Shown in pieces: positions 1 to 41,134 of a DNA stretch of 41,134 bases. The position numbers and the translations under genes are program-made. Under the pieces are notes generated by a model. That model saw only the letters and a list, made by a program, of their open reading frames with translations, was not told where the DNA came from and ran no database searches. How positions within the stretch are numbered: the stretch's first letter is position 1; each line of letters starts with the position of its first letter. The stretch lies in the IMG/VR virus record IMGVR_UViG_3300046515_000101, positions 1-41,134 of that record. The stretch is one strand, 5' to 3'. This DNA is from a virus.

Positions 1-115
1 CAATGCTGGCATGGCCCTTAGCTGTTTCAGCATCGGGGTGATCGTGGTGAACAGCCCACGGCCCCTTCGTCCATTTCCTCTCGCTCACTGGCGTGTCCTC
101 AGTAGGGGTTTTCAT
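1..115 (-). CDS. Partial phage protein, cut by the left window edge
   Basis: The ATG at 115 opens a frame that is still open at position 1 (38 codons visible). Its start overlaps the stop of the gene at 112-300 by 4 nt (ATGA), so it is the last visible gene of the left operon. The visible part contains a 'KGPW' segment of the kind found in many small phage proteins that begin with a T/K-G-P-W motif; no function is assigned. If the window ends are joined as a circle, the frame continues for about 40 more codons into the right end before a stop. Confidence 0.55.
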   Translation of the reverse strand, partial: MKTPTEDTPVSERKWTKGPWAVHHDHPDAETAKGHASI

Positions 116-300
116 GCGGCACGCTCCATGGAGTTCTGCGGTAAATCGGGGTTTGAGCCCCAAGGGGCGCGAAGCTCACGCCATGGGTTGTGTGCCCAGA
201 TAGCGAAGCGATTCGCGTAACGGCCCATTACGCCGTTGTCCCAGTACTCGCGCCGCTGCGTGGCCTGGTTGTCGTACCAACCTGAAAATAGGTCGCCCAT
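112..300 (-). CDS. Small hypothetical protein (62 aa)
   Basis: The ATG at 300 follows the exonuclease stop by one base (TGA-C-ATG), which suggests translational coupling. The protein is rich in Trp, Arg and Asn and has no membrane segment. A longer frame reaching upstream only overlaps the exonuclease gene, so the short start is preferred. The stop overlaps the next start by 4 nt. I do not recognise the family. Confidence 0.6.
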   Translation of the reverse strand: MGDLFSGWYDNQATQRREYWDNGVMGRYANRFAIWAHNPWRELRAPWGSNPDLPQNSMERAA

Positions 301-301
301 G

Positions 302-946
302 TCACGCTGCCTTCGTCCGAAGCTTGGCCTCGTAGTCGTCGACAAGGAGCTTGAACGCCCACAGGTCGGCTTCCATGGATTCGATGTAGTCGTCATCGCG
401 CTGGAACTCGCGCCACCACAACTGTTTGCCGGCGGCTTTGAGGGCAGGGCAGTAGAGACCGATGTGCCACCACTTGCGGCCGGTGACCCACATGCACCCC
501 TGCACCTGATCGAAGACATCGCTGGCGTCGTTGTCGATGTGGAACGAACGAAGTTTCTCGGGAGCCACGAAGCACTTGTATTCAGCGCCACCGTCTTCGC
601 CGACAAGGCCGTCAGCGCTGCATCCGAAGGCGCCGTCGTCGGTCGTGACGAAGCCTGCCTCCTGCACGATCAAGCCCGTCTGCATTTCGTGTTCCATGCG
701 GGCATCAGGCTCGAGTTCGTGGCCGCGGCGCATCGACCAGGTTTCGAAACCCTGATCGAGCGGTTCGCCGCTGATGCGCTCGACGGCCAGCTTGAACGCG
801 TAGTCCAGCGCTGCCGCTGTCGGTTGACCCTTGTTAGCGCCGGTCTTGAGCTTGGCGCGTGCCGTTTCGAACATGCTGGCGGTGATGCAGCCTGCACGAC
901 TTGCGTGCCACTCGGGGCTCCCCTGTGCGCACTGGTAAACGATCAT
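302..946 (-). CDS. YqaJ-type phage exonuclease
   Basis: This is a 214-aa protein of the YqaJ/lambda-exonuclease (PD-(D/E)XK) family, which resects double-stranded DNA to leave single strands for an annealing partner. The N-terminus has the family 'QGSPEWHASRAGCITAS' region. The core follows with 'GHELEPDARMEHE', then 'FGCSADGLVGEDGGAEYKC', which carries the Asp and the E-x-K of the active site, then 'VFDQVQGCMWVTG'. The length fits the family. It overlaps the ERF annealing gene by 4 nt (ATGA), so the two form a Red-like exonuclease/annealase pair made from one transcript. Confidence is high on family and motifs. Confidence 0.93.
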   Translation of the reverse strand: MIVYQCAQGSPEWHASRAGCITASMFETARAKLKTGANKGQPTAAALDYAFKLAVERISGEPLDQGFETWSMRRGHELEPDARMEHEMQTGLIVQEAGFVTTDDGAFGCSADGLVGEDGGAEYKCFVAPEKLRSFHIDNDASDVFDQVQGCMWVTGRKWWHIGLYCPALKAAGKQLWWREFQRDDDYIESMEADLWAFKLLVDDYEAKLRTKAA

Positions 947-1758
947 GCCTTGCCCTCCGCACGACGCTTGATCTGGCCAAACTCAGTGCCGACAAGGAGG
1001 CGGCTCTTTTCGGGAAGTTCCTTCCACGCGGCGATCAGCGCTTCCATGCCGTTATCGGCGCAGGCGTAGAGGTCGGCGACGATCTTTGCCCGAGCCGGAT
1101 CTTCGGGTGACTCTGTGGATTCGGCGGCCTGCTGACGGGCCGGCGCCGATGCCTTGCAGCCGTCATCGTCAACTCCCTTCGTGGCGAGACCGAGAGCCGA
1201 CAGCAGGGTGTAGCGCTGCAGGTACGTGATCGCAGAGGCAACCGCCTGGATGGAGTTCTTCGTGCCGCTGTCTTCCTTCTGACTGCGAAGGGTGACCGTC
1301 TTGCTGTGACCCTGCGAGTGAGTGATGACGCACGTCACGGCGATCCAGCCACCTTCGGTCTGGTCGATATCCCAGCTATTCGAAAGGCCGTGCTTCGCCA
1401 TGGCCGGGATCGCGGCGTCCGTCACGTCCGACAACTCGGCGTGGTTGTACGAGGTCGAGCCCTTCGCAGTCTGGAAGTGAACGCGCTTGCGCTTGAGGAT
1501 TTCGACGGTCTCGGCCTTAAAGCCCGACATCGCCAGGTCGAATGCTTTCTTCGCCTGGCTGGCCTCCCAGCGCTCGTTCATCGCCATCAGGCGTTCCATC
1601 TGGTCGAGGTTGGCGCCCTGAGACATCGCCATGACCAGAAGGTCGGCTGGGGTCGGGGTGGACACCATGGCGCGCTGAGGCGGCGCCTGAGTCTCGGTGA
1701 CGGGCTCAAGGGCCAATTCACCTTCGATGATGTCTTCGTTGCTGATTGAGTCGGTCAT
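943..1758 (-). CDS. erf: ERF-family single-strand annealing protein
   Basis: This 271-aa protein is of the ERF (essential recombination function) superfamily, as in phage P22, and would anneal the 3' strands made by the neighbouring exonuclease. The family core lies at roughly residues 60-185: 'KKAFDLAMSGFKAE', then 'YNHAELSDVTDAAIPAMAKHG', then 'QAVASAITYLQRYTLLSALGL', and the acidic 'VDDDG' end. The C-terminal third is lower in complexity. The ATG at 1758 lies 8 bp after the coiled-coil gene stop and has only a weak Shine-Dalgarno, so coupled translation is likely. Confidence 0.93.
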   Translation of the reverse strand: MTDSISNEDIIEGELALEPVTETQAPPQRAMVSTPTPADLLVMAMSQGANLDQMERLMAMNERWEASQAKKAFDLAMSGFKAETVEILKRKRVHFQTAKGSTSYNHAELSDVTDAAIPAMAKHGLSNSWDIDQTEGGWIAVTCVITHSQGHSKTVTLRSQKEDSGTKNSIQAVASAITYLQRYTLLSALGLATKGVDDDGCKASAPARQQAAESTESPEDPARAKIVADLYACADNGMEALIAAWKELPEKSRLLVGTEFGQIKRRAEGKA

Positions 1759-1766
1759 GTCGATGC

Positions 1767-2765
1767 TCAGTAGTTGATCGAGACGGCCGGCACGGAGCCG
1801 GAGGCGATCAGGATGACGACCTTCTTGGCCGTGGCTTCGTCGATGCCTTCCTTGACCATGGCGGCGAGGGCGGCGTTGTTAACCGTCTTGCGGTGGGCAA
1901 CGTCAGCAGCGCGGCGAGCGTTATCGGCTTCGATCCGGTCAGACTCGGCCTTGCGCTGACGCTCAACGCGCTCGGCTTCGTCGGCTGCGCGCTTCTCGGC
2001 GTCACGGACAGCCTGCTCACGCTCCTGCTTGGCGCGCTCCACTGCCTCGGCACGCTCACGTTCTGCCCGCTCGGCGGCAATGCGATCACGCTCGATAGCC
2101 GCTTCCTTTTCCTGCTCCGCACGTACAGCAGCAAGGCGCTCGCGCTCCTTGGCTTCCGCTGCCTCGCGCTCGGCACGAGCAACGGCCTCAGAGGCTTCCT
2201 GCTTGGCGCGCTCTGCGGCCTGGACGCGGATGGCTTCCTCTCGTGCCAGTCGGTCGCGCTCGGCCTGCTCGGCTTCCTCAGCAGCCTTGCGGTCGGCCTC
2301 AGCCTTGGCAGCGGCTTCCTCACGCTCACGAACGGCACGCTCGCGGGCTTCGATCTCGGCAAGTCGAGCCGCTTCAGCCTCAGCGCGAGCGCGGGCTTCT
2401 GCCTCTGCGGCCTCCTTAGCGATGCGCTCCTGCTCAGTCTCCCAGTCGGTAAGCGGCTGGCGAATCTCCACCTTCAGCGCATCCAGCGTGTCGCGGGCCT
2501 TCTTGCGGGAGGCATCGACTTCCGCCGACTTCGTCTTCCAATCGGCAACCAGCGCCTTACCAGCGTCGTCGATGACCGTCTTCGACCGCGCCACCTTGTG
2601 AGCCAGTGAGGCGATTTCCTTGCGACCCTTGTCGGTCGTCACGTTCGGGACGATGGTCGCCGTCTCCTGGCGGATCTTAGCCAGCAGGTCGTCAAGCTTC
2701 CCGGCTCCGGTGAAAAGCTCAATGCCATTCACGGACTCAACGGGGATCAGGGATGTATCGGACAT
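1767..2765 (-). CDS. Long coiled-coil protein of the recombination operon (332 aa)
   Basis: The N-terminal 130 residues are mixed. From about residue 115 to 295 the protein is an almost unbroken Ala/Glu/Arg/Lys heptad coiled coil, ending in a small helical C-terminus (about residues 300-332) that may bind nucleic acid or protein. Long coiled-coil proteins of this kind recur beside phage ERF and exonuclease genes; their role is not settled. The start at 2765 has an AGGA ribosome site 8 nt upstream, and an in-frame upstream ATG at 2801 is less likely. The biased composition makes the opposite strand open as well (see rejected items). Confidence 0.85.
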   Translation of the reverse strand: MSDTSLIPVESVNGIELFTGAGKLDDLLAKIRQETATIVPNVTTDKGRKEIASLAHKVARSKTVIDDAGKALVADWKTKSAEVDASRKKARDTLDALKVEIRQPLTDWETEQERIAKEAAEAEARARAEAEAARLAEIEARERAVREREEAAAKAEADRKAAEEAEQAERDRLAREEAIRVQAAERAKQEASEAVARAEREAAEAKERERLAAVRAEQEKEAAIERDRIAAERAERERAEAVERAKQEREQAVRDAEKRAADEAERVERQRKAESDRIEADNARRAADVAHRKTVNNAALAAMVKEGIDEATAKKVVILIASGSVPAVSINY

Positions 2766-2812
2766 TTCGAATCCTTCGCGCGGATTTAGCCCGCCGCGCA
2801 CGGTGTGGTAAT

Positions 2813-2929
2813 TCAGTTAGAGGCGGCTACGCAGATGCAGGAGGCGAGCAGCCAAGGCACGACGACGATCACGACAGCGGCCTTTTCGTCGACCGGTGCG
2901 GACATCCACCAGGTGATCGCGCGCTTCAT
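2813..2929 (-). CDS. Single-helix membrane micropeptide (38 aa)
   Basis: The ATG at 2929 overlaps the stop of the upstream 52-aa gene by 4 nt (ATGA). The peptide has a short polar N-terminus and one strongly hydrophobic run at about residues 18-34 ('AAVVIVVVPWLLASCICVA'), so it should sit in the inner membrane. Evidence for translation is the overlap and the reading frame alone. No family is recognised. Confidence 0.5.
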   Translation of the reverse strand: MKRAITWWMSAPVDEKAAVVIVVVPWLLASCICVAASN

Positions 2930-3084
2930 GCCGCCATGCCCCCGCTCGGGCCCGTAACGCGACGACCAAGCCAGGACCAGCCTTTCGGGATCAGGTCGAA
3001 GGGGCCGATGTAGGTCACGAAAACCATGTGATCCCCGACACGCTTGGCGAGCTTGCAGCGGAACATCCGTGGATTCTTGTTCAC
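2926..3084 (-). CDS. Small hypothetical protein (52 aa, GTG start)
   Basis: The GTG at 3084 overlaps the upstream stop by 4 nt (GTGA), and the stop overlaps the next ATG in the same way. The product is basic, with 'FRCKLAKRVGDHMVFVTYIGPF' in its first half, and looks soluble. No function can be given. Confidence 0.5.
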   Translation of the reverse strand: MNKNPRMFRCKLAKRVGDHMVFVTYIGPFDLIPKGWSWLGRRVTGPSGGMAA

Positions 3085-3326
3085 AGGAAGACTCCGAATT
3101 CCTTGGAAACCTGACGCTCTGCGATGGTCTTCAGAGCGTTGCGGAGGATGGCTGCAGCCTGGGCGTCGTCGCCGTCAGCCAGAGCCGCGCACATCTTTTT
3201 GCAGAGGTCGTCGGGGGCTTGCGTGCCCCATGCGTCTTCGAGCCAGTCGGGATCGGTCATTCGGGATCCCAAGGCCATCTGGGCGCGCTCGAAGCGGGTG
3301 TCCTGGGTGATGTGCTGGGCGCTCAT
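3081..3326 (-). CDS. Hypothetical helical protein (81 aa)
   Basis: This small, mostly helical, acidic protein contains the segment 'DLCKKMCAALADGDDAQAAAILRNAL'. The ATG at 3326 overlaps the upstream stop by 4 nt. It is part of the chain of coupled left-operon genes and is not recognised. Confidence 0.6.
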   Translation of the reverse strand: MSAQHITQDTRFERAQMALGSRMTDPDWLEDAWGTQAPDDLCKKMCAALADGDDAQAAAILRNALKTIAERQVSKEFGVFL

Positions 3327-3613
3327 GGGAGTACCTCAATGAACTTGCGTACCTGATGGTTGCGGTCAGAGGTGGCGTTCACCCGAGCCGAAGGCTCTGA
3401 CATGTGATGAGTCGCAGAGAGGTCCGAATCGTATTCGTTGACGTAGATGACTCGCGGCTCAGGCTTGATGCGGAACTGACCAAGGTCGAAGCGCCACGTC
3501 GGCCACTCGCAGGAGGCCCATTCGTCGTCTCTACGGAATCGAGCCTCGATGTCCTTGCCGTCTACGAAAGCCTGCATCACTGCAATCGCTGCAATGGTTT
3601 CGTCACGAGTCAT
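3323..3613 (-). CDS. Hypothetical phage protein (96 aa) with KPEPR motif
   Basis: The start is set at the ATG at 3613, not the longer frame from 3784, because it overlaps the preceding stop by 4 nt and has an AGG ribosome site. The N-terminal 'QAFVDGKDIEARFR', a central 'W..W.F..GQFRIKPEP' and 'VIYVNEY' are typical of a widespread small phage family of unknown function found in early operons. Confidence 0.7.
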   Translation of the reverse strand: MTRDETIAAIAVMQAFVDGKDIEARFRRDDEWASCEWPTWRFDLGQFRIKPEPRVIYVNEYDSDLSATHHMSEPSARVNATSDRNHQVRKFIEVLP

Positions 3614-3681
3614 ATCAAACCTGCCACGTGCCCCAAGGCACCGATGAGAAGGAAGGCGGCGATGGTGCGGAGCGTGGTCAT
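3610..3681 (-). CDS. Predicted 23-aa membrane micropeptide
   Basis: The ATG at 3681 shares its A with the preceding TGA (TGATG), and the stop overlaps the next ATG (ATGA). The peptide is one hydrophobic helix after a single Arg ('TTLRTIAAFLLIGALGHVAG'). Its boundary matches on both sides make it plausible, but at this size chance cannot be excluded. Confidence 0.4.
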   Translation of the reverse strand: MTTLRTIAAFLLIGALGHVAGLI

Positions 3682-3845
3682 CAGATGACACTCGCGAGTT
3701 TGCGAAGATTGGCGGCTTTGTCGCGGCACTCTGCTGAGCGATGGCCGAGGGGTTCGATACGCGCCCATATCTCAGCAAGCTCATCCCACATTTCCGCCTT
3801 TTGGCGATACTCGTAAGCCATGGCTGACCATGCTTGTGCGCTCAC
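3681..3845 (-). CDS. Small hypothetical helical protein (54 aa, GTG start)
   Basis: The GTG at 3845 overlaps the upstream stop by 4 nt (GTGA). The product is a charged, Trp-containing helical protein ('EYRQKAEMWDELAEIW'). No family is recognised. An internal ATG at codon 9 is a possible alternative start. Confidence 0.5.
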   Translation of the reverse strand: MSAQAWSAMAYEYRQKAEMWDELAEIWARIEPLGHRSAECRDKAANLRKLASVI

Positions 3846-4042
3846 TTCCCACCCCCAACGAACTGAATGCCCAGCGCTTCAAGCTCAGATTCGACGGAGC
3901 GGGCCGTGTTGTTCGCGCGGATCTTGTCGACCGCAGCGGAGCACTTCGCCAGCAACTCGGCATCGGCAGGGGTGAAGTTCATTTCCAGCGGCGCATCAGG
4001 CGCGCTGTGGATCAGGTTGTGGCCGGTGATGTAGTGGTTCAT
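3842..4042 (-). CDS. Small hypothetical protein (66 aa)
   Basis: The start is taken at the ATG at 4042 because it overlaps the upstream stop by 4 nt; the longer frame from 4069 is less likely. The sequence contains 'MNFTPADAELLAKCSAAVDKI' and ends 'GGGK'. It is soluble and of unknown function. Confidence 0.6.
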   Translation of the reverse strand: MNHYITGHNLIHSAPDAPLEMNFTPADAELLAKCSAAVDKIRANNTARSVESELEALGIQFVGGGK

Positions 4043-4443
4043 GGCACGTCCTCCGATCCAACGCCGCACAAGGCGACCTGGACGCGCTTTGCCTGATCGG
4101 CGGTAGGGAAGGTAAGAACGCTCTCGTCGTTGCGCATGGCGTGGCGGGGGAGGTACTCCGCGCCGTTGTCCACCGCATCACCGGGCTTCTTGCCTTCAAC
4201 TCGAGCCGGAGCCAGATATAAGCACGGACGGCCACCGTGTTCGCCGAGAGTCACGGCCACCTGACCGAGTCCGAACGCAGCTTCAATCCTAGGCGCCGAA
4301 ACGGCCTTCAGAATGTCAACACCGTAGTCACGAATAAGGCGATACGCGGCACTGGAGAAAACATCCCAGTTGAAGCCTGTTTCTTTGTCGTCGTAGTCCT
4401 GACGACGAGCGATAACGTACTCAACTTCCTTTTGAATGCTCAT
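4039..4443 (-). CDS. Hypothetical protein (134 aa)
   Basis: This soluble alpha/beta-looking protein has a helical N-terminus (residues 1-65) and a strand-rich middle ('VAVTLGEHGGRPCLYLAPARV'). Both ends overlap neighbouring genes by 4 nt. It is unrecognised and probably an early host-takeover or accessory factor, judging only from its position. Confidence 0.65.
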   Translation of the reverse strand: MSIQKEVEYVIARRQDYDDKETGFNWDVFSSAAYRLIRDYGVDILKAVSAPRIEAAFGLGQVAVTLGEHGGRPCLYLAPARVEGKKPGDAVDNGAEYLPRHAMRNDESVLTFPTADQAKRVQVALCGVGSEDVP

Positions 4444-4589
4444 GCCGATGCCCTCAGGCGAAGGGCCAGAATCTGGCGGGAGTCAAGGACCCAGCGGCAA
4501 TACGCCTGACGCCACGTACCACCGAAGCGATCGACACCATGTCCGGAGCACCACCAACCACCATTGCGAGGAAAGATGCGGGGCTTCAT
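4440..4589 (-). CDS. Small basic Trp-rich protein (49 aa)
   Basis: The ATG at 4589 lies 3 nt after the stop of the first operon gene, and the stop overlaps the next ATG. The peptide starts 'MKPRIFPRNGGWWCSGHGVDRFGGTW' in character: Gly-, Trp- and Arg-rich, with a Cys and a His. No family is recognised. Confidence 0.5.
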   Translation of the reverse strand: MKPRIFPRNGGWWCSGHGVDRFGGTWRQAYCRWVLDSRQILALRLRASA

Positions 4590-4592
4590 GAC

Positions 4593-4763
4593 TCAGATCC
4601 CCACGTACTTGCAGCTGTAGGTGTCTTCGCCGAGAAGGTTGTTGCGCGACTGCGCCCACTTCGTGGCGGCGGTCATGGTCATTTCGGCGGTCATCGGGCG
4701 GCCGGTGCGCGCCACGATCACGATCCAGGTCTTGAGGCCGGTAGCTGCGGAATGGTTGCTCAT
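4593..4763 (-). CDS. First gene of the left operon, hypothetical (56 aa)
   Basis: The ATG at 4763 is preceded by GGAG 7 nt upstream, the clearest ribosome site of this operon, and lies about 30 nt after the expected start of the leftward transcript. A longer frame from 4856 would run through the operators and is rejected. The product is a small basic protein with a Thr/Met-rich middle. Its place (where lambda keeps N) makes an antiterminator possible, but nothing in the sequence proves it. Confidence 0.6.
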   Translation of the reverse strand: MSNHSAATGLKTWIVIVARTGRPMTAEMTMTAATKWAQSRNNLLGEDTYSCKYVGI

Positions 4764-4801
4764 GTCTGCTCTCCGTGCCGGTCGTTTCCGGCTTGGAGAG
4801 A

Positions 4802-4829
4802 AGATTACCAGACGGTAATGGGAAGTCAA
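4802..4829 (-). promoter_or_regulatory. Early leftward promoter (PL-like)
   Basis: Reading the minus strand, a -35 TTGACT (4829-4824) and a -10 TAATCT (4807-4802) are separated by 16 nt. A perfect operator fills the spacer, and a second operator ends at the -35. The same arrangement recurs at the rightward promoter. Transcription should start near 4795 and feed the whole 1-4763 operon. Confidence 0.7.
4804..4819. promoter_or_regulatory. Repressor operator O1 (left)
   Basis: Perfect palindrome ATTACC-AGAC-GGTAAT lying across the spacer and -10 of the leftward promoter. It is one of five copies in the immunity region, and is expected to bind the repressor and/or the Cro-like protein. Confidence 0.75.
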
Positions 4830-4843
4830 TACCAAAAGGTAAA
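4828..4843. promoter_or_regulatory. Repressor operator O2 (left)
   Basis: Imperfect copy, AATACC-AAAA-GGTAAA, centred 24 bp from O1 and touching the -35 of the leftward promoter. The same 24-bp spacing is seen between O4 and O5. Confidence 0.65.
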
Positions 4844-4859
4844 GTTTTTTCGGCATCTT

Positions 4860-4888
4860 CGTCGGGGCGGCATTGCGCCTCCCGGACG
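4860..4888. other. Imperfect GC-rich hairpin between membrane gene and PL
   Basis: Arms of CGTC, GGG and GGC pair with GCC, CCC and GACG around a 5-nt loop, with two single mismatches. There is no T-run in either direction, so it is not a standard intrinsic terminator. It could be a weak terminator or an RNA processing site that keeps the repressor transcript out of the left operon. Confidence 0.3.
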
Positions 4889-4906
4889 GTCTAGCTGTCT
4901 ATCGGC

Positions 4907-5215
4907 TTAGCCCTTGGCTTTGCTGGCCTGAATCTGAAAGGTGAGGATGTGCATCGCATAGTTCCGGGAGGTCACCTCCGTCCCCCACGAAATAGACCGC
5001 TCGAGTGATATCACCGCCGCGAGGACGCACAGCTCCGTCACCGACCACCCGTAATGAAAACCCATCATGGCAAGGGATGCGAAGCCCCAGAGGCAGTAGA
5101 TCGAGATCTTGTGGGTTGTCAGGTCCCTATCCTGGTCTCTGCGAAGGTGCTCATAGACAGCAGACAGATCGCCACCGTAGTGCGCCGTCAAGTCACTGTG
5201 TGATGGGGATCGCAT
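4907..5215 (-). CDS. Two-helix membrane protein in the Rex position (102 aa)
   Basis: The ATG at 5215 lies 3 nt after the repressor stop, so it is cotranscribed with the repressor and should be made in the lysogen. About 40 polar residues precede two hydrophobic segments, near residues 42-60 ('YCLWGFASLAMMGFHYGW') and 62-75 ('TELCVLAAVISLE'), and a short polar tail follows. In lambda the genes downstream of cI on the same transcript are rexA/rexB, which exclude other phages; no similarity to them is visible. A superinfection-exclusion or lysogenic-conversion role is inference from position. Confidence 0.7.
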   Translation of the reverse strand: MRSPSHSDLTAHYGGDLSAVYEHLRRDQDRDLTTHKISIYCLWGFASLAMMGFHYGWSVTELCVLAAVISLERSISWGTEVTSRNYAMHILTFQIQASKAKG

Positions 5216-5218
5216 CGG

Positions 5219-5899
5219 TCACTCCGTCCATAGGTAGGCCATAACACGTTCAACGTATGCCACCTCATCATCGGCCAAGTTTAGGTAGTCGTTGGCATTC
5301 GACACGTCGGTAAAACTCCATACGCCGCGCTCGTGGCTCTGGTAGTTACGCAGCGTTCGCCGGCCGTCCATGAGGATAATTACCACCGGCCGACCAGGCT
5401 TGGGTAGGGAGTTCGGCGAGACCAAAATGCATTGGCCAAGCCCTAGAACCGGCTGGAATCGCTGGCTGAGGACGCGGATCGCATATGCGTCCGGGTCATC
5501 CGTTGGATACGCAGCTTCCTCGGCCTCCGCAGAGCCCTTGTCCCAGAATCCCCGATCATCCATCGCTATCGCTCCCTCTATCCGAACCTTGCGAACGCCC
5601 GTGAGATGAGCATCACGGATAGTCGCAACAGATAGTGAGACTGAGTTAGGCGAGGAATCGGCCGAATCCAAGTACAGGTTGGGCATTGCCGCCTGGACTT
5701 CGAGCTTCCGCGCCTTCTTCTCGCCGAAAGACTTCTTCCCACTGAGCAGGCCAGACAACTCCCCTTGGTTGGCAATTTCCCCGGTCCGTGTCGCGATGGC
5801 CTCGAGGAAGTGGGACTGCCGACCAGCGAAGTGCGCGTCGATCCAGCCCTGTAACCGCTCCCGGCGGTGTTCGGCGATGTCTTTGGCTGCATTACTCAT
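5219..5899 (-). CDS. CI-like repressor with degenerate S24 peptidase domain
   Basis: This 226-aa protein has an N-terminal helix-turn-helix region (about residues 10-72) and a C-terminal S24/LexA-like fold (about 135-226). The segment 'YAIRVLSQRFQPVLGLGQCILVSP' (residues 139-162) lines up without gaps with the family pattern V-x-G-D-S-M-x-P, but the catalytic Ser position is Arg147 and the Lys position in 'GRRTLRNY' is Arg184. RecA-stimulated self-cleavage is therefore unlikely. It should bind the five ATTACC-N4-GGTAAT sites and shut both early promoters. The start at 5899 has no good Shine-Dalgarno, as in lambda cI made from PRM. Confidence 0.85.
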   Translation of the reverse strand: MSNAAKDIAEHRRERLQGWIDAHFAGRQSHFLEAIATRTGEIANQGELSGLLSGKKSFGEKKARKLEVQAAMPNLYLDSADSSPNSVSLSVATIRDAHLTGVRKVRIEGAIAMDDRGFWDKGSAEAEEAAYPTDDPDAYAIRVLSQRFQPVLGLGQCILVSPNSLPKPGRPVVIILMDGRRTLRNYQSHERGVWSFTDVSNANDYLNLADDEVAYVERVMAYLWTE

Positions 5900-5912
5900 G
5901 GGCTAAGTTTCT

Positions 5913-5928
5913 ATTACCCATAGGTAAA
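5913..5928. promoter_or_regulatory. Repressor operator O3 (right)
   Basis: ATTACC-CATA-GGTAAA, the operator nearest the repressor start (14 bp away). From its position it would cover the repressor's own promoter, giving autoregulation like lambda OR3. It is centred 15 bp from O4. Confidence 0.7.
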
Positions 5929-5943
5929 GTACCAAAAGGTATT
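5928..5943. promoter_or_regulatory. Repressor operator O4 (right)
   Basis: AGTACC-AAAA-GGTATT, running directly into the TTGACA -35 of the rightward promoter, as O2 does on the left. It is centred 24 bp from O5. Confidence 0.65.
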
Positions 5944-5969
5944 GACAAAGAATTACCGAATGGTAATCT
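5942..5969 (+). promoter_or_regulatory. Early rightward promoter (PR-like)
   Basis: A consensus -35 TTGACA (5942-5947) and a -10 TAATCT (5964-5969) are separated by 16 nt, the same spacing and -10 as the leftward promoter. Seven nt after the -10 is position 5976, the A of the Cro-like start codon, so the first mRNA may be leaderless. Confidence 0.7.
5952..5967. promoter_or_regulatory. Repressor operator O5 (right)
   Basis: Perfect palindrome ATTACC-GAAT-GGTAAT within the spacer and -10 of the rightward promoter. It matches O1 in sequence and placement. Confidence 0.75.
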
Positions 5970-5975
5970 CGCGTC

Positions 5976-6212
5976 ATGGAAACCCTCCGCACTTACCTCG
6001 CGACGCTCACTCCTGATGACCAGGCCGCATATGCCAAGAGCTGCGGCACGACCATCGGCTATCTCCGGAAAGCGCTGAGCACCAAGCCCAAGCTCGATGG
6101 CGCTCTCGTGCGCAAGCTCGACGAAGAAAGCGATGGCAAGGCCAGCCGTTACGACATCCGGCCCGACATCTTCGGCGCCAATCCCGAAAAGACCAAACGC
6201 AAAGCCGCCTGA
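5976..6212 (+). CDS. Cro-like regulator, YdaS type (78 aa)
   Basis: This is a small helix-turn-helix protein of the YdaS/Cro superfamily. 'AAYAKSCGTTIGYLRKALS' (about residues 18-36) is the recognition helix region, and 'YDIRPDIFG' near the end is the usual C-terminal signature of this family. It lies divergently from the repressor, directly after the rightward promoter, and should compete for the same operators to commit to lytic growth. No ribosome site precedes the ATG, which coincides with the predicted transcript start. Confidence 0.85.
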   Translation: METLRTYLATLTPDDQAAYAKSCGTTIGYLRKALSTKPKLDGALVRKLDEESDGKASRYDIRPDIFGANPEKTKRKAA

Positions 6213-6271
6213 CGATTCAGCGCGGCTCGTTCTCCCATTCCCTACCACTCGATTCTCCAAGGATTCAACCG

Positions 6272-6466
6272 ATGTACGCCGAACACACGCACCTGCGTAA
6301 CAAGGTCATCAAGGTTCGCCTCAACGAAGACGAGCGCGACCTTGTCGATGCGCTGGCCAGGATCAACAAGACCCAGCCCGCCGTACTCCTTCGTGACCTC
6401 GTGCTGGAGCGCCTTGAGCGTCTCGAAGCGCAGGAGAAGCGTAACGGTCGTTCCATCGCTGCATGA
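6272..6466 (+). CDS. Ribbon-helix-helix-like small DNA-binding protein (64 aa)
   Basis: The pattern 'KVIKVRLNEDERDLVDALARINKTQPAVLLRDLVLE' has the strand-helix-helix spacing of Arc/MetJ-type proteins: a short basic strand, then two amphipathic helices. The ATG at 6272 has AAGGA 8 nt upstream. It is probably an early transcription regulator. The family call rests on pattern only. Confidence 0.65.
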   Translation: MYAEHTHLRNKVIKVRLNEDERDLVDALARINKTQPAVLLRDLVLERLERLEAQEKRNGRSIAA

Positions 6467-6496
6467 AGTACCCACTCAAGGCCCTCGGGAGGCCCT

Positions 6497-6694
6497 GTGC
6501 ACCATGAGCACGCCATCGATTTGACGCCTGCCCAGAACGCTCGGGTTAAGGCGTACGCCATCCAACACGGCCTGACCCTTGAGGAAGCCGTGTCCCGACT
6601 CGCACGCGAACAGATCACAGAACACTTCGTTGTACGCAAACACCGCGCCAACGTGGTCCCGCTGAGGGGCCTCAATCGGGGGACGCATGAATAG
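6497..6694 (+). CDS. Small probable DNA-binding protein (65 aa, GTG start)
   Basis: The GTG at 6497 is preceded by GGGAGG, a strong ribosome site; the ATG at 6504 is out of frame. Two helices ('PAQNARVKAYAIQHG' and 'LEEAVSRLAREQI') suggest a ribbon-helix-helix or other small helical DNA-binding fold. It overlaps the next gene by 8 nt. The function is unproven. Confidence 0.6.
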   Translation: MHHEHAIDLTPAQNARVKAYAIQHGLTLEEAVSRLAREQITEHFVVRKHRANVVPLRGLNRGTHE

Positions 6695-7022
6695 CCTGAT
6701 CCGCCAAGAATCCTTCTGGGACCGACCGCAGCGAGCCGTGGAAACCCCGGCTGCGCGCGCGACTGATCCGGAAACATCGCATATCTCGGCAGACGTACAC
6801 ACCGCCAGCGGGAAGCGTGCCGAACAACAGGCGCGAACCGTCGCTGCCGTCCGCGCGTTCCCTGGCTGCACGATGCAGGAGCTTGCCGAGAAGACGGGCA
6901 TCGATCGCTACGTCCTCGGTCGTCGCATTAGCGAGTGCGAGACCGCCGGTCTGGTCAAGAGGGCCCTCAAACGCGCCTGCCGAGTGACCGGCCGGGCTGC
7001 TGAGCCATGGTGGCCGGTCTAG
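6687..7022 (+). CDS. Winged-helix-like phage protein (111 aa)
   Basis: A variable N-terminus with 'ATDPETSHISA' leads into a helical DNA-binding-like domain at about residues 45-100 ('VRAFPGCTMQELAEKTGIDRYVLGRRISECETAGLVKR'), which has the winged-helix order helix, helix, recognition helix, wing. Such proteins precede replication genes in many lambdoid phages. The stop shares a base with the next start. Confidence 0.7.
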   Translation: MNSLIRQESFWDRPQRAVETPAARATDPETSHISADVHTASGKRAEQQARTVAAVRAFPGCTMQELAEKTGIDRYVLGRRISECETAGLVKRALKRACRVTGRAAEPWWPV

Positions 7023-7828
7023 TGAGCACAACTGTCATGGCCGCATGCTGGCCCCTCAAGATGCAGCCTACGGCAAAGTCCGTGCTGATCTCATTGGCAG
7101 ATAACGCCAATGACCAGGGCTACTGCTGGCCGTCTATCGCAACCATCTGCGTTCGTACGTGCTTCAGCAAGCGCGCTGTCATCGACGCCATCGCTTGGCT
7201 GGAAACCAACGGTGCGCTGGTAGCCGACCGCTCAAACGGTCGTCATACAACCTACGTCGTCACCCCTTCGAAGTACGCAGAACCGGTGCAGGAGACGCAC
7301 CAGTGCGAGAAAAGCACCGGTGCATTTGCTGCATCAGAACCGGTGCAGGAGACGCACCAACCGGTGCACCTGCCGCACCAACCGGTGCAGGAGACGCACA
7401 CTAACCGTCAAGAACCGTCATTAACCGTCAAGGAAAGCAACCGTCACAACGCGGACGCGAGTGACGCGACAGATCGGTTCGATGAGTTCTGGTCTGCGTA
7501 CCCACGGAAGGAGGGTCGCAAGGATGCCGCCAAAGCCTGGATGAAATTGAAGCCCACCGCTGACCTGCTTGAAAAGATTCTCGCTGCTTTGGCGTGGCAA
7601 TCGAAGACGCAGAAGTGGCTTGAGAAAGGTGGCCAATTCATCCCCTACGGGTCGACCTACCTCAACGGCGAGCGATGGAACGATCAGGCTCAGGCATCCA
7701 CTGACCTAGCCGTAGTGGGCGGCAATTTTGGCGCTCGCGGCAAGCAACAGCAGCTAGAAGACAGCAACAAGCGCGTTGCTAACGAATGGCTAAACGAGCG
7801 ATTCGCCGCCTCTAACCGTCCACTCTGA
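7022..7828 (+). CDS. Replication initiation protein, O-like, with internal iterons
   Basis: This 268-aa protein, read from the GTG at 7022 (TAGTG overlap), has an N-terminal winged-helix domain at about 10-90 ('AKSVLISLADNANDQGYCWPSIATI', then 'SKRAVIDAIAWLETNGAL'). A repetitive linker with three 'PVQETH' units follows, and then a C-terminal domain with 'FDEFWSAYPRKEGRKDAAKAW'. It matches the phage helix-turn-helix replication proteins that bind the origin inside their own gene, as lambda O does. The repetitive linker is encoded by the iterons. An ATG at 7037 is an alternative start. Confidence 0.82.
   Translation: MSTTVMAACWPLKMQPTAKSVLISLADNANDQGYCWPSIATICVRTCFSKRAVIDAIAWLETNGALVADRSNGRHTTYVVTPSKYAEPVQETHQCEKSTGAFAASEPVQETHQPVHLPHQPVQETHTNRQEPSLTVKESNRHNADASDATDRFDEFWSAYPRKEGRKDAAKAWMKLKPTADLLEKILAALAWQSKTQKWLEKGGQFIPYGSTYLNGERWNDQAQASTDLAVVGGNFGARGKQQQLEDSNKRVANEWLNERFAASNRPL
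7280..7446. repeat. Iteron array, probable replication origin
   Basis: ACCGGTGCA occurs five times, at 7282, 7316, 7339, 7360 and 7381 (steps of 34, 23, 21 and 21 bp); three of these extend to a unit of about 21-23 bp. AACCGTCA then occurs at 7403, 7413, 7423 and 7439, the first three exactly 10 bp apart. Two repeat families side by side within the replication gene fit an initiator-binding site like lambda ori. Confidence 0.7.
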
Positions 7829-7841
7829 CCCGGACAAGGCC

Positions 7842-8516
7842 ATGCACGATCACGAAAGCACACAGTTTTCCGACCTCCTTACCGACGCAATGGCGTACTA
7901 CGGAAAGGAAGCGTCGAAGTTCATGCTTAGCATCTTCTGGGATTCCCTGAAGCGGTTCGAATACGACGACGTATCCCGCGCGTTCACGCTGCACGCCCAG
8001 AACCCGGACAACGGTCAGTGGGCCCCGAAGGTCGCCGACATCGTGAAGATGATCGAGGGATCGACGCAGACGCAGGGCATGCAGGCATGGGCGAAGGTTA
8101 ATGCCGCCATCGGCTCCGTTGGCAAGATGCGCTCGGTGGTCTTCGATGACCCGCTCATCCATGCCGTCATTGCCGAAATGGGCGGCTGGTACGCGCTTTG
8201 CTCGAGCATGGCCGAAGAAATGCCGTTCAAGTCGCGCGAGTTCGAGAAGCGCTACCAGGGCTACCGCGTCCGCCGCGAAGTCCCGGCCTTCTCCCCGTAC
8301 CTGATCGGTGGTCACGAGGCGGACAACCGCATCAATGGCTACCCGAACCGCACAAAGCCTGTCCTTATCGGCGACCCCGACACGGCGCAGCGCGTGCTTG
8401 AGCGCGGGGTTGAGCAGCCATCCATCCGCATCACTGACGGCAAGGAAGCGGCCGTGTCGGTGGCTAAGCGACTCACTGCCATGTACGGCGACGACAACGG
8501 CCCGGAGGCCGCATGA
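7842..8516 (+). CDS. DUF6475-type protein of the replication module
   Basis: This 224-aa protein has 'FSDLLTDAMAYYGKEASKFMLSIFWDSL' at its start and 'WAPKVADIVKMIEG' and 'VVFDDPLIHAVIAEMGGW' in the middle, as I recall for the DUF6475 family. Members sit just after O-like proteins, where lambda has P, so a helicase-loading role is possible but not shown. The ribosome site AAGG precedes the ATG. Confidence 0.75.
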   Translation: MHDHESTQFSDLLTDAMAYYGKEASKFMLSIFWDSLKRFEYDDVSRAFTLHAQNPDNGQWAPKVADIVKMIEGSTQTQGMQAWAKVNAAIGSVGKMRSVVFDDPLIHAVIAEMGGWYALCSSMAEEMPFKSREFEKRYQGYRVRREVPAFSPYLIGGHEADNRINGYPNRTKPVLIGDPDTAQRVLERGVEQPSIRITDGKEAAVSVAKRLTAMYGDDNGPEAA

Positions 8517-8719
8517 ACACGACCATGAAAGCGATTCTTGGTGTTCTTTCCGTTGGTCCCAACACGGTGCCTTTCCTGGTGAAGGCCACCAGCCGTAGCG
8601 ACAACTACGTGCGCCTCTGCCTTGAGCAGATGGAGGGTATGGGAAGGGTCCGGCGTGGGTCGATTACCCGAACTCAGCGCATGGGTCGCCGCCCGTCCAT
8701 GTGGGAGCGTATCGCATGA
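8513..8719 (+). CDS. Small winged-helix-like protein (68 aa)
   Basis: The start overlaps the preceding stop (ATGA). The sequence reads as a minimal winged helix: 'VPFLVKATSRSDNYVRLCLEQMEGMGRVRRG', with a basic tail. It is probably a DNA-binding accessory factor. Confidence 0.65.
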   Translation: MNTTMKAILGVLSVGPNTVPFLVKATSRSDNYVRLCLEQMEGMGRVRRGSITRTQRMGRRPSMWERIA

Positions 8720-9096
8720 CCGCCGTCCACGACCAAGTCGTCCAGCAGTACCGCTCCGGCAAGGCTGTCGATGCGATCGCCGCATCGGTCGGATACACGA
8801 CCCGGGCGATTCGCCGGATCCTGCAGAAGAAAGACACGCCGGTTCCGCGGTTCCCTGGCCGTTGCGCCTCGATCATTCGAAAGCCCGTCGCTTCGTTCCA
8901 GTCGCGACCCGATGGCGAGTACGCCCAGTGCAAGCGCTGCGATCGCCTCGGCTACGGGATCGACTCATGGCATCCGGCCACCACCGAATTCTGGAACGTC
9001 GAGTACGGCCGGATTCGCTACGACCGCTGTCGCGCCTGCATCAGCGAAATGAAGGTCAACGCTCACGGCGTGGTGCCGGGGAGGGTGGAGGCTTGA
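8716..9096 (+). CDS. Helix-turn-helix plus zinc-finger-like protein (126 aa)
   Basis: The start at 8716 (ATGA overlap) is preferred over the frame from 8701. The N-terminus resembles a resolvase or transposase helix-turn-helix ('VVQQYRSGKAVDAIAASVGYTTRAIRRIL'). Two Cys pairs, 'CKRC' and 'CRAC', about 35 residues apart could bind zinc. Its stop is embedded in the TTG start of the methylase. The role is unknown. Confidence 0.68.
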   Translation: MTAVHDQVVQQYRSGKAVDAIAASVGYTTRAIRRILQKKDTPVPRFPGRCASIIRKPVASFQSRPDGEYAQCKRCDRLGYGIDSWHPATTEFWNVEYGRIRYDRCRACISEMKVNAHGVVPGRVEA

Positions 9097-9929
9097 CTCC
9101 TAATCGACCCATCGTCAGGTATCACGGCGGCAAGTGGAAGCTTGCGCCTTGGATCATCAGCCACCTACCGCCGCACCGGACATACGTCGAGCCCTTCGGT
9201 GGTGGCGGGTCCGTTCTTCTGCGGAAGCCGCGAAGCTATGCCGAAATCTACAATGACCTCGACGGCGAGATAGTCAACGTCTTCCGGATGATGCGTGACC
9301 ATGGGCCTGAACTCCGCGAGGCCATTCGGCTAACGCCATTCAGCCGGGCCGAATTCGCCGGCGCGTACCTTCCGTCCGACGAGCCTGTAGAACAGGCGCG
9401 GAGAACCATACTACGCAGTTTCCAGGGCTTCGGATCGGCTGCTGCATGCGGTGAACTATCCGGGTTTCGGGCCAACAGAAATCGCTCCGGGACGACCCCC
9501 GCGCATGACTGGGCCAACTATGCCGACGCTACCGAGATGCTCGTAGACCGGTTACGTGGGGTCGTGATCGAACAGCGCGATGCCATGGCGGTGATGCTCC
9601 ATCAAGACAGTGCCGAGACGCTTCACTACGTCGACCCACCCTATGTCCACTCGACTCGCTCAGTGAAGGTCAACCATGACCTTTCCCGGAAGTCGTACAA
9701 GCACGAGCTGACCGACGATATGCACGAAGCGCTGGCCAGCGGCTTGCATGGGCTTCGCGGGATGGTCGTTCTGTCAGGTTATCCGTCAGACCTCTACGAG
9801 CGCCTCTACCACGGGTGGCACCGTATCGACAGAGCAGCTCACGCTGACGGTGCGCGTGATCGTGTCGAAAGCCTATGGCTAAACGACGCCGCCTACGATG
9901 GACAGAGCCAAGGGAGGCTTATCGCATGA
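9093..9929 (+). CDS. DNA adenine methylase (Dam/D12 class)
   Basis: This 278-aa protein is read from a TTG at 9093 that overlaps the previous stop (TTGA) and has GGAGG just upstream. It shows the N-terminal 'YHGGKWKLAPWI', motif I 'VEPFGGGGSVLL' for S-adenosylmethionine binding, and motif IV 'DPPY' for catalysis at adenine N6. It acts on phage DNA, probably to resist host restriction or time replication. No partner nuclease lies nearby, so it is an orphan enzyme. Its target site cannot be read from the sequence. Confidence 0.9.
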   Translation: MTPNRPIVRYHGGKWKLAPWIISHLPPHRTYVEPFGGGGSVLLRKPRSYAEIYNDLDGEIVNVFRMMRDHGPELREAIRLTPFSRAEFAGAYLPSDEPVEQARRTILRSFQGFGSAAACGELSGFRANRNRSGTTPAHDWANYADATEMLVDRLRGVVIEQRDAMAVMLHQDSAETLHYVDPPYVHSTRSVKVNHDLSRKSYKHELTDDMHEALASGLHGLRGMVVLSGYPSDLYERLYHGWHRIDRAAHADGARDRVESLWLNDAAYDGQSQGRLIA

Positions 9930-10054
9930 CTCTCTCCACCCTCCTAACCCGATTCGTCATCTGCCTTCGCCACGGCCACGAATGGCGTAAGGCGCACCGC
10001 CGTGACGGGCCTTCCTACGAACGCTGCATGGGCTGCGATGAGGTGCGGGGATGA
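9926..10054 (+). CDS. Small Cys/His-containing protein (42 aa)
   Basis: The gene has ATGA overlaps at both ends. It contains C-x3-H-x-H and a distal C-x2-C ('CLRHGHEW', 'CMGC'), a possible zinc site. No family is recognised. Confidence 0.5.
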   Translation: MTLSTLLTRFVICLRHGHEWRKAHRRDGPSYERCMGCDEVRG

Positions 10055-10215
10055 AGGCAGTCGACGTAATCGTCATCTTCACCTTTGTGGCCTACATGGC
10101 TGCATGGTGGTTCATGGATCGTCAGGCGACAAAGCGTCGCTCTGAGTGGGAAGCCAGGTTCGTTGGGTGGATTCATGGGCGCAACAAGCACCCGAACGAG
10201 GGAAACGATTCATGA
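10051..10215 (+). CDS. Single-helix membrane protein (54 aa)
   Basis: Overlaps of 4 nt occur at both ends. The N-terminus is one hydrophobic helix at about residues 4-22 ('VDVIVIFTFVAYMAAWWFM'), followed by a basic cytosolic tail. The function is unknown. Confidence 0.5.
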   Translation: MKAVDVIVIFTFVAYMAAWWFMDRQATKRRSEWEARFVGWIHGRNKHPNEGNDS

Positions 10216-10640
10216 CCGCCCAGACCGTCATCCTCCAACTCGACAACGCCCGCGACCGCATGGCCTTCGCCTGGAAGAAGGCGTGCGAGATTCTGGAGAT
10301 CGGCAAGCCGGTCAAGGTGACGCTCGACGAGTACAAGTCGAAGCGATCGCTGGAGCAGAACGCGAAGCTCTGGGCTTGCCTGACCGATATCGCCCGACAG
10401 GTTCAGTGGCCGGTAGACGGGAAGCTCCAGTACCTCACGCCGGACGACTGGAAGGACATCCTCACGGCTGGCCTGCACAAGTCGCAGCGCGTCGCTCAGG
10501 GCGTCGATGGAGGCTTCGTGATGCTTGGCCAGAGGACCTCGAAAATGAAGGTCGGGGAAATGGTCGAACTGATCGAGTTCGTGAACTGGTTCGGCGCCGA
10601 GAAGGGCGTTCGCTGGTCGGAAGAAGGGAGGGCCTCATGA
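10212..10640 (+). CDS. ninB: NinB-like recombination protein
   Basis: The start at 10212 (ATGA overlap) gives 142 aa, close to lambda NinB. The family features are visible: 'VKVTLDEYKSKRSLEQNAKLWACLTDIARQVQW', then 'TPDDWKDILTAGL', then 'TSKMKVGEMVELIEFVNWFGAEKGVRW'. NinB (Orf) binds single-stranded DNA and can replace RecFOR in loading recombinase. It lies, as in lambda, in the nin region downstream of the replication genes. Confidence 0.9.
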   Translation: MTAQTVILQLDNARDRMAFAWKKACEILEIGKPVKVTLDEYKSKRSLEQNAKLWACLTDIARQVQWPVDGKLQYLTPDDWKDILTAGLHKSQRVAQGVDGGFVMLGQRTSKMKVGEMVELIEFVNWFGAEKGVRWSEEGRAS

Positions 10641-10726
10641 GGGCCTTCCTAGCCATCGTCGCAATGCTTACCGGGCACTCAACGCTCGCCTTCTTCCTTC
10701 TTCTCTGGAAGGTGATGGACTCATGA
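10637..10726 (+). CDS. Membrane micropeptide (29 aa)
   Basis: ATGA overlaps occur at both ends. The peptide is nearly all one hydrophobic helix ('AFLAIVAMLTG', 'LAFFLLLW'). Evidence is positional only. Confidence 0.4.
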   Translation: MRAFLAIVAMLTGHSTLAFFLLLWKVMDS

Positions 10727-10986
10727 CCACCAACGCCGAACGCAAGCACATGGGCCGCGTCGCGCAACTCTCCTGCGGGCTCTGTGGCGCCCATGGCGTC
10801 GAAGTCCATCACATCCGTATGGGGCAGGGCGCAGGGCAGCGAGCCGGACACTTCCTGACGGTGCCGCTGTGCCCCTCATGCCACCGCGGACCGCAGGGGG
10901 TGCATGGGGACAAGACCATGTTGAAGATTCTTAAGTGGACGGAACTGGACTTGCTGGCTGACACGCTGGCGAGGCTGGCCGCATGA
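10723..10986 (+). CDS. Ref-like HNH recombination nuclease (87 aa)
   Basis: The protein has C-x2-C ('CGLCG'), then 'VEVHHIRMG', then 'TVPLCPSCHRGPQGVHG', which is the zinc and His-metal arrangement of the Ref family, known from phage P1 as a RecA-dependent nuclease. It is shorter than P1 Ref, as is usual for the lambdoid forms. It sits next to NinB in the nin-type cluster. Confidence 0.8.
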   Translation: MTTNAERKHMGRVAQLSCGLCGAHGVEVHHIRMGQGAGQRAGHFLTVPLCPSCHRGPQGVHGDKTMLKILKWTELDLLADTLARLAA

Positions 10987-11363
10987 CAGACGGCAACCCG
11001 ATGGCCCTTCTCATTCTCAACCAAGTCAATTCGGCTCTCGCGAGCCATAACCGAGGAACCACCATGAACCACCTCTACACAGCTTCCGAGTCCATTGGCC
11101 AGGACCGCCCGGCCACGCCCACCGAGTCAGCTCTATCGCAGCTTGAGAACTCAGCGGTCAAGCTACTCGACCTTCTCGATAGTCACGAAGGCCTCATCAA
11201 CATGTGCCTGCGTGGCTCGATGCCGCCAGCCCCATCGGGGAGCGGAGCTTGCGCCAAAGCTGTGCCTGACAGCAGTCTTCTGGACCGACTCGGAAATATT
11301 CAGGCGCGAATCAACGTTGCCCATGCGCGTATCGAAGACCTGTCGGCCCGAGTGACGTTGTAA
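10983..11363 (+). CDS. Hypothetical protein (126 aa; start uncertain)
   Basis: The ATG at 10983 overlaps the previous stop, but an ATG at 11064 has a better ribosome site (GAGGAACC) and the first 27 residues look poorly structured. The C-terminal part is helical ('LLDLLDSHEGLINMCL' and 'RLGNIQARINVAHARIEDL'). It is not recognised. Confidence 0.55.
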   Translation: MTDGNPMALLILNQVNSALASHNRGTTMNHLYTASESIGQDRPATPTESALSQLENSAVKLLDLLDSHEGLINMCLRGSMPPAPSGSGACAKAVPDSSLLDRLGNIQARINVAHARIEDLSARVTL

Positions 11364-11366
11364 GCC

Positions 11367-11708
11367 ATGGTCGTCGTCGAGCTTCCGATAAAGACAGTCG
11401 CCGGCTTGAATGCCCGCGAGCACTTCCGCGTTCGGGCCAAGCGGGTGCGCAACGAACGGGGCGTGGCTCACCTTTCGGTGAAGCACAAGCATGGCCGGCC
11501 GGACCTTCCGGTGGTCGTGACCATGGTGCGGCTTTCCGCCGGAAAGCTCGACGACGACAACCTGCAGGGCGCCTTCAAGGCAATCCGGGATGGCATCGCC
11601 GACGCCTACGGCATTGCCGACAACGATCCCCGCATCACCTGGCGCTACGACCAGGAGCGGTGCGCGCGCGGGAAGTTCGGGGTTCGGATCGAAGTGGTGG
11701 CCGCATGA
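11367..11708 (+). CDS. RusA-like Holliday-junction endonuclease (113 aa)
   Basis: The core 'GKLDDDNLQGAFKAIRDGIADAYGIADNDPRITWRYDQE' carries the spaced acidic residues of the RusA fold (D-D-x-N, then K-x2-R-D, then D-N-D) used for metal-dependent cleavage of four-way junctions. The length is typical. In phages these enzymes tidy replication and recombination branches before packaging. Divergence leaves some doubt. Confidence 0.75.
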   Translation: MVVVELPIKTVAGLNAREHFRVRAKRVRNERGVAHLSVKHKHGRPDLPVVVTMVRLSAGKLDDDNLQGAFKAIRDGIADAYGIADNDPRITWRYDQERCARGKFGVRIEVVAA

Positions 11709-11836
11709 TCCGCTTCGGCTTACTCATTGCTGGCGTATTCTGCTTCTTCTTGGGCACTGACGATGTCGACAAGATCACGGCGTCCGTCTACATCGTCGGC
11801 TTCTGGGTCGTCACCGCACTGCGGAGGCCGACGTGA
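11705..11836 (+). CDS. Two-helix membrane micropeptide (43 aa)
   Basis: The ATG at 11705 overlaps the previous stop, and the stop overlaps the next GTG. Hydrophobic stretches at about 3-17 ('FGLLIAGVFCFFLG') and 27-38 ('SVYIVGFWVVTA') flank a charged turn. The function is unknown. Confidence 0.5.
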   Translation: MIRFGLLIAGVFCFFLGTDDVDKITASVYIVGFWVVTALRRPT

Positions 11837-12126
11837 AGCGGACTCAAGTCATGCCCCTTGTCATGGCCGACATCGAAGCCCGGGTAGCCAAAGGAACGAA
11901 GGAATACGGCGAGCCACTGACCAGTCACAACGGGCGGGACGCCCTGTGGGACGCGTACGAGGAAGCGCTCGACCTTGCCATGTACCTGCGACAGGCGATT
12001 GAAGAACGGGACATCGGTGAAGCTCCGCCAGAACGAGTGGTGAGCAGGTATGACCGAGCCACTTGGTTTCTGATCTTTGGCCTATCGATGCTAGCGGAAG
12101 CTATTTTCTGGAACGGGTGGTTATGA
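11833..12126 (+). CDS. Phage protein with NGRDALWDAYEEALDLA motif (97 aa)
   Basis: The GTG at 11833 overlaps the previous stop (GTGA). The first 65 residues hold a conserved phage module ('KEYGEPLTSHNGRDALWDAYEEALDLAMYLRQAIEER') whose acidic helices recall MazG-like nucleotide pyrophosphohydrolases, though it is too short to be sure. The C-terminus adds a hydrophobic helix ('WFLIFGLSMLAEAIF'). Confidence 0.65.
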   Translation: MKRTQVMPLVMADIEARVAKGTKEYGEPLTSHNGRDALWDAYEEALDLAMYLRQAIEERDIGEAPPERVVSRYDRATWFLIFGLSMLAEAIFWNGWL

Positions 12127-12348
12127 ATGACCGTCTACAAGCACCTGGGCCGTGCCCTGGAAATCCAGATCAAGGAGAGCGACTGGCGGAAGTGGCTACC
12201 CCTGATCGAAGCACTGACGCCGGAGGAAAAGGCCGAGGTGAAGCCGTACCTCCGAATGCAGGCACGAATCGCGCAGGGGCGCGAACAGGCTACGAGCACG
12301 TCAGCGCTGAGCAGCTCGCCAGTCTCGAAGAACAGGCGGTCACGCTGA
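12127..12348 (+). CDS. Hypothetical protein (73 aa), possible frameshift
   Basis: The first 53 residues look protein-like ('WRKWLPLIEALTPEEKAEVKPYLRMQARIAQ'), but the last 20 turn into a Ser/Thr-rich stretch with low resemblance to coding sequence. From about 12280 the -1 frame instead reads as a regular helical protein ('YEHVSAEQLASLEEQAVTLM'). Either the gene has a -1 frameshift or two small genes overlap. The ATG at 12123, which overlaps the previous stop, opens that other frame but gives a Pro/Gly-rich start. Confidence 0.5.
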   Translation: MTVYKHLGRALEIQIKESDWRKWLPLIEALTPEEKAEVKPYLRMQARIAQGREQATSTSALSSSPVSKNRRSR

Positions 12349-12416
12349 TGCGCAAGGTCCAGGGCGAGCGAATGAAGATCAACCGCGAGATCCGCAGGAG
12401 AGCACGTCATGTCTGA
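12348..12416 (+). CDS. Possible 22-aa gene or frameshifted C-terminus
   Basis: An ATG at 12348 shares its A with the preceding TGA and opens 22 basic helical codons ('RKVQGERMKINREIRRRA'). The frame is already protein-like upstream of this ATG without any start codon back to 12123, which favours its being the true C-terminus of the 12127 gene after a -1 shift. Confidence 0.35.
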   Translation: MRKVQGERMKINREIRRRARHV

Positions 12417-12597
12417 GTGCTGGAAGCGTTCCTACGTCAGCGCCACCGCGGCATGGGCTGCTGTCGGTCGCCTCAAGGCGCGTCGCCGACGAGGCCAAAG
12501 TCTGAAGGTTGAGCAGCGCGCCTATCGATGCCCGGCTTGCGGGAAATTCCACCTTACGAGCCAAGACCAGGAGAAGCGCCATGACCGACAGCACTGA
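12409..12597 (+). CDS. Small zinc-ribbon-like basic protein (62 aa)
   Basis: The protein is basic, with 'YRCPACGKFHLTS' (C-x2-C plus a nearby His) near the C-terminus and an Arg-rich middle. It overlaps its neighbours by 8 and 17 nt. Similar small zinc-ribbon proteins are common in phage early regions; the role is unknown. Confidence 0.6.
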   Translation: MSECWKRSYVSATAAWAAVGRLKARRRRGQSLKVEQRAYRCPACGKFHLTSQDQEKRHDRQH

Positions 12598-13021
12598 ACG
12601 TGACGTTTCTTCGTACATCGGGGCAGCAATAAGCCTTGAACATAAGCCACTGCGCGTTATACGTCCCCATGTGCGCCCGAATCGCACCGTGCATCGTCAG
12701 TTCGAGCGCGGGATGCGGCCCATCGGGCAATTCAACCATGAAGGCGATATGGAAACCCTGGCGAAGTCCATCCTGCGGCGCATGCGTAAGAACCGGCACA
12801 CCACTGGCGCCGGCAGCTACGTGCTGGGTGACGAGGAAGGCCAGGTCTACGTGGTCGCCGAGTGCGGCATTACGGGCATGGGCTTCGTCAACCGCCATGA
12901 GTCTTGGCACGTCGGTCGGTACTGCGCTGGCCTGCGCGGCGCGCTGCCGATGTTCGAGCAGCTGATCGGCGACCTTCAGGAGCACTTCAAGAACCTCACT
13001 CATTCAGGAGTAGCGGCATGA
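12581..13021 (+). CDS. Hypothetical protein (146 aa)
   Basis: The start at 12581 has AGGAG 7 nt upstream, better than the longer frame from 12509. The N-terminus is basic ('LRVIRPHVRPNRTVHRQF'), followed by a mixed domain with 'DMETLAKSILRRMRKNRH' and 'FVNRHESWHVGRYCAG'. It is not recognised. Confidence 0.6.
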   Translation: MTDSTERDVSSYIGAAISLEHKPLRVIRPHVRPNRTVHRQFERGMRPIGQFNHEGDMETLAKSILRRMRKNRHTTGAGSYVLGDEEGQVYVVAECGITGMGFVNRHESWHVGRYCAGLRGALPMFEQLIGDLQEHFKNLTHSGVAA

Positions 13022-13284
13022 GCGACCAAGCACCCAAGGTCTACCCGAAGCTCGGCTTCGATGTGGCGGCTCCGGGCCTGTACGCATTCTCCGTTCCCGC
13101 GGTGGCCAAGGAAGTCCTCATCCAGCTCAGTGGTCCGGATGGGCAGTGGATGGCGACTATGGTCCCGGACACCGCTTTCAGCATCTCTGCCATGGGTGAC
13201 TCGCCGAAGAAGGCGTTCCTTCAGATGCAAGAAGGTTACTTCGACTGGCTGCTTCAGAACTCGGGGCGCAGGCCGTTCGCATGA
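13018..13284 (+). CDS. Hypothetical protein (88 aa)
   Basis: Chained by 4-nt overlaps on both sides. It is beta-rich at the start ('YAFSVPAVAKEVLIQLSGPDGQW') with a C-terminal helix. It is not recognised. Confidence 0.6.
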   Translation: MSDQAPKVYPKLGFDVAAPGLYAFSVPAVAKEVLIQLSGPDGQWMATMVPDTAFSISAMGDSPKKAFLQMQEGYFDWLLQNSGRRPFA

Positions 13285-13571
13285 AGATCATCGCGCACAA
13301 AGAGCCGTGGTCGAGCCGGGTAGGCCTGGTGATGTTGTCCGAAGATGGCAAGGCTGCGGCGATCAACGTGACTTTCAAGTCGATAGAGAATGGCGAGTAC
13401 GTCGGTCCGGCGGACTATCTGAGCCAGAACGATGCCCAGGCCCTCATGGATTCCCTGTGGTCCGCTGGCCTGCGTCCTTCCGAGGGTAGCGGCAGTGCCA
13501 GCGCTCTCGCCGCCACACAGCGCCATCTAGACGACATGCGGTCCCTTGTCTTCAAGGAGAGGTCCGCATGA
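13281..13571 (+). CDS. Hypothetical protein (96 aa)
   Basis: The gene has ATGA overlaps at both ends. The C-terminal half, 'SQNDAQALMDSLWSAGLRPSEG', followed by 'ATQRHLDDMRSLVF', resembles small phage proteins that end by addressing a late or early regulator. No function is assigned. Confidence 0.6.
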   Translation: MKIIAHKEPWSSRVGLVMLSEDGKAAAINVTFKSIENGEYVGPADYLSQNDAQALMDSLWSAGLRPSEGSGSASALAATQRHLDDMRSLVFKERSA

Positions 13572-13879
13572 CCGGCTCCATGGACTTCTTCTGGCGCGAC
13601 ATCCAGACGATCCGCGGCGCCTGCCGGGCTGCGATAGCCTTGCCGCACGTCGATATCGGTGAACTGCGCGAGGTTGAGCGCTCGAGCGCCTTCGTTGCGC
13701 CTGCCGAAGAATGGCCGAAAGCCATGATGCGCAAGGTTTACGAGGATGGCATCGAGCCGGCCACCGCGCGGGTGACCGTGCAGATGGCCCGGTCAGCCCA
13801 TACCCAGCGCTGGCAGGACAGTCCGCCCAGCATCGCCGACCTGTTCGCCATCCCGATCATTTCAAAGGTGGCGGTATGA
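13568..13879 (+). CDS. Hypothetical protein (103 aa)
   Basis: Overlap-coupled on both sides. The sequence is mostly helical with 'FFWRDIQTIRGACRAAIALPHVD'. Its place shortly before the late operon would suit a late regulator, but there is no supporting motif. Confidence 0.55.
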   Translation: MTGSMDFFWRDIQTIRGACRAAIALPHVDIGELREVERSSAFVAPAEEWPKAMMRKVYEDGIEPATARVTVQMARSAHTQRWQDSPPSIADLFAIPIISKVAV

Positions 13880-14163
13880 ACCGCCTGGACGACATTCGCC
13901 GTATGGCGGCATCGTACAAAGGGCAGACGGGACGCAAACCCGGCGTGATCCGTATTGGGAAGACGGTGGCGTGCGAATTAGCCATGGAGCTCTCTATCTC
14001 CCCCATGACCGATGGCTGGCACACCTCGCAAGAGATGTTTGACCGCCTGAGCAGTGGCAAGGCGAAGCTGTTCGGTCTTCAGGTTGAGGTCTGTGACTCG
14101 GCGTTCCCGACAGCGGCACAGATCGACGCTATCGACGGCTACCGCCAGGTAGGGCCGTGCTGA
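13876..14163 (+). CDS. Hypothetical protein (95 aa)
   Basis: The ATG at 13876 overlaps the previous stop. The N-terminus is basic ('DDIRRMAASYKGQTGRKPGVIRIG') with a mixed C-terminal part. It is not recognised. Confidence 0.55.
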   Translation: MNRLDDIRRMAASYKGQTGRKPGVIRIGKTVACELAMELSISPMTDGWHTSQEMFDRLSSGKAKLFGLQVEVCDSAFPTAAQIDAIDGYRQVGPC

Positions 14164-14444
14164 TGGTCCGCCGCTGGTTCCGGAAGACGTTTGGCCCTGA
14201 CTACTCGGCGGCTGACAGGCTTCGCCCGTTCATAAAGCGTATGGCGCAGATGGATATCCAGAGGAGCAAGCCATACGTCGACCCGGTGTTGAATTTCATG
14301 CGCAGCCTGCCCACGGAGCAGAAGGCCAGGGCGCGATTCCACTGGTCTGCTGGCAACTGGCAGATGAGCGACAGGGAAAAGATCCGGGTCGTGACCCTGT
14401 ACAAGCAGGCAGGCTGGCCGGGTATGGATCTATCCAATGGCTAG
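14163..14444 (+). CDS. Hypothetical basic protein (93 aa)
   Basis: The ATG at 14163 shares a base with the previous stop (TGATG) and has AGGG 8 nt upstream; a GTG at 14157 is an alternative. The protein is basic and helical and ends just inside the small terminase gene. It is not recognised. Confidence 0.55.
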   Translation: MVRRWFRKTFGPDYSAADRLRPFIKRMAQMDIQRSKPYVDPVLNFMRSLPTEQKARARFHWSAGNWQMSDREKIRVVTLYKQAGWPGMDLSNG

Positions 14445-14862
14445 GCCGAGCAAGTACACGCAAGCGGTACTGGAATCCATTGTGGAGCGCCTGAGTGGTG
14501 GCGAGCCCATGGCTCAGATTTGCCGGGACGATGGAATGCCTGCCTACCGGACTGTGAAGGACTGGATTGATGGCAAGCCCGAAGTTTCCGCAGCCATCGC
14601 GCGCGCGAGGGATGAGGGTTTCGACGCCATCGCTGCTCGGCTACGTGAGACGGCCAGGGGGCACGGAGATAGCACGGCAGATGTCCAGCGCGACAAGCTG
14701 ATCATCGACACTGACCTGAAGCTCTTGGCTAAGTGGGACCCGAAGCGCTACGGAGAGAAGGTCGCCCACGAGCTTTCGGGCGCAGTGCAGGTATCCAAGA
14801 CTGTCGAACTGACGGACGAGCAGTTGGCGGTCATCGCTGCCGGAAACGTGACGAATGGCTGA
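14437..14862 (+). CDS. Terminase small subunit-like protein
   Basis: This 141-aa protein has an N-terminal helix-turn-helix ('MARPSKYTQAVLESIVERLSGGEPMAQICRDDGMPAYRTVKDWI' region, residues 1-45) followed by helices with 'DVQRDKLIIDTDLKLLAKWDPKRYGEK'. This is the layout of phage small terminases that recognise the packaging site. It overlaps the large terminase gene by 8 nt. Confidence 0.82.
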   Translation: MARPSKYTQAVLESIVERLSGGEPMAQICRDDGMPAYRTVKDWIDGKPEVSAAIARARDEGFDAIAARLRETARGHGDSTADVQRDKLIIDTDLKLLAKWDPKRYGEKVAHELSGAVQVSKTVELTDEQLAVIAAGNVTNG

Positions 14863-16432
14863 CGGCAACGCCATCTCGCCGGCCGAGGCAGCGCGGGAAC
14901 TCCTGCGTCGTCGCCGGGCGCGTGGTTCGCTTGTCGGCTACAGCCATGCCATCACCATCCCCGGCGCTCCGGTCAGTGAGGATCCGGACGAGTGGTTGTT
15001 CAAGCCCATCGAGTCCTCCGTCGCCAAGCATCACCAGGTGACGATGGAGGCGATCGACCGATGCATTCACACCGATTACGGTCGCCTGATGATCTTCGAG
15101 CCGCCGGGCTCGGCGAAGTCGACCTATGCCAGCGTGGTGGGAACGACGTACGCCATGGGCAAGCATCCCGGGCTGCGCTGCCTCATGACCAGCTACGCGG
15201 CCACCCCGATCATCCGCCACAGCAAGCGGGCGCGGCAGATCGCCAATAGCCCTGAGTTCTCGGGAATCTGGGGCTGCACGGTCGTCGGTGGCAGCAACGC
15301 GGCGGACGAGTGGGAACTGACCAACGGCTCTGGCATGTTTGCCGCGGGCCTGATGGGTGGGCTGACATCCAGCCGTTGCGATCTGGGGATCATTGACGAT
15401 CCGGTAGCCGGCCGCGAGGAAGCGGAGTCGGAGACGATCCGAAAGAAGACCCGCGCGGCGTACGACGATGACTTCCTGACCCGCCTGAAGCCAAAGGCGT
15501 CCATCATCATCATTCAGACCCGCTGGGCCCAAGAGGATCTCGCCGGCAGCATCTTGCCCGAGGACTACGACGGCCGCAGCGGTCCGGTCGAGTGTCGTGA
15601 CGGCCAGGTCTGGGAGGTGCTGAACATCCCGGCTCAGTGTGAGCGTGCCGACGACCCTGTCGGCCGCGAGATCGGCGAGTACCTGTGGCCGGAGTGGTTC
15701 AGCGAGCGCCACTGGCAGATGTATAAGCGGAACGCCCGCACCTGGTCGTCCCTGTACCAACAGCGCCCGGTGCCCGACGAGGGCATTTACATGAAGCGCG
15801 AGAACTTCAAGCGCTACAGCCAGACGCCGGACCGGCTCCGCTACTACGAGACGAGCGACTTCGCCACCAAGAAGGACTCGGGCGACTTCACCGCGCACGT
15901 CATGTTCGGTATCGACACCGAGTCCGACATCTTCATCGAGACCGGCTTCAATGAGCAGGTTGAGACGGATAAGGGCGTGTCGGCCGGCATCGATCTGGTC
16001 AAGCTCTACAAGCCGCAGATATGGATCGGCGAGTCTGGACCCATCGAGTCTGCCATTGGCCCCGAGGTGCGTCGGCAGATGCGGAAACGGAAGACGTTCG
16101 CCGCCCGCGAGCTCATGCCAAGCATCGCGGACAAGGTCTCACGTGTCCGCGCCTTTGCCGCCCGGGTGAGCGCCGGGACCGTATGGGTGAAAGAGGGCGA
16201 GTTCGGCGACATGCTGATCGAGCAGCTGATCGCGTTCCCCGCCGGCCGCTATGACGACCTGGTCGACTGCTGCAGCCTGATCGGCCGCGCACTCGATCTT
16301 CTGATGGACGCCGAGCCGCCGCCTGCCGCTCGAGAGAAGCCCGTCATCCCCTTCAGCCGCGAACACATCGAGTCCACGGAGCGCATGCGTGCCCGGGAAG
16401 TGCAGGATCAACAGAGGTACTACCAACCATGA
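14855..16432 (+). CDS. terL: Terminase large subunit
   Basis: This 525-aa packaging motor has an N-terminal ATPase with Walker A 'EPPGSAKST' (residues 82-90), Walker B 'LGIIDDP' (about 177-183, D181/D182) and a coupling segment 'IIIIQTRW'. The C-terminal nuclease half carries 'SDFATKKDSGDFTA' and 'GRYDDLVD' acidic residues. It translocates DNA into the prohead and cuts it. Its overlap with the portal gene (4 nt) fits a packaging operon. Confidence 0.95.
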   Translation: MADGNAISPAEAARELLRRRRARGSLVGYSHAITIPGAPVSEDPDEWLFKPIESSVAKHHQVTMEAIDRCIHTDYGRLMIFEPPGSAKSTYASVVGTTYAMGKHPGLRCLMTSYAATPIIRHSKRARQIANSPEFSGIWGCTVVGGSNAADEWELTNGSGMFAAGLMGGLTSSRCDLGIIDDPVAGREEAESETIRKKTRAAYDDDFLTRLKPKASIIIIQTRWAQEDLAGSILPEDYDGRSGPVECRDGQVWEVLNIPAQCERADDPVGREIGEYLWPEWFSERHWQMYKRNARTWSSLYQQRPVPDEGIYMKRENFKRYSQTPDRLRYYETSDFATKKDSGDFTAHVMFGIDTESDIFIETGFNEQVETDKGVSAGIDLVKLYKPQIWIGESGPIESAIGPEVRRQMRKRKTFAARELMPSIADKVSRVRAFAARVSAGTVWVKEGEFGDMLIEQLIAFPAGRYDDLVDCCSLIGRALDLLMDAEPPPAAREKPVIPFSREHIESTERMRAREVQDQQRYYQP

Positions 16433-18750
16433 GCGTCCCGACGACTGAAATGCAGGCCATGAGCCTGGGCATGGCAGCAGCCGCCACCGATGGTGACGCC
16501 GCGGCAGCGAAGTCCTGCGCCAAGGAGGAAGCCGACGCCAAGTGCTGGCTCGAGAAGATCACGCAGGCTAGGAAGTTCGACGAGGGCGCTCGCAAGCAAT
16601 ACGCCCTTGACCGGAAGTACGCCAAGCGCCGGCATGGCGCTGGCATCTTCGCCGTGGACGTGCCGATCGCTGCCACCTACGTGGACATCCTGAAGGCGTT
16701 CCTCTACGCCCGAGACCCGGACGTGGATGTCTTGCCGGCCAGCTCCACCGAGCCGCCGCCGGAAGACGAACTCGTCCGTATGGCAAAACAGGCCATCGCC
16801 GCCGACCCGGCAACCAAGGACGCGATCAATCAGGCCGCACAGTCGGCGTTTGCCGAGTCGAGCCAGAAGAAGAACACCATCGTCCAGGCCGTGGCGCCGG
16901 CCGCTGCCAAGTCGCTGCAGGGTGGCGCGCTGCCCAGCGAGCTACCGCAGCTTCCCGACATCGACCCGGACAAGGACGCCGAGGCCGCAGCGCGCAGCAC
17001 GATGGACAAGATGGTCCGAGCCAAGGTCAAGGAGCTCGGCCAGCCGTATCAGCAGCGCCGCGACGACGCCAAGCAGTTCGGCTCGACGCTCGAGATCGTC
17101 ATCAGCCAGTTGTGGAAGAAGGCGCGCCTCAAGGTGAAGGCCAAGCCACTGGTTGGCTCGGGCCTGACGATCGGTATCGGCTGGCTCAAGGCCACATGGC
17201 AGGAGCGGACCGGCAATGACCCGCTCGTCGAGTCCCAGATCAATGATCTTCAGGACAACCTTGCCCGCCTGGTTGCATCGAAGCAGGAGCTTGCCGAAGG
17301 CGCGCCGAATCCCGATGAACAGATGGCCGATATCCAGCGCCAGTTGATCGGCTTGCATGCTCAGGTCGAGGTAGTGACCGCGCGCGGCCTTGCCATCGAC
17401 TTCGTGCAGGGCGAGGACATCCAGGTCGCGCCGGACTGCGGCGCCATGACCTCGTACCTTGACGCATCGTGGATTGCCCACCGGTCGTTCATGACGATGG
17501 AGGCCGCAAAGGCCGCGCTGCCGAAGCTGGGCGACAAGCTCAAGAAGGCAACGTCCTACGGTCAGGTCAAGCCGACCGACCCGAATACGCCGGTCGATGC
17601 CGGTGCCGCCACGCCTGTCGCTGCCAATGATGCCGACTCGTTCCGTACGGGAAGCTCGGCAACGGCGCCCATCGCGGATGGCGACTCGGTCTGTGTGTGG
17701 GAGGTTTGGGACAAGGATTCGAACACCGTCATCACGCTGGTCGAGGGCGTCAACTGCTACGCCCGCGATCCGTATGCGCCGAACCCAGGCACGTCGCGCT
17801 TCTACCCGTTCTTCCAGTTCGTCATCGGCGAGGTTGACGGCGCGCGCCACCCCGAGTCGCCCATCACGCGCTCGGCTCCGCTGCTCGATGAATACGACCG
17901 TGTCCGCTCCGGCTACGCTGAGCACCGCCGCCGGATCAAGCCGAAGACGGCGTTTGACAAGACCAATCTGTCCGCTGAGGAAGCGGCAAATCTTGAGGGC
18001 GGCGGCACGCAGGAGATGGTCGGTCTCAAGCCGATGGTCCCGGGAACGCCAATCAAAGACCTGCTCTCGCCGGTCGCCTATGCGCCCATCGACCCGGCGC
18101 TCTACGACACCAGCGTCATCCGCGCCGAACTGGAAATGATCTGGGGCATCCAGGAAGCCTTGTCGTCCAGCATCCGCACGGCGAAGACCGCCACGGAAGC
18201 CGAGATCCAGCAGACTGGCACGACAGCACGCACCGGCTACATGCGCGACAACCTCGACGGGATGATGGGTGAGTTGTCGGAGTACTCCGGAGAGATCGCC
18301 ATTCAGAAGCTTGATGCCGAGGATGTCAAAGCCTTGGCTGGGCCGTGGGCCCTGTGGCCGGAAGGCATGAAGATCGACGACATCGCCTCGCTGGTCACCG
18401 TGGATATCCGCGCCGGCTCGAGCGGCAAGCCCGACACGACTCGCCAGCGCCAGGCATGGGGCACCGTGATGCCCATACTGCAGAACGCCATCCTTCAGGT
18501 TGGCCAGCTCCGCGGTTCGTCGCCGCAGGACATCGCCGACTCGATCGAGGCTTTGATCGAAGAAACCCTTTCCCGTACCGGCGACCGGCTAGATGCTTCG
18601 CGCTTCCTGCCGCCGGCACCCGATGGCGACGACATGCCAAGCCAGGGTGGCCCTATGCCGCCTTCGCCCGCAGGCCCGCAACCCATTCCACTTACCGCTC
18701 CGGCAGACCCGGCGCCTACCGAAACCACCGAGGACATGACCAATGGATGA
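16429..18750 (+). CDS. Portal protein (773 aa)
   Basis: The large size and position directly after the terminase mark the portal, the dodecameric DNA channel of short-tailed phages. Visible parts include a Glu/Lys-rich N-terminal wing, an inserted helical segment (about 110-215), a core with 'SAPLLDEYDRVRSGYAEHRRRIKPKTAFD' and 'TATEAEIQQTG', and a Pro-rich C-terminus. It overlaps the scaffold gene by 8 nt. The assignment is by order, length and these core patterns. Confidence 0.82.
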   Translation: MSVPTTEMQAMSLGMAAAATDGDAAAAKSCAKEEADAKCWLEKITQARKFDEGARKQYALDRKYAKRRHGAGIFAVDVPIAATYVDILKAFLYARDPDVDVLPASSTEPPPEDELVRMAKQAIAADPATKDAINQAAQSAFAESSQKKNTIVQAVAPAAAKSLQGGALPSELPQLPDIDPDKDAEAAARSTMDKMVRAKVKELGQPYQQRRDDAKQFGSTLEIVISQLWKKARLKVKAKPLVGSGLTIGIGWLKATWQERTGNDPLVESQINDLQDNLARLVASKQELAEGAPNPDEQMADIQRQLIGLHAQVEVVTARGLAIDFVQGEDIQVAPDCGAMTSYLDASWIAHRSFMTMEAAKAALPKLGDKLKKATSYGQVKPTDPNTPVDAGAATPVAANDADSFRTGSSATAPIADGDSVCVWEVWDKDSNTVITLVEGVNCYARDPYAPNPGTSRFYPFFQFVIGEVDGARHPESPITRSAPLLDEYDRVRSGYAEHRRRIKPKTAFDKTNLSAEEAANLEGGGTQEMVGLKPMVPGTPIKDLLSPVAYAPIDPALYDTSVIRAELEMIWGIQEALSSSIRTAKTATEAEIQQTGTTARTGYMRDNLDGMMGELSEYSGEIAIQKLDAEDVKALAGPWALWPEGMKIDDIASLVTVDIRAGSSGKPDTTRQRQAWGTVMPILQNAILQVGQLRGSSPQDIADSIEALIEETLSRTGDRLDASRFLPPAPDGDDMPSQGGPMPPSPAGPQPIPLTAPADPAPTETTEDMTNG

Positions 18751-19900
18751 GACCGAAACCACCGCAGGCGCGCCGGTCGACACGACCGCCACTACCGAAG
18801 TGACTACCGATGTCACGCCGGTCACGGAGCCGGTAGACAGCGACGCCGCTGCCCTTGCCGCCTTTGACCAGGGCATTGCCGAGGTTGCGCCGGTAGCGAC
18901 CGAGGCCACGCCTGCCGCCACGACCGCCGCCGATGTGGCCGCTGCCGCTGCTGCCACGAAGGTGACGACGCCGGCCGACGCCGCGGCACCCGCTGCCGGC
19001 GGCGCGCCGCTGGTTGTGGATCACGGCCAGAAGCCCGATGCGCCGGCCAAGGTGGACGACGTTGCTAAGGTCGAAGTCCAGCCCGATCCCGAGACCGATG
19101 CAGCCGTTACGGAGCTCGGACTGAAGGGCAAGGCGGAGACCCGCTTCCGCGAGATGGCCGGCACGATCAAGACGCAGGCCCAGGAGCTTGAACCGCTCCG
19201 CGTCGAAGCCGACCGCGGCCGTGAGTGGGAGCGCCTGGTCACCGAGACCAAGGCGACACCCGAACAGTTCAGCCAGTCGCTTGGCTACCTCAGCTACATC
19301 AACTCGGGCGACCCGAAGAAGATGGGCGAGGCGTTCGACTTCCTTCTGAATGAGCTCACGAGCCTAGGCAAGAACATCGGCCGCGAGGTTCCCGGCCTAG
19401 TCGATCCCATTGCCGACCACGAAGACCTGAAGCAGGCCGTGACGTTCGGCGAGATGACGCGCGCCGCCGCGCTTGAGCTGGCCCAGCGCCGTACCGCCGA
19501 GACTCGTAACACCGAGCGCGCGACGGCCACCGAACAGCAGACCCTTCAGCAGCAGGAATTCGACAAGGGCATGACGGCCGTTGCCGACCTGAGCACGCGC
19601 CTGAAGGCTGAGAACCCGGCGCTCTTTCAGGCCAAGCTTGAGGTTCTCGCGCCGCTGCTTGATCAGGTCCGGCAGACCGTTGCGCCGTCGAAGTGGGTGG
19701 CGACCATCGAGGACATCTACAAGCGCATCCAGGTGACTGCGCCGGTTGCTGCTGCGCCCGCGCCCGCCCCGGCCGCGCGCCCACCAGTCGGCGCCATGCC
19801 GCTACGTGCAACCGGATCGGCCACGTCGATGCAACGATCCCTCAAGGGTGCCGACGAGATGGACGCCTTCAACATGGGGCTGGAAAGCGTCAACCGATAA
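18743..19900 (+). CDS. Scaffolding protein (385 aa)
   Basis: This acidic protein has a low-complexity Thr/Ala/Pro/Asp N-terminal third, a helical coiled-coil middle (about 120-300, e.g. 'TRFREMAGTIKTQAQELEPLR') and a Pro/Ala linker before a small basic C-terminal end. Its composition and position between portal and capsid are typical of podovirus scaffolding proteins, which guide capsid assembly and then leave. Confidence 0.78.
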   Translation: MDETETTAGAPVDTTATTEVTTDVTPVTEPVDSDAAALAAFDQGIAEVAPVATEATPAATTAADVAAAAAATKVTTPADAAAPAAGGAPLVVDHGQKPDAPAKVDDVAKVEVQPDPETDAAVTELGLKGKAETRFREMAGTIKTQAQELEPLRVEADRGREWERLVTETKATPEQFSQSLGYLSYINSGDPKKMGEAFDFLLNELTSLGKNIGREVPGLVDPIADHEDLKQAVTFGEMTRAAALELAQRRTAETRNTERATATEQQTLQQQEFDKGMTAVADLSTRLKAENPALFQAKLEVLAPLLDQVRQTVAPSKWVATIEDIYKRIQVTAPVAAAPAPAPAARPPVGAMPLRATGSATSMQRSLKGADEMDAFNMGLESVNR

Positions 19901-19927
19901 TCAACCAACCACAACCAAGGAACCAAC

Positions 19928-20152
19928 ATGGAAAACCAGCACAGGCAGATCAAGGGTTACCGCGAGCTCGATCAGGCCGAAATCGATCTGATGAACGAGA
20001 TCAAGTCCAAGGGCGCTGAGCTCGGCGTGCTGGTCGAAAGGCTCAAGGCCCAAGGATCGACCGACATGCGATGGGTTGCCATCGGGCAGACCAACTTGCA
20101 GCAGGGCCTCATGGCTCTGACACGAGCAGTTGCTCAGCCAACGTTCTTCTGA
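19928..20152 (+). CDS. acb2: Acb2-like anti-CBASS cyclic-nucleotide sponge (74 aa)
   Basis: This small helical protein has a strongly conserved pattern: 'HRQIKGYRELDQAEIDLMNEI' region, then 'KGAELGVLVERL', then 'RWVAIGQTNLQQGLMALTRAVAQPT' region. I recognise it as the Acb2/Tad1-hairpin family. Acb2 hexamers bind the cyclic di- and trinucleotide messengers of host CBASS immunity (and some TIR-derived signals) without breaking them. Tyr11 and Lys26, which I recall as ligand contacts in characterised Acb2, are at the same positions here. AAGGA precedes the ATG. It sits between scaffold and capsid, so it should be made in large amounts late in infection. The family call is strong; activity is untested. 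Confidence 0.85.
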   Translation: MENQHRQIKGYRELDQAEIDLMNEIKSKGAELGVLVERLKAQGSTDMRWVAIGQTNLQQGLMALTRAVAQPTFF

Positions 20153-20173
20153 ACGTAACGCCTTGACAGTAAC

Positions 20174-20220
20174 TCGCGGTGCGGCATGTTCGCATCACAG
20201 CGGCTAACGCCGCACCGCGA
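20174..20220. other. 12-bp perfect inverted repeat upstream of the capsid gene
   Basis: TCGCGGTGCGGC at 20174-20185 is exactly complementary to 20209-20220, with a 23-nt loop, in the 174-bp gap before the capsid gene. A TTGACA lies just upstream at 20163-20168. It could be an mRNA stabiliser, a processing site or part of a promoter/operator. No T-run follows. Confidence 0.55.
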
Positions 20221-20286
20221 AGCTGAAAGCCGGAGTCGCGCCCGGTAGCGCTGAATGAGAGTCGCGCCCTCGAACGCGGAGAGAAC

Positions 20287-20300
20287 AGCCCAGCAGGGCT
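20287..20300 (+). terminator. Weak terminator-like hairpin before the capsid gene
   Basis: AGCCC and GGGCT pair around AGCA, followed by a pyrimidine tract with T-runs. The stem has only 5 bp and lies just before the capsid ribosome site, so it may be a leaky attenuator rather than a true terminator. Confidence 0.3.
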
Positions 20301-20326
20301 CCTTTCCTTTTCGAGGATTCATCGCC

Positions 20327-21379
20327 ATGCCCGTCAATACCGCGCAGCTGCTTGCAGGCGCCAACTATCAGCTGCAGTCCTATGCAGCGAACGACCCGAT
20401 CGACCAGGTCAACACCGACAAGCCGTTCATGAAATGGCTGATCGCGAACAAGGCCGATTCGATCTTCGGCAACGGCATCTTCAACGAGAAGGTGCGAATC
20501 AGCAACGATTCGAACTACCAGAACTACTCCGGCGACGACCAGGTCACCTACAACCGAAAGGATGTGGTGCGCCTTGCTCCGTTCCAGCACTACGAGGCTC
20601 ATGACGGCTTCGCGCTGAACGAAACCGAGCTCGCCAACAACGGCATCATCATGACGGACGACCGCGAGGCTGTCCCGACCGAGGCCGAGAAGGTCCAGAT
20701 CGTCAACCTGATCAAGACCAACCGCGCAGCCCTGAAGGATGGCTTCCAGGAGAACTGGGACCTTGAGGTGCATCGCGACGGTACGCAGTCGGCCAAGGCG
20801 GTTCCGGGTCTGGACCTGCTCGTCAGCACCACGCCGGCTGTCGGCACCATCGGTGGTATCGACGCCTCGGCCTCGATCTACTGGCGGAACAACGCGGACC
20901 TGAACATCGCCACCGGCACGACGGGCAACCTGACTGCCGAAATGGAAAAGATGTGGCGCGCCTGCACGACCTACGGTGGCCTGATCCCGGACTTCATCGT
21001 CTGCGGCGCGGCGTTCTACGACGCCTACCGGAAGGACGCCAACCTCCAGACCAACCGCCAGGTGATCGTCACCGGCCGCGATGGCCCCGATGCTGATGCC
21101 TCCACGGACAACGTGTACTTCAAGGGCAAGCTGGTCGTCTGGGATCCGTCGTTCGAAAAGCTCGACGCCATCCTCGGTGCGATCACCTATCCGTGGACGA
21201 AGCGCTGCTACTTCCTCAACTCGAAGACCCTTCGCCTGCGCCCGGTCAAGGGTCGCTGGATGATCGACCGTACGCCGGCCCGCATGTACGACCGCTACAC
21301 GCACTACTTCGCGACCACGGCGGATTACGGCCTGACCATCAACAAGCGCAACGCGAACGCGGTGCTCTCGATCGCTTAA
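20327..21379 (+). CDS. Major capsid protein (350 aa)
   Basis: The ATG at 20327 has GAGG upstream; the longer frame from 20255 is rejected because it runs into the hairpin region. The size, the position after scaffold and the mixed alpha/beta composition fit a HK97-fold capsid protein of a short-tailed phage. Segments such as 'NYQNYSGDDQVTYNRKDVVRLAPFQ' and 'YFKGKLVVWDPSFEKL' look structural. No N-terminal propeptide is obvious, which agrees with a separate scaffold. The assignment is by context and size. Confidence 0.82.
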   Translation: MPVNTAQLLAGANYQLQSYAANDPIDQVNTDKPFMKWLIANKADSIFGNGIFNEKVRISNDSNYQNYSGDDQVTYNRKDVVRLAPFQHYEAHDGFALNETELANNGIIMTDDREAVPTEAEKVQIVNLIKTNRAALKDGFQENWDLEVHRDGTQSAKAVPGLDLLVSTTPAVGTIGGIDASASIYWRNNADLNIATGTTGNLTAEMEKMWRACTTYGGLIPDFIVCGAAFYDAYRKDANLQTNRQVIVTGRDGPDADASTDNVYFKGKLVVWDPSFEKLDAILGAITYPWTKRCYFLNSKTLRLRPVKGRWMIDRTPARMYDRYTHYFATTADYGLTINKRNANAVLSIA

Positions 21380-21388
21380 CCCCGGAAT

Positions 21389-21413
21389 GGCGGTCGTCCT
21401 CGTGGCGACCGCC
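21389..21413. other. 8-bp perfect hairpin after the capsid gene
   Basis: GGCGGTCG and CGACCGCC pair around a 9-nt loop in the 48-bp gap after the capsid stop. No T-run follows. It may protect the capsid mRNA 3' end or attenuate readthrough. Confidence 0.45.
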
Positions 21414-21427
21414 TGGAGAACTACGCA

Positions 21428-21730
21428 ATGGCAACCATAACTATCGCACTGCCGGCGGACACGACCATCGTGAGCCTCGGCAAATCGCCGCTTCTGGGCG
21501 GGCAGGGCCGTAATGGCTTCGCGCACATCAATACCCCGGCCGCAGGCGTGATGCTGCAGGGCCACGACCAGGGCGGCAACGTCGCTCCCGCTGCCGGCGA
21601 CGCCGGCTGGTACACGCTGCTGACCACCGCGACCACCTCAGCGAAGTTGCAGGAAATCGTCCTGCCGCGCTGGATCCGTCGCGGCGCTGCCGGTGGCACC
21701 GACCCCATCACCATCGAGGGCGTGCAGTAA
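21428..21730 (+). CDS. Small structural protein, possible head decoration (100 aa)
   Basis: The protein is beta-rich with Gly/Ala/Thr composition ('TITIALPADTTIVSLGKSPLLGG'), and has a GGAG ribosome site. Its position right after the capsid gene suits a head-decoration or fibre-anchoring protein. This is inference from place and composition. Confidence 0.6.
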   Translation: MATITIALPADTTIVSLGKSPLLGGQGRNGFAHINTPAAGVMLQGHDQGGNVAPAAGDAGWYTLLTTATTSAKLQEIVLPRWIRRGAAGGTDPITIEGVQ

Positions 21731-22257
21731 TGAGCACCGATACCGACCTGATTGACGAAGTCGCCAACGCCGCGCCGCCCCCGGCTGCTCCCGTTGACCA
21801 CAACGACGAAGACCTCGAGACCATCACCCTGACCCAGCTTGTCGTGATCATCGACCGCGATGCCTCGACCAAGCTGCCGGCGACCATCTTCGACTACGAG
21901 CTTCCGATCCTGCAGAAGATCTACGGCGAAGACGAGATCGCGGAATACAGCAAGGAAGATGTCGAAGTCACGGCGATGAGCGCGAATGAAGCCCACGAGG
22001 CGCTTCGCCGCAAATACGCCCAGCATATCGACGACGTTCTGGCTGTCTACCCGCGTCCGGCTGCTCTGGCCAAGGCGTCGGGCCTCGAAGTGATCGATGA
22101 AGGCAACCGCGGCAAGCTCGCGCAGTCGACCGCCACCGACCACAAGAAGGAAGCGGCCAAGAAGGCCGCAGCCAAGCCCGCGAAGAAGACCGCAGCCAAG
22201 AAGGCCGCAGCCAAGCCCGCGAAGAAGACCGCAGCCAAGAAGACCGCCGGCAAGTAA
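21730..22257 (+). CDS. Head-region protein with histone-H1-like tail (175 aa)
   Basis: An acidic N-terminal half (residues 1-135, with 'DLETITLTQLVVIIDRDA') is followed by a 40-residue Lys/Ala/Pro tail built from a perfect 13-residue duplication ('KAAAKPAKKTAAK'). Such tails bind nucleic acid in bacterial H1-like proteins. The gene lies among head genes, so it may contact packaged DNA. The start shares a base with the previous stop. It is an unusual head protein; the family is unknown. Confidence 0.65.
   Translation: MSTDTDLIDEVANAAPPPAAPVDHNDEDLETITLTQLVVIIDRDASTKLPATIFDYELPILQKIYGEDEIAEYSKEDVEVTAMSANEAHEALRRKYAQHIDDVLAVYPRPAALAKASGLEVIDEGNRGKLAQSTATDHKKEAAKKAAAKPAKKTAAKKAAAKPAKKTAAKKTAGK
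22162..22239 (+). repeat. Two perfect 39-bp tandem repeats
   Basis: 22162-22200 and 22201-22239 are identical and encode the Lys/Ala/Pro tail of the 21730 gene. Copy number could change by slippage. Confidence 0.8.
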
Positions 22258-22275
22258 CGCCAGTGCGGTGACAAG

Positions 22276-22300
22276 GCGGTCCGGTGCAATGCCGGGCCGC
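22276..22300 (+). terminator. Terminator-like hairpin before the adaptor gene
   Basis: GCGGTCCGG pairs with CCGGGCCGC (9 bp including one G-T) around a 7-nt loop, followed by only TTTCC. The short T-run suggests partial termination or mRNA protection at the end of the head gene group. Confidence 0.4.
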
Positions 22301-22320
22301 TTTCCATATCAGGAGCCGCC

Positions 22321-23049
22321 ATGGCCGACACGATCGAGCTGAACTGCGACTGCGACGACGATTACCCGTCGAAGACGCTGGCGGATATCCGCAAGTACCT
22401 GATGGTTCGGCTTGGCTTCGCCGCGATGTTGGCAAGCCCGCCTCCTGGCATGACGGACCTTCTCAACTCGTTCGCCATCGAGGCCCAGCAGCTTCTCTAC
22501 CGGCGCTACGCAGTCCTCCGGACGCAGCGATGGTTCACCTGGAACATGACTGCCGGCACGCGGTTCTACGACTTCGACGCCAATGCCGATGCGTGCTCGA
22601 GGAAGATCGACCCCCGCAAAATCGCTTGGGTAGGCGTTTCGCAGGGCGATGACGTATGGCGAGCGTTGAGCGAAGGCATCGTTCCGACGATGTATTCCAG
22701 CCGTATCCAGTCGATTCCGCAGTTCTACGACATCCGGCAGTGCATCGAGGTGTGGCCAGCGCCGTCTGACGACACGTGGCGGCTGCGTATCAAGGGCGAT
22801 TTCGGTCTTGACGCGTTCGCTGCGGATGACGACAAGACCACGCTGGACCCTGAGGCCATCCAGCTTCATGCCCTGGCTTACGCCAAGGCTCACTACGGAC
22901 AGCCCGACGCGCCGAACTATGCCACCGCACTGACCACTTTCCTCGGCGACGTGACGGCAGCATCCCACGGCACACGCCGATACATGCCTGGCGCCGTGCC
23001 CATCCCCAACGCTGTTCCGCCCAAGCTCGTCGGAGGTTATCAGCCGTGA
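22321..23049 (+). CDS. Head-tail adaptor-like protein (242 aa)
   Basis: The segments 'FAIEAQQLLYRRYAVLRTQRWFTWNMTAGTRFYDF' and 'PEAIQLHALAYAKAHYGQPDA' recall the phage adaptor proteins that dock beneath the portal (P22 gp4 position). AGGAG precedes the ATG. Its order after the head genes and before the beta-rich tail proteins supports this. Confidence 0.65.
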   Translation: MADTIELNCDCDDDYPSKTLADIRKYLMVRLGFAAMLASPPPGMTDLLNSFAIEAQQLLYRRYAVLRTQRWFTWNMTAGTRFYDFDANADACSRKIDPRKIAWVGVSQGDDVWRALSEGIVPTMYSSRIQSIPQFYDIRQCIEVWPAPSDDTWRLRIKGDFGLDAFAADDDKTTLDPEAIQLHALAYAKAHYGQPDAPNYATALTTFLGDVTAASHGTRRYMPGAVPIPNAVPPKLVGGYQP

Positions 23050-23798
23050 GGTCGGTCACCCTATCGGCGATCAAGGCCGGCATGACTCGTCTGCGCGACA
23101 AGGGCGGCGCGTCGCCTCAGACGCTCTACGACTTGGTGAACGGCCACGTCGATGCCTCCGGTTCGCCAACTGCTCGGCCTGGCACGATTCATGATGTAAC
23201 CCTTCCTGCAGGGACCACGGGACTCTGTTCGTTTGCCGGGAAGATGAATGTTTTCTCCGCCATCCCTGTGGTGAGCTCGGACCCGCGATACGTGGTCAAC
23301 ATTCTTAGACACCCCGACCCAACCTATGTCGGTGGTCTATTCAAGATCCACTTCGCTAAGCCCTTCCTCGGGTTTCTGTACGTGGTAGCTGAGTTCGAGG
23401 ACAACACGGTTCGGCATTACTGGTTGCAGAATCCAGCGGTCTGGGCGCCGAGCACCATTTATGGGCTTGACGCCCTGGTTTCGCCGAGCGTGAAAAACGG
23501 GTTCTTCTACAAGGCTGTCACTAAGAGTGCGGCACCGGCATGGGCGTCTGGCCAGTCAAAATCCGTTGGTGACATCGTTCAGCCGAGTACGCCGAACGGA
23601 TGGGAGTACGTCGTCACCGACGTTACAGGAGCGCCGATAACAGGTGATACGGAGCCTGCGTGGCCTACTGCCGATGGCGCCACGGTCTTCGAGGGGATGG
23701 ACACGATCACTATTCCATCGGCTGACGGATCGTCCGCATCTGGGGCGACCGAATCGCCTGGCCAGGACACTATCGATCGCTATGGAGATGGCAAGTGA
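23046..23798 (+). CDS. Tail stabilisation-like protein, N-terminal part (250 aa)
   Basis: This protein, read from a GTG overlapping the previous stop, starts 'AIKAGMTRLRDKGGASPQTLYDLVNGHVDASG', which resembles the start of packaged-DNA stabilisation (P22 gp10-like) proteins. Its second half has repeated 'W...Y..G..V.PS..NG..Y' modules and 'TEPAWPT' motifs that continue in the next gene. It therefore looks like the first part of a protein that is one chain in relatives. Confidence 0.6.
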   Translation: MRSVTLSAIKAGMTRLRDKGGASPQTLYDLVNGHVDASGSPTARPGTIHDVTLPAGTTGLCSFAGKMNVFSAIPVVSSDPRYVVNILRHPDPTYVGGLFKIHFAKPFLGFLYVVAEFEDNTVRHYWLQNPAVWAPSTIYGLDALVSPSVKNGFFYKAVTKSAAPAWASGQSKSVGDIVQPSTPNGWEYVVTDVTGAPITGDTEPAWPTADGATVFEGMDTITIPSADGSSASGATESPGQDTIDRYGDGK

Positions 23799-26041
23799 CT
23801 GAAGTCTGGCAGGCAGGCAAAACCTATGTGCCAGGGACCCTAGCGAGGCCGACAAGCGGCCCTGCCATGGTCCAGACCGTGCCTACCAACCCGAATTTCG
23901 AAGGAAGCCTTGCAGGATGGACCGTGCAGGGCGCCGCAGGCTGGTCGTATGTGACCGACAAGGTTTACGACGGCGTCGGATCGGCAAAGTACGCCGGCAG
24001 CGGTATCAGCTCGCTGGTGAACAACATCCGCGCGCCTGTGACGCCCGGGCAGTCGATTACGGCGTTCTGCGTCATCTCGCTGGATCACATCGCTTCTAAG
24101 GTCAGTGCAGGACGCATACAGATCTACTGGTTCACCTCTGCCAACGTATTCATCAGTTCGACCGACGCGACTGTCATCAGCAAGAACAACTCGGGTAACT
24201 GGCAGCAGAGCCTCATCGCGGGGACTGCGCCGGCCAACGCCGCCTTTGCATCGATTGCCATCAGCGCGAATGCGGATGCTGCGTCGTTTGTCCGCGTGGA
24301 TGGGGTGGGTTGGTATTACACCTATGGCGGACCGCCGAATGGCCTGGCTTACAAGGCTGTCCAGGCAGCGCCCGGTAAGTCTGGTGCTACCGAGCCAACG
24401 TGGCCACCGACGCTTGGCACGACGGTCGTCGACAATGAGGTCACCTGGGAAGCGGTCATCGCTTCGCAGATTGTCTACACAGCTAGGCCGATCAATCGAA
24501 GCGGAGCCGTCGAGCCCGCGTGGCCAACGACTGTCGGCGGTCTCGTGCATGACGGAACGATCGATTGGCAGGCGATAACGCCCCAAGTGACGGATGTGAA
24601 CTGTCCGCAAACCAAGATTGTCGCGATCGCGGCTAGCAAGGTCTATGGCGCCGACAAGGACATCATCCGCTACTGCTCGACGGTCAACCCACTCGATTGG
24701 ACCACGCCGGACGATGCCGGATATCTGCCTTATGGCCTCCAGACCTACGGTGCAAATCCCGTGGCGGCGATGAACCTGTACAGATCAAACCTTGCCGCAT
24801 TCAACTCCGAAGGTATGCAGCTTTGGCAGGTCGATGAGGATCCGGCGCAAACGGCTCTTCTCGATGCCCTTCCTGTAGGGAGTACTCAGAATCAGGCTCT
24901 GTCGCCCGTCGCCAACGACCTGATATTTCTCTCTTCGCAGGGCGTTCGGTCGATCGGCGTCACGTCTAGCTCAACAAACCTTCAGGCGGGTGACATTGGC
25001 ATGCCGATCGATCCGTTGGTAAAGGCTGCGGTGGCCGTATCGCCTGAAGCTCCATTGGCAACATATGTCCCGAGCCTTGGTCAGTACTGGCTTGCGATCG
25101 CCGACGCAGCGACGCCAGGTCCGACGATCTCGGGATCGCTTGGAAACGGCATCGTAGGGCAGGTGGTCGACTTCCACTACACCATTACCGCGACAGGATC
25201 TTACACAGCAGCGATCATCTCAGGTCAGCTCCCAAATGGCCTTTCGATGGACGCTACAGGCCACGTTACTGGAACGCGCGTTTCGGTCGACGATGAGGTA
25301 TTTGTCATTCGCGTCACCGACATCGCTGATCGATCGGCCAGTAAGACAGATTCCTCAAAGACCATTGCCGGTAGCTACCAGGACGTTGTTCTCGCCGATG
25401 GCCCCTACTACCTATACCCACTGGATGATCCTAACGACGTTGCCCTAGAAATCGTTCAGAATTTCAATGGCTCGTACGTTGGAACGACCTACGCTCGACA
25501 GCGCCCCTCGCTACTCCCAAGTGGCGAAGGGAAGAGCGCGCAATTCACAAGCCTTGATGCATGGGTTCAGACGCCTGTGTCTGACCTCCTGGCCAACCTC
25601 CAGCAGCCTTTCACGATTGAGGGATGGATCCGGGTAAACCAGCCTACGACGAACTTGCAGCAGTACAGGATATTCACAGGGAACCCGTTCTCGGTCTACG
25701 TGGATATGGACTACTTGGGCAGGGGTCACATGCGTCGCAGGGGGTCCGCATCGCCCGATCTGACGACGCCGACCACTGATCTACCTTCAGGCGTGGTGAT
25801 GCATATCGCCGCCGTGTCCGACCTCAACGCCATGAGGTACTACATCAACGGTACTCTCGTTGAGTCGACGCCTTATGGACTGGAAGGCTCGGGAACCCGC
25901 GCGGCAGAAGCATTTTTCATTGGCTCGATGGACACCGGACTTCCATCAGGAAACGCAAGGAATATCCAGTTCCTCGCTATCTACTTGAAAGCGTTGACCG
26001 ATGAACAGGTGAATACGCACTGGCAGGCGGCACAGACATGA
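23795..26041 (+). CDS. Large tail protein with Ig-like and LamG-like domains (748 aa)
   Basis: Read from a GTG overlapping the previous stop. Residues 1-265 carry further 'G.TEPTWP..LGTTV.D..VTWEA' modules. Residues 270-430 look like a beta-propeller stabilisation protein ('AASKVYGADKDIIRYCST', 'NDLIFLSSQGVRSIG'). Residues 440-525 look like a putative-Ig domain ('SGQLPNGLSMDATGHVTGT'). Residues 530-748 look like a LamG/concanavalin-type lectin ('FTIEGWIRVNQ', 'YYINGTLVES'). It probably forms a tail hub with glycan-binding domains. Confidence 0.7.
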   Translation: MTEVWQAGKTYVPGTLARPTSGPAMVQTVPTNPNFEGSLAGWTVQGAAGWSYVTDKVYDGVGSAKYAGSGISSLVNNIRAPVTPGQSITAFCVISLDHIASKVSAGRIQIYWFTSANVFISSTDATVISKNNSGNWQQSLIAGTAPANAAFASIAISANADAASFVRVDGVGWYYTYGGPPNGLAYKAVQAAPGKSGATEPTWPPTLGTTVVDNEVTWEAVIASQIVYTARPINRSGAVEPAWPTTVGGLVHDGTIDWQAITPQVTDVNCPQTKIVAIAASKVYGADKDIIRYCSTVNPLDWTTPDDAGYLPYGLQTYGANPVAAMNLYRSNLAAFNSEGMQLWQVDEDPAQTALLDALPVGSTQNQALSPVANDLIFLSSQGVRSIGVTSSSTNLQAGDIGMPIDPLVKAAVAVSPEAPLATYVPSLGQYWLAIADAATPGPTISGSLGNGIVGQVVDFHYTITATGSYTAAIISGQLPNGLSMDATGHVTGTRVSVDDEVFVIRVTDIADRSASKTDSSKTIAGSYQDVVLADGPYYLYPLDDPNDVALEIVQNFNGSYVGTTYARQRPSLLPSGEGKSAQFTSLDAWVQTPVSDLLANLQQPFTIEGWIRVNQPTTNLQQYRIFTGNPFSVYVDMDYLGRGHMRRRGSASPDLTTPTTDLPSGVVMHIAAVSDLNAMRYYINGTLVESTPYGLEGSGTRAAEAFFIGSMDTGLPSGNARNIQFLAIYLKALTDEQVNTHWQAAQT

Positions 26042-26535
26042 GCAACACAACCGTCTTTGTCTACTCGATGAATAAGGTAGGAAGTGTCGGCGCTTGGTCA
26101 CGATACATCTTCCCGTTCCCGGTCGACGACTTCGCGCAGCTTGGTGACTACCTATACATCCGCTCGGGTGACGACGTTCTACGGGTCGATCCAGATGCGC
26201 TCGTAGACTTCCAGGGAGATCTTCGCCAGAGCACCTTTGAAGGTGTCATCCAGTGGCCGTGGCTAGACTTCGGCAATCCCGGGGTGACCAAGCAACTTGT
26301 CGGATTCGACATCGTTGGGACGGGTACGGCTTCAATCCAGATTGGCTATGACCAATCGAACAAGAACGTATACACCGCCGCTTTCGATGTTCCCGCAGAT
26401 TCGGTTCCGGGGATGATGATTCCTCTGCCCGTCATGGCGCCGAGCATGAGCGTGAAACTCACCTATGCCGGCGGGCAGGCCTGGCAGTTCAACGCCTTGA
26501 ACATAACGCTCAACGACATGAGGCTTGGCGCATGA
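26038..26535 (+). CDS. C-terminal propeller fragment of the tail stabilisation protein (165 aa)
   Basis: 'VFVYSMNKVGSVGAWSRYIFPFPVDDFAQLGDYLYIRSGDDVLRVD' is the kind of blade that ends gp10-like propeller proteins, and here it is a separate gene after the LamG domain. An ATGA overlap couples it to the large gene. It may fold back onto that protein's propeller. Confidence 0.6.
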   Translation: MSNTTVFVYSMNKVGSVGAWSRYIFPFPVDDFAQLGDYLYIRSGDDVLRVDPDALVDFQGDLRQSTFEGVIQWPWLDFGNPGVTKQLVGFDIVGTGTASIQIGYDQSNKNVYTAAFDVPADSVPGMMIPLPVMAPSMSVKLTYAGGQAWQFNALNITLNDMRLGA

Positions 26536-27035
26536 TTTTCTCGTCACGCCCCGGATCGAACGTCATCCCTTGCACGCTCAAGCACTTGATCTATTTGTGC
26601 GAGCGGATGCGCGAGGATGAGCGAGCACAGTACCTCGCCTTGTCGGGGTCGCCGGAGTTCGCGCCGGAGGTGGCAGCAGTTGGCTTCTTCAACACGCCTG
26701 GCCTTAAGTTCACTGTCCTCGGTCTTGACCATCTTCCTGCCGCTGCCGGCGGCGCCGAGGAAATCGGCCCAGGTGTCATGCAGACGTGGATGGTGGGAAG
26801 CCCCGAAGGCTGGTCGACCACATGGCGGTCCCTGACCCGAGCGGCCTCGTGGCTCGTTGGTGGTTTGCTCGAGCAGGACGGTGTGCGCCGAGTCCAGGCG
26901 ACCTGCACGTGCGCTCGCGCATCCGCGGCGACGTGGTTTGAGCGTTCTCTTGGCATGCAGCCCGAAGGCGTGTGGCGGAAGTACGGCCGAAATGGCGAAG
27001 ACGTTGCCATCTTCGCTCGCGTAGTGGAGGGCTGA
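26532..27035 (+). CDS. GNAT-fold-like virion protein (167 aa)
   Basis: This mixed alpha/beta protein contains 'QTWMVGSPEGWSTTWRSLTRAASWLV' and 'ATCTCARASAATWFERSLGMQPEGVWRKYGRNGEDVAIFARV'. It resembles the acetyltransferase-like small internal virion proteins of T7-type phages (gp13/DUF2833 kind). Whether it keeps enzyme activity is unclear. Confidence 0.6.
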   Translation: MIFSSRPGSNVIPCTLKHLIYLCERMREDERAQYLALSGSPEFAPEVAAVGFFNTPGLKFTVLGLDHLPAAAGGAEEIGPGVMQTWMVGSPEGWSTTWRSLTRAASWLVGGLLEQDGVRRVQATCTCARASAATWFERSLGMQPEGVWRKYGRNGEDVAIFARVVEG

Positions 27036-27037
27036 CA

Positions 27038-27649
27038 ATGGGCGGTGGTAGCCAGAAAGCAGCCAAGCAAGCGAACAAGGCCGAGCAGCAGCGCCAGGCC
27101 AACATCGCCAGCTCGACAGCGAAGGTCAACGACATCTTCAATGACCCGGCACGCACCGGGCAGTACGACCAGCTCGCGTCGGATACGACGAAGTTCTATC
27201 GGGATGACCTCGACAAGCAGCAGGCGGACGCGACCCGAAATACGAAGTTCTCCCTCGCGCGCTCTGGCCAGATCGGCGGAAGCCTTCAGGCTGACCAGAA
27301 CTCGAAGCTCGGTGAGGACTACTTGCAGGGCGTCATCAAGGCGTCGCGACTTGGCCAGCAGGCCGGCGCGAACCTTCAGGCATCCGACGAGACCTCGCGC
27401 GCTAACCTCATCGCCATGGCCCAGAACGGCCTAGATGCGACGACGGCCAGCAGCAACGCCGCATCGGCGCTGCGCAGCAACCTCGAATCGGGGCAGGCGG
27501 GCGCGACGGTAAATCAGCTCGGCGACTCGTTCAGCGACTTCGCCAACGTCTACAAGCAGAGCCAGGACGCCGCGGCGCTGCGTAGCGGGCAGAAATACGC
27601 CTACAACACCTTGTATACGCCTGGCTTCGGCTACGGAGGCGCGCGATGA
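27038..27649 (+). CDS. Internal virion/ejection-type protein (203 aa)
   Basis: The start is placed at 27038, just after the previous stop. The protein is Ala/Gln/Ser-rich and helical, with a Gly-rich start ('MGGGSQKAAKQANKAEQQRQ') and a 'SLARSGQIGGSLQADQN' middle, typical of proteins ejected into the cell or lining the DNA channel. Confidence 0.65.
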   Translation: MGGGSQKAAKQANKAEQQRQANIASSTAKVNDIFNDPARTGQYDQLASDTTKFYRDDLDKQQADATRNTKFSLARSGQIGGSLQADQNSKLGEDYLQGVIKASRLGQQAGANLQASDETSRANLIAMAQNGLDATTASSNAASALRSNLESGQAGATVNQLGDSFSDFANVYKQSQDAAALRSGQKYAYNTLYTPGFGYGGAR

Positions 27650-28065
27650 ACGAGCTCGCCGAACTCCCCGCCGCGCCGACGCTTGCGCAGATCCACCAGC
27701 TTGAAGACTTCCTGCGCACGCAGCCGAAAGACGATTGCGCCACCAGCCACTATTTCGCCGATGGCGTGTACGGCCGCGCGCTACTCATCCCCGCCGGCAC
27801 GGCACTGACCGGGAAGATGCATCGTCAGCGGCACCTCAACTTCCTCATGCAGGGAACGATCCGCGTGTGGACCGAGCAGGGCATGAAAGACCTTGAGGCG
27901 CCACAGATCATCGTTTCCGAGCCTGGCACCAAGCGCGTCGGGTTCGCCCTGACAGACACTATCTGGGTGACGGTGCACGCGACCGACAAGACCGACATCG
28001 GCGAGATCGAGGCGGAAGTCATCATTCCTGAGACGGGTGGCTTTCTGCCCGGGGAGGTCGCTTGA
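27646..28065 (+). CDS. Cupin-fold protein in the virion operon (139 aa)
   Basis: Residues 40-110 match a small cupin barrel: 'YGRALLIPAGTALTGKMHRQRHLNFLMQGTIRVWTEQGMKDLEAPQIIVSEPGTKRVGFALTD'. His residues near 'KMHRQRHLN' could bind metal, but the usual second-motif His is not obvious. It may be structural or a sugar-modifying enzyme. It overlaps both neighbours by 4 nt. Confidence 0.72.
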   Translation: MNELAELPAAPTLAQIHQLEDFLRTQPKDDCATSHYFADGVYGRALLIPAGTALTGKMHRQRHLNFLMQGTIRVWTEQGMKDLEAPQIIVSEPGTKRVGFALTDTIWVTVHATDKTDIGEIEAEVIIPETGGFLPGEVA

Positions 28066-28703
28066 GCTGGTACGCAGTAGGCGCCCTAGTCGTCTCGACG
28101 GTATACAAGGTTCATTCGGACCAGCAGGTAGCCAAGAAGCAGGACAGCGCTCTTGCCCAGCAGATCCGCACTGATTCTGCCCATCAGCAGGATGCGGATT
28201 CGGCCGTCGCCGACCTCATCAACAAGACCGGCCAGTCCAACGATGCCGGCCAGCAGCAGTCATTGCTTGGCAAATTCACGCAGCAGATTCAGGATGCTCG
28301 AGGCAACGCGACGGGCGGCCTCAACCAGGTGGGCAACGTCAGCGATGCCTATAAGGCATCCGGCGCTAATGCGGCTCTTGGCATCACTGACTACGGCAAC
28401 AAGGTCGCTGACCTGACTAGCCGCATCGACGCACCGAACCTGCAGCGCCAGAACGAGCAGGCCGACCGCCTCCGATTCACGTCCACGCTTGGCGGGATCA
28501 GTCGCGATGCGGCAGGCGATGACTTCCTGGCCAAGCTCAAGTTGCAGCAGCTCCACAGCAACCCATGGGGCGACGCTGCGGCCGACGCGCTGGGCTCATA
28601 CGGAGGCTCGAAGCTCAGTGGTGGCATGTACAGCACCCCGCCAAAGAACACCGGCAGCGTCACGTTTAGCGGCGGCTACGGCACCAACCTTCCTTTCGGG
28701 TGA
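28062..28703 (+). CDS. Ejection-type protein with N-terminal hydrophobic helix (213 aa)
   Basis: The TTG at 28062 overlaps the cupin stop (TTGA) and has a GGGGAGG ribosome site. A short hydrophobic start ('WYAVGALVVSTVY') is followed by a Gln/Ala/Asp-rich helical body. This pattern suits proteins that enter the host envelope during DNA ejection. Confidence 0.62.
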   Translation: MSWYAVGALVVSTVYKVHSDQQVAKKQDSALAQQIRTDSAHQQDADSAVADLINKTGQSNDAGQQQSLLGKFTQQIQDARGNATGGLNQVGNVSDAYKASGANAALGITDYGNKVADLTSRIDAPNLQRQNEQADRLRFTSTLGGISRDAAGDDFLAKLKLQQLHSNPWGDAAADALGSYGGSKLSGGMYSTPPKNTGSVTFSGGYGTNLPFG

Positions 28704-28709
28704 TCGATC

Positions 28710-29963
28710 ATGGCTAGCGGCTGGGCAAATGTGGGTTCGGCGATCGCGGGTAACCCTGCGCGTCAGGCTGCGCTCTACGAACAGGGCGCCACCGGCACCG
28801 CGCGCCTTGAGGGACTTCTCTCCGAAGCCCGTCGCCGCCGTGACGAGGAAGCCGGCTATTCCGGCATCACGCCCGAGGCGATCAGCGCCGCCCAGAGTGA
28901 CCCGGCGCAGGCACCCGCGCTAGTCGCAGCCATGTTCCACGCCGGCATCAATCCGACGCAGCTGAGCGGGTACAACAAAGAGGCGCTTGGCACGACGATC
29001 CAGCAGGATGCCTATGGCCGCGCGAGTCGTGGTGAGCCCATTGCCGCGATCAATCCTCTGCTCGCTGTCATGGCGGGAAAGCCAGTCGAGGTATCCAACG
29101 TCAAGGACGGCGTCTCATTCAATCCTTACGCTACGCCGGACCAGAACCGCTTCGACCCGACGCAGGTAGGCCTTGCCGAGATCATGCAGAAGGGCGCGCA
29201 GGCCGACGCCGAACACGCCTCAGCGGCCAACAGCTACGCCAGCGCTGCGCGCACGCGCGCCGGAATCGGTCTGGACAAAGCGGCCAACTACGACATCGTC
29301 GATACCCCGGATGGCTTGGTGCGCGTGCCGAAGTTGGGCGGCGCTGCCGTACCCGTCACCTTTCAGGACGGTTCGGCCGTCACCAAGGCGCCGAAGGCCA
29401 CGGCGGTACGCCAGCCGAACAACGAACAGACCCTTGCCGCCGGCTTCGCGAATCGCATGGTCGCGTCGACGAAGGAACTGGACGCTCTGACAGACGGCGG
29501 TTATGACCCCACGAATTTCCGTGATCGCACTGCGGCCTCTGTCGGCGGGTATCTCGGCAACGAGGCCACGTCGGTTACTGGGCAGCAGTTCAGGCAAGCT
29601 GCGACGAACTGGGTCCGGGCGAACCTTCGCAAGGAATCCGGTGCGGCCATCGGCAAAGACGAGATGGATTCGGAGATCGAAAACTATTTCCCGAAGGCGG
29701 GCGATTCTGCGGAAGTCGTCGCGCAGAAGGCGCGCAACCGCGAGCAGGTCAACGCGAACATGATCCAGGCCGCTGGACCGGCGTGGCGCGGCGCAGTACC
29801 TGCCGGTTCGGCGGTAACGCAGACCGTTCCAGCTGCGGCGGCAGCAGTTTCAGCGCCCGCAGCTTCTGGCGGTCATCAGGTCGGTGACGTACTGACCGTC
29901 GGCGGGAAGCAGTACCGCGTAACTGGCGGAGATCCGAATGACCCAGATCTGGAGCCGCTCTGA
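28710..29963 (+). CDS. Internal virion protein (417 aa)
   Basis: An Ala-rich helical protein. The conserved part is at about 270-350 ('QFRQAATNWVRANLRKESGAAIGKDEMDSEIENYFPKAGDS'), which also occurs in many podovirus internal or structural lytic-transglycosylase-associated proteins. An Ala/Pro linker leads to a small C-terminal domain ('DVLTVGGKQYRVTGGDPNDPDLEPL'). It is probably ejected with the DNA. Confidence 0.65.
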   Translation: MASGWANVGSAIAGNPARQAALYEQGATGTARLEGLLSEARRRRDEEAGYSGITPEAISAAQSDPAQAPALVAAMFHAGINPTQLSGYNKEALGTTIQQDAYGRASRGEPIAAINPLLAVMAGKPVEVSNVKDGVSFNPYATPDQNRFDPTQVGLAEIMQKGAQADAEHASAANSYASAARTRAGIGLDKAANYDIVDTPDGLVRVPKLGGAAVPVTFQDGSAVTKAPKATAVRQPNNEQTLAAGFANRMVASTKELDALTDGGYDPTNFRDRTAASVGGYLGNEATSVTGQQFRQAATNWVRANLRKESGAAIGKDEMDSEIENYFPKAGDSAEVVAQKARNREQVNANMIQAAGPAWRGAVPAGSAVTQTVPAAAAAVSAPAASGGHQVGDVLTVGGKQYRVTGGDPNDPDLEPL

Positions 29964-32272
29964 TGCCTAAGCTATCTGAGCTTATCGCCCAGCAGCCGGC
30001 GCCCGACACTGTAGCGGCGGCGCCGGCTCCGAGGCTCAAACTCAGCGATCTCACGACGCCGGCAGTCGCCTCGCCCGTTGTCGCTAACGCCGCGCACCCT
30101 GACGATGTCCCGTATGCCACTGGTGCGTCGCCCTACACCGCAGCGGACCTCATGCCCGCCGCCATGGCCCCGGCACGGCCGCGCACCTTTGGCGACGAGG
30201 CGAGCGAGGCTGGGCGTAGCGCAGTGCTTGCCGGGCGGAGCGTCGCGAAGGGTGTGGCCTCTATTCCGGATGTCTTCCTTGCGCCTGCCGCCGCCCTCAT
30301 CAATCGAGGCCTTGACGCGGCTGGCGCCGATCCTCGTAACCACCAGATGACGCTCAATGACGTCTTCGACCAAGGGTGGCGAGAGGCTGCGCTACCCACG
30401 CCAGCCAATCCCACCGAACGCGTCGTTGACCGTATCGAGCAGGGGTTGGGCGGGGTCATTGGCGGGAACGCCGCTGGTAGCGCCCTGCGTGCCACGGCGA
30501 GCCCAGTCGCGCGCGCCGTAGGCGAAAGCATTGCGGCTAATCCTGCGATCCAGGTCGTCGGCGCCGGCACGAGCGGCGCTGCGTCCGGCCTGGCCCATGA
30601 GGCTGGTGCTGGTCCAGGCGGTGAGCTGGCTGCTGGCCTTGCCGGCGCATTGATCCCGGCGGCGCCCGCCGGTATTGCAGAAGCTTTCAGACAGGCGATG
30701 CGCGGAGGCGAGTCGGGACGGCAGCGGGTGGCAATGGCTCTGGCCGACTTCGAGGCTTCTGGTGCTACCCCCACTGTCGGCCAAGCGACAGGATCGAAGG
30801 CGAACCAATTCCTCGAGTCCACGCTGAGTAGGACGCCCGGTGCTTCTGGTGTTATGGCGCGCAATGCTGATGCGCAGGCAGGAAACATACAGCAGGGTGT
30901 CGAGTCCATTGCATCGAGGCTTGCTCCTGCCGCGGAACCAGCAAAGGCCGGTCTTGCCATTGAGCGCGGAATCACGGGGCAGGGCGGCTTCGTCGATCGC
31001 TTCAAGCAGAACGCCAGCGACCTATATGATCAGCTCGACAAGTTCCTTCCCCAGACGGCTCGCGTCCCCGTAGAGAACACCCGAGCCGCGCTCGCTGAGC
31101 TGACGTCCGGTATTCCCGGTGCGCCGGCCACCTCGCGGTTCTTCGTCAATGGCAAGGTCGCCGATATCGCGCGCGCGGTGGACGCTGACACCGTCGGCCC
31201 CATGGCGCCGCTCAATCGCCCGGACGTGGTGTCGGAAGTGCAGCGGCGCCAGTTCGCCGCAGCTGACCAGAATGCTGCCATCGACCGGACGAACGGCATT
31301 CGCGAAGCCCTCGGCCTGAAGCCGAAGCCTGGCGTGGATCCGAACGCGGAGATACCCCAGCTTCTCGACGCCGCGACGGATGGACGTCTGCCCTATGCCG
31401 CCGTCAAGAAGCTGCGGACACTGGTGGGTGAGGAACTGTCGAATCCTTCGCTTGCCAGCGACGTGAAGTCGTCCGCCTGGGACAAGCTCTACCAGGGGCT
31501 ATCTGCGGACATGAAGTCGGCGGCTGAGCAAGCCGGTCCCGAGGCACAGCAGGCGTGGTCGAGGGCCAACACCTACTTCAGGGCGGGACAGAAGCGCATC
31601 GAATCGCTGGATCGCGTGGTCGGTAAGGCCGGCGGCCCGGAAGCCGTCTTCAACGCTGCCACATCGGGCACGAAAGACGGTGCTTTCACGATAAGGAATG
31701 TCATGCAGTCGCTCGAACCTGACCAGCAAAAGGTCTTGTCGGCAACCGTGCTACGTCGTCTGGGAGCCGCTACACCGGGTGTCGCCACGGACCAGGGCGA
31801 GTTCAGCATTAACTCCTTCCTGACCAACTGGAATCGGCTCAGCCCGCAGGCCAAGAACGCACTGTTCGACCGTTACGCCCCGAGCTTCCGTGATGACATC
31901 GACTCTCTATCGAGGACCGCCGGAAACTTCCGACAAGCGCAGCGGACCGGAGCAAATCCATCAGGCACTGGTCAGGCGGTGGCAAACAATGCGGCGCTGA
32001 CCGGGTTCACTCTGGCCGCGCTTACTGGTCGGGTGGGTGCAGCGGCGGGGATCGCTGGCGCAGCTGGCACGGCAAACCTCGCCGCGCGCGCCATGACCAG
32101 CCCTACCGTTGTCCGATTCCTCGCTAAGAGCACGGCGATCCCCCGTTCTCAGTGGCCTGCAGCTATCGCAGGATTGGAGCAGGACGCAACGGACAAGGGT
32201 GACTCAACGGCCGCAGACGTGGCGGCAGCGCTACGCGAACAGATGAAACAGGCTGGCCGCCAGAATCAGTAG
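29963..32272 (+). CDS. Large internal virion protein (769 aa)
   Basis: The start shares a base with the previous stop (TGATG). The protein is Ala/Gly-rich with several hydrophobic patches in the first 260 residues ('GLAGALIPAAPAGIAEAF') and near the end ('TGFTLAALTGRVGAAAGIAGAAG'), and a long helical centre. Size, composition and final place in the virion operon fit a DNA-ejection protein that spans the envelope. Its last 42 bp overlap the 3' end of a minus-strand gene. Confidence 0.7.
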   Translation: MPKLSELIAQQPAPDTVAAAPAPRLKLSDLTTPAVASPVVANAAHPDDVPYATGASPYTAADLMPAAMAPARPRTFGDEASEAGRSAVLAGRSVAKGVASIPDVFLAPAAALINRGLDAAGADPRNHQMTLNDVFDQGWREAALPTPANPTERVVDRIEQGLGGVIGGNAAGSALRATASPVARAVGESIAANPAIQVVGAGTSGAASGLAHEAGAGPGGELAAGLAGALIPAAPAGIAEAFRQAMRGGESGRQRVAMALADFEASGATPTVGQATGSKANQFLESTLSRTPGASGVMARNADAQAGNIQQGVESIASRLAPAAEPAKAGLAIERGITGQGGFVDRFKQNASDLYDQLDKFLPQTARVPVENTRAALAELTSGIPGAPATSRFFVNGKVADIARAVDADTVGPMAPLNRPDVVSEVQRRQFAAADQNAAIDRTNGIREALGLKPKPGVDPNAEIPQLLDAATDGRLPYAAVKKLRTLVGEELSNPSLASDVKSSAWDKLYQGLSADMKSAAEQAGPEAQQAWSRANTYFRAGQKRIESLDRVVGKAGGPEAVFNAATSGTKDGAFTIRNVMQSLEPDQQKVLSATVLRRLGAATPGVATDQGEFSINSFLTNWNRLSPQAKNALFDRYAPSFRDDIDSLSRTAGNFRQAQRTGANPSGTGQAVANNAALTGFTLAALTGRVGAAAGIAGAAGTANLAARAMTSPTVVRFLAKSTAIPRSQWPAAIAGLEQDATDKGDSTAADVAAALREQMKQAGRQNQ

Positions 32273-32431
32273 GAACACCACGAAAAGAACCAGCGAACCT
32301 ACGAGCCAGAGCGGGATACCGATCTGATGACGCAGGCTCGTTGGCTCGTTCATGATCGCGTGCGCGCGGTCTACCGACTTCGGGATGCGAAAGGACGGAG
32401 CTGGCTTTTCTGACGGCGGCTGGTCGGTCAT
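32231..32431 (-). CDS. Lone minus-strand membrane protein (66 aa)
   Basis: This is the only minus-strand gene between 5.9 and 36.4 kb. The start is placed at the ATG at 32431; the frame from 32533 overlaps the endolysin. About 40 polar residues ('SFRIPKSVDRAHAI') precede one strong hydrophobic helix ('PLWLVGSLVLFVVFLLILAA'), a tail-anchored layout. A TATGCT just upstream could be its own -10. Independent expression against the late operon suggests a gene active in the lysogen, such as exclusion or conversion, but this is inference. Confidence 0.62.
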   Translation of the reverse strand: MTDQPPSEKPAPSFRIPKSVDRAHAIMNEPTSLRHQIGIPLWLVGSLVLFVVFLLILAASLFHLFA

Positions 32432-32469
32432 GAGCCGAGCATACCACCGCGCCTTGAACGTTGCCCGCC

Positions 32470-32991
32470 ATGGCCTACAACGGCCAGATGAACATGAAAC
32501 CCAGCAATGCAGCCGTGGTCCTGGCCAAGGCATCCGAAGGGCTTCGGCTCGTGGCCTATCCCGACCCCGGATCCGGTGGTGCTCCGTGGACTATCGGGTA
32601 TGGCTCGACGACCGGCGTCAGTAAGGGCGACACCATCACCCTCGACCAGGCCGAGGCGCGTCTTGACCGTGACTTGGCGAATGCCGCCGCCGTCGTCAAT
32701 TCCGCCGTAACTGTCCAGCTCACGCAGGGCCAGTTCGACGCGTGCACGGACTTCGTGCTCAACGTCGGTTCAGGACGCAAGGCCAATCCGGCCAAGGGTG
32801 ATCTCGGCAAGGACGGCTTTGTCATCCTCAAGAACGGCCAGCCATCGACCCTGCTCCGGAAGATCAATGCCGGCGACTTCGCAGGTGCTGCCGATGAATT
32901 CGGCAAGTGGACGAAGGGAAGTGGGAAGACGTTGCCCGGCCTCGTCGTACGTGCCGCCAAGCGCCGCGCCCTCTTCGAGGGGCGGGCATGA
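32470..32991 (+). CDS. Endolysin, GH24 lysozyme (T4-type)
   Basis: This is a 173-aa muramidase that cleaves peptidoglycan. 'ASEGLRLVAYPDP' carries the catalytic Glu (Glu23 from this start), and 'WTIGYGST' the catalytic-site Thr, giving the family E-D-T arrangement. There is no membrane anchor, so release depends on the holin. Possible starts are at 32461 (TTG), 32470, 32488 and 32494; none has a clear ribosome site. Confidence 0.9.
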   Translation: MAYNGQMNMKPSNAAVVLAKASEGLRLVAYPDPGSGGAPWTIGYGSTTGVSKGDTITLDQAEARLDRDLANAAAVVNSAVTVQLTQGQFDACTDFVLNVGSGRKANPAKGDLGKDGFVILKNGQPSTLLRKINAGDFAGAADEFGKWTKGSGKTLPGLVVRAAKRRALFEGRA

Positions 32992-33338
32992 CGATGACGA
33001 AGAAGCGCGTTCTTCTCGAGCATCCGGCTTTCAGTTCCCTCAAGGAGGCTGGGCGGAACATCAAGCGTGCCGAAGACGTCAAGGAGATGCCCGACCAGGC
33101 GATAAACCTACTTCAAAACGCCCGCGCCAACGTCCGCAGCGCCATAGATGTGTTGATGGAGCGCGACCCGCTGAAGCATCGACTGGGAATGATCTGCCTG
33201 ATGCTGCAGGAATCCACCAGCTACAAAATCGACAAAATCGACGACCGCATGGTTGAGGTGGTCGATGTCACTGACGAATACCTCTTCGGCTGGGCACTGC
33301 GCGAGCTTCATTCGTTGCCGGTGAAGTTCCGGTCGTGA
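32988..33338 (+). CDS. Hypothetical protein of the lysis cassette (116 aa)
   Basis: The start at 32988 overlaps the endolysin stop. The protein is soluble and helical ('NLLQNARANVRSAIDVLMERDPLKHRLGMICLML'). It is not recognised; because it lies between endolysin and holin-like genes, a modulating role in lysis is possible. Confidence 0.6.
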   Translation: MTMTKKRVLLEHPAFSSLKEAGRNIKRAEDVKEMPDQAINLLQNARANVRSAIDVLMERDPLKHRLGMICLMLQESTSYKIDKIDDRMVEVVDVTDEYLFGWALRELHSLPVKFRS

Positions 33339-33571
33339 GCAATATCGCCAGACGCACCGCGCGATCGCTCCGCGGCGGCCTGGCGATTATCGTCGTGGCC
33401 ACGTTCGTTATCACGCTGGCCCTGCTGTTCACCAACGAGGTTCCCGACAAGAGCCGCGAGATGGTCAGCATGCTCGTCGGTGCACAGATCGGGTACGTGA
33501 AAGACATCTTGAGCTACTACTTCCCCAGCCTTACCAACCCGCGCACGAGCGGAAGGCCTACCGACCCATGA
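33335..33571 (+). CDS. Holin-like membrane protein (78 aa)
   Basis: The GTG at 33335 overlaps the previous stop. A basic N-terminus ('RRTARSLRGG') is followed by one clear transmembrane helix (about 15-33, 'LAIIVVATFVITLALLF') and a second amphipathic stretch with 'MLVGAQIGYVKDILSYYF'. Its size, topology and place between endolysin and spanins suit a holin or related pore-forming protein that opens the inner membrane. Confidence 0.7.
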   Translation: MSNIARRTARSLRGGLAIIVVATFVITLALLFTNEVPDKSREMVSMLVGAQIGYVKDILSYYFPSLTNPRTSGRPTDP

Positions 33572-33975
33572 CCAAGGTACTCATCTATGCCGCGATCCTT
33601 GCTTCGATCCTGGGTTTCGGCGCTTGGTATGGCTCTGGACGCTATGACGCCGGGCGCGACGACCTTCTGGCCGAGCAAGCCAAACAGGCAGATGCGAGCC
33701 GAGCGAAAGAAGACGCAAAGACCGCGACCTCCGACGCAGGCGCTTCGTCGGCCAAGGTCGAGGGAGAACAGGCGCAAGCGGATGCCACCGATCGTTCCGA
33801 TGTCGTAACCCGAACCATCACGAGGATCATCCATGATTCGCCTGCCCCTACTGTGTGCGTTGTTCCTCCTGACGGCGTGCGCGAGCTTGCCGGCGCCATC
33901 GACCGCGCCAATGCCGCCGCGCGTGGAGTGTCAGGAGCGCAGTCCGGCCGAGCAACTGCCGCCGATGTTCACTGA
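33568..33975 (+). CDS. Rz-like inner-membrane spanin
   Basis: This 135-aa protein has an N-terminal signal anchor ('LIYAAILASILGFGAWYG') and a periplasmic helical Ala/Asp/Lys-rich body. Rz1 is encoded within its end in another frame, the mark of a spanin pair. It joins the inner to the outer membrane in the last step of lysis. Confidence 0.82.
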   Translation: MTKVLIYAAILASILGFGAWYGSGRYDAGRDDLLAEQAKQADASRAKEDAKTATSDAGASSAKVEGEQAQADATDRSDVVTRTITRIIHDSPAPTVCVVPPDGVRELAGAIDRANAAARGVSGAQSGRATAADVH

Positions 33976-34096
33976 CCTCGACAGTGCCCAACTGTGGGCC
34001 GATCAGGTGACGGCCATCTATGAGCGCGCCAATCTAAAGCGTTCGACGACCGCCAATTGCCTGGACGCGATGCGTACGGCAGGGACGATCCGCTGA
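33833..34096 (+). CDS. Rz1-like outer-membrane lipoprotein spanin
   Basis: This 87-aa protein, in a different frame, overlaps the last 143 nt of Rz and runs beyond it. It has a lipoprotein signal with lipobox 'LLTAC', then a Pro-rich stretch ('SLPAPSTAPMPP') as in Rz1. GAGGA precedes the ATG. Confidence 0.85.
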   Translation: MIRLPLLCALFLLTACASLPAPSTAPMPPRVECQERSPAEQLPPMFTDLDSAQLWADQVTAIYERANLKRSTTANCLDAMRTAGTIR

Positions 34097-34100
34097 CGCC

Positions 34101-34676
34101 ATGAAGACCTCGCGTGTCCAGCTCTACGGCATCACCGGGAAGTACGTTGTCGTCGACACCGACGCAACAGATGGGGCTACCGTTGGCCTAAACCTGTTTT
34201 GGCCAGACGGATCCAAGGTAACCGAGGCCCAGCTTCGCGCAGCGATAGCAGGTAACGAATCCAGAGGTTCATCTAGCGACGTAACGGACGACATCGAGGA
34301 AGGCCAGTTCAACCTCTACTTCACACCCAAGCGAGCGCAGGATGCAGTGGGTGGAATACTCCTAGATACGGACACCATCGACCTCACCTACGACGGCACA
34401 TCATCCGTCATCAAGGCTGATCTAAAGCCAAGCGGCGTCGATCCTGACGTATACGGTGGCGGCGTGAAGATCGTAATGATCGCGGTCGATGCCTATGGCA
34501 GGGTGACCGCCGCTTCCGATCTCGCCCTTGTACCTGGCAACGGCATCAGCTTCGACACTGACCCAGACACTGGCGCCGTGACTATCTCGGTAAACAGCTT
34601 CGTCGCCGACAACCGTGTCACGGAGGCTGGCGATACCCGCGTCACGCCCAGTGGCGACATTCGAATCACCCGATAG
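34101..34676 (+). CDS. Tail fibre/appendage-like protein (191 aa)
   Basis: This beta-rich, Asp/Thr/Ser/Gly-heavy protein has short repeated endings ('DNRVTEAGDTRVTPSGDIRITR') of the kind seen in fibre shafts. It follows the spanins directly. It is a probable receptor-binding appendage, judged by composition. Confidence 0.58.
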   Translation: MKTSRVQLYGITGKYVVVDTDATDGATVGLNLFWPDGSKVTEAQLRAAIAGNESRGSSSDVTDDIEEGQFNLYFTPKRAQDAVGGILLDTDTIDLTYDGTSSVIKADLKPSGVDPDVYGGGVKIVMIAVDAYGRVTAASDLALVPGNGISFDTDPDTGAVTISVNSFVADNRVTEAGDTRVTPSGDIRITR

Positions 34677-34685
34677 GCATCCACC

Positions 34686-35150
34686 ATGGCAAACAAGACC
34701 ATCAACGACCTGCCGGCGAAGTCCGGGGCACTAGCCGGAACCGAACTCATAGAGGTCGATGACGGATCTAGCAAGAAGGTCACCGCCCAACAAATCGCCG
34801 ATCTAGCTACATCCGGATCGCTTGGTTCGGACGTGACAGCTCTATCCATTTCGGCGGGTGTGGTCGATGTCGATCTTTCCCTCGGTGATTACTTCACCTT
34901 GGCATTGACGGCAAACGTGACGAGCCTGACGTTCAGCAATCCGCCCACGTCACCGCGCGGACGATCAATTTCTATTCGACTCAAACAGGACGGGACGGGG
35001 AGCCGAACGTTCGCCATACCGGCTTCATTCAAGGCTATTAACGGATCTGACACGGCGGTTCAGGCCGCGGCCAACGCCTACACGATTCTCTCTGCAGCGA
35101 CCTTCGACCAGGGGACGCGCTGGGAATACGCAATGAAGGCGGGCGGCTGA
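34686..35150 (+). CDS. Fibre-associated protein (154 aa)
   Basis: The start 'KTINDLPAKSGALAGTELIEVDDGSSKKVTAQQIADLA' is a pattern found at the N-terminus of many phage tail-fibre-associated proteins. The rest is beta-rich. It is likely part of the appendage with its neighbours. Confidence 0.65.
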   Translation: MANKTINDLPAKSGALAGTELIEVDDGSSKKVTAQQIADLATSGSLGSDVTALSISAGVVDVDLSLGDYFTLALTANVTSLTFSNPPTSPRGRSISIRLKQDGTGSRTFAIPASFKAINGSDTAVQAAANAYTILSAATFDQGTRWEYAMKAGG

Positions 35151-35857
35151 TGAGCATGATTCTTCACCAGGCAATGATGATGACGCTAGGCGGGGCACCG
35201 CCGCCTGTGGATCCTTACTTCGCCAACGTCAAGTCCCTGATGCATTTCGAGACTGATTTTACCGACGTAAAGGGGCTGTCGTGGTCAGGCGGTTCAGGAT
35301 CCCCAGTGATAACCGCCTCAAGTCCTCTCGTTGGAGTGGGGTCGCTATCCCTTCCAACCGCGTGCATTAAGGCTGCGGGGTCGACAAGCTACTGCATAAA
35401 TAACGGCGCTGACTTCACGATTGAACTGTCCGTTAAGTTCAATTCGCTGCCATCTGGAGGCGTATATACCCTTGCCTCGATGTACAACGGATCGGGCGCT
35501 GGCTGGTCCCTTCAGTTCCGCAATGACAGCCCTGGTGCCCGCCTGCAGATCAACCTTACTGGCGACACCGGGACATCTTCTATGTCATGGTCGCCTTCCA
35601 CGGCAACGAAGTACGCTGTTTCTGTGTCCCGTGTATCTGGGCAGATTTATTGGCTTGTCGATGGAGTTCAACTGGGAAGCCCTACCGCTAACACTGACGG
35701 AGGAAACGTCGCGGCCACGAACATTGTCATCGGAGGTCTCGATCTGGGAGGGTTCATCCAGCTATGCAACGCCGTCGTCGACGAATGGCGTCTAACCATC
35801 GGCGTCGGGCGTTACTCTGCCAATTACACCGTATCGCTGCCATTCCCAGATAGTTGA
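35150..35857 (+). CDS. LamG-like lectin domain protein (235 aa)
   Basis: This is a concanavalin/LamG jelly-roll: 'LMHFETDFTDVKG', 'DFTIELSVKFNSLP', 'YWLVDGVQLGS', 'AVVDEWRLTIGVGRYSANYTV'. Such domains bind surface glycans, so it is a candidate receptor-recognition protein. The AT content is slightly higher than in the head genes. The start shares a base with the previous stop. Confidence 0.75.
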   Translation: MSMILHQAMMMTLGGAPPPVDPYFANVKSLMHFETDFTDVKGLSWSGGSGSPVITASSPLVGVGSLSLPTACIKAAGSTSYCINNGADFTIELSVKFNSLPSGGVYTLASMYNGSGAGWSLQFRNDSPGARLQINLTGDTGTSSMSWSPSTATKYAVSVSRVSGQIYWLVDGVQLGSPTANTDGGNVAATNIVIGGLDLGGFIQLCNAVVDEWRLTIGVGRYSANYTVSLPFPDS

Positions 35858-35873
35858 GCGCTAACATTGGCCC

Positions 35874-36149
35874 GTGCCCATCATCTGGACCAAGCCGACT
35901 ATCCCCGGAGCCGCCTCGTTCGCCGAGGTTGACGGCGGCATTGTCGGATTGGTCTCGGAGACTGCCTTCGCGGATGGCCGCTGGATGGCCAAGGTCTTCC
36001 CGCGCGGACCCAAGGAAGATGGCTACTACTGCTACGCCGGAACCGAGGCCCGAGCCCGTGAGTTCGTCGAGAACTGGCTCAAGTACCACTCGCCGGATAC
36101 GACGGGATGGACGGGGCGGGTTCGGATGCCGCATGAGGGGCCAAAGTAG
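35874..36149 (+). CDS. Hypothetical protein (91 aa, GTG start)
   Basis: The last rightward gene before the attachment site. It is a small mixed protein ('DGRWMAKVFPRG', 'CYAGTEARAREFVENWLKYH') with no ribosome site at the GTG, so the exact start is uncertain. It is not recognised. Confidence 0.55.
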   Translation: MPIIWTKPTIPGAASFAEVDGGIVGLVSETAFADGRWMAKVFPRGPKEDGYYCYAGTEARAREFVENWLKYHSPDTTGWTGRVRMPHEGPK

Positions 36150-36150
36150 T

Positions 36151-36158
36151 TCCGCAAT
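36151..36158. repeat. Candidate integrase arm site (left)
   Basis: TCCGCAAT, also found twice on the other side of the tRNA fragment. It is placed about 100 bp from the core, where arm-type integrase sites are expected. Confidence 0.35.
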
Positions 36159-36261
36159 ATTTGGCACGGGCCTGGAAACAGGGGATGGATGTAGGACGTT
36201 TTCGGCATCTAATCGGAACGGAATGTGGCCTTGATAGGCTTTATAGAGCCATTTCACGACA

Positions 36262-36318
36262 GACTTAAAATCCCTCATCCGCAAGGGTATGTGGGTTCGA
36301 GTCCCACTCCGGGCACCA
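36262..36318 (+). other. attP core: 3' fragment of tRNA-Leu(UAA)
   Basis: The 57 bp hold the tRNA from the anticodon loop (CTTAAAA, anticodon UAA) through the variable arm, the T arm ('GTGGGTTCGAGTCCCAC'), the acceptor 3' strand (CCGGGC) and CCA. The 5' half (acceptor, D arm) is missing, so it is not a working tRNA gene. Phage integrases often use such 3' ends as the crossover region because recombination restores the host tRNA. The integrase gene ends 61 bp away. Phage genes on both sides argue for attP rather than a prophage boundary. Confidence 0.8.
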
Positions 36319-36350
36319 AGGGTTACAGCCCGAAAGTCGGAGCGCTTTTC

Positions 36351-36379
36351 GGTCCGCAATTCCTGATTCGGTCCGCAAT
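36351..36379. repeat. Candidate integrase arm sites (right pair)
   Basis: GGTCCGCAAT occurs at 36351-36360 and 36370-36379, 19 bp apart; the second touches the integrase stop codon. The TCCGCAAT core is shared with 36151-36158 across the tRNA fragment. Confidence 0.45.
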
Positions 36380-37401
36380 CACTTCGTCGGATCGACTTTG
36401 GCGCCTCGGCGCGATCGCACGTAAGCCTCGGTCATGACCACTGATGTGTGGCCCAGCTGGCGCTGCGCCTGGCGGATATCGCCGCTCGAATCCGTCTTGT
36501 CGGACGCTGCTTTCGCGCGCAGATCCCGAAACTGAAACCGCAGGCCTGTCGCCTCGCGCACGCGATCGAAACGGCCACGCAGCTTCGCTGCCGTGAGTGG
36601 CCTCCCATCCTCATCAACTATCAGCCTCATTGCCCGAACGGCATGCCCCCGCTTGCGCTCGCTGATCTTGGCCAGCAGGTCGGCGAGTTCGCCGGTGACG
36701 CCGATGCGCAGCTTCGCGCCGGTCTTCGCCTGCGTAAGCTCGAGCGACCCATCTCGCACGTCTGTCTCCTGCATGCGGAGCACATCTGACGGCCGTTGAC
36801 CCGTGAGGTACGCCAGATCCATAGCGTCGCGCAGCGGCTGATCGGCCGCCGTCCAGAATGCGAGGTACGTAACGTCGTCGACGTAGACGTCCCGGGCCTT
36901 TTCTTTGTTTCCCTTGATCCCCGCGCACGGATTCGCCAGGTTGGTGTAAGCGGCGTCGCGCGCGAAATTCCAGAGGTGGGAGAGAAGGGCCTTCTCGCGA
37001 TTGGCGCGTACCGGCGAGCTGGAGCGGTGAGTCAGGTATTTCCTTACATGCATCGGGGCGATGGCATCTAGAGGTCCCGGAGGATCGTCGAAGAAGTCCA
37101 GCAGCTGCTTCAGCTCCCGAGCATTGCAGGCCTGCGTCGCCGGCGACTTTGTCGGCATCACCACCGCGCGGTAGCGGTCGGCCACGTACCGAAATGTGAT
37201 GACCTCGGCCAGCTTCTCCTTCGCGTAGCGGCTTCTCTCGTAGTCCGCCCACTTCTGGATAGCAAGCCCGTAATCAGGGCCGAGCGGCTCCTCACGTCGC
37301 GGCTTGCCGCCGTGATCGTAGTAGTAGTGGACTACGCCCGACGGTTTTCGGCGCGCGCGAAGGCGCGGAACCGCGTCTGGTCTTGAAGGCCTTCTTCCCA
37401 T
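36379..37401 (-). CDS. int: Tyrosine-recombinase integrase (340 aa)
   Basis: The start is placed at 37401, one base after the preceding stop (TAG-G-ATG). An N-terminal basic DNA-binding part ('RARRKPSGVVHYYYDHGGK') is followed by a core-binding domain and the catalytic domain with 'YLTGQRPSDVLRM' (first Arg), 'RFQFRDLRAKAASD' (box with second Arg), 'LGHTSVVMTEAYVR' (His and nucleophilic Tyr). The first position of the H-x-x-R box is Arg, as is common in this phage subgroup. It acts on the adjacent tRNA-Leu attachment site. Confidence 0.93.
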   Translation of the reverse strand: MGRRPSRPDAVPRLRARRKPSGVVHYYYDHGGKPRREEPLGPDYGLAIQKWADYERSRYAKEKLAEVITFRYVADRYRAVVMPTKSPATQACNARELKQLLDFFDDPPGPLDAIAPMHVRKYLTHRSSSPVRANREKALLSHLWNFARDAAYTNLANPCAGIKGNKEKARDVYVDDVTYLAFWTAADQPLRDAMDLAYLTGQRPSDVLRMQETDVRDGSLELTQAKTGAKLRIGVTGELADLLAKISERKRGHAVRAMRLIVDEDGRPLTAAKLRGRFDRVREATGLRFQFRDLRAKAASDKTDSSGDIRQAQRQLGHTSVVMTEAYVRSRRGAKVDPTK

Positions 37402-37402
37402 C

Positions 37403-37621
37403 CTATGCCGCCTTGTTCGGGTGCCACGCCGGCTTTGCCTGCGCCGCACTTGTGGCCTCGCCGGCGACCGCTGCGTGCGTCACCACCCGCCACCCCTGGT
37501 TATCGACGTAGTGCCTGATCCCGTTCCGGCGGAGGAACGCGAGCTGGGTCGCGCGGGTGTGGGCCCGGGTCAGCTCGGCGATCTCCTCGCGGGACAGGCA
37601 CAGTTTTTCGTCAGCCCCCAT
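37403..37621 (-). CDS. DUF4224 excisionase-like protein (72 aa)
   Basis: 'CLSREEIAELTRAHTRATQLAFLRRNGIRHYVDNQGWRVV' is the DUF4224 pattern: a small winged-helix-like protein that usually sits directly before a tyrosine integrase and is thought to act as an excision factor. Its stop is one base before the integrase start. Confidence 0.82.
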   Translation of the reverse strand: MGADEKLCLSREEIAELTRAHTRATQLAFLRRNGIRHYVDNQGWRVVTHAAVAGEATSAAQAKPAWHPNKAA

Positions 37622-37928
37622 TGGGCACCTCCGTATCGAATATAGGCGAGCGCCGATATTCGGCAGTTACTTGCTCTGGTACATGTTCCACGGCGGGCTC
37701 TTCTTTCGCGTGCCCGGGACACCCGGTCTCGTAACTCCAGCCCTCGCACGGCTCGCCGACGGGGATGAGCTTCCGGCCCTTCATCTGCTGGATGCGTAAC
37801 CACTGGCGTGCCTGGTGGCCGGTGGCCTCGACGCCGTTATCCAGCGTCACAAGCCCTTCGAGCTCGCAGTCGGTCTGCCGCAGGGAGCCCGCAACACTGA
37901 CGCCGATGTGGAACGTGCGCCATCCCAT
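37611..37928 (-). CDS. Hypothetical protein upstream of the excisionase (105 aa)
   Basis: The gene overlaps the excisionase start by 11 nt, so it is the first gene of the int operon. It contains 'SLRQTDCELEGLVTLDNGVEATGHQARQWLRIQQMKGRKLIPVGEPCEGWSYETGCPGH', with several Cys/His that may bind metal. The function is unknown. Confidence 0.65.
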   Translation of the reverse strand: MGWRTFHIGVSVAGSLRQTDCELEGLVTLDNGVEATGHQARQWLRIQQMKGRKLIPVGEPCEGWSYETGCPGHAKEEPAVEHVPEQVTAEYRRSPIFDTEVPNGG

Positions 37929-37990
37929 CAGTTGCGGCCTCCCGCTTTCGAGGCCACCATGAGGGCACTATTAGACTTCGGGGTACGCGC

Positions 37991-38218
37991 ATGAGTCGTC
38001 TGAGCCACACATACGGGAAGTACCAGTACACCGTTGATTGGACGACTGACGAAGAGGACCTGCTCACGTGGAAGGCGGATATCTTCGTTGATGGAGCAAA
38101 AAGTGACACCAAGAGTGGGCGCGTGCACAAGGCATCCTCCGATAAGTCGGAAGGAATGACCATCGTGATCATGGCGGTTGAGACCGCGCTTGATGCGGGG
38201 CTTGAGCGCCCGGAATAG
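37991..38218 (+). CDS. Hypothetical protein (75 aa)
   Basis: First gene of the plus-strand accessory block, divergent from the integrase operon, with a GGGG ribosome site. It is a small soluble protein with 'YTVDWTTDEEDLLTWKADIFVDG' and a helical end. It is not recognised. Confidence 0.55.
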   Translation: MSRLSHTYGKYQYTVDWTTDEEDLLTWKADIFVDGAKSDTKSGRVHKASSDKSEGMTIVIMAVETALDAGLERPE

Positions 38219-38246
38219 CGGATTGCTTGCTGGCCGAGCGGCGTGC

Positions 38247-38583
38247 ACCATTGGGCCGTTCATCAACAGGGGAAGTTCACGCATGATTACCACCGTGGGT
38301 AAATTTGAAGTCCGCTGCATCGCGTTTGGCACGTCTGGTGGAAAGTGGACGGGGCAGTGGTCTGTGCACCTGATCGGCGCCGGCGAGCGAAGCCAGGTCG
38401 CTGCCGGCGTCACCGATCCAATGGACAACGCCGTAGATGCGGAACGCGAGGGTGATCGTGAAGGCACGCAGCGCGCTAAAGAGCTGGACGAAGGGGTCGG
38501 CGAGGTCACGCCTTACAGCGACTTCGATTGAACCAATGGCGCCAGTTACCATGGCGCCATTCATCAGGATGGGGAGTTCACGC
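38247..38583 (+). repeat. Duplicated 36-bp gene leader
   Basis: 38247-38282 and 38548-38583 match at 29 of 36 positions and each ends directly at an ATG. Both copies include the ribosome site and the 3' segment GTTCACGC. The two following genes thus share a translation leader although their products differ. Confidence 0.65.
38283..38531 (+). CDS. Hypothetical protein behind leader copy 1 (82 aa)
   Basis: The ATG at 38283 has GGGGAA 8 nt upstream. The first half is beta-rich ('KFEVRCIAFGTSGGKWTGQWSVHLIG') and the second acidic and helical ('AVDAEREGDREGTQRAKELDEG'). It is not recognised. The paired leader suggests coordinated translation with the 38584 gene. Confidence 0.55.
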   Translation: MITTVGKFEVRCIAFGTSGGKWTGQWSVHLIGAGERSQVAAGVTDPMDNAVDAEREGDREGTQRAKELDEGVGEVTPYSDFD

Positions 38584-39240
38584 ATGGCAGCTGCTCCGGC
38601 AAGACAGGTCGCTCTTGGGATACTCATTCTTGTGGCGACCGGCTTTCTCATAGGGTCGGCGGTCTTCGCACCGAAAATGTGGGTGGCATTTTTTACGAGC
38701 GAGGTTTCCGCGGCCTGGGCCCAAGCCGTCTTTTCCGTAGTCGCAATCGTCGCCTCGACGCAGATTTGGCGCCGCGACCGTCGCCGTGAGGAAGCTGTCC
38801 GCGACCGTGCCTCGGCGGTCGCAGACTTCCGCGCATCGCTCTTTCTTGGCCCGCTTCTGTTGACCGTCAAAGACGTGATCCCAAAGATCGTACACGCCGG
38901 CGACGCTGCAGCCGGGAGAACGGTTTCGGGAGCCGACGTTCCAAATCTTCGGCTCCCGATTGTGGACGAGCTCCGGCAGGCCATGGCCTCTGTGCCCGGC
39001 TGTTCGCCGCCCTTTGAGGCGGAGTTGATCAACGTGGTCGCATGGGCGAGCCGCTTCGAATTCCACGCGAAACAGGCGTGGAAAGAAGGAGTGAACGATC
39101 ATGGACGCAGCGAGGTTTCGCTGGACGAGCCCGAATGGTCGAGCGCGAAAGTCTGCCTCAACGCGTTGCTGACAGCTGCGCGAACGCTGTTTGACCACAC
39201 GCAGGTCCTTGCAGCGTCCGCGCCAAAACTCACGGTTTAG
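38584..39240 (+). CDS. Two-helix membrane protein behind leader copy 2 (218 aa)
   Basis: The ATG at 38584 has GGGGAG upstream. Two N-terminal membrane helices (about 9-29 'ALGILILVATGFLIGSAVF' and 44-62 'WAQAVFSVVAIVASTQIW') are followed by a basic stretch 'RRDRRREEAVRDR' and about 150 cytosolic residues. This topology is common in membrane-bound accessory and defence proteins, but no family is recognised. Confidence 0.65.
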   Translation: MAAAPARQVALGILILVATGFLIGSAVFAPKMWVAFFTSEVSAAWAQAVFSVVAIVASTQIWRRDRRREEAVRDRASAVADFRASLFLGPLLLTVKDVIPKIVHAGDAAAGRTVSGADVPNLRLPIVDELRQAMASVPGCSPPFEAELINVVAWASRFEFHAKQAWKEGVNDHGRSEVSLDEPEWSSAKVCLNALLTAARTLFDHTQVLAASAPKLTV

Positions 39241-39278
39241 ATTCCAGCGTCGTCAGGCCGGGCGAATGGGATCAGGGC

Positions 39279-39422
39279 ATGGCCATCACGATCCCGGTCG
39301 TCTTGCTCGTGGCTATGGCCTTCGACGGCTATGTGGACCGCCTGGGTATTCGGCTGTCGAAGCTGATCGGGTCGACCCGGGATGCTGCAGGCGCGGAGTC
39401 GGCGGCCGAGTCGGTGGCCTGA
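39279..39422 (+). CDS. Possible small membrane-associated peptide (47 aa)
   Basis: The ATG at 39279 opens a short frame with a hydrophobic start ('AITIPVVLLVAMAFDGYV') and an Ala/Glu-rich end. The ribosome site is weak (CAGGG). It is low in certainty. Confidence 0.35.
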   Translation: MAITIPVVLLVAMAFDGYVDRLGIRLSKLIGSTRDAAGAESAAESVA

Positions 39423-39456
39423 CGCCGCCATCACGGCGCGGCGGTATCCTGCGGCC

Positions 39457-40152
39457 ATGTGCGGACGCTACGCCACCTTCGGACCTGTATCGCTGAGCCG
39501 CGAGGCCAAGACGGTGCTGGACCAGCTCGAGCTGTATATCGTCAGCGAGATCAACCAGCGGGAAGACCAGTTCAACATCGCGCCGACCCAGAGGGCGCTG
39601 GTGGTGTCTAGGGGCGCTGCCGGCTATGATGCCAAGGCCTTTCGTTGGGGCCTGGTGCCCAGCTGGGCCAAAGATACGAAGATCGGGGCGAAGATGATCA
39701 ATGCCCGGTCGGACTCCATCGTCCCGAAGCCGAAGCCGTCATTCCGCAATGCCTTCGCGAAGCGCCGCTGCCTGGTGCCGGCAAGTGGCTACTTCGAGTG
39801 GAAGGGCGAGTCGCCCAATAAGCAGCCGTACTTCATCCACGACCCCGCCGGTCATCTGCTGATGTTCGCGGGACTGTGGGAGGGTTGGCGGGCTTCGCCT
39901 GACGATGAATGGACCCACACATTCACCATCATCACCGGGGAGCCTGGAAAGGTCTCCGGCGACATCCACGACCGGCAGCCCGTGATCCTCCCGCCAGACC
40001 TCTGGCGGGTATGGGTCGAGGGCACGCCCGACGAGGCCAGTGCAACGCTGGTAGCGACCCCCGAGGCCGAACTCGTCTATTACCCCGTAGATACGAAAGT
40101 GGGCAGCCCACGAAACAAGGGCCCCGAGCTCGTCGAGCCGATCACGATCTGA
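39457..40152 (+). CDS. SRAP-family abasic-site protein (YedK/HMCES-like)
   Basis: This 231-aa protein begins 'MCGRYATF', placing the catalytic Cys at position 2. The other active-site residues are visible: Asn82 in 'INARSD', Glu114 in 'GYFEWKG', and His171 in 'GDIHDRQPVIL'. The family forms a covalent link to abasic sites in single-stranded DNA to protect them. The start at 39457 is fixed by the need for Cys2. It is a cellular-type repair gene carried here by the phage or acquired from a host. Confidence 0.92.
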   Translation: MCGRYATFGPVSLSREAKTVLDQLELYIVSEINQREDQFNIAPTQRALVVSRGAAGYDAKAFRWGLVPSWAKDTKIGAKMINARSDSIVPKPKPSFRNAFAKRRCLVPASGYFEWKGESPNKQPYFIHDPAGHLLMFAGLWEGWRASPDDEWTHTFTIITGEPGKVSGDIHDRQPVILPPDLWRVWVEGTPDEASATLVATPEAELVYYPVDTKVGSPRNKGPELVEPITI

Positions 40153-40181
40153 CACGACTCCCGTTCGATACCACTTGCAAA

Positions 40182-40203
40182 AGTGTCTCCAGTTGGAGAC
40201 ACT
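40182..40203. promoter_or_regulatory. Palindromic operator of the toxin-antitoxin operon
   Basis: Two perfect 10-bp arms (AGTGTCTCCA and its complement) around a 2-nt centre end directly at the toxin ATG. Such sites commonly bind the antitoxin or the complex for self-repression. Confidence 0.65.
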
Positions 40204-40497
40204 ATGCTCATGAACACGGTCACCCAGACAGACGAATTTACGGAATGGCTTCGCGGCCTCAAGGATCAGGTCGCGAAGGCTAAGGTGATCGTCCGCATTA
40301 AGCGTTTGGCCGCGGGAAATCCGGGCGACGTGAAGCACTTCGATGGCATTTCTGAGATGCGCATCGACCACGGTCCCGGCTACCGCGTTTACTACGTCAG
40401 CGACGGCGACACGATCCACCTTCTTCTGTGCGGAGGCGACAAGTCCACTCAGAAGAAGGATATTGAGAAGGCAAAAAAGTTGCTGGCGGATCGATAG
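40204..40497 (+). CDS. RelE/HigB-type toxin
   Basis: This protein has 97 aa from the ATG at 40204 (an ATG at 40210 is also possible; the GTG at 40183 lies inside the operator). 'TQTDEFTEWLRGLKD', then 'RIKRLAAGNPGDVKHFDGISEMRIDHGPGYRVYYV', then 'LLCGGDKSTQKKDIEKAKKL' is the pattern of the HigB/Gp49-like addiction module killer family, ribosome-dependent mRNA nucleases. The antitoxin follows 60 nt downstream, the toxin-first order typical of hig loci. Confidence 0.88.
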   Translation: MLMNTVTQTDEFTEWLRGLKDQVAKAKVIVRIKRLAAGNPGDVKHFDGISEMRIDHGPGYRVYYVSDGDTIHLLLCGGDKSTQKKDIEKAKKLLADR

Positions 40498-40557
40498 CCG
40501 TCGACAACTCAGAAACGAAGAGAAAGTTAAGAATCACCCAGAATCAAGGAACAACCC

Positions 40558-40950
40558 ATGCCCACCAAGTTCTCGGCGTTTGACGCTGCCGAGTATCTCG
40601 ACAGTGAAGAGGCCATCGCTGCATACCTGAATGAAGTTCTCGCCGAAGATGATCAAGATCTGCTCCTTTCTGCGCTCGATGACGTCGCGCGCGCTAGGGG
40701 CATGACACAGGTTGCAGATGCTGCTGGCCTGACCCGTCCCGGTCTCTACAAGGCGCTGAAGCCAGGCGCAAAGACCGGCTTCGTCACCGTCCGCAAGATC
40801 GCGGGCGCGCTTGGCCTGCAGTTTTCGCTTACGCCCGTGCCAAAGAAGTCGAAGACGCAAATCGTTCTGAGGAAGGTGCGAACCGAGAGCGCTGGCGTCT
40901 CTGCGGCGGCAACAGCGAAGTCGTCTGCAAGGCGTAAGGCGCACGCCTGA
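40558..40950 (+). CDS. HigA-type antitoxin (addiction module antidote)
   Basis: This 130-aa protein has an N-terminal 'FDAAEYLDSEEAIAAYLNEVLAEDDQDLLLSALDDVARARGMTQVADAAGLTRPGLYKAL' region with a Cro-type helix-turn-helix, as in the probable addiction module antidote family. The C-terminus carries an unusual 35-residue Lys/Ala/Ser-rich extension. AGGA precedes the ATG. It should neutralise the upstream toxin and bind the palindrome at 40182. Confidence 0.87.
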   Translation: MPTKFSAFDAAEYLDSEEAIAAYLNEVLAEDDQDLLLSALDDVARARGMTQVADAAGLTRPGLYKALKPGAKTGFVTVRKIAGALGLQFSLTPVPKKSKTQIVLRKVRTESAGVSAAATAKSSARRKAHA

Positions 40951-41134
40951 TCATGCCCTGAGACGCAACAGCGCTACGCTGCGCGGATGATCCTCTGGAG
41001 CCACACCGGAAATAGGTACGACGCTCAGTCTCCATCGCAAGGCGGGACGTTCGCTTCCGTCTTAAGCGGGGGGGACGGGTGGGTCGTCGTATGGTGGGTA
41101 GGTCCGCGTAGCAGCATGCGCGTCCCCTCCTGTG
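40951..41134. other. Gene-free right end of the window
   Basis: No gene is supported here on the plus strand. On the minus strand a frame runs from the right edge to a stop near 41030, in phase with the partial gene at position 1 if the window is circular. A short CAGCG/CGCTG hairpin after the antitoxin gene has no T-run. Confidence 0.4.

Follow-up and report, generated by a model that had tools for sequence, protein, structure and literature searches.

In the present study, the 74-aa product of a small gene in an IMG/VR virus record is identified as a new member of the known Acb2 family. Its gene, acb2, is found beside a putative scaffold gene, at a position that, on the sequence evidence, is a slot in which nucleotide sponges are exchanged within the late-gene region of Luteibacter/Stenotrophomonas-type phages. 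The window, that is, the whole stretch of DNA analysed, is the entire record of 41,134 bases. The most informative part of the result is this position, and its role as an exchange slot was missed by the original prediction; taken by itself, the protein merely adds a member to the Acb2 family. Taken as a whole, the reading of an Acb2-family sponge that is made with the head proteins, and whose gene lies next to the scaffold gene in a site of exchange, is considered highly probable. No description of a scaffold-capsid sponge slot was found in the literature library searched, which covers few subscription papers.

The acb2 gene and its product

The ORF predicted at 19928-20152 occupies exactly these positions on the plus strand, with an ATG start, 74 codons and a stop; an AAGGA ribosome-binding motif lies immediately 5', and the preceding ORF stops at 19900. 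The product carries Tyr11, Lys26 and the terminal '...LQQGLMALTRAVAQPTFF', as had been claimed. Homologues were found in 227 phage records (tblastn) and in 166 stretches of IMG/VR, and those in phage records are nearly all labelled 'hypothetical protein', in agreement with the expectation that routine annotation would give no functional label.

An Acb2 assignment had been proposed from the letters of the DNA, with a profile match and an antiparallel helical hairpin named among the checks, and both were borne out. First, Pfam PF24729 (Acb2_Tad1_hairpin) matched over profile positions 1-58 of 58 with 69 bits, far over the cut-off of 27 (E 3.9e-19). Second, the protein matched the sequences of two solved Acb2 structures in the PDB (8h2j, E 5.6e-17; 8ixz, E 2.2e-16), with its Tyr11 and Lys26 in register with Tyr11 and Lys26 of 8h2j, residues for which published work has described a ligand-binding role in the cyclic dinucleotide site of Acb2. 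Among 47 aligned homologues, three residues (K26, W49 and R66) show no variation, and three more (Y11, R48 and F74) are conserved in at least 90%. Third, the AlphaFold2 monomer model (pLDDT 88.5) is a hairpin of two helices (16-42 and 47-69) with no strands, and all six Foldseek matches with E <=0.001 were Acb2 (E 3.3e-5 to 9.8e-5, probability 1.00), the best being 8h2j (E 3.3e-5, probability 1.00, TMq 0.75). A Tad1 identity was rejected, as the protein has two helices only and no N-terminal beta core, and its best PDB matches are Acb2, not Tad1.

The window protein thus shares profile, sequence and predicted fold with the Pseudomonas phage Acb2 proteins (8h2j, 8h2x, 8ixz), including the aligned Tyr11 and Lys26, and has its start (MxNQH) and its end in common with them. 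However, it has 74 residues compared with 93 in Pseudomonas phage Acb2, and its inter-helix loop is about 19 residues shorter than that of 8h2j, which makes its hexamer and ligand range less certain. The closest homologues in phage records mostly match over 74 residues and likewise do not have this loop. T4 Vs.4 (Acb2, 7uq2), which ranked after the Acb2 structures in Foldseek, has the same hairpin fold and a conserved IKGY motif that includes T4 Tyr8, although its sequence is very distant (phmmer E 0.41) and T4 additionally has the Acb1 nuclease. The Y8A change in T4 Acb2 abolishes dinucleotide binding (PMC12657218). Two other sponges have folds unrelated to Acb2 and are missing from the window: Acb4 (phage SPO1, PDB 9e4w), the cyclic-nucleotide sponge to which PF13876 corresponds (PMC11722364), and Tad2 (PF11195; 8v3e, 9eib, 8sme), the ligands of which are those of Thoeris together with cyclic dinucleotides.

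The slot beside the scaffold gene

The original prediction had placed the gene between scaffold and capsid genes, and it is found there, within a head-gene cluster with the following features.

14437-14862, plus strand: terminase small subunit (phrog_1482, E 2.2e-31)
14855-16432, plus strand: terminase large subunit (phrog_38, E 3.3e-81)
16429-18750, plus strand: portal protein (phrog_12082, E 2.1e-12)
18743-19900, plus strand: putative scaffold protein, 385 aa, named by position alone; 5' border of the slot
19901-20173, plus strand: proposed exchange slot, from the scaffold stop to the capsid leader; holds acb2 in the window
19928-20152, plus strand: acb2, 74-aa Acb2-family (PF24729) predicted cyclic-oligonucleotide sponge
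20174-20316, plus strand: structured RNA leader of the capsid gene; 3' border of the slot
20327-21379, plus strand: major capsid protein (phrog_9953, E 2.3e-36); start moved from ATG 20255

A profile search with the 385-aa ORF gave no PHROG match, so the name 'scaffold' follows from its position. For the capsid gene, ATG 20327 is a more probable start than ATG 20255, since the alignment of many homologues begins only at about residue 16-25.

A total of 56 capsid relatives were found in IMG/VR, and whole-record family searches were performed on 50 records, namely the window and 49 of its capsid relatives. The commonest slot family was PF13876 (Acb4), present in 11 of the 50 records, followed by PF24729 (Acb2) in five, and by PF11195 (Tad2; L092, L097 and L098) and PF21825 in three each. 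The Acb2, Acb4 and Tad2 matches number 19, in 18 of the 50 records, and are confined to two places: 17 lie between scaffold and capsid, and the remaining two between portal and scaffold. With PF21825 added, the corresponding figures are 20 and two of 22. The summed scaffold-capsid slots make up 24.4 kb of 1.67 Mb (1.47%) over the 50 records. As these records are kin, the enrichment is purely descriptive: the events are not independent, and it does not serve as a test. Among the 56 IMG/VR relatives, acb2 lies between scaffold and capsid only in L091 and L096 besides the window; it lies between portal and scaffold in L102 and L108, as it does in a Stenotrophomonas maltophilia D5.1 prophage (L144). 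A search with the leader RNA added seven further relatives, with Acb4 between portal and scaffold in one (L246) and, followed by the tail described below, directly before the capsid gene in another (L273). Mutual exclusion of Acb2 and Acb4 was considered and set aside: no record holds both, yet the expected overlap is only about one record (5/50 and 11/50).

The contents of this position have been swapped, with recombination in the conserved flanks formed by the scaffold gene and the capsid leader, as read directly from pairs of relatives. For example, L109 holds a protein with an N-terminal SWSP domain and a helical hairpin where L116 holds Acb4; these inserts are unrelated, and the DNA of the flanks is 96.7% identical on the left and 97.4% on the right. 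Likewise, L122 (a KKPV-domain protein) and L134 (an SWSP-hairpin protein) have unrelated inserts between flanks of 94.6% and 98.8% identity, and the empty slot of L113 can be set beside the Acb4 slot of L116, with flank identities of 93.4% and 97.5%. In occupied slots, the right breakpoint is constant and coincides with the start of a C-terminal tail (consensus ALTDADADADLAGTPRPDNPGLNTNAA) that is common to the Acb4, Tad2, SWSP-hairpin and KKPV heads. The window acb2 does not have this tail and is bordered on the right by the capsid leader. Two records hold combinations, with Acb4 and Tad2 adjacent in one slot (L097) and Acb4 fused to a crAss001_48 hairpin (L094). An ERF-type annealing protein (PF04404) is encoded at window positions 943-1758 on the minus strand and is a plausible agent of the exchange.

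The location of acb2 between scaffold and capsid genes might also suggest that the 74-aa protein is an accessory of head assembly, such as a decoration or scaffold-binding protein, with an incidental likeness to Acb2, and the homologues of unrelated phages are indeed often located in head clusters. This explanation is very improbable, as the Acb2 match is strong in family, residues and fold, and other homologues adjoin recT or lysis genes. Moreover, the closest relative (L082) does not have acb2 despite a capsid of 97% identity, its scaffold stop being followed almost directly by the conserved capsid leader, and unrelated sponges fill the slot in other relatives. The lack of the gene in L082 indicates that acb2 is dispensable in this phage group.

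Several anti-defence genes (Acb2, Acb4 and Tad2) are found at one conserved locus across the relatives, and the window holds one of them. In other words, the slot is similar to the anti-defence islands of phages, in which counter-defence genes are also gathered at one locus across relatives, and Acb genes have been noted to cluster with counter-defence genes in such islands (PMC11722364). The slot differs from these islands in three respects: it holds one or two genes of a single functional class (nucleotide sponges), it lies within the head cluster, and its swapped heads precede a common tail. The location in a scaffold-capsid slot also sets acb2 of the window apart from the Acb2 of Pseudomonas phages.

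The known clustering in islands is also consistent with a broader explanation, in which the slot is a tolerant moron site for any small accessory gene and sponges are over-represented because they are common small genes. This explanation is further favoured by slot ORFs of no known family in L091, L129, L131 and L137, and by some slots of about 680 bp without a clear gene. Nevertheless, only one of the 50 records examined for other phages with Acb2 contains PF13876, compared with 11 of 50 here; all 19 sponge genes are located beside the scaffold gene; and the slot proteins for which a family of known function could be assigned are, without exception, sponges. A general moron site is thus regarded as somewhat unlikely, and an exchange slot for sponges is preferred.

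Proposed function and hosts

Judged from the protein sequence and its model, an anti-CBASS sponge activity of the 74-aa protein is likely. Acb2 is known to assemble into hexamers with distinct sites for dinucleotides and for trinucleotides (PMC12043709). Herein, we propose that the window protein would, by analogy, assemble like these hexamers and bind cyclic di- and trinucleotides from the CBASS cyclases of the host. Since the genes lie on one strand with short gaps, acb2 would be expressed late together with the head genes. Late expression would fit the finding that, in unrelated phages, six of the nine annotated records inspected (a non-random sample) have their Acb2 homologue within a head or packaging cluster. 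The messengers would then be sequestered during particle assembly, and the effector would stay off until the phage is assembled. In related Xanthomonadales phages, the sponge in the slot might be exchanged to match the alarm nucleotide of the host, a purpose that we infer.

The nearest capsid in bacterial genomes is that of a Luteibacter sp. SG786 prophage (91% identity), followed by capsids of Stenotrophomonas and [Pseudomonas] boreopolis. In the phage collection, the top-ranking capsid has only about 31% identity, and the collection therefore holds no close sequenced isolate of this group. Of nine genomes that contain related prophages, three gave a match to SMODS, the CBASS-type cyclase domain. 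In the one locus that was read (L237), the gene for an oligonucleotide cyclase (PADLOC, E 3.5e-143) precedes that for a CBASS HORMA protein (E 1.2e-84). This cyclase and HORMA pair, at L237:1474-2962, belongs to Stenotrophomonas sp. VV52, and the related prophage (L140) has Acb4 in its slot.

If the Acb2 fold has been retained but the ligand has changed, to a different host cyclic nucleotide or a Panoptes-type decoy for example, the effect would not be mainly anti-CBASS. Acb2 homologues vary in ligand range (PMC12043709), Panoptes can be triggered by Acb2 (PMC12657218), the inter-helix loop of the window protein is much shorter than that of 8h2j, and no SMODS match was obtained in the Luteibacter genome that carries the nearest prophage capsid. 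Despite these points, the residues linked to binding of cyclic dinucleotides are retained, and CBASS-type cyclases are present in three of the nine related-prophage genomes; another ligand is thus considered improbable, and a sponge acting mainly against CBASS is favoured.

Other slot occupants and the capsid leader RNA

Several slot proteins belong to no characterised sponge family. The SWSP N-terminal domain (GTKxxxAWP...DGYxSWSPKDVFE; L134:3398-3859, L148-L227) is mobile, and is found fused to the crAss001_48 hairpin, to Acb4, to Tad2, or to the hairpin plus Tad2, and may represent an uncharacterised component of modular sponges. The model of the SWSP-crAss001_48 protein (pLDDT 89.9) has a beta core and two long helices. 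An assignment of this protein (L109, L134, L147) to Tad1 was rejected, since none of the Foldseek matches of the model reached E <=0.001 and Tad1 did not appear in the 50 that were listed. A profile link of the protein to Acb2 was sought and not found, and its polyubiquitin matches were dismissed as repeat artefacts. The KKPV domain ('MYRKKPVVIEA') is followed by the common tail in the slot proteins L122:3470-3859 and L136:3494-3850. It gave no Pfam or PDB match and only PHROG matches, almost all of unknown function, one of which (phrog_419) joins the KKPV domain to an Acb4-like end; the KKPV slot protein is a candidate counter-defence protein. Searches for a Pfam or PHROG family gave no match for the slot ORFs L091:3251-3619, which is directly 5' of the L091 acb2, L129:3392-3823 and L131:3399-3794. 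The slots of about 680 bp contain minus-strand ORFs, which were rejected as genes, as they have no family match.

The presence of unrelated proteins, swapped between near-identical flanks, suggests that the slot may record the alarm nucleotides that these phages faced. The testing of further slot occupants is a simple route to new counter-defence genes, and the mobile SWSP fusions to Acb4, Tad2 and a helical hairpin in other phages point toward the same route. We tentatively suggest, with somewhat less than even confidence, that the scaffold-capsid gap is a dedicated site of sponge exchange, that its occupants SWSP-crAss001_48, KKPV and the unassigned ORFs of L091 and L129 are new sponges or counter-defence proteins, and that the common tail and the leader RNA are the borders of recombination.

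The leader RNA consists of a long hairpin (20174-20220) and a covarying core (about 20216-20316), with a fold z-score of -3.4. It is present in all capsid relatives except L100, and the exact core pattern occurs in 51 IMG/VR stretches. In the alignment, 93% of cells are paired, compared with 31-46% when the alignment is slid, and compensatory changes are observed in five pairs. A search of Rfam gave no match at the gathering threshold, and the sub-threshold matches were attributable to chance only. The leader is possibly an element of translational control or processing of the capsid mRNA. Elsewhere in the window, a D12-class adenine DNA methyltransferase (8622-9929, plus strand, PF02086) possibly protects against restriction, and an SRAP (SOS response associated peptidase) protein is encoded near the end of the record (39382-40152, plus strand, PF02586, E 1.5e-63).
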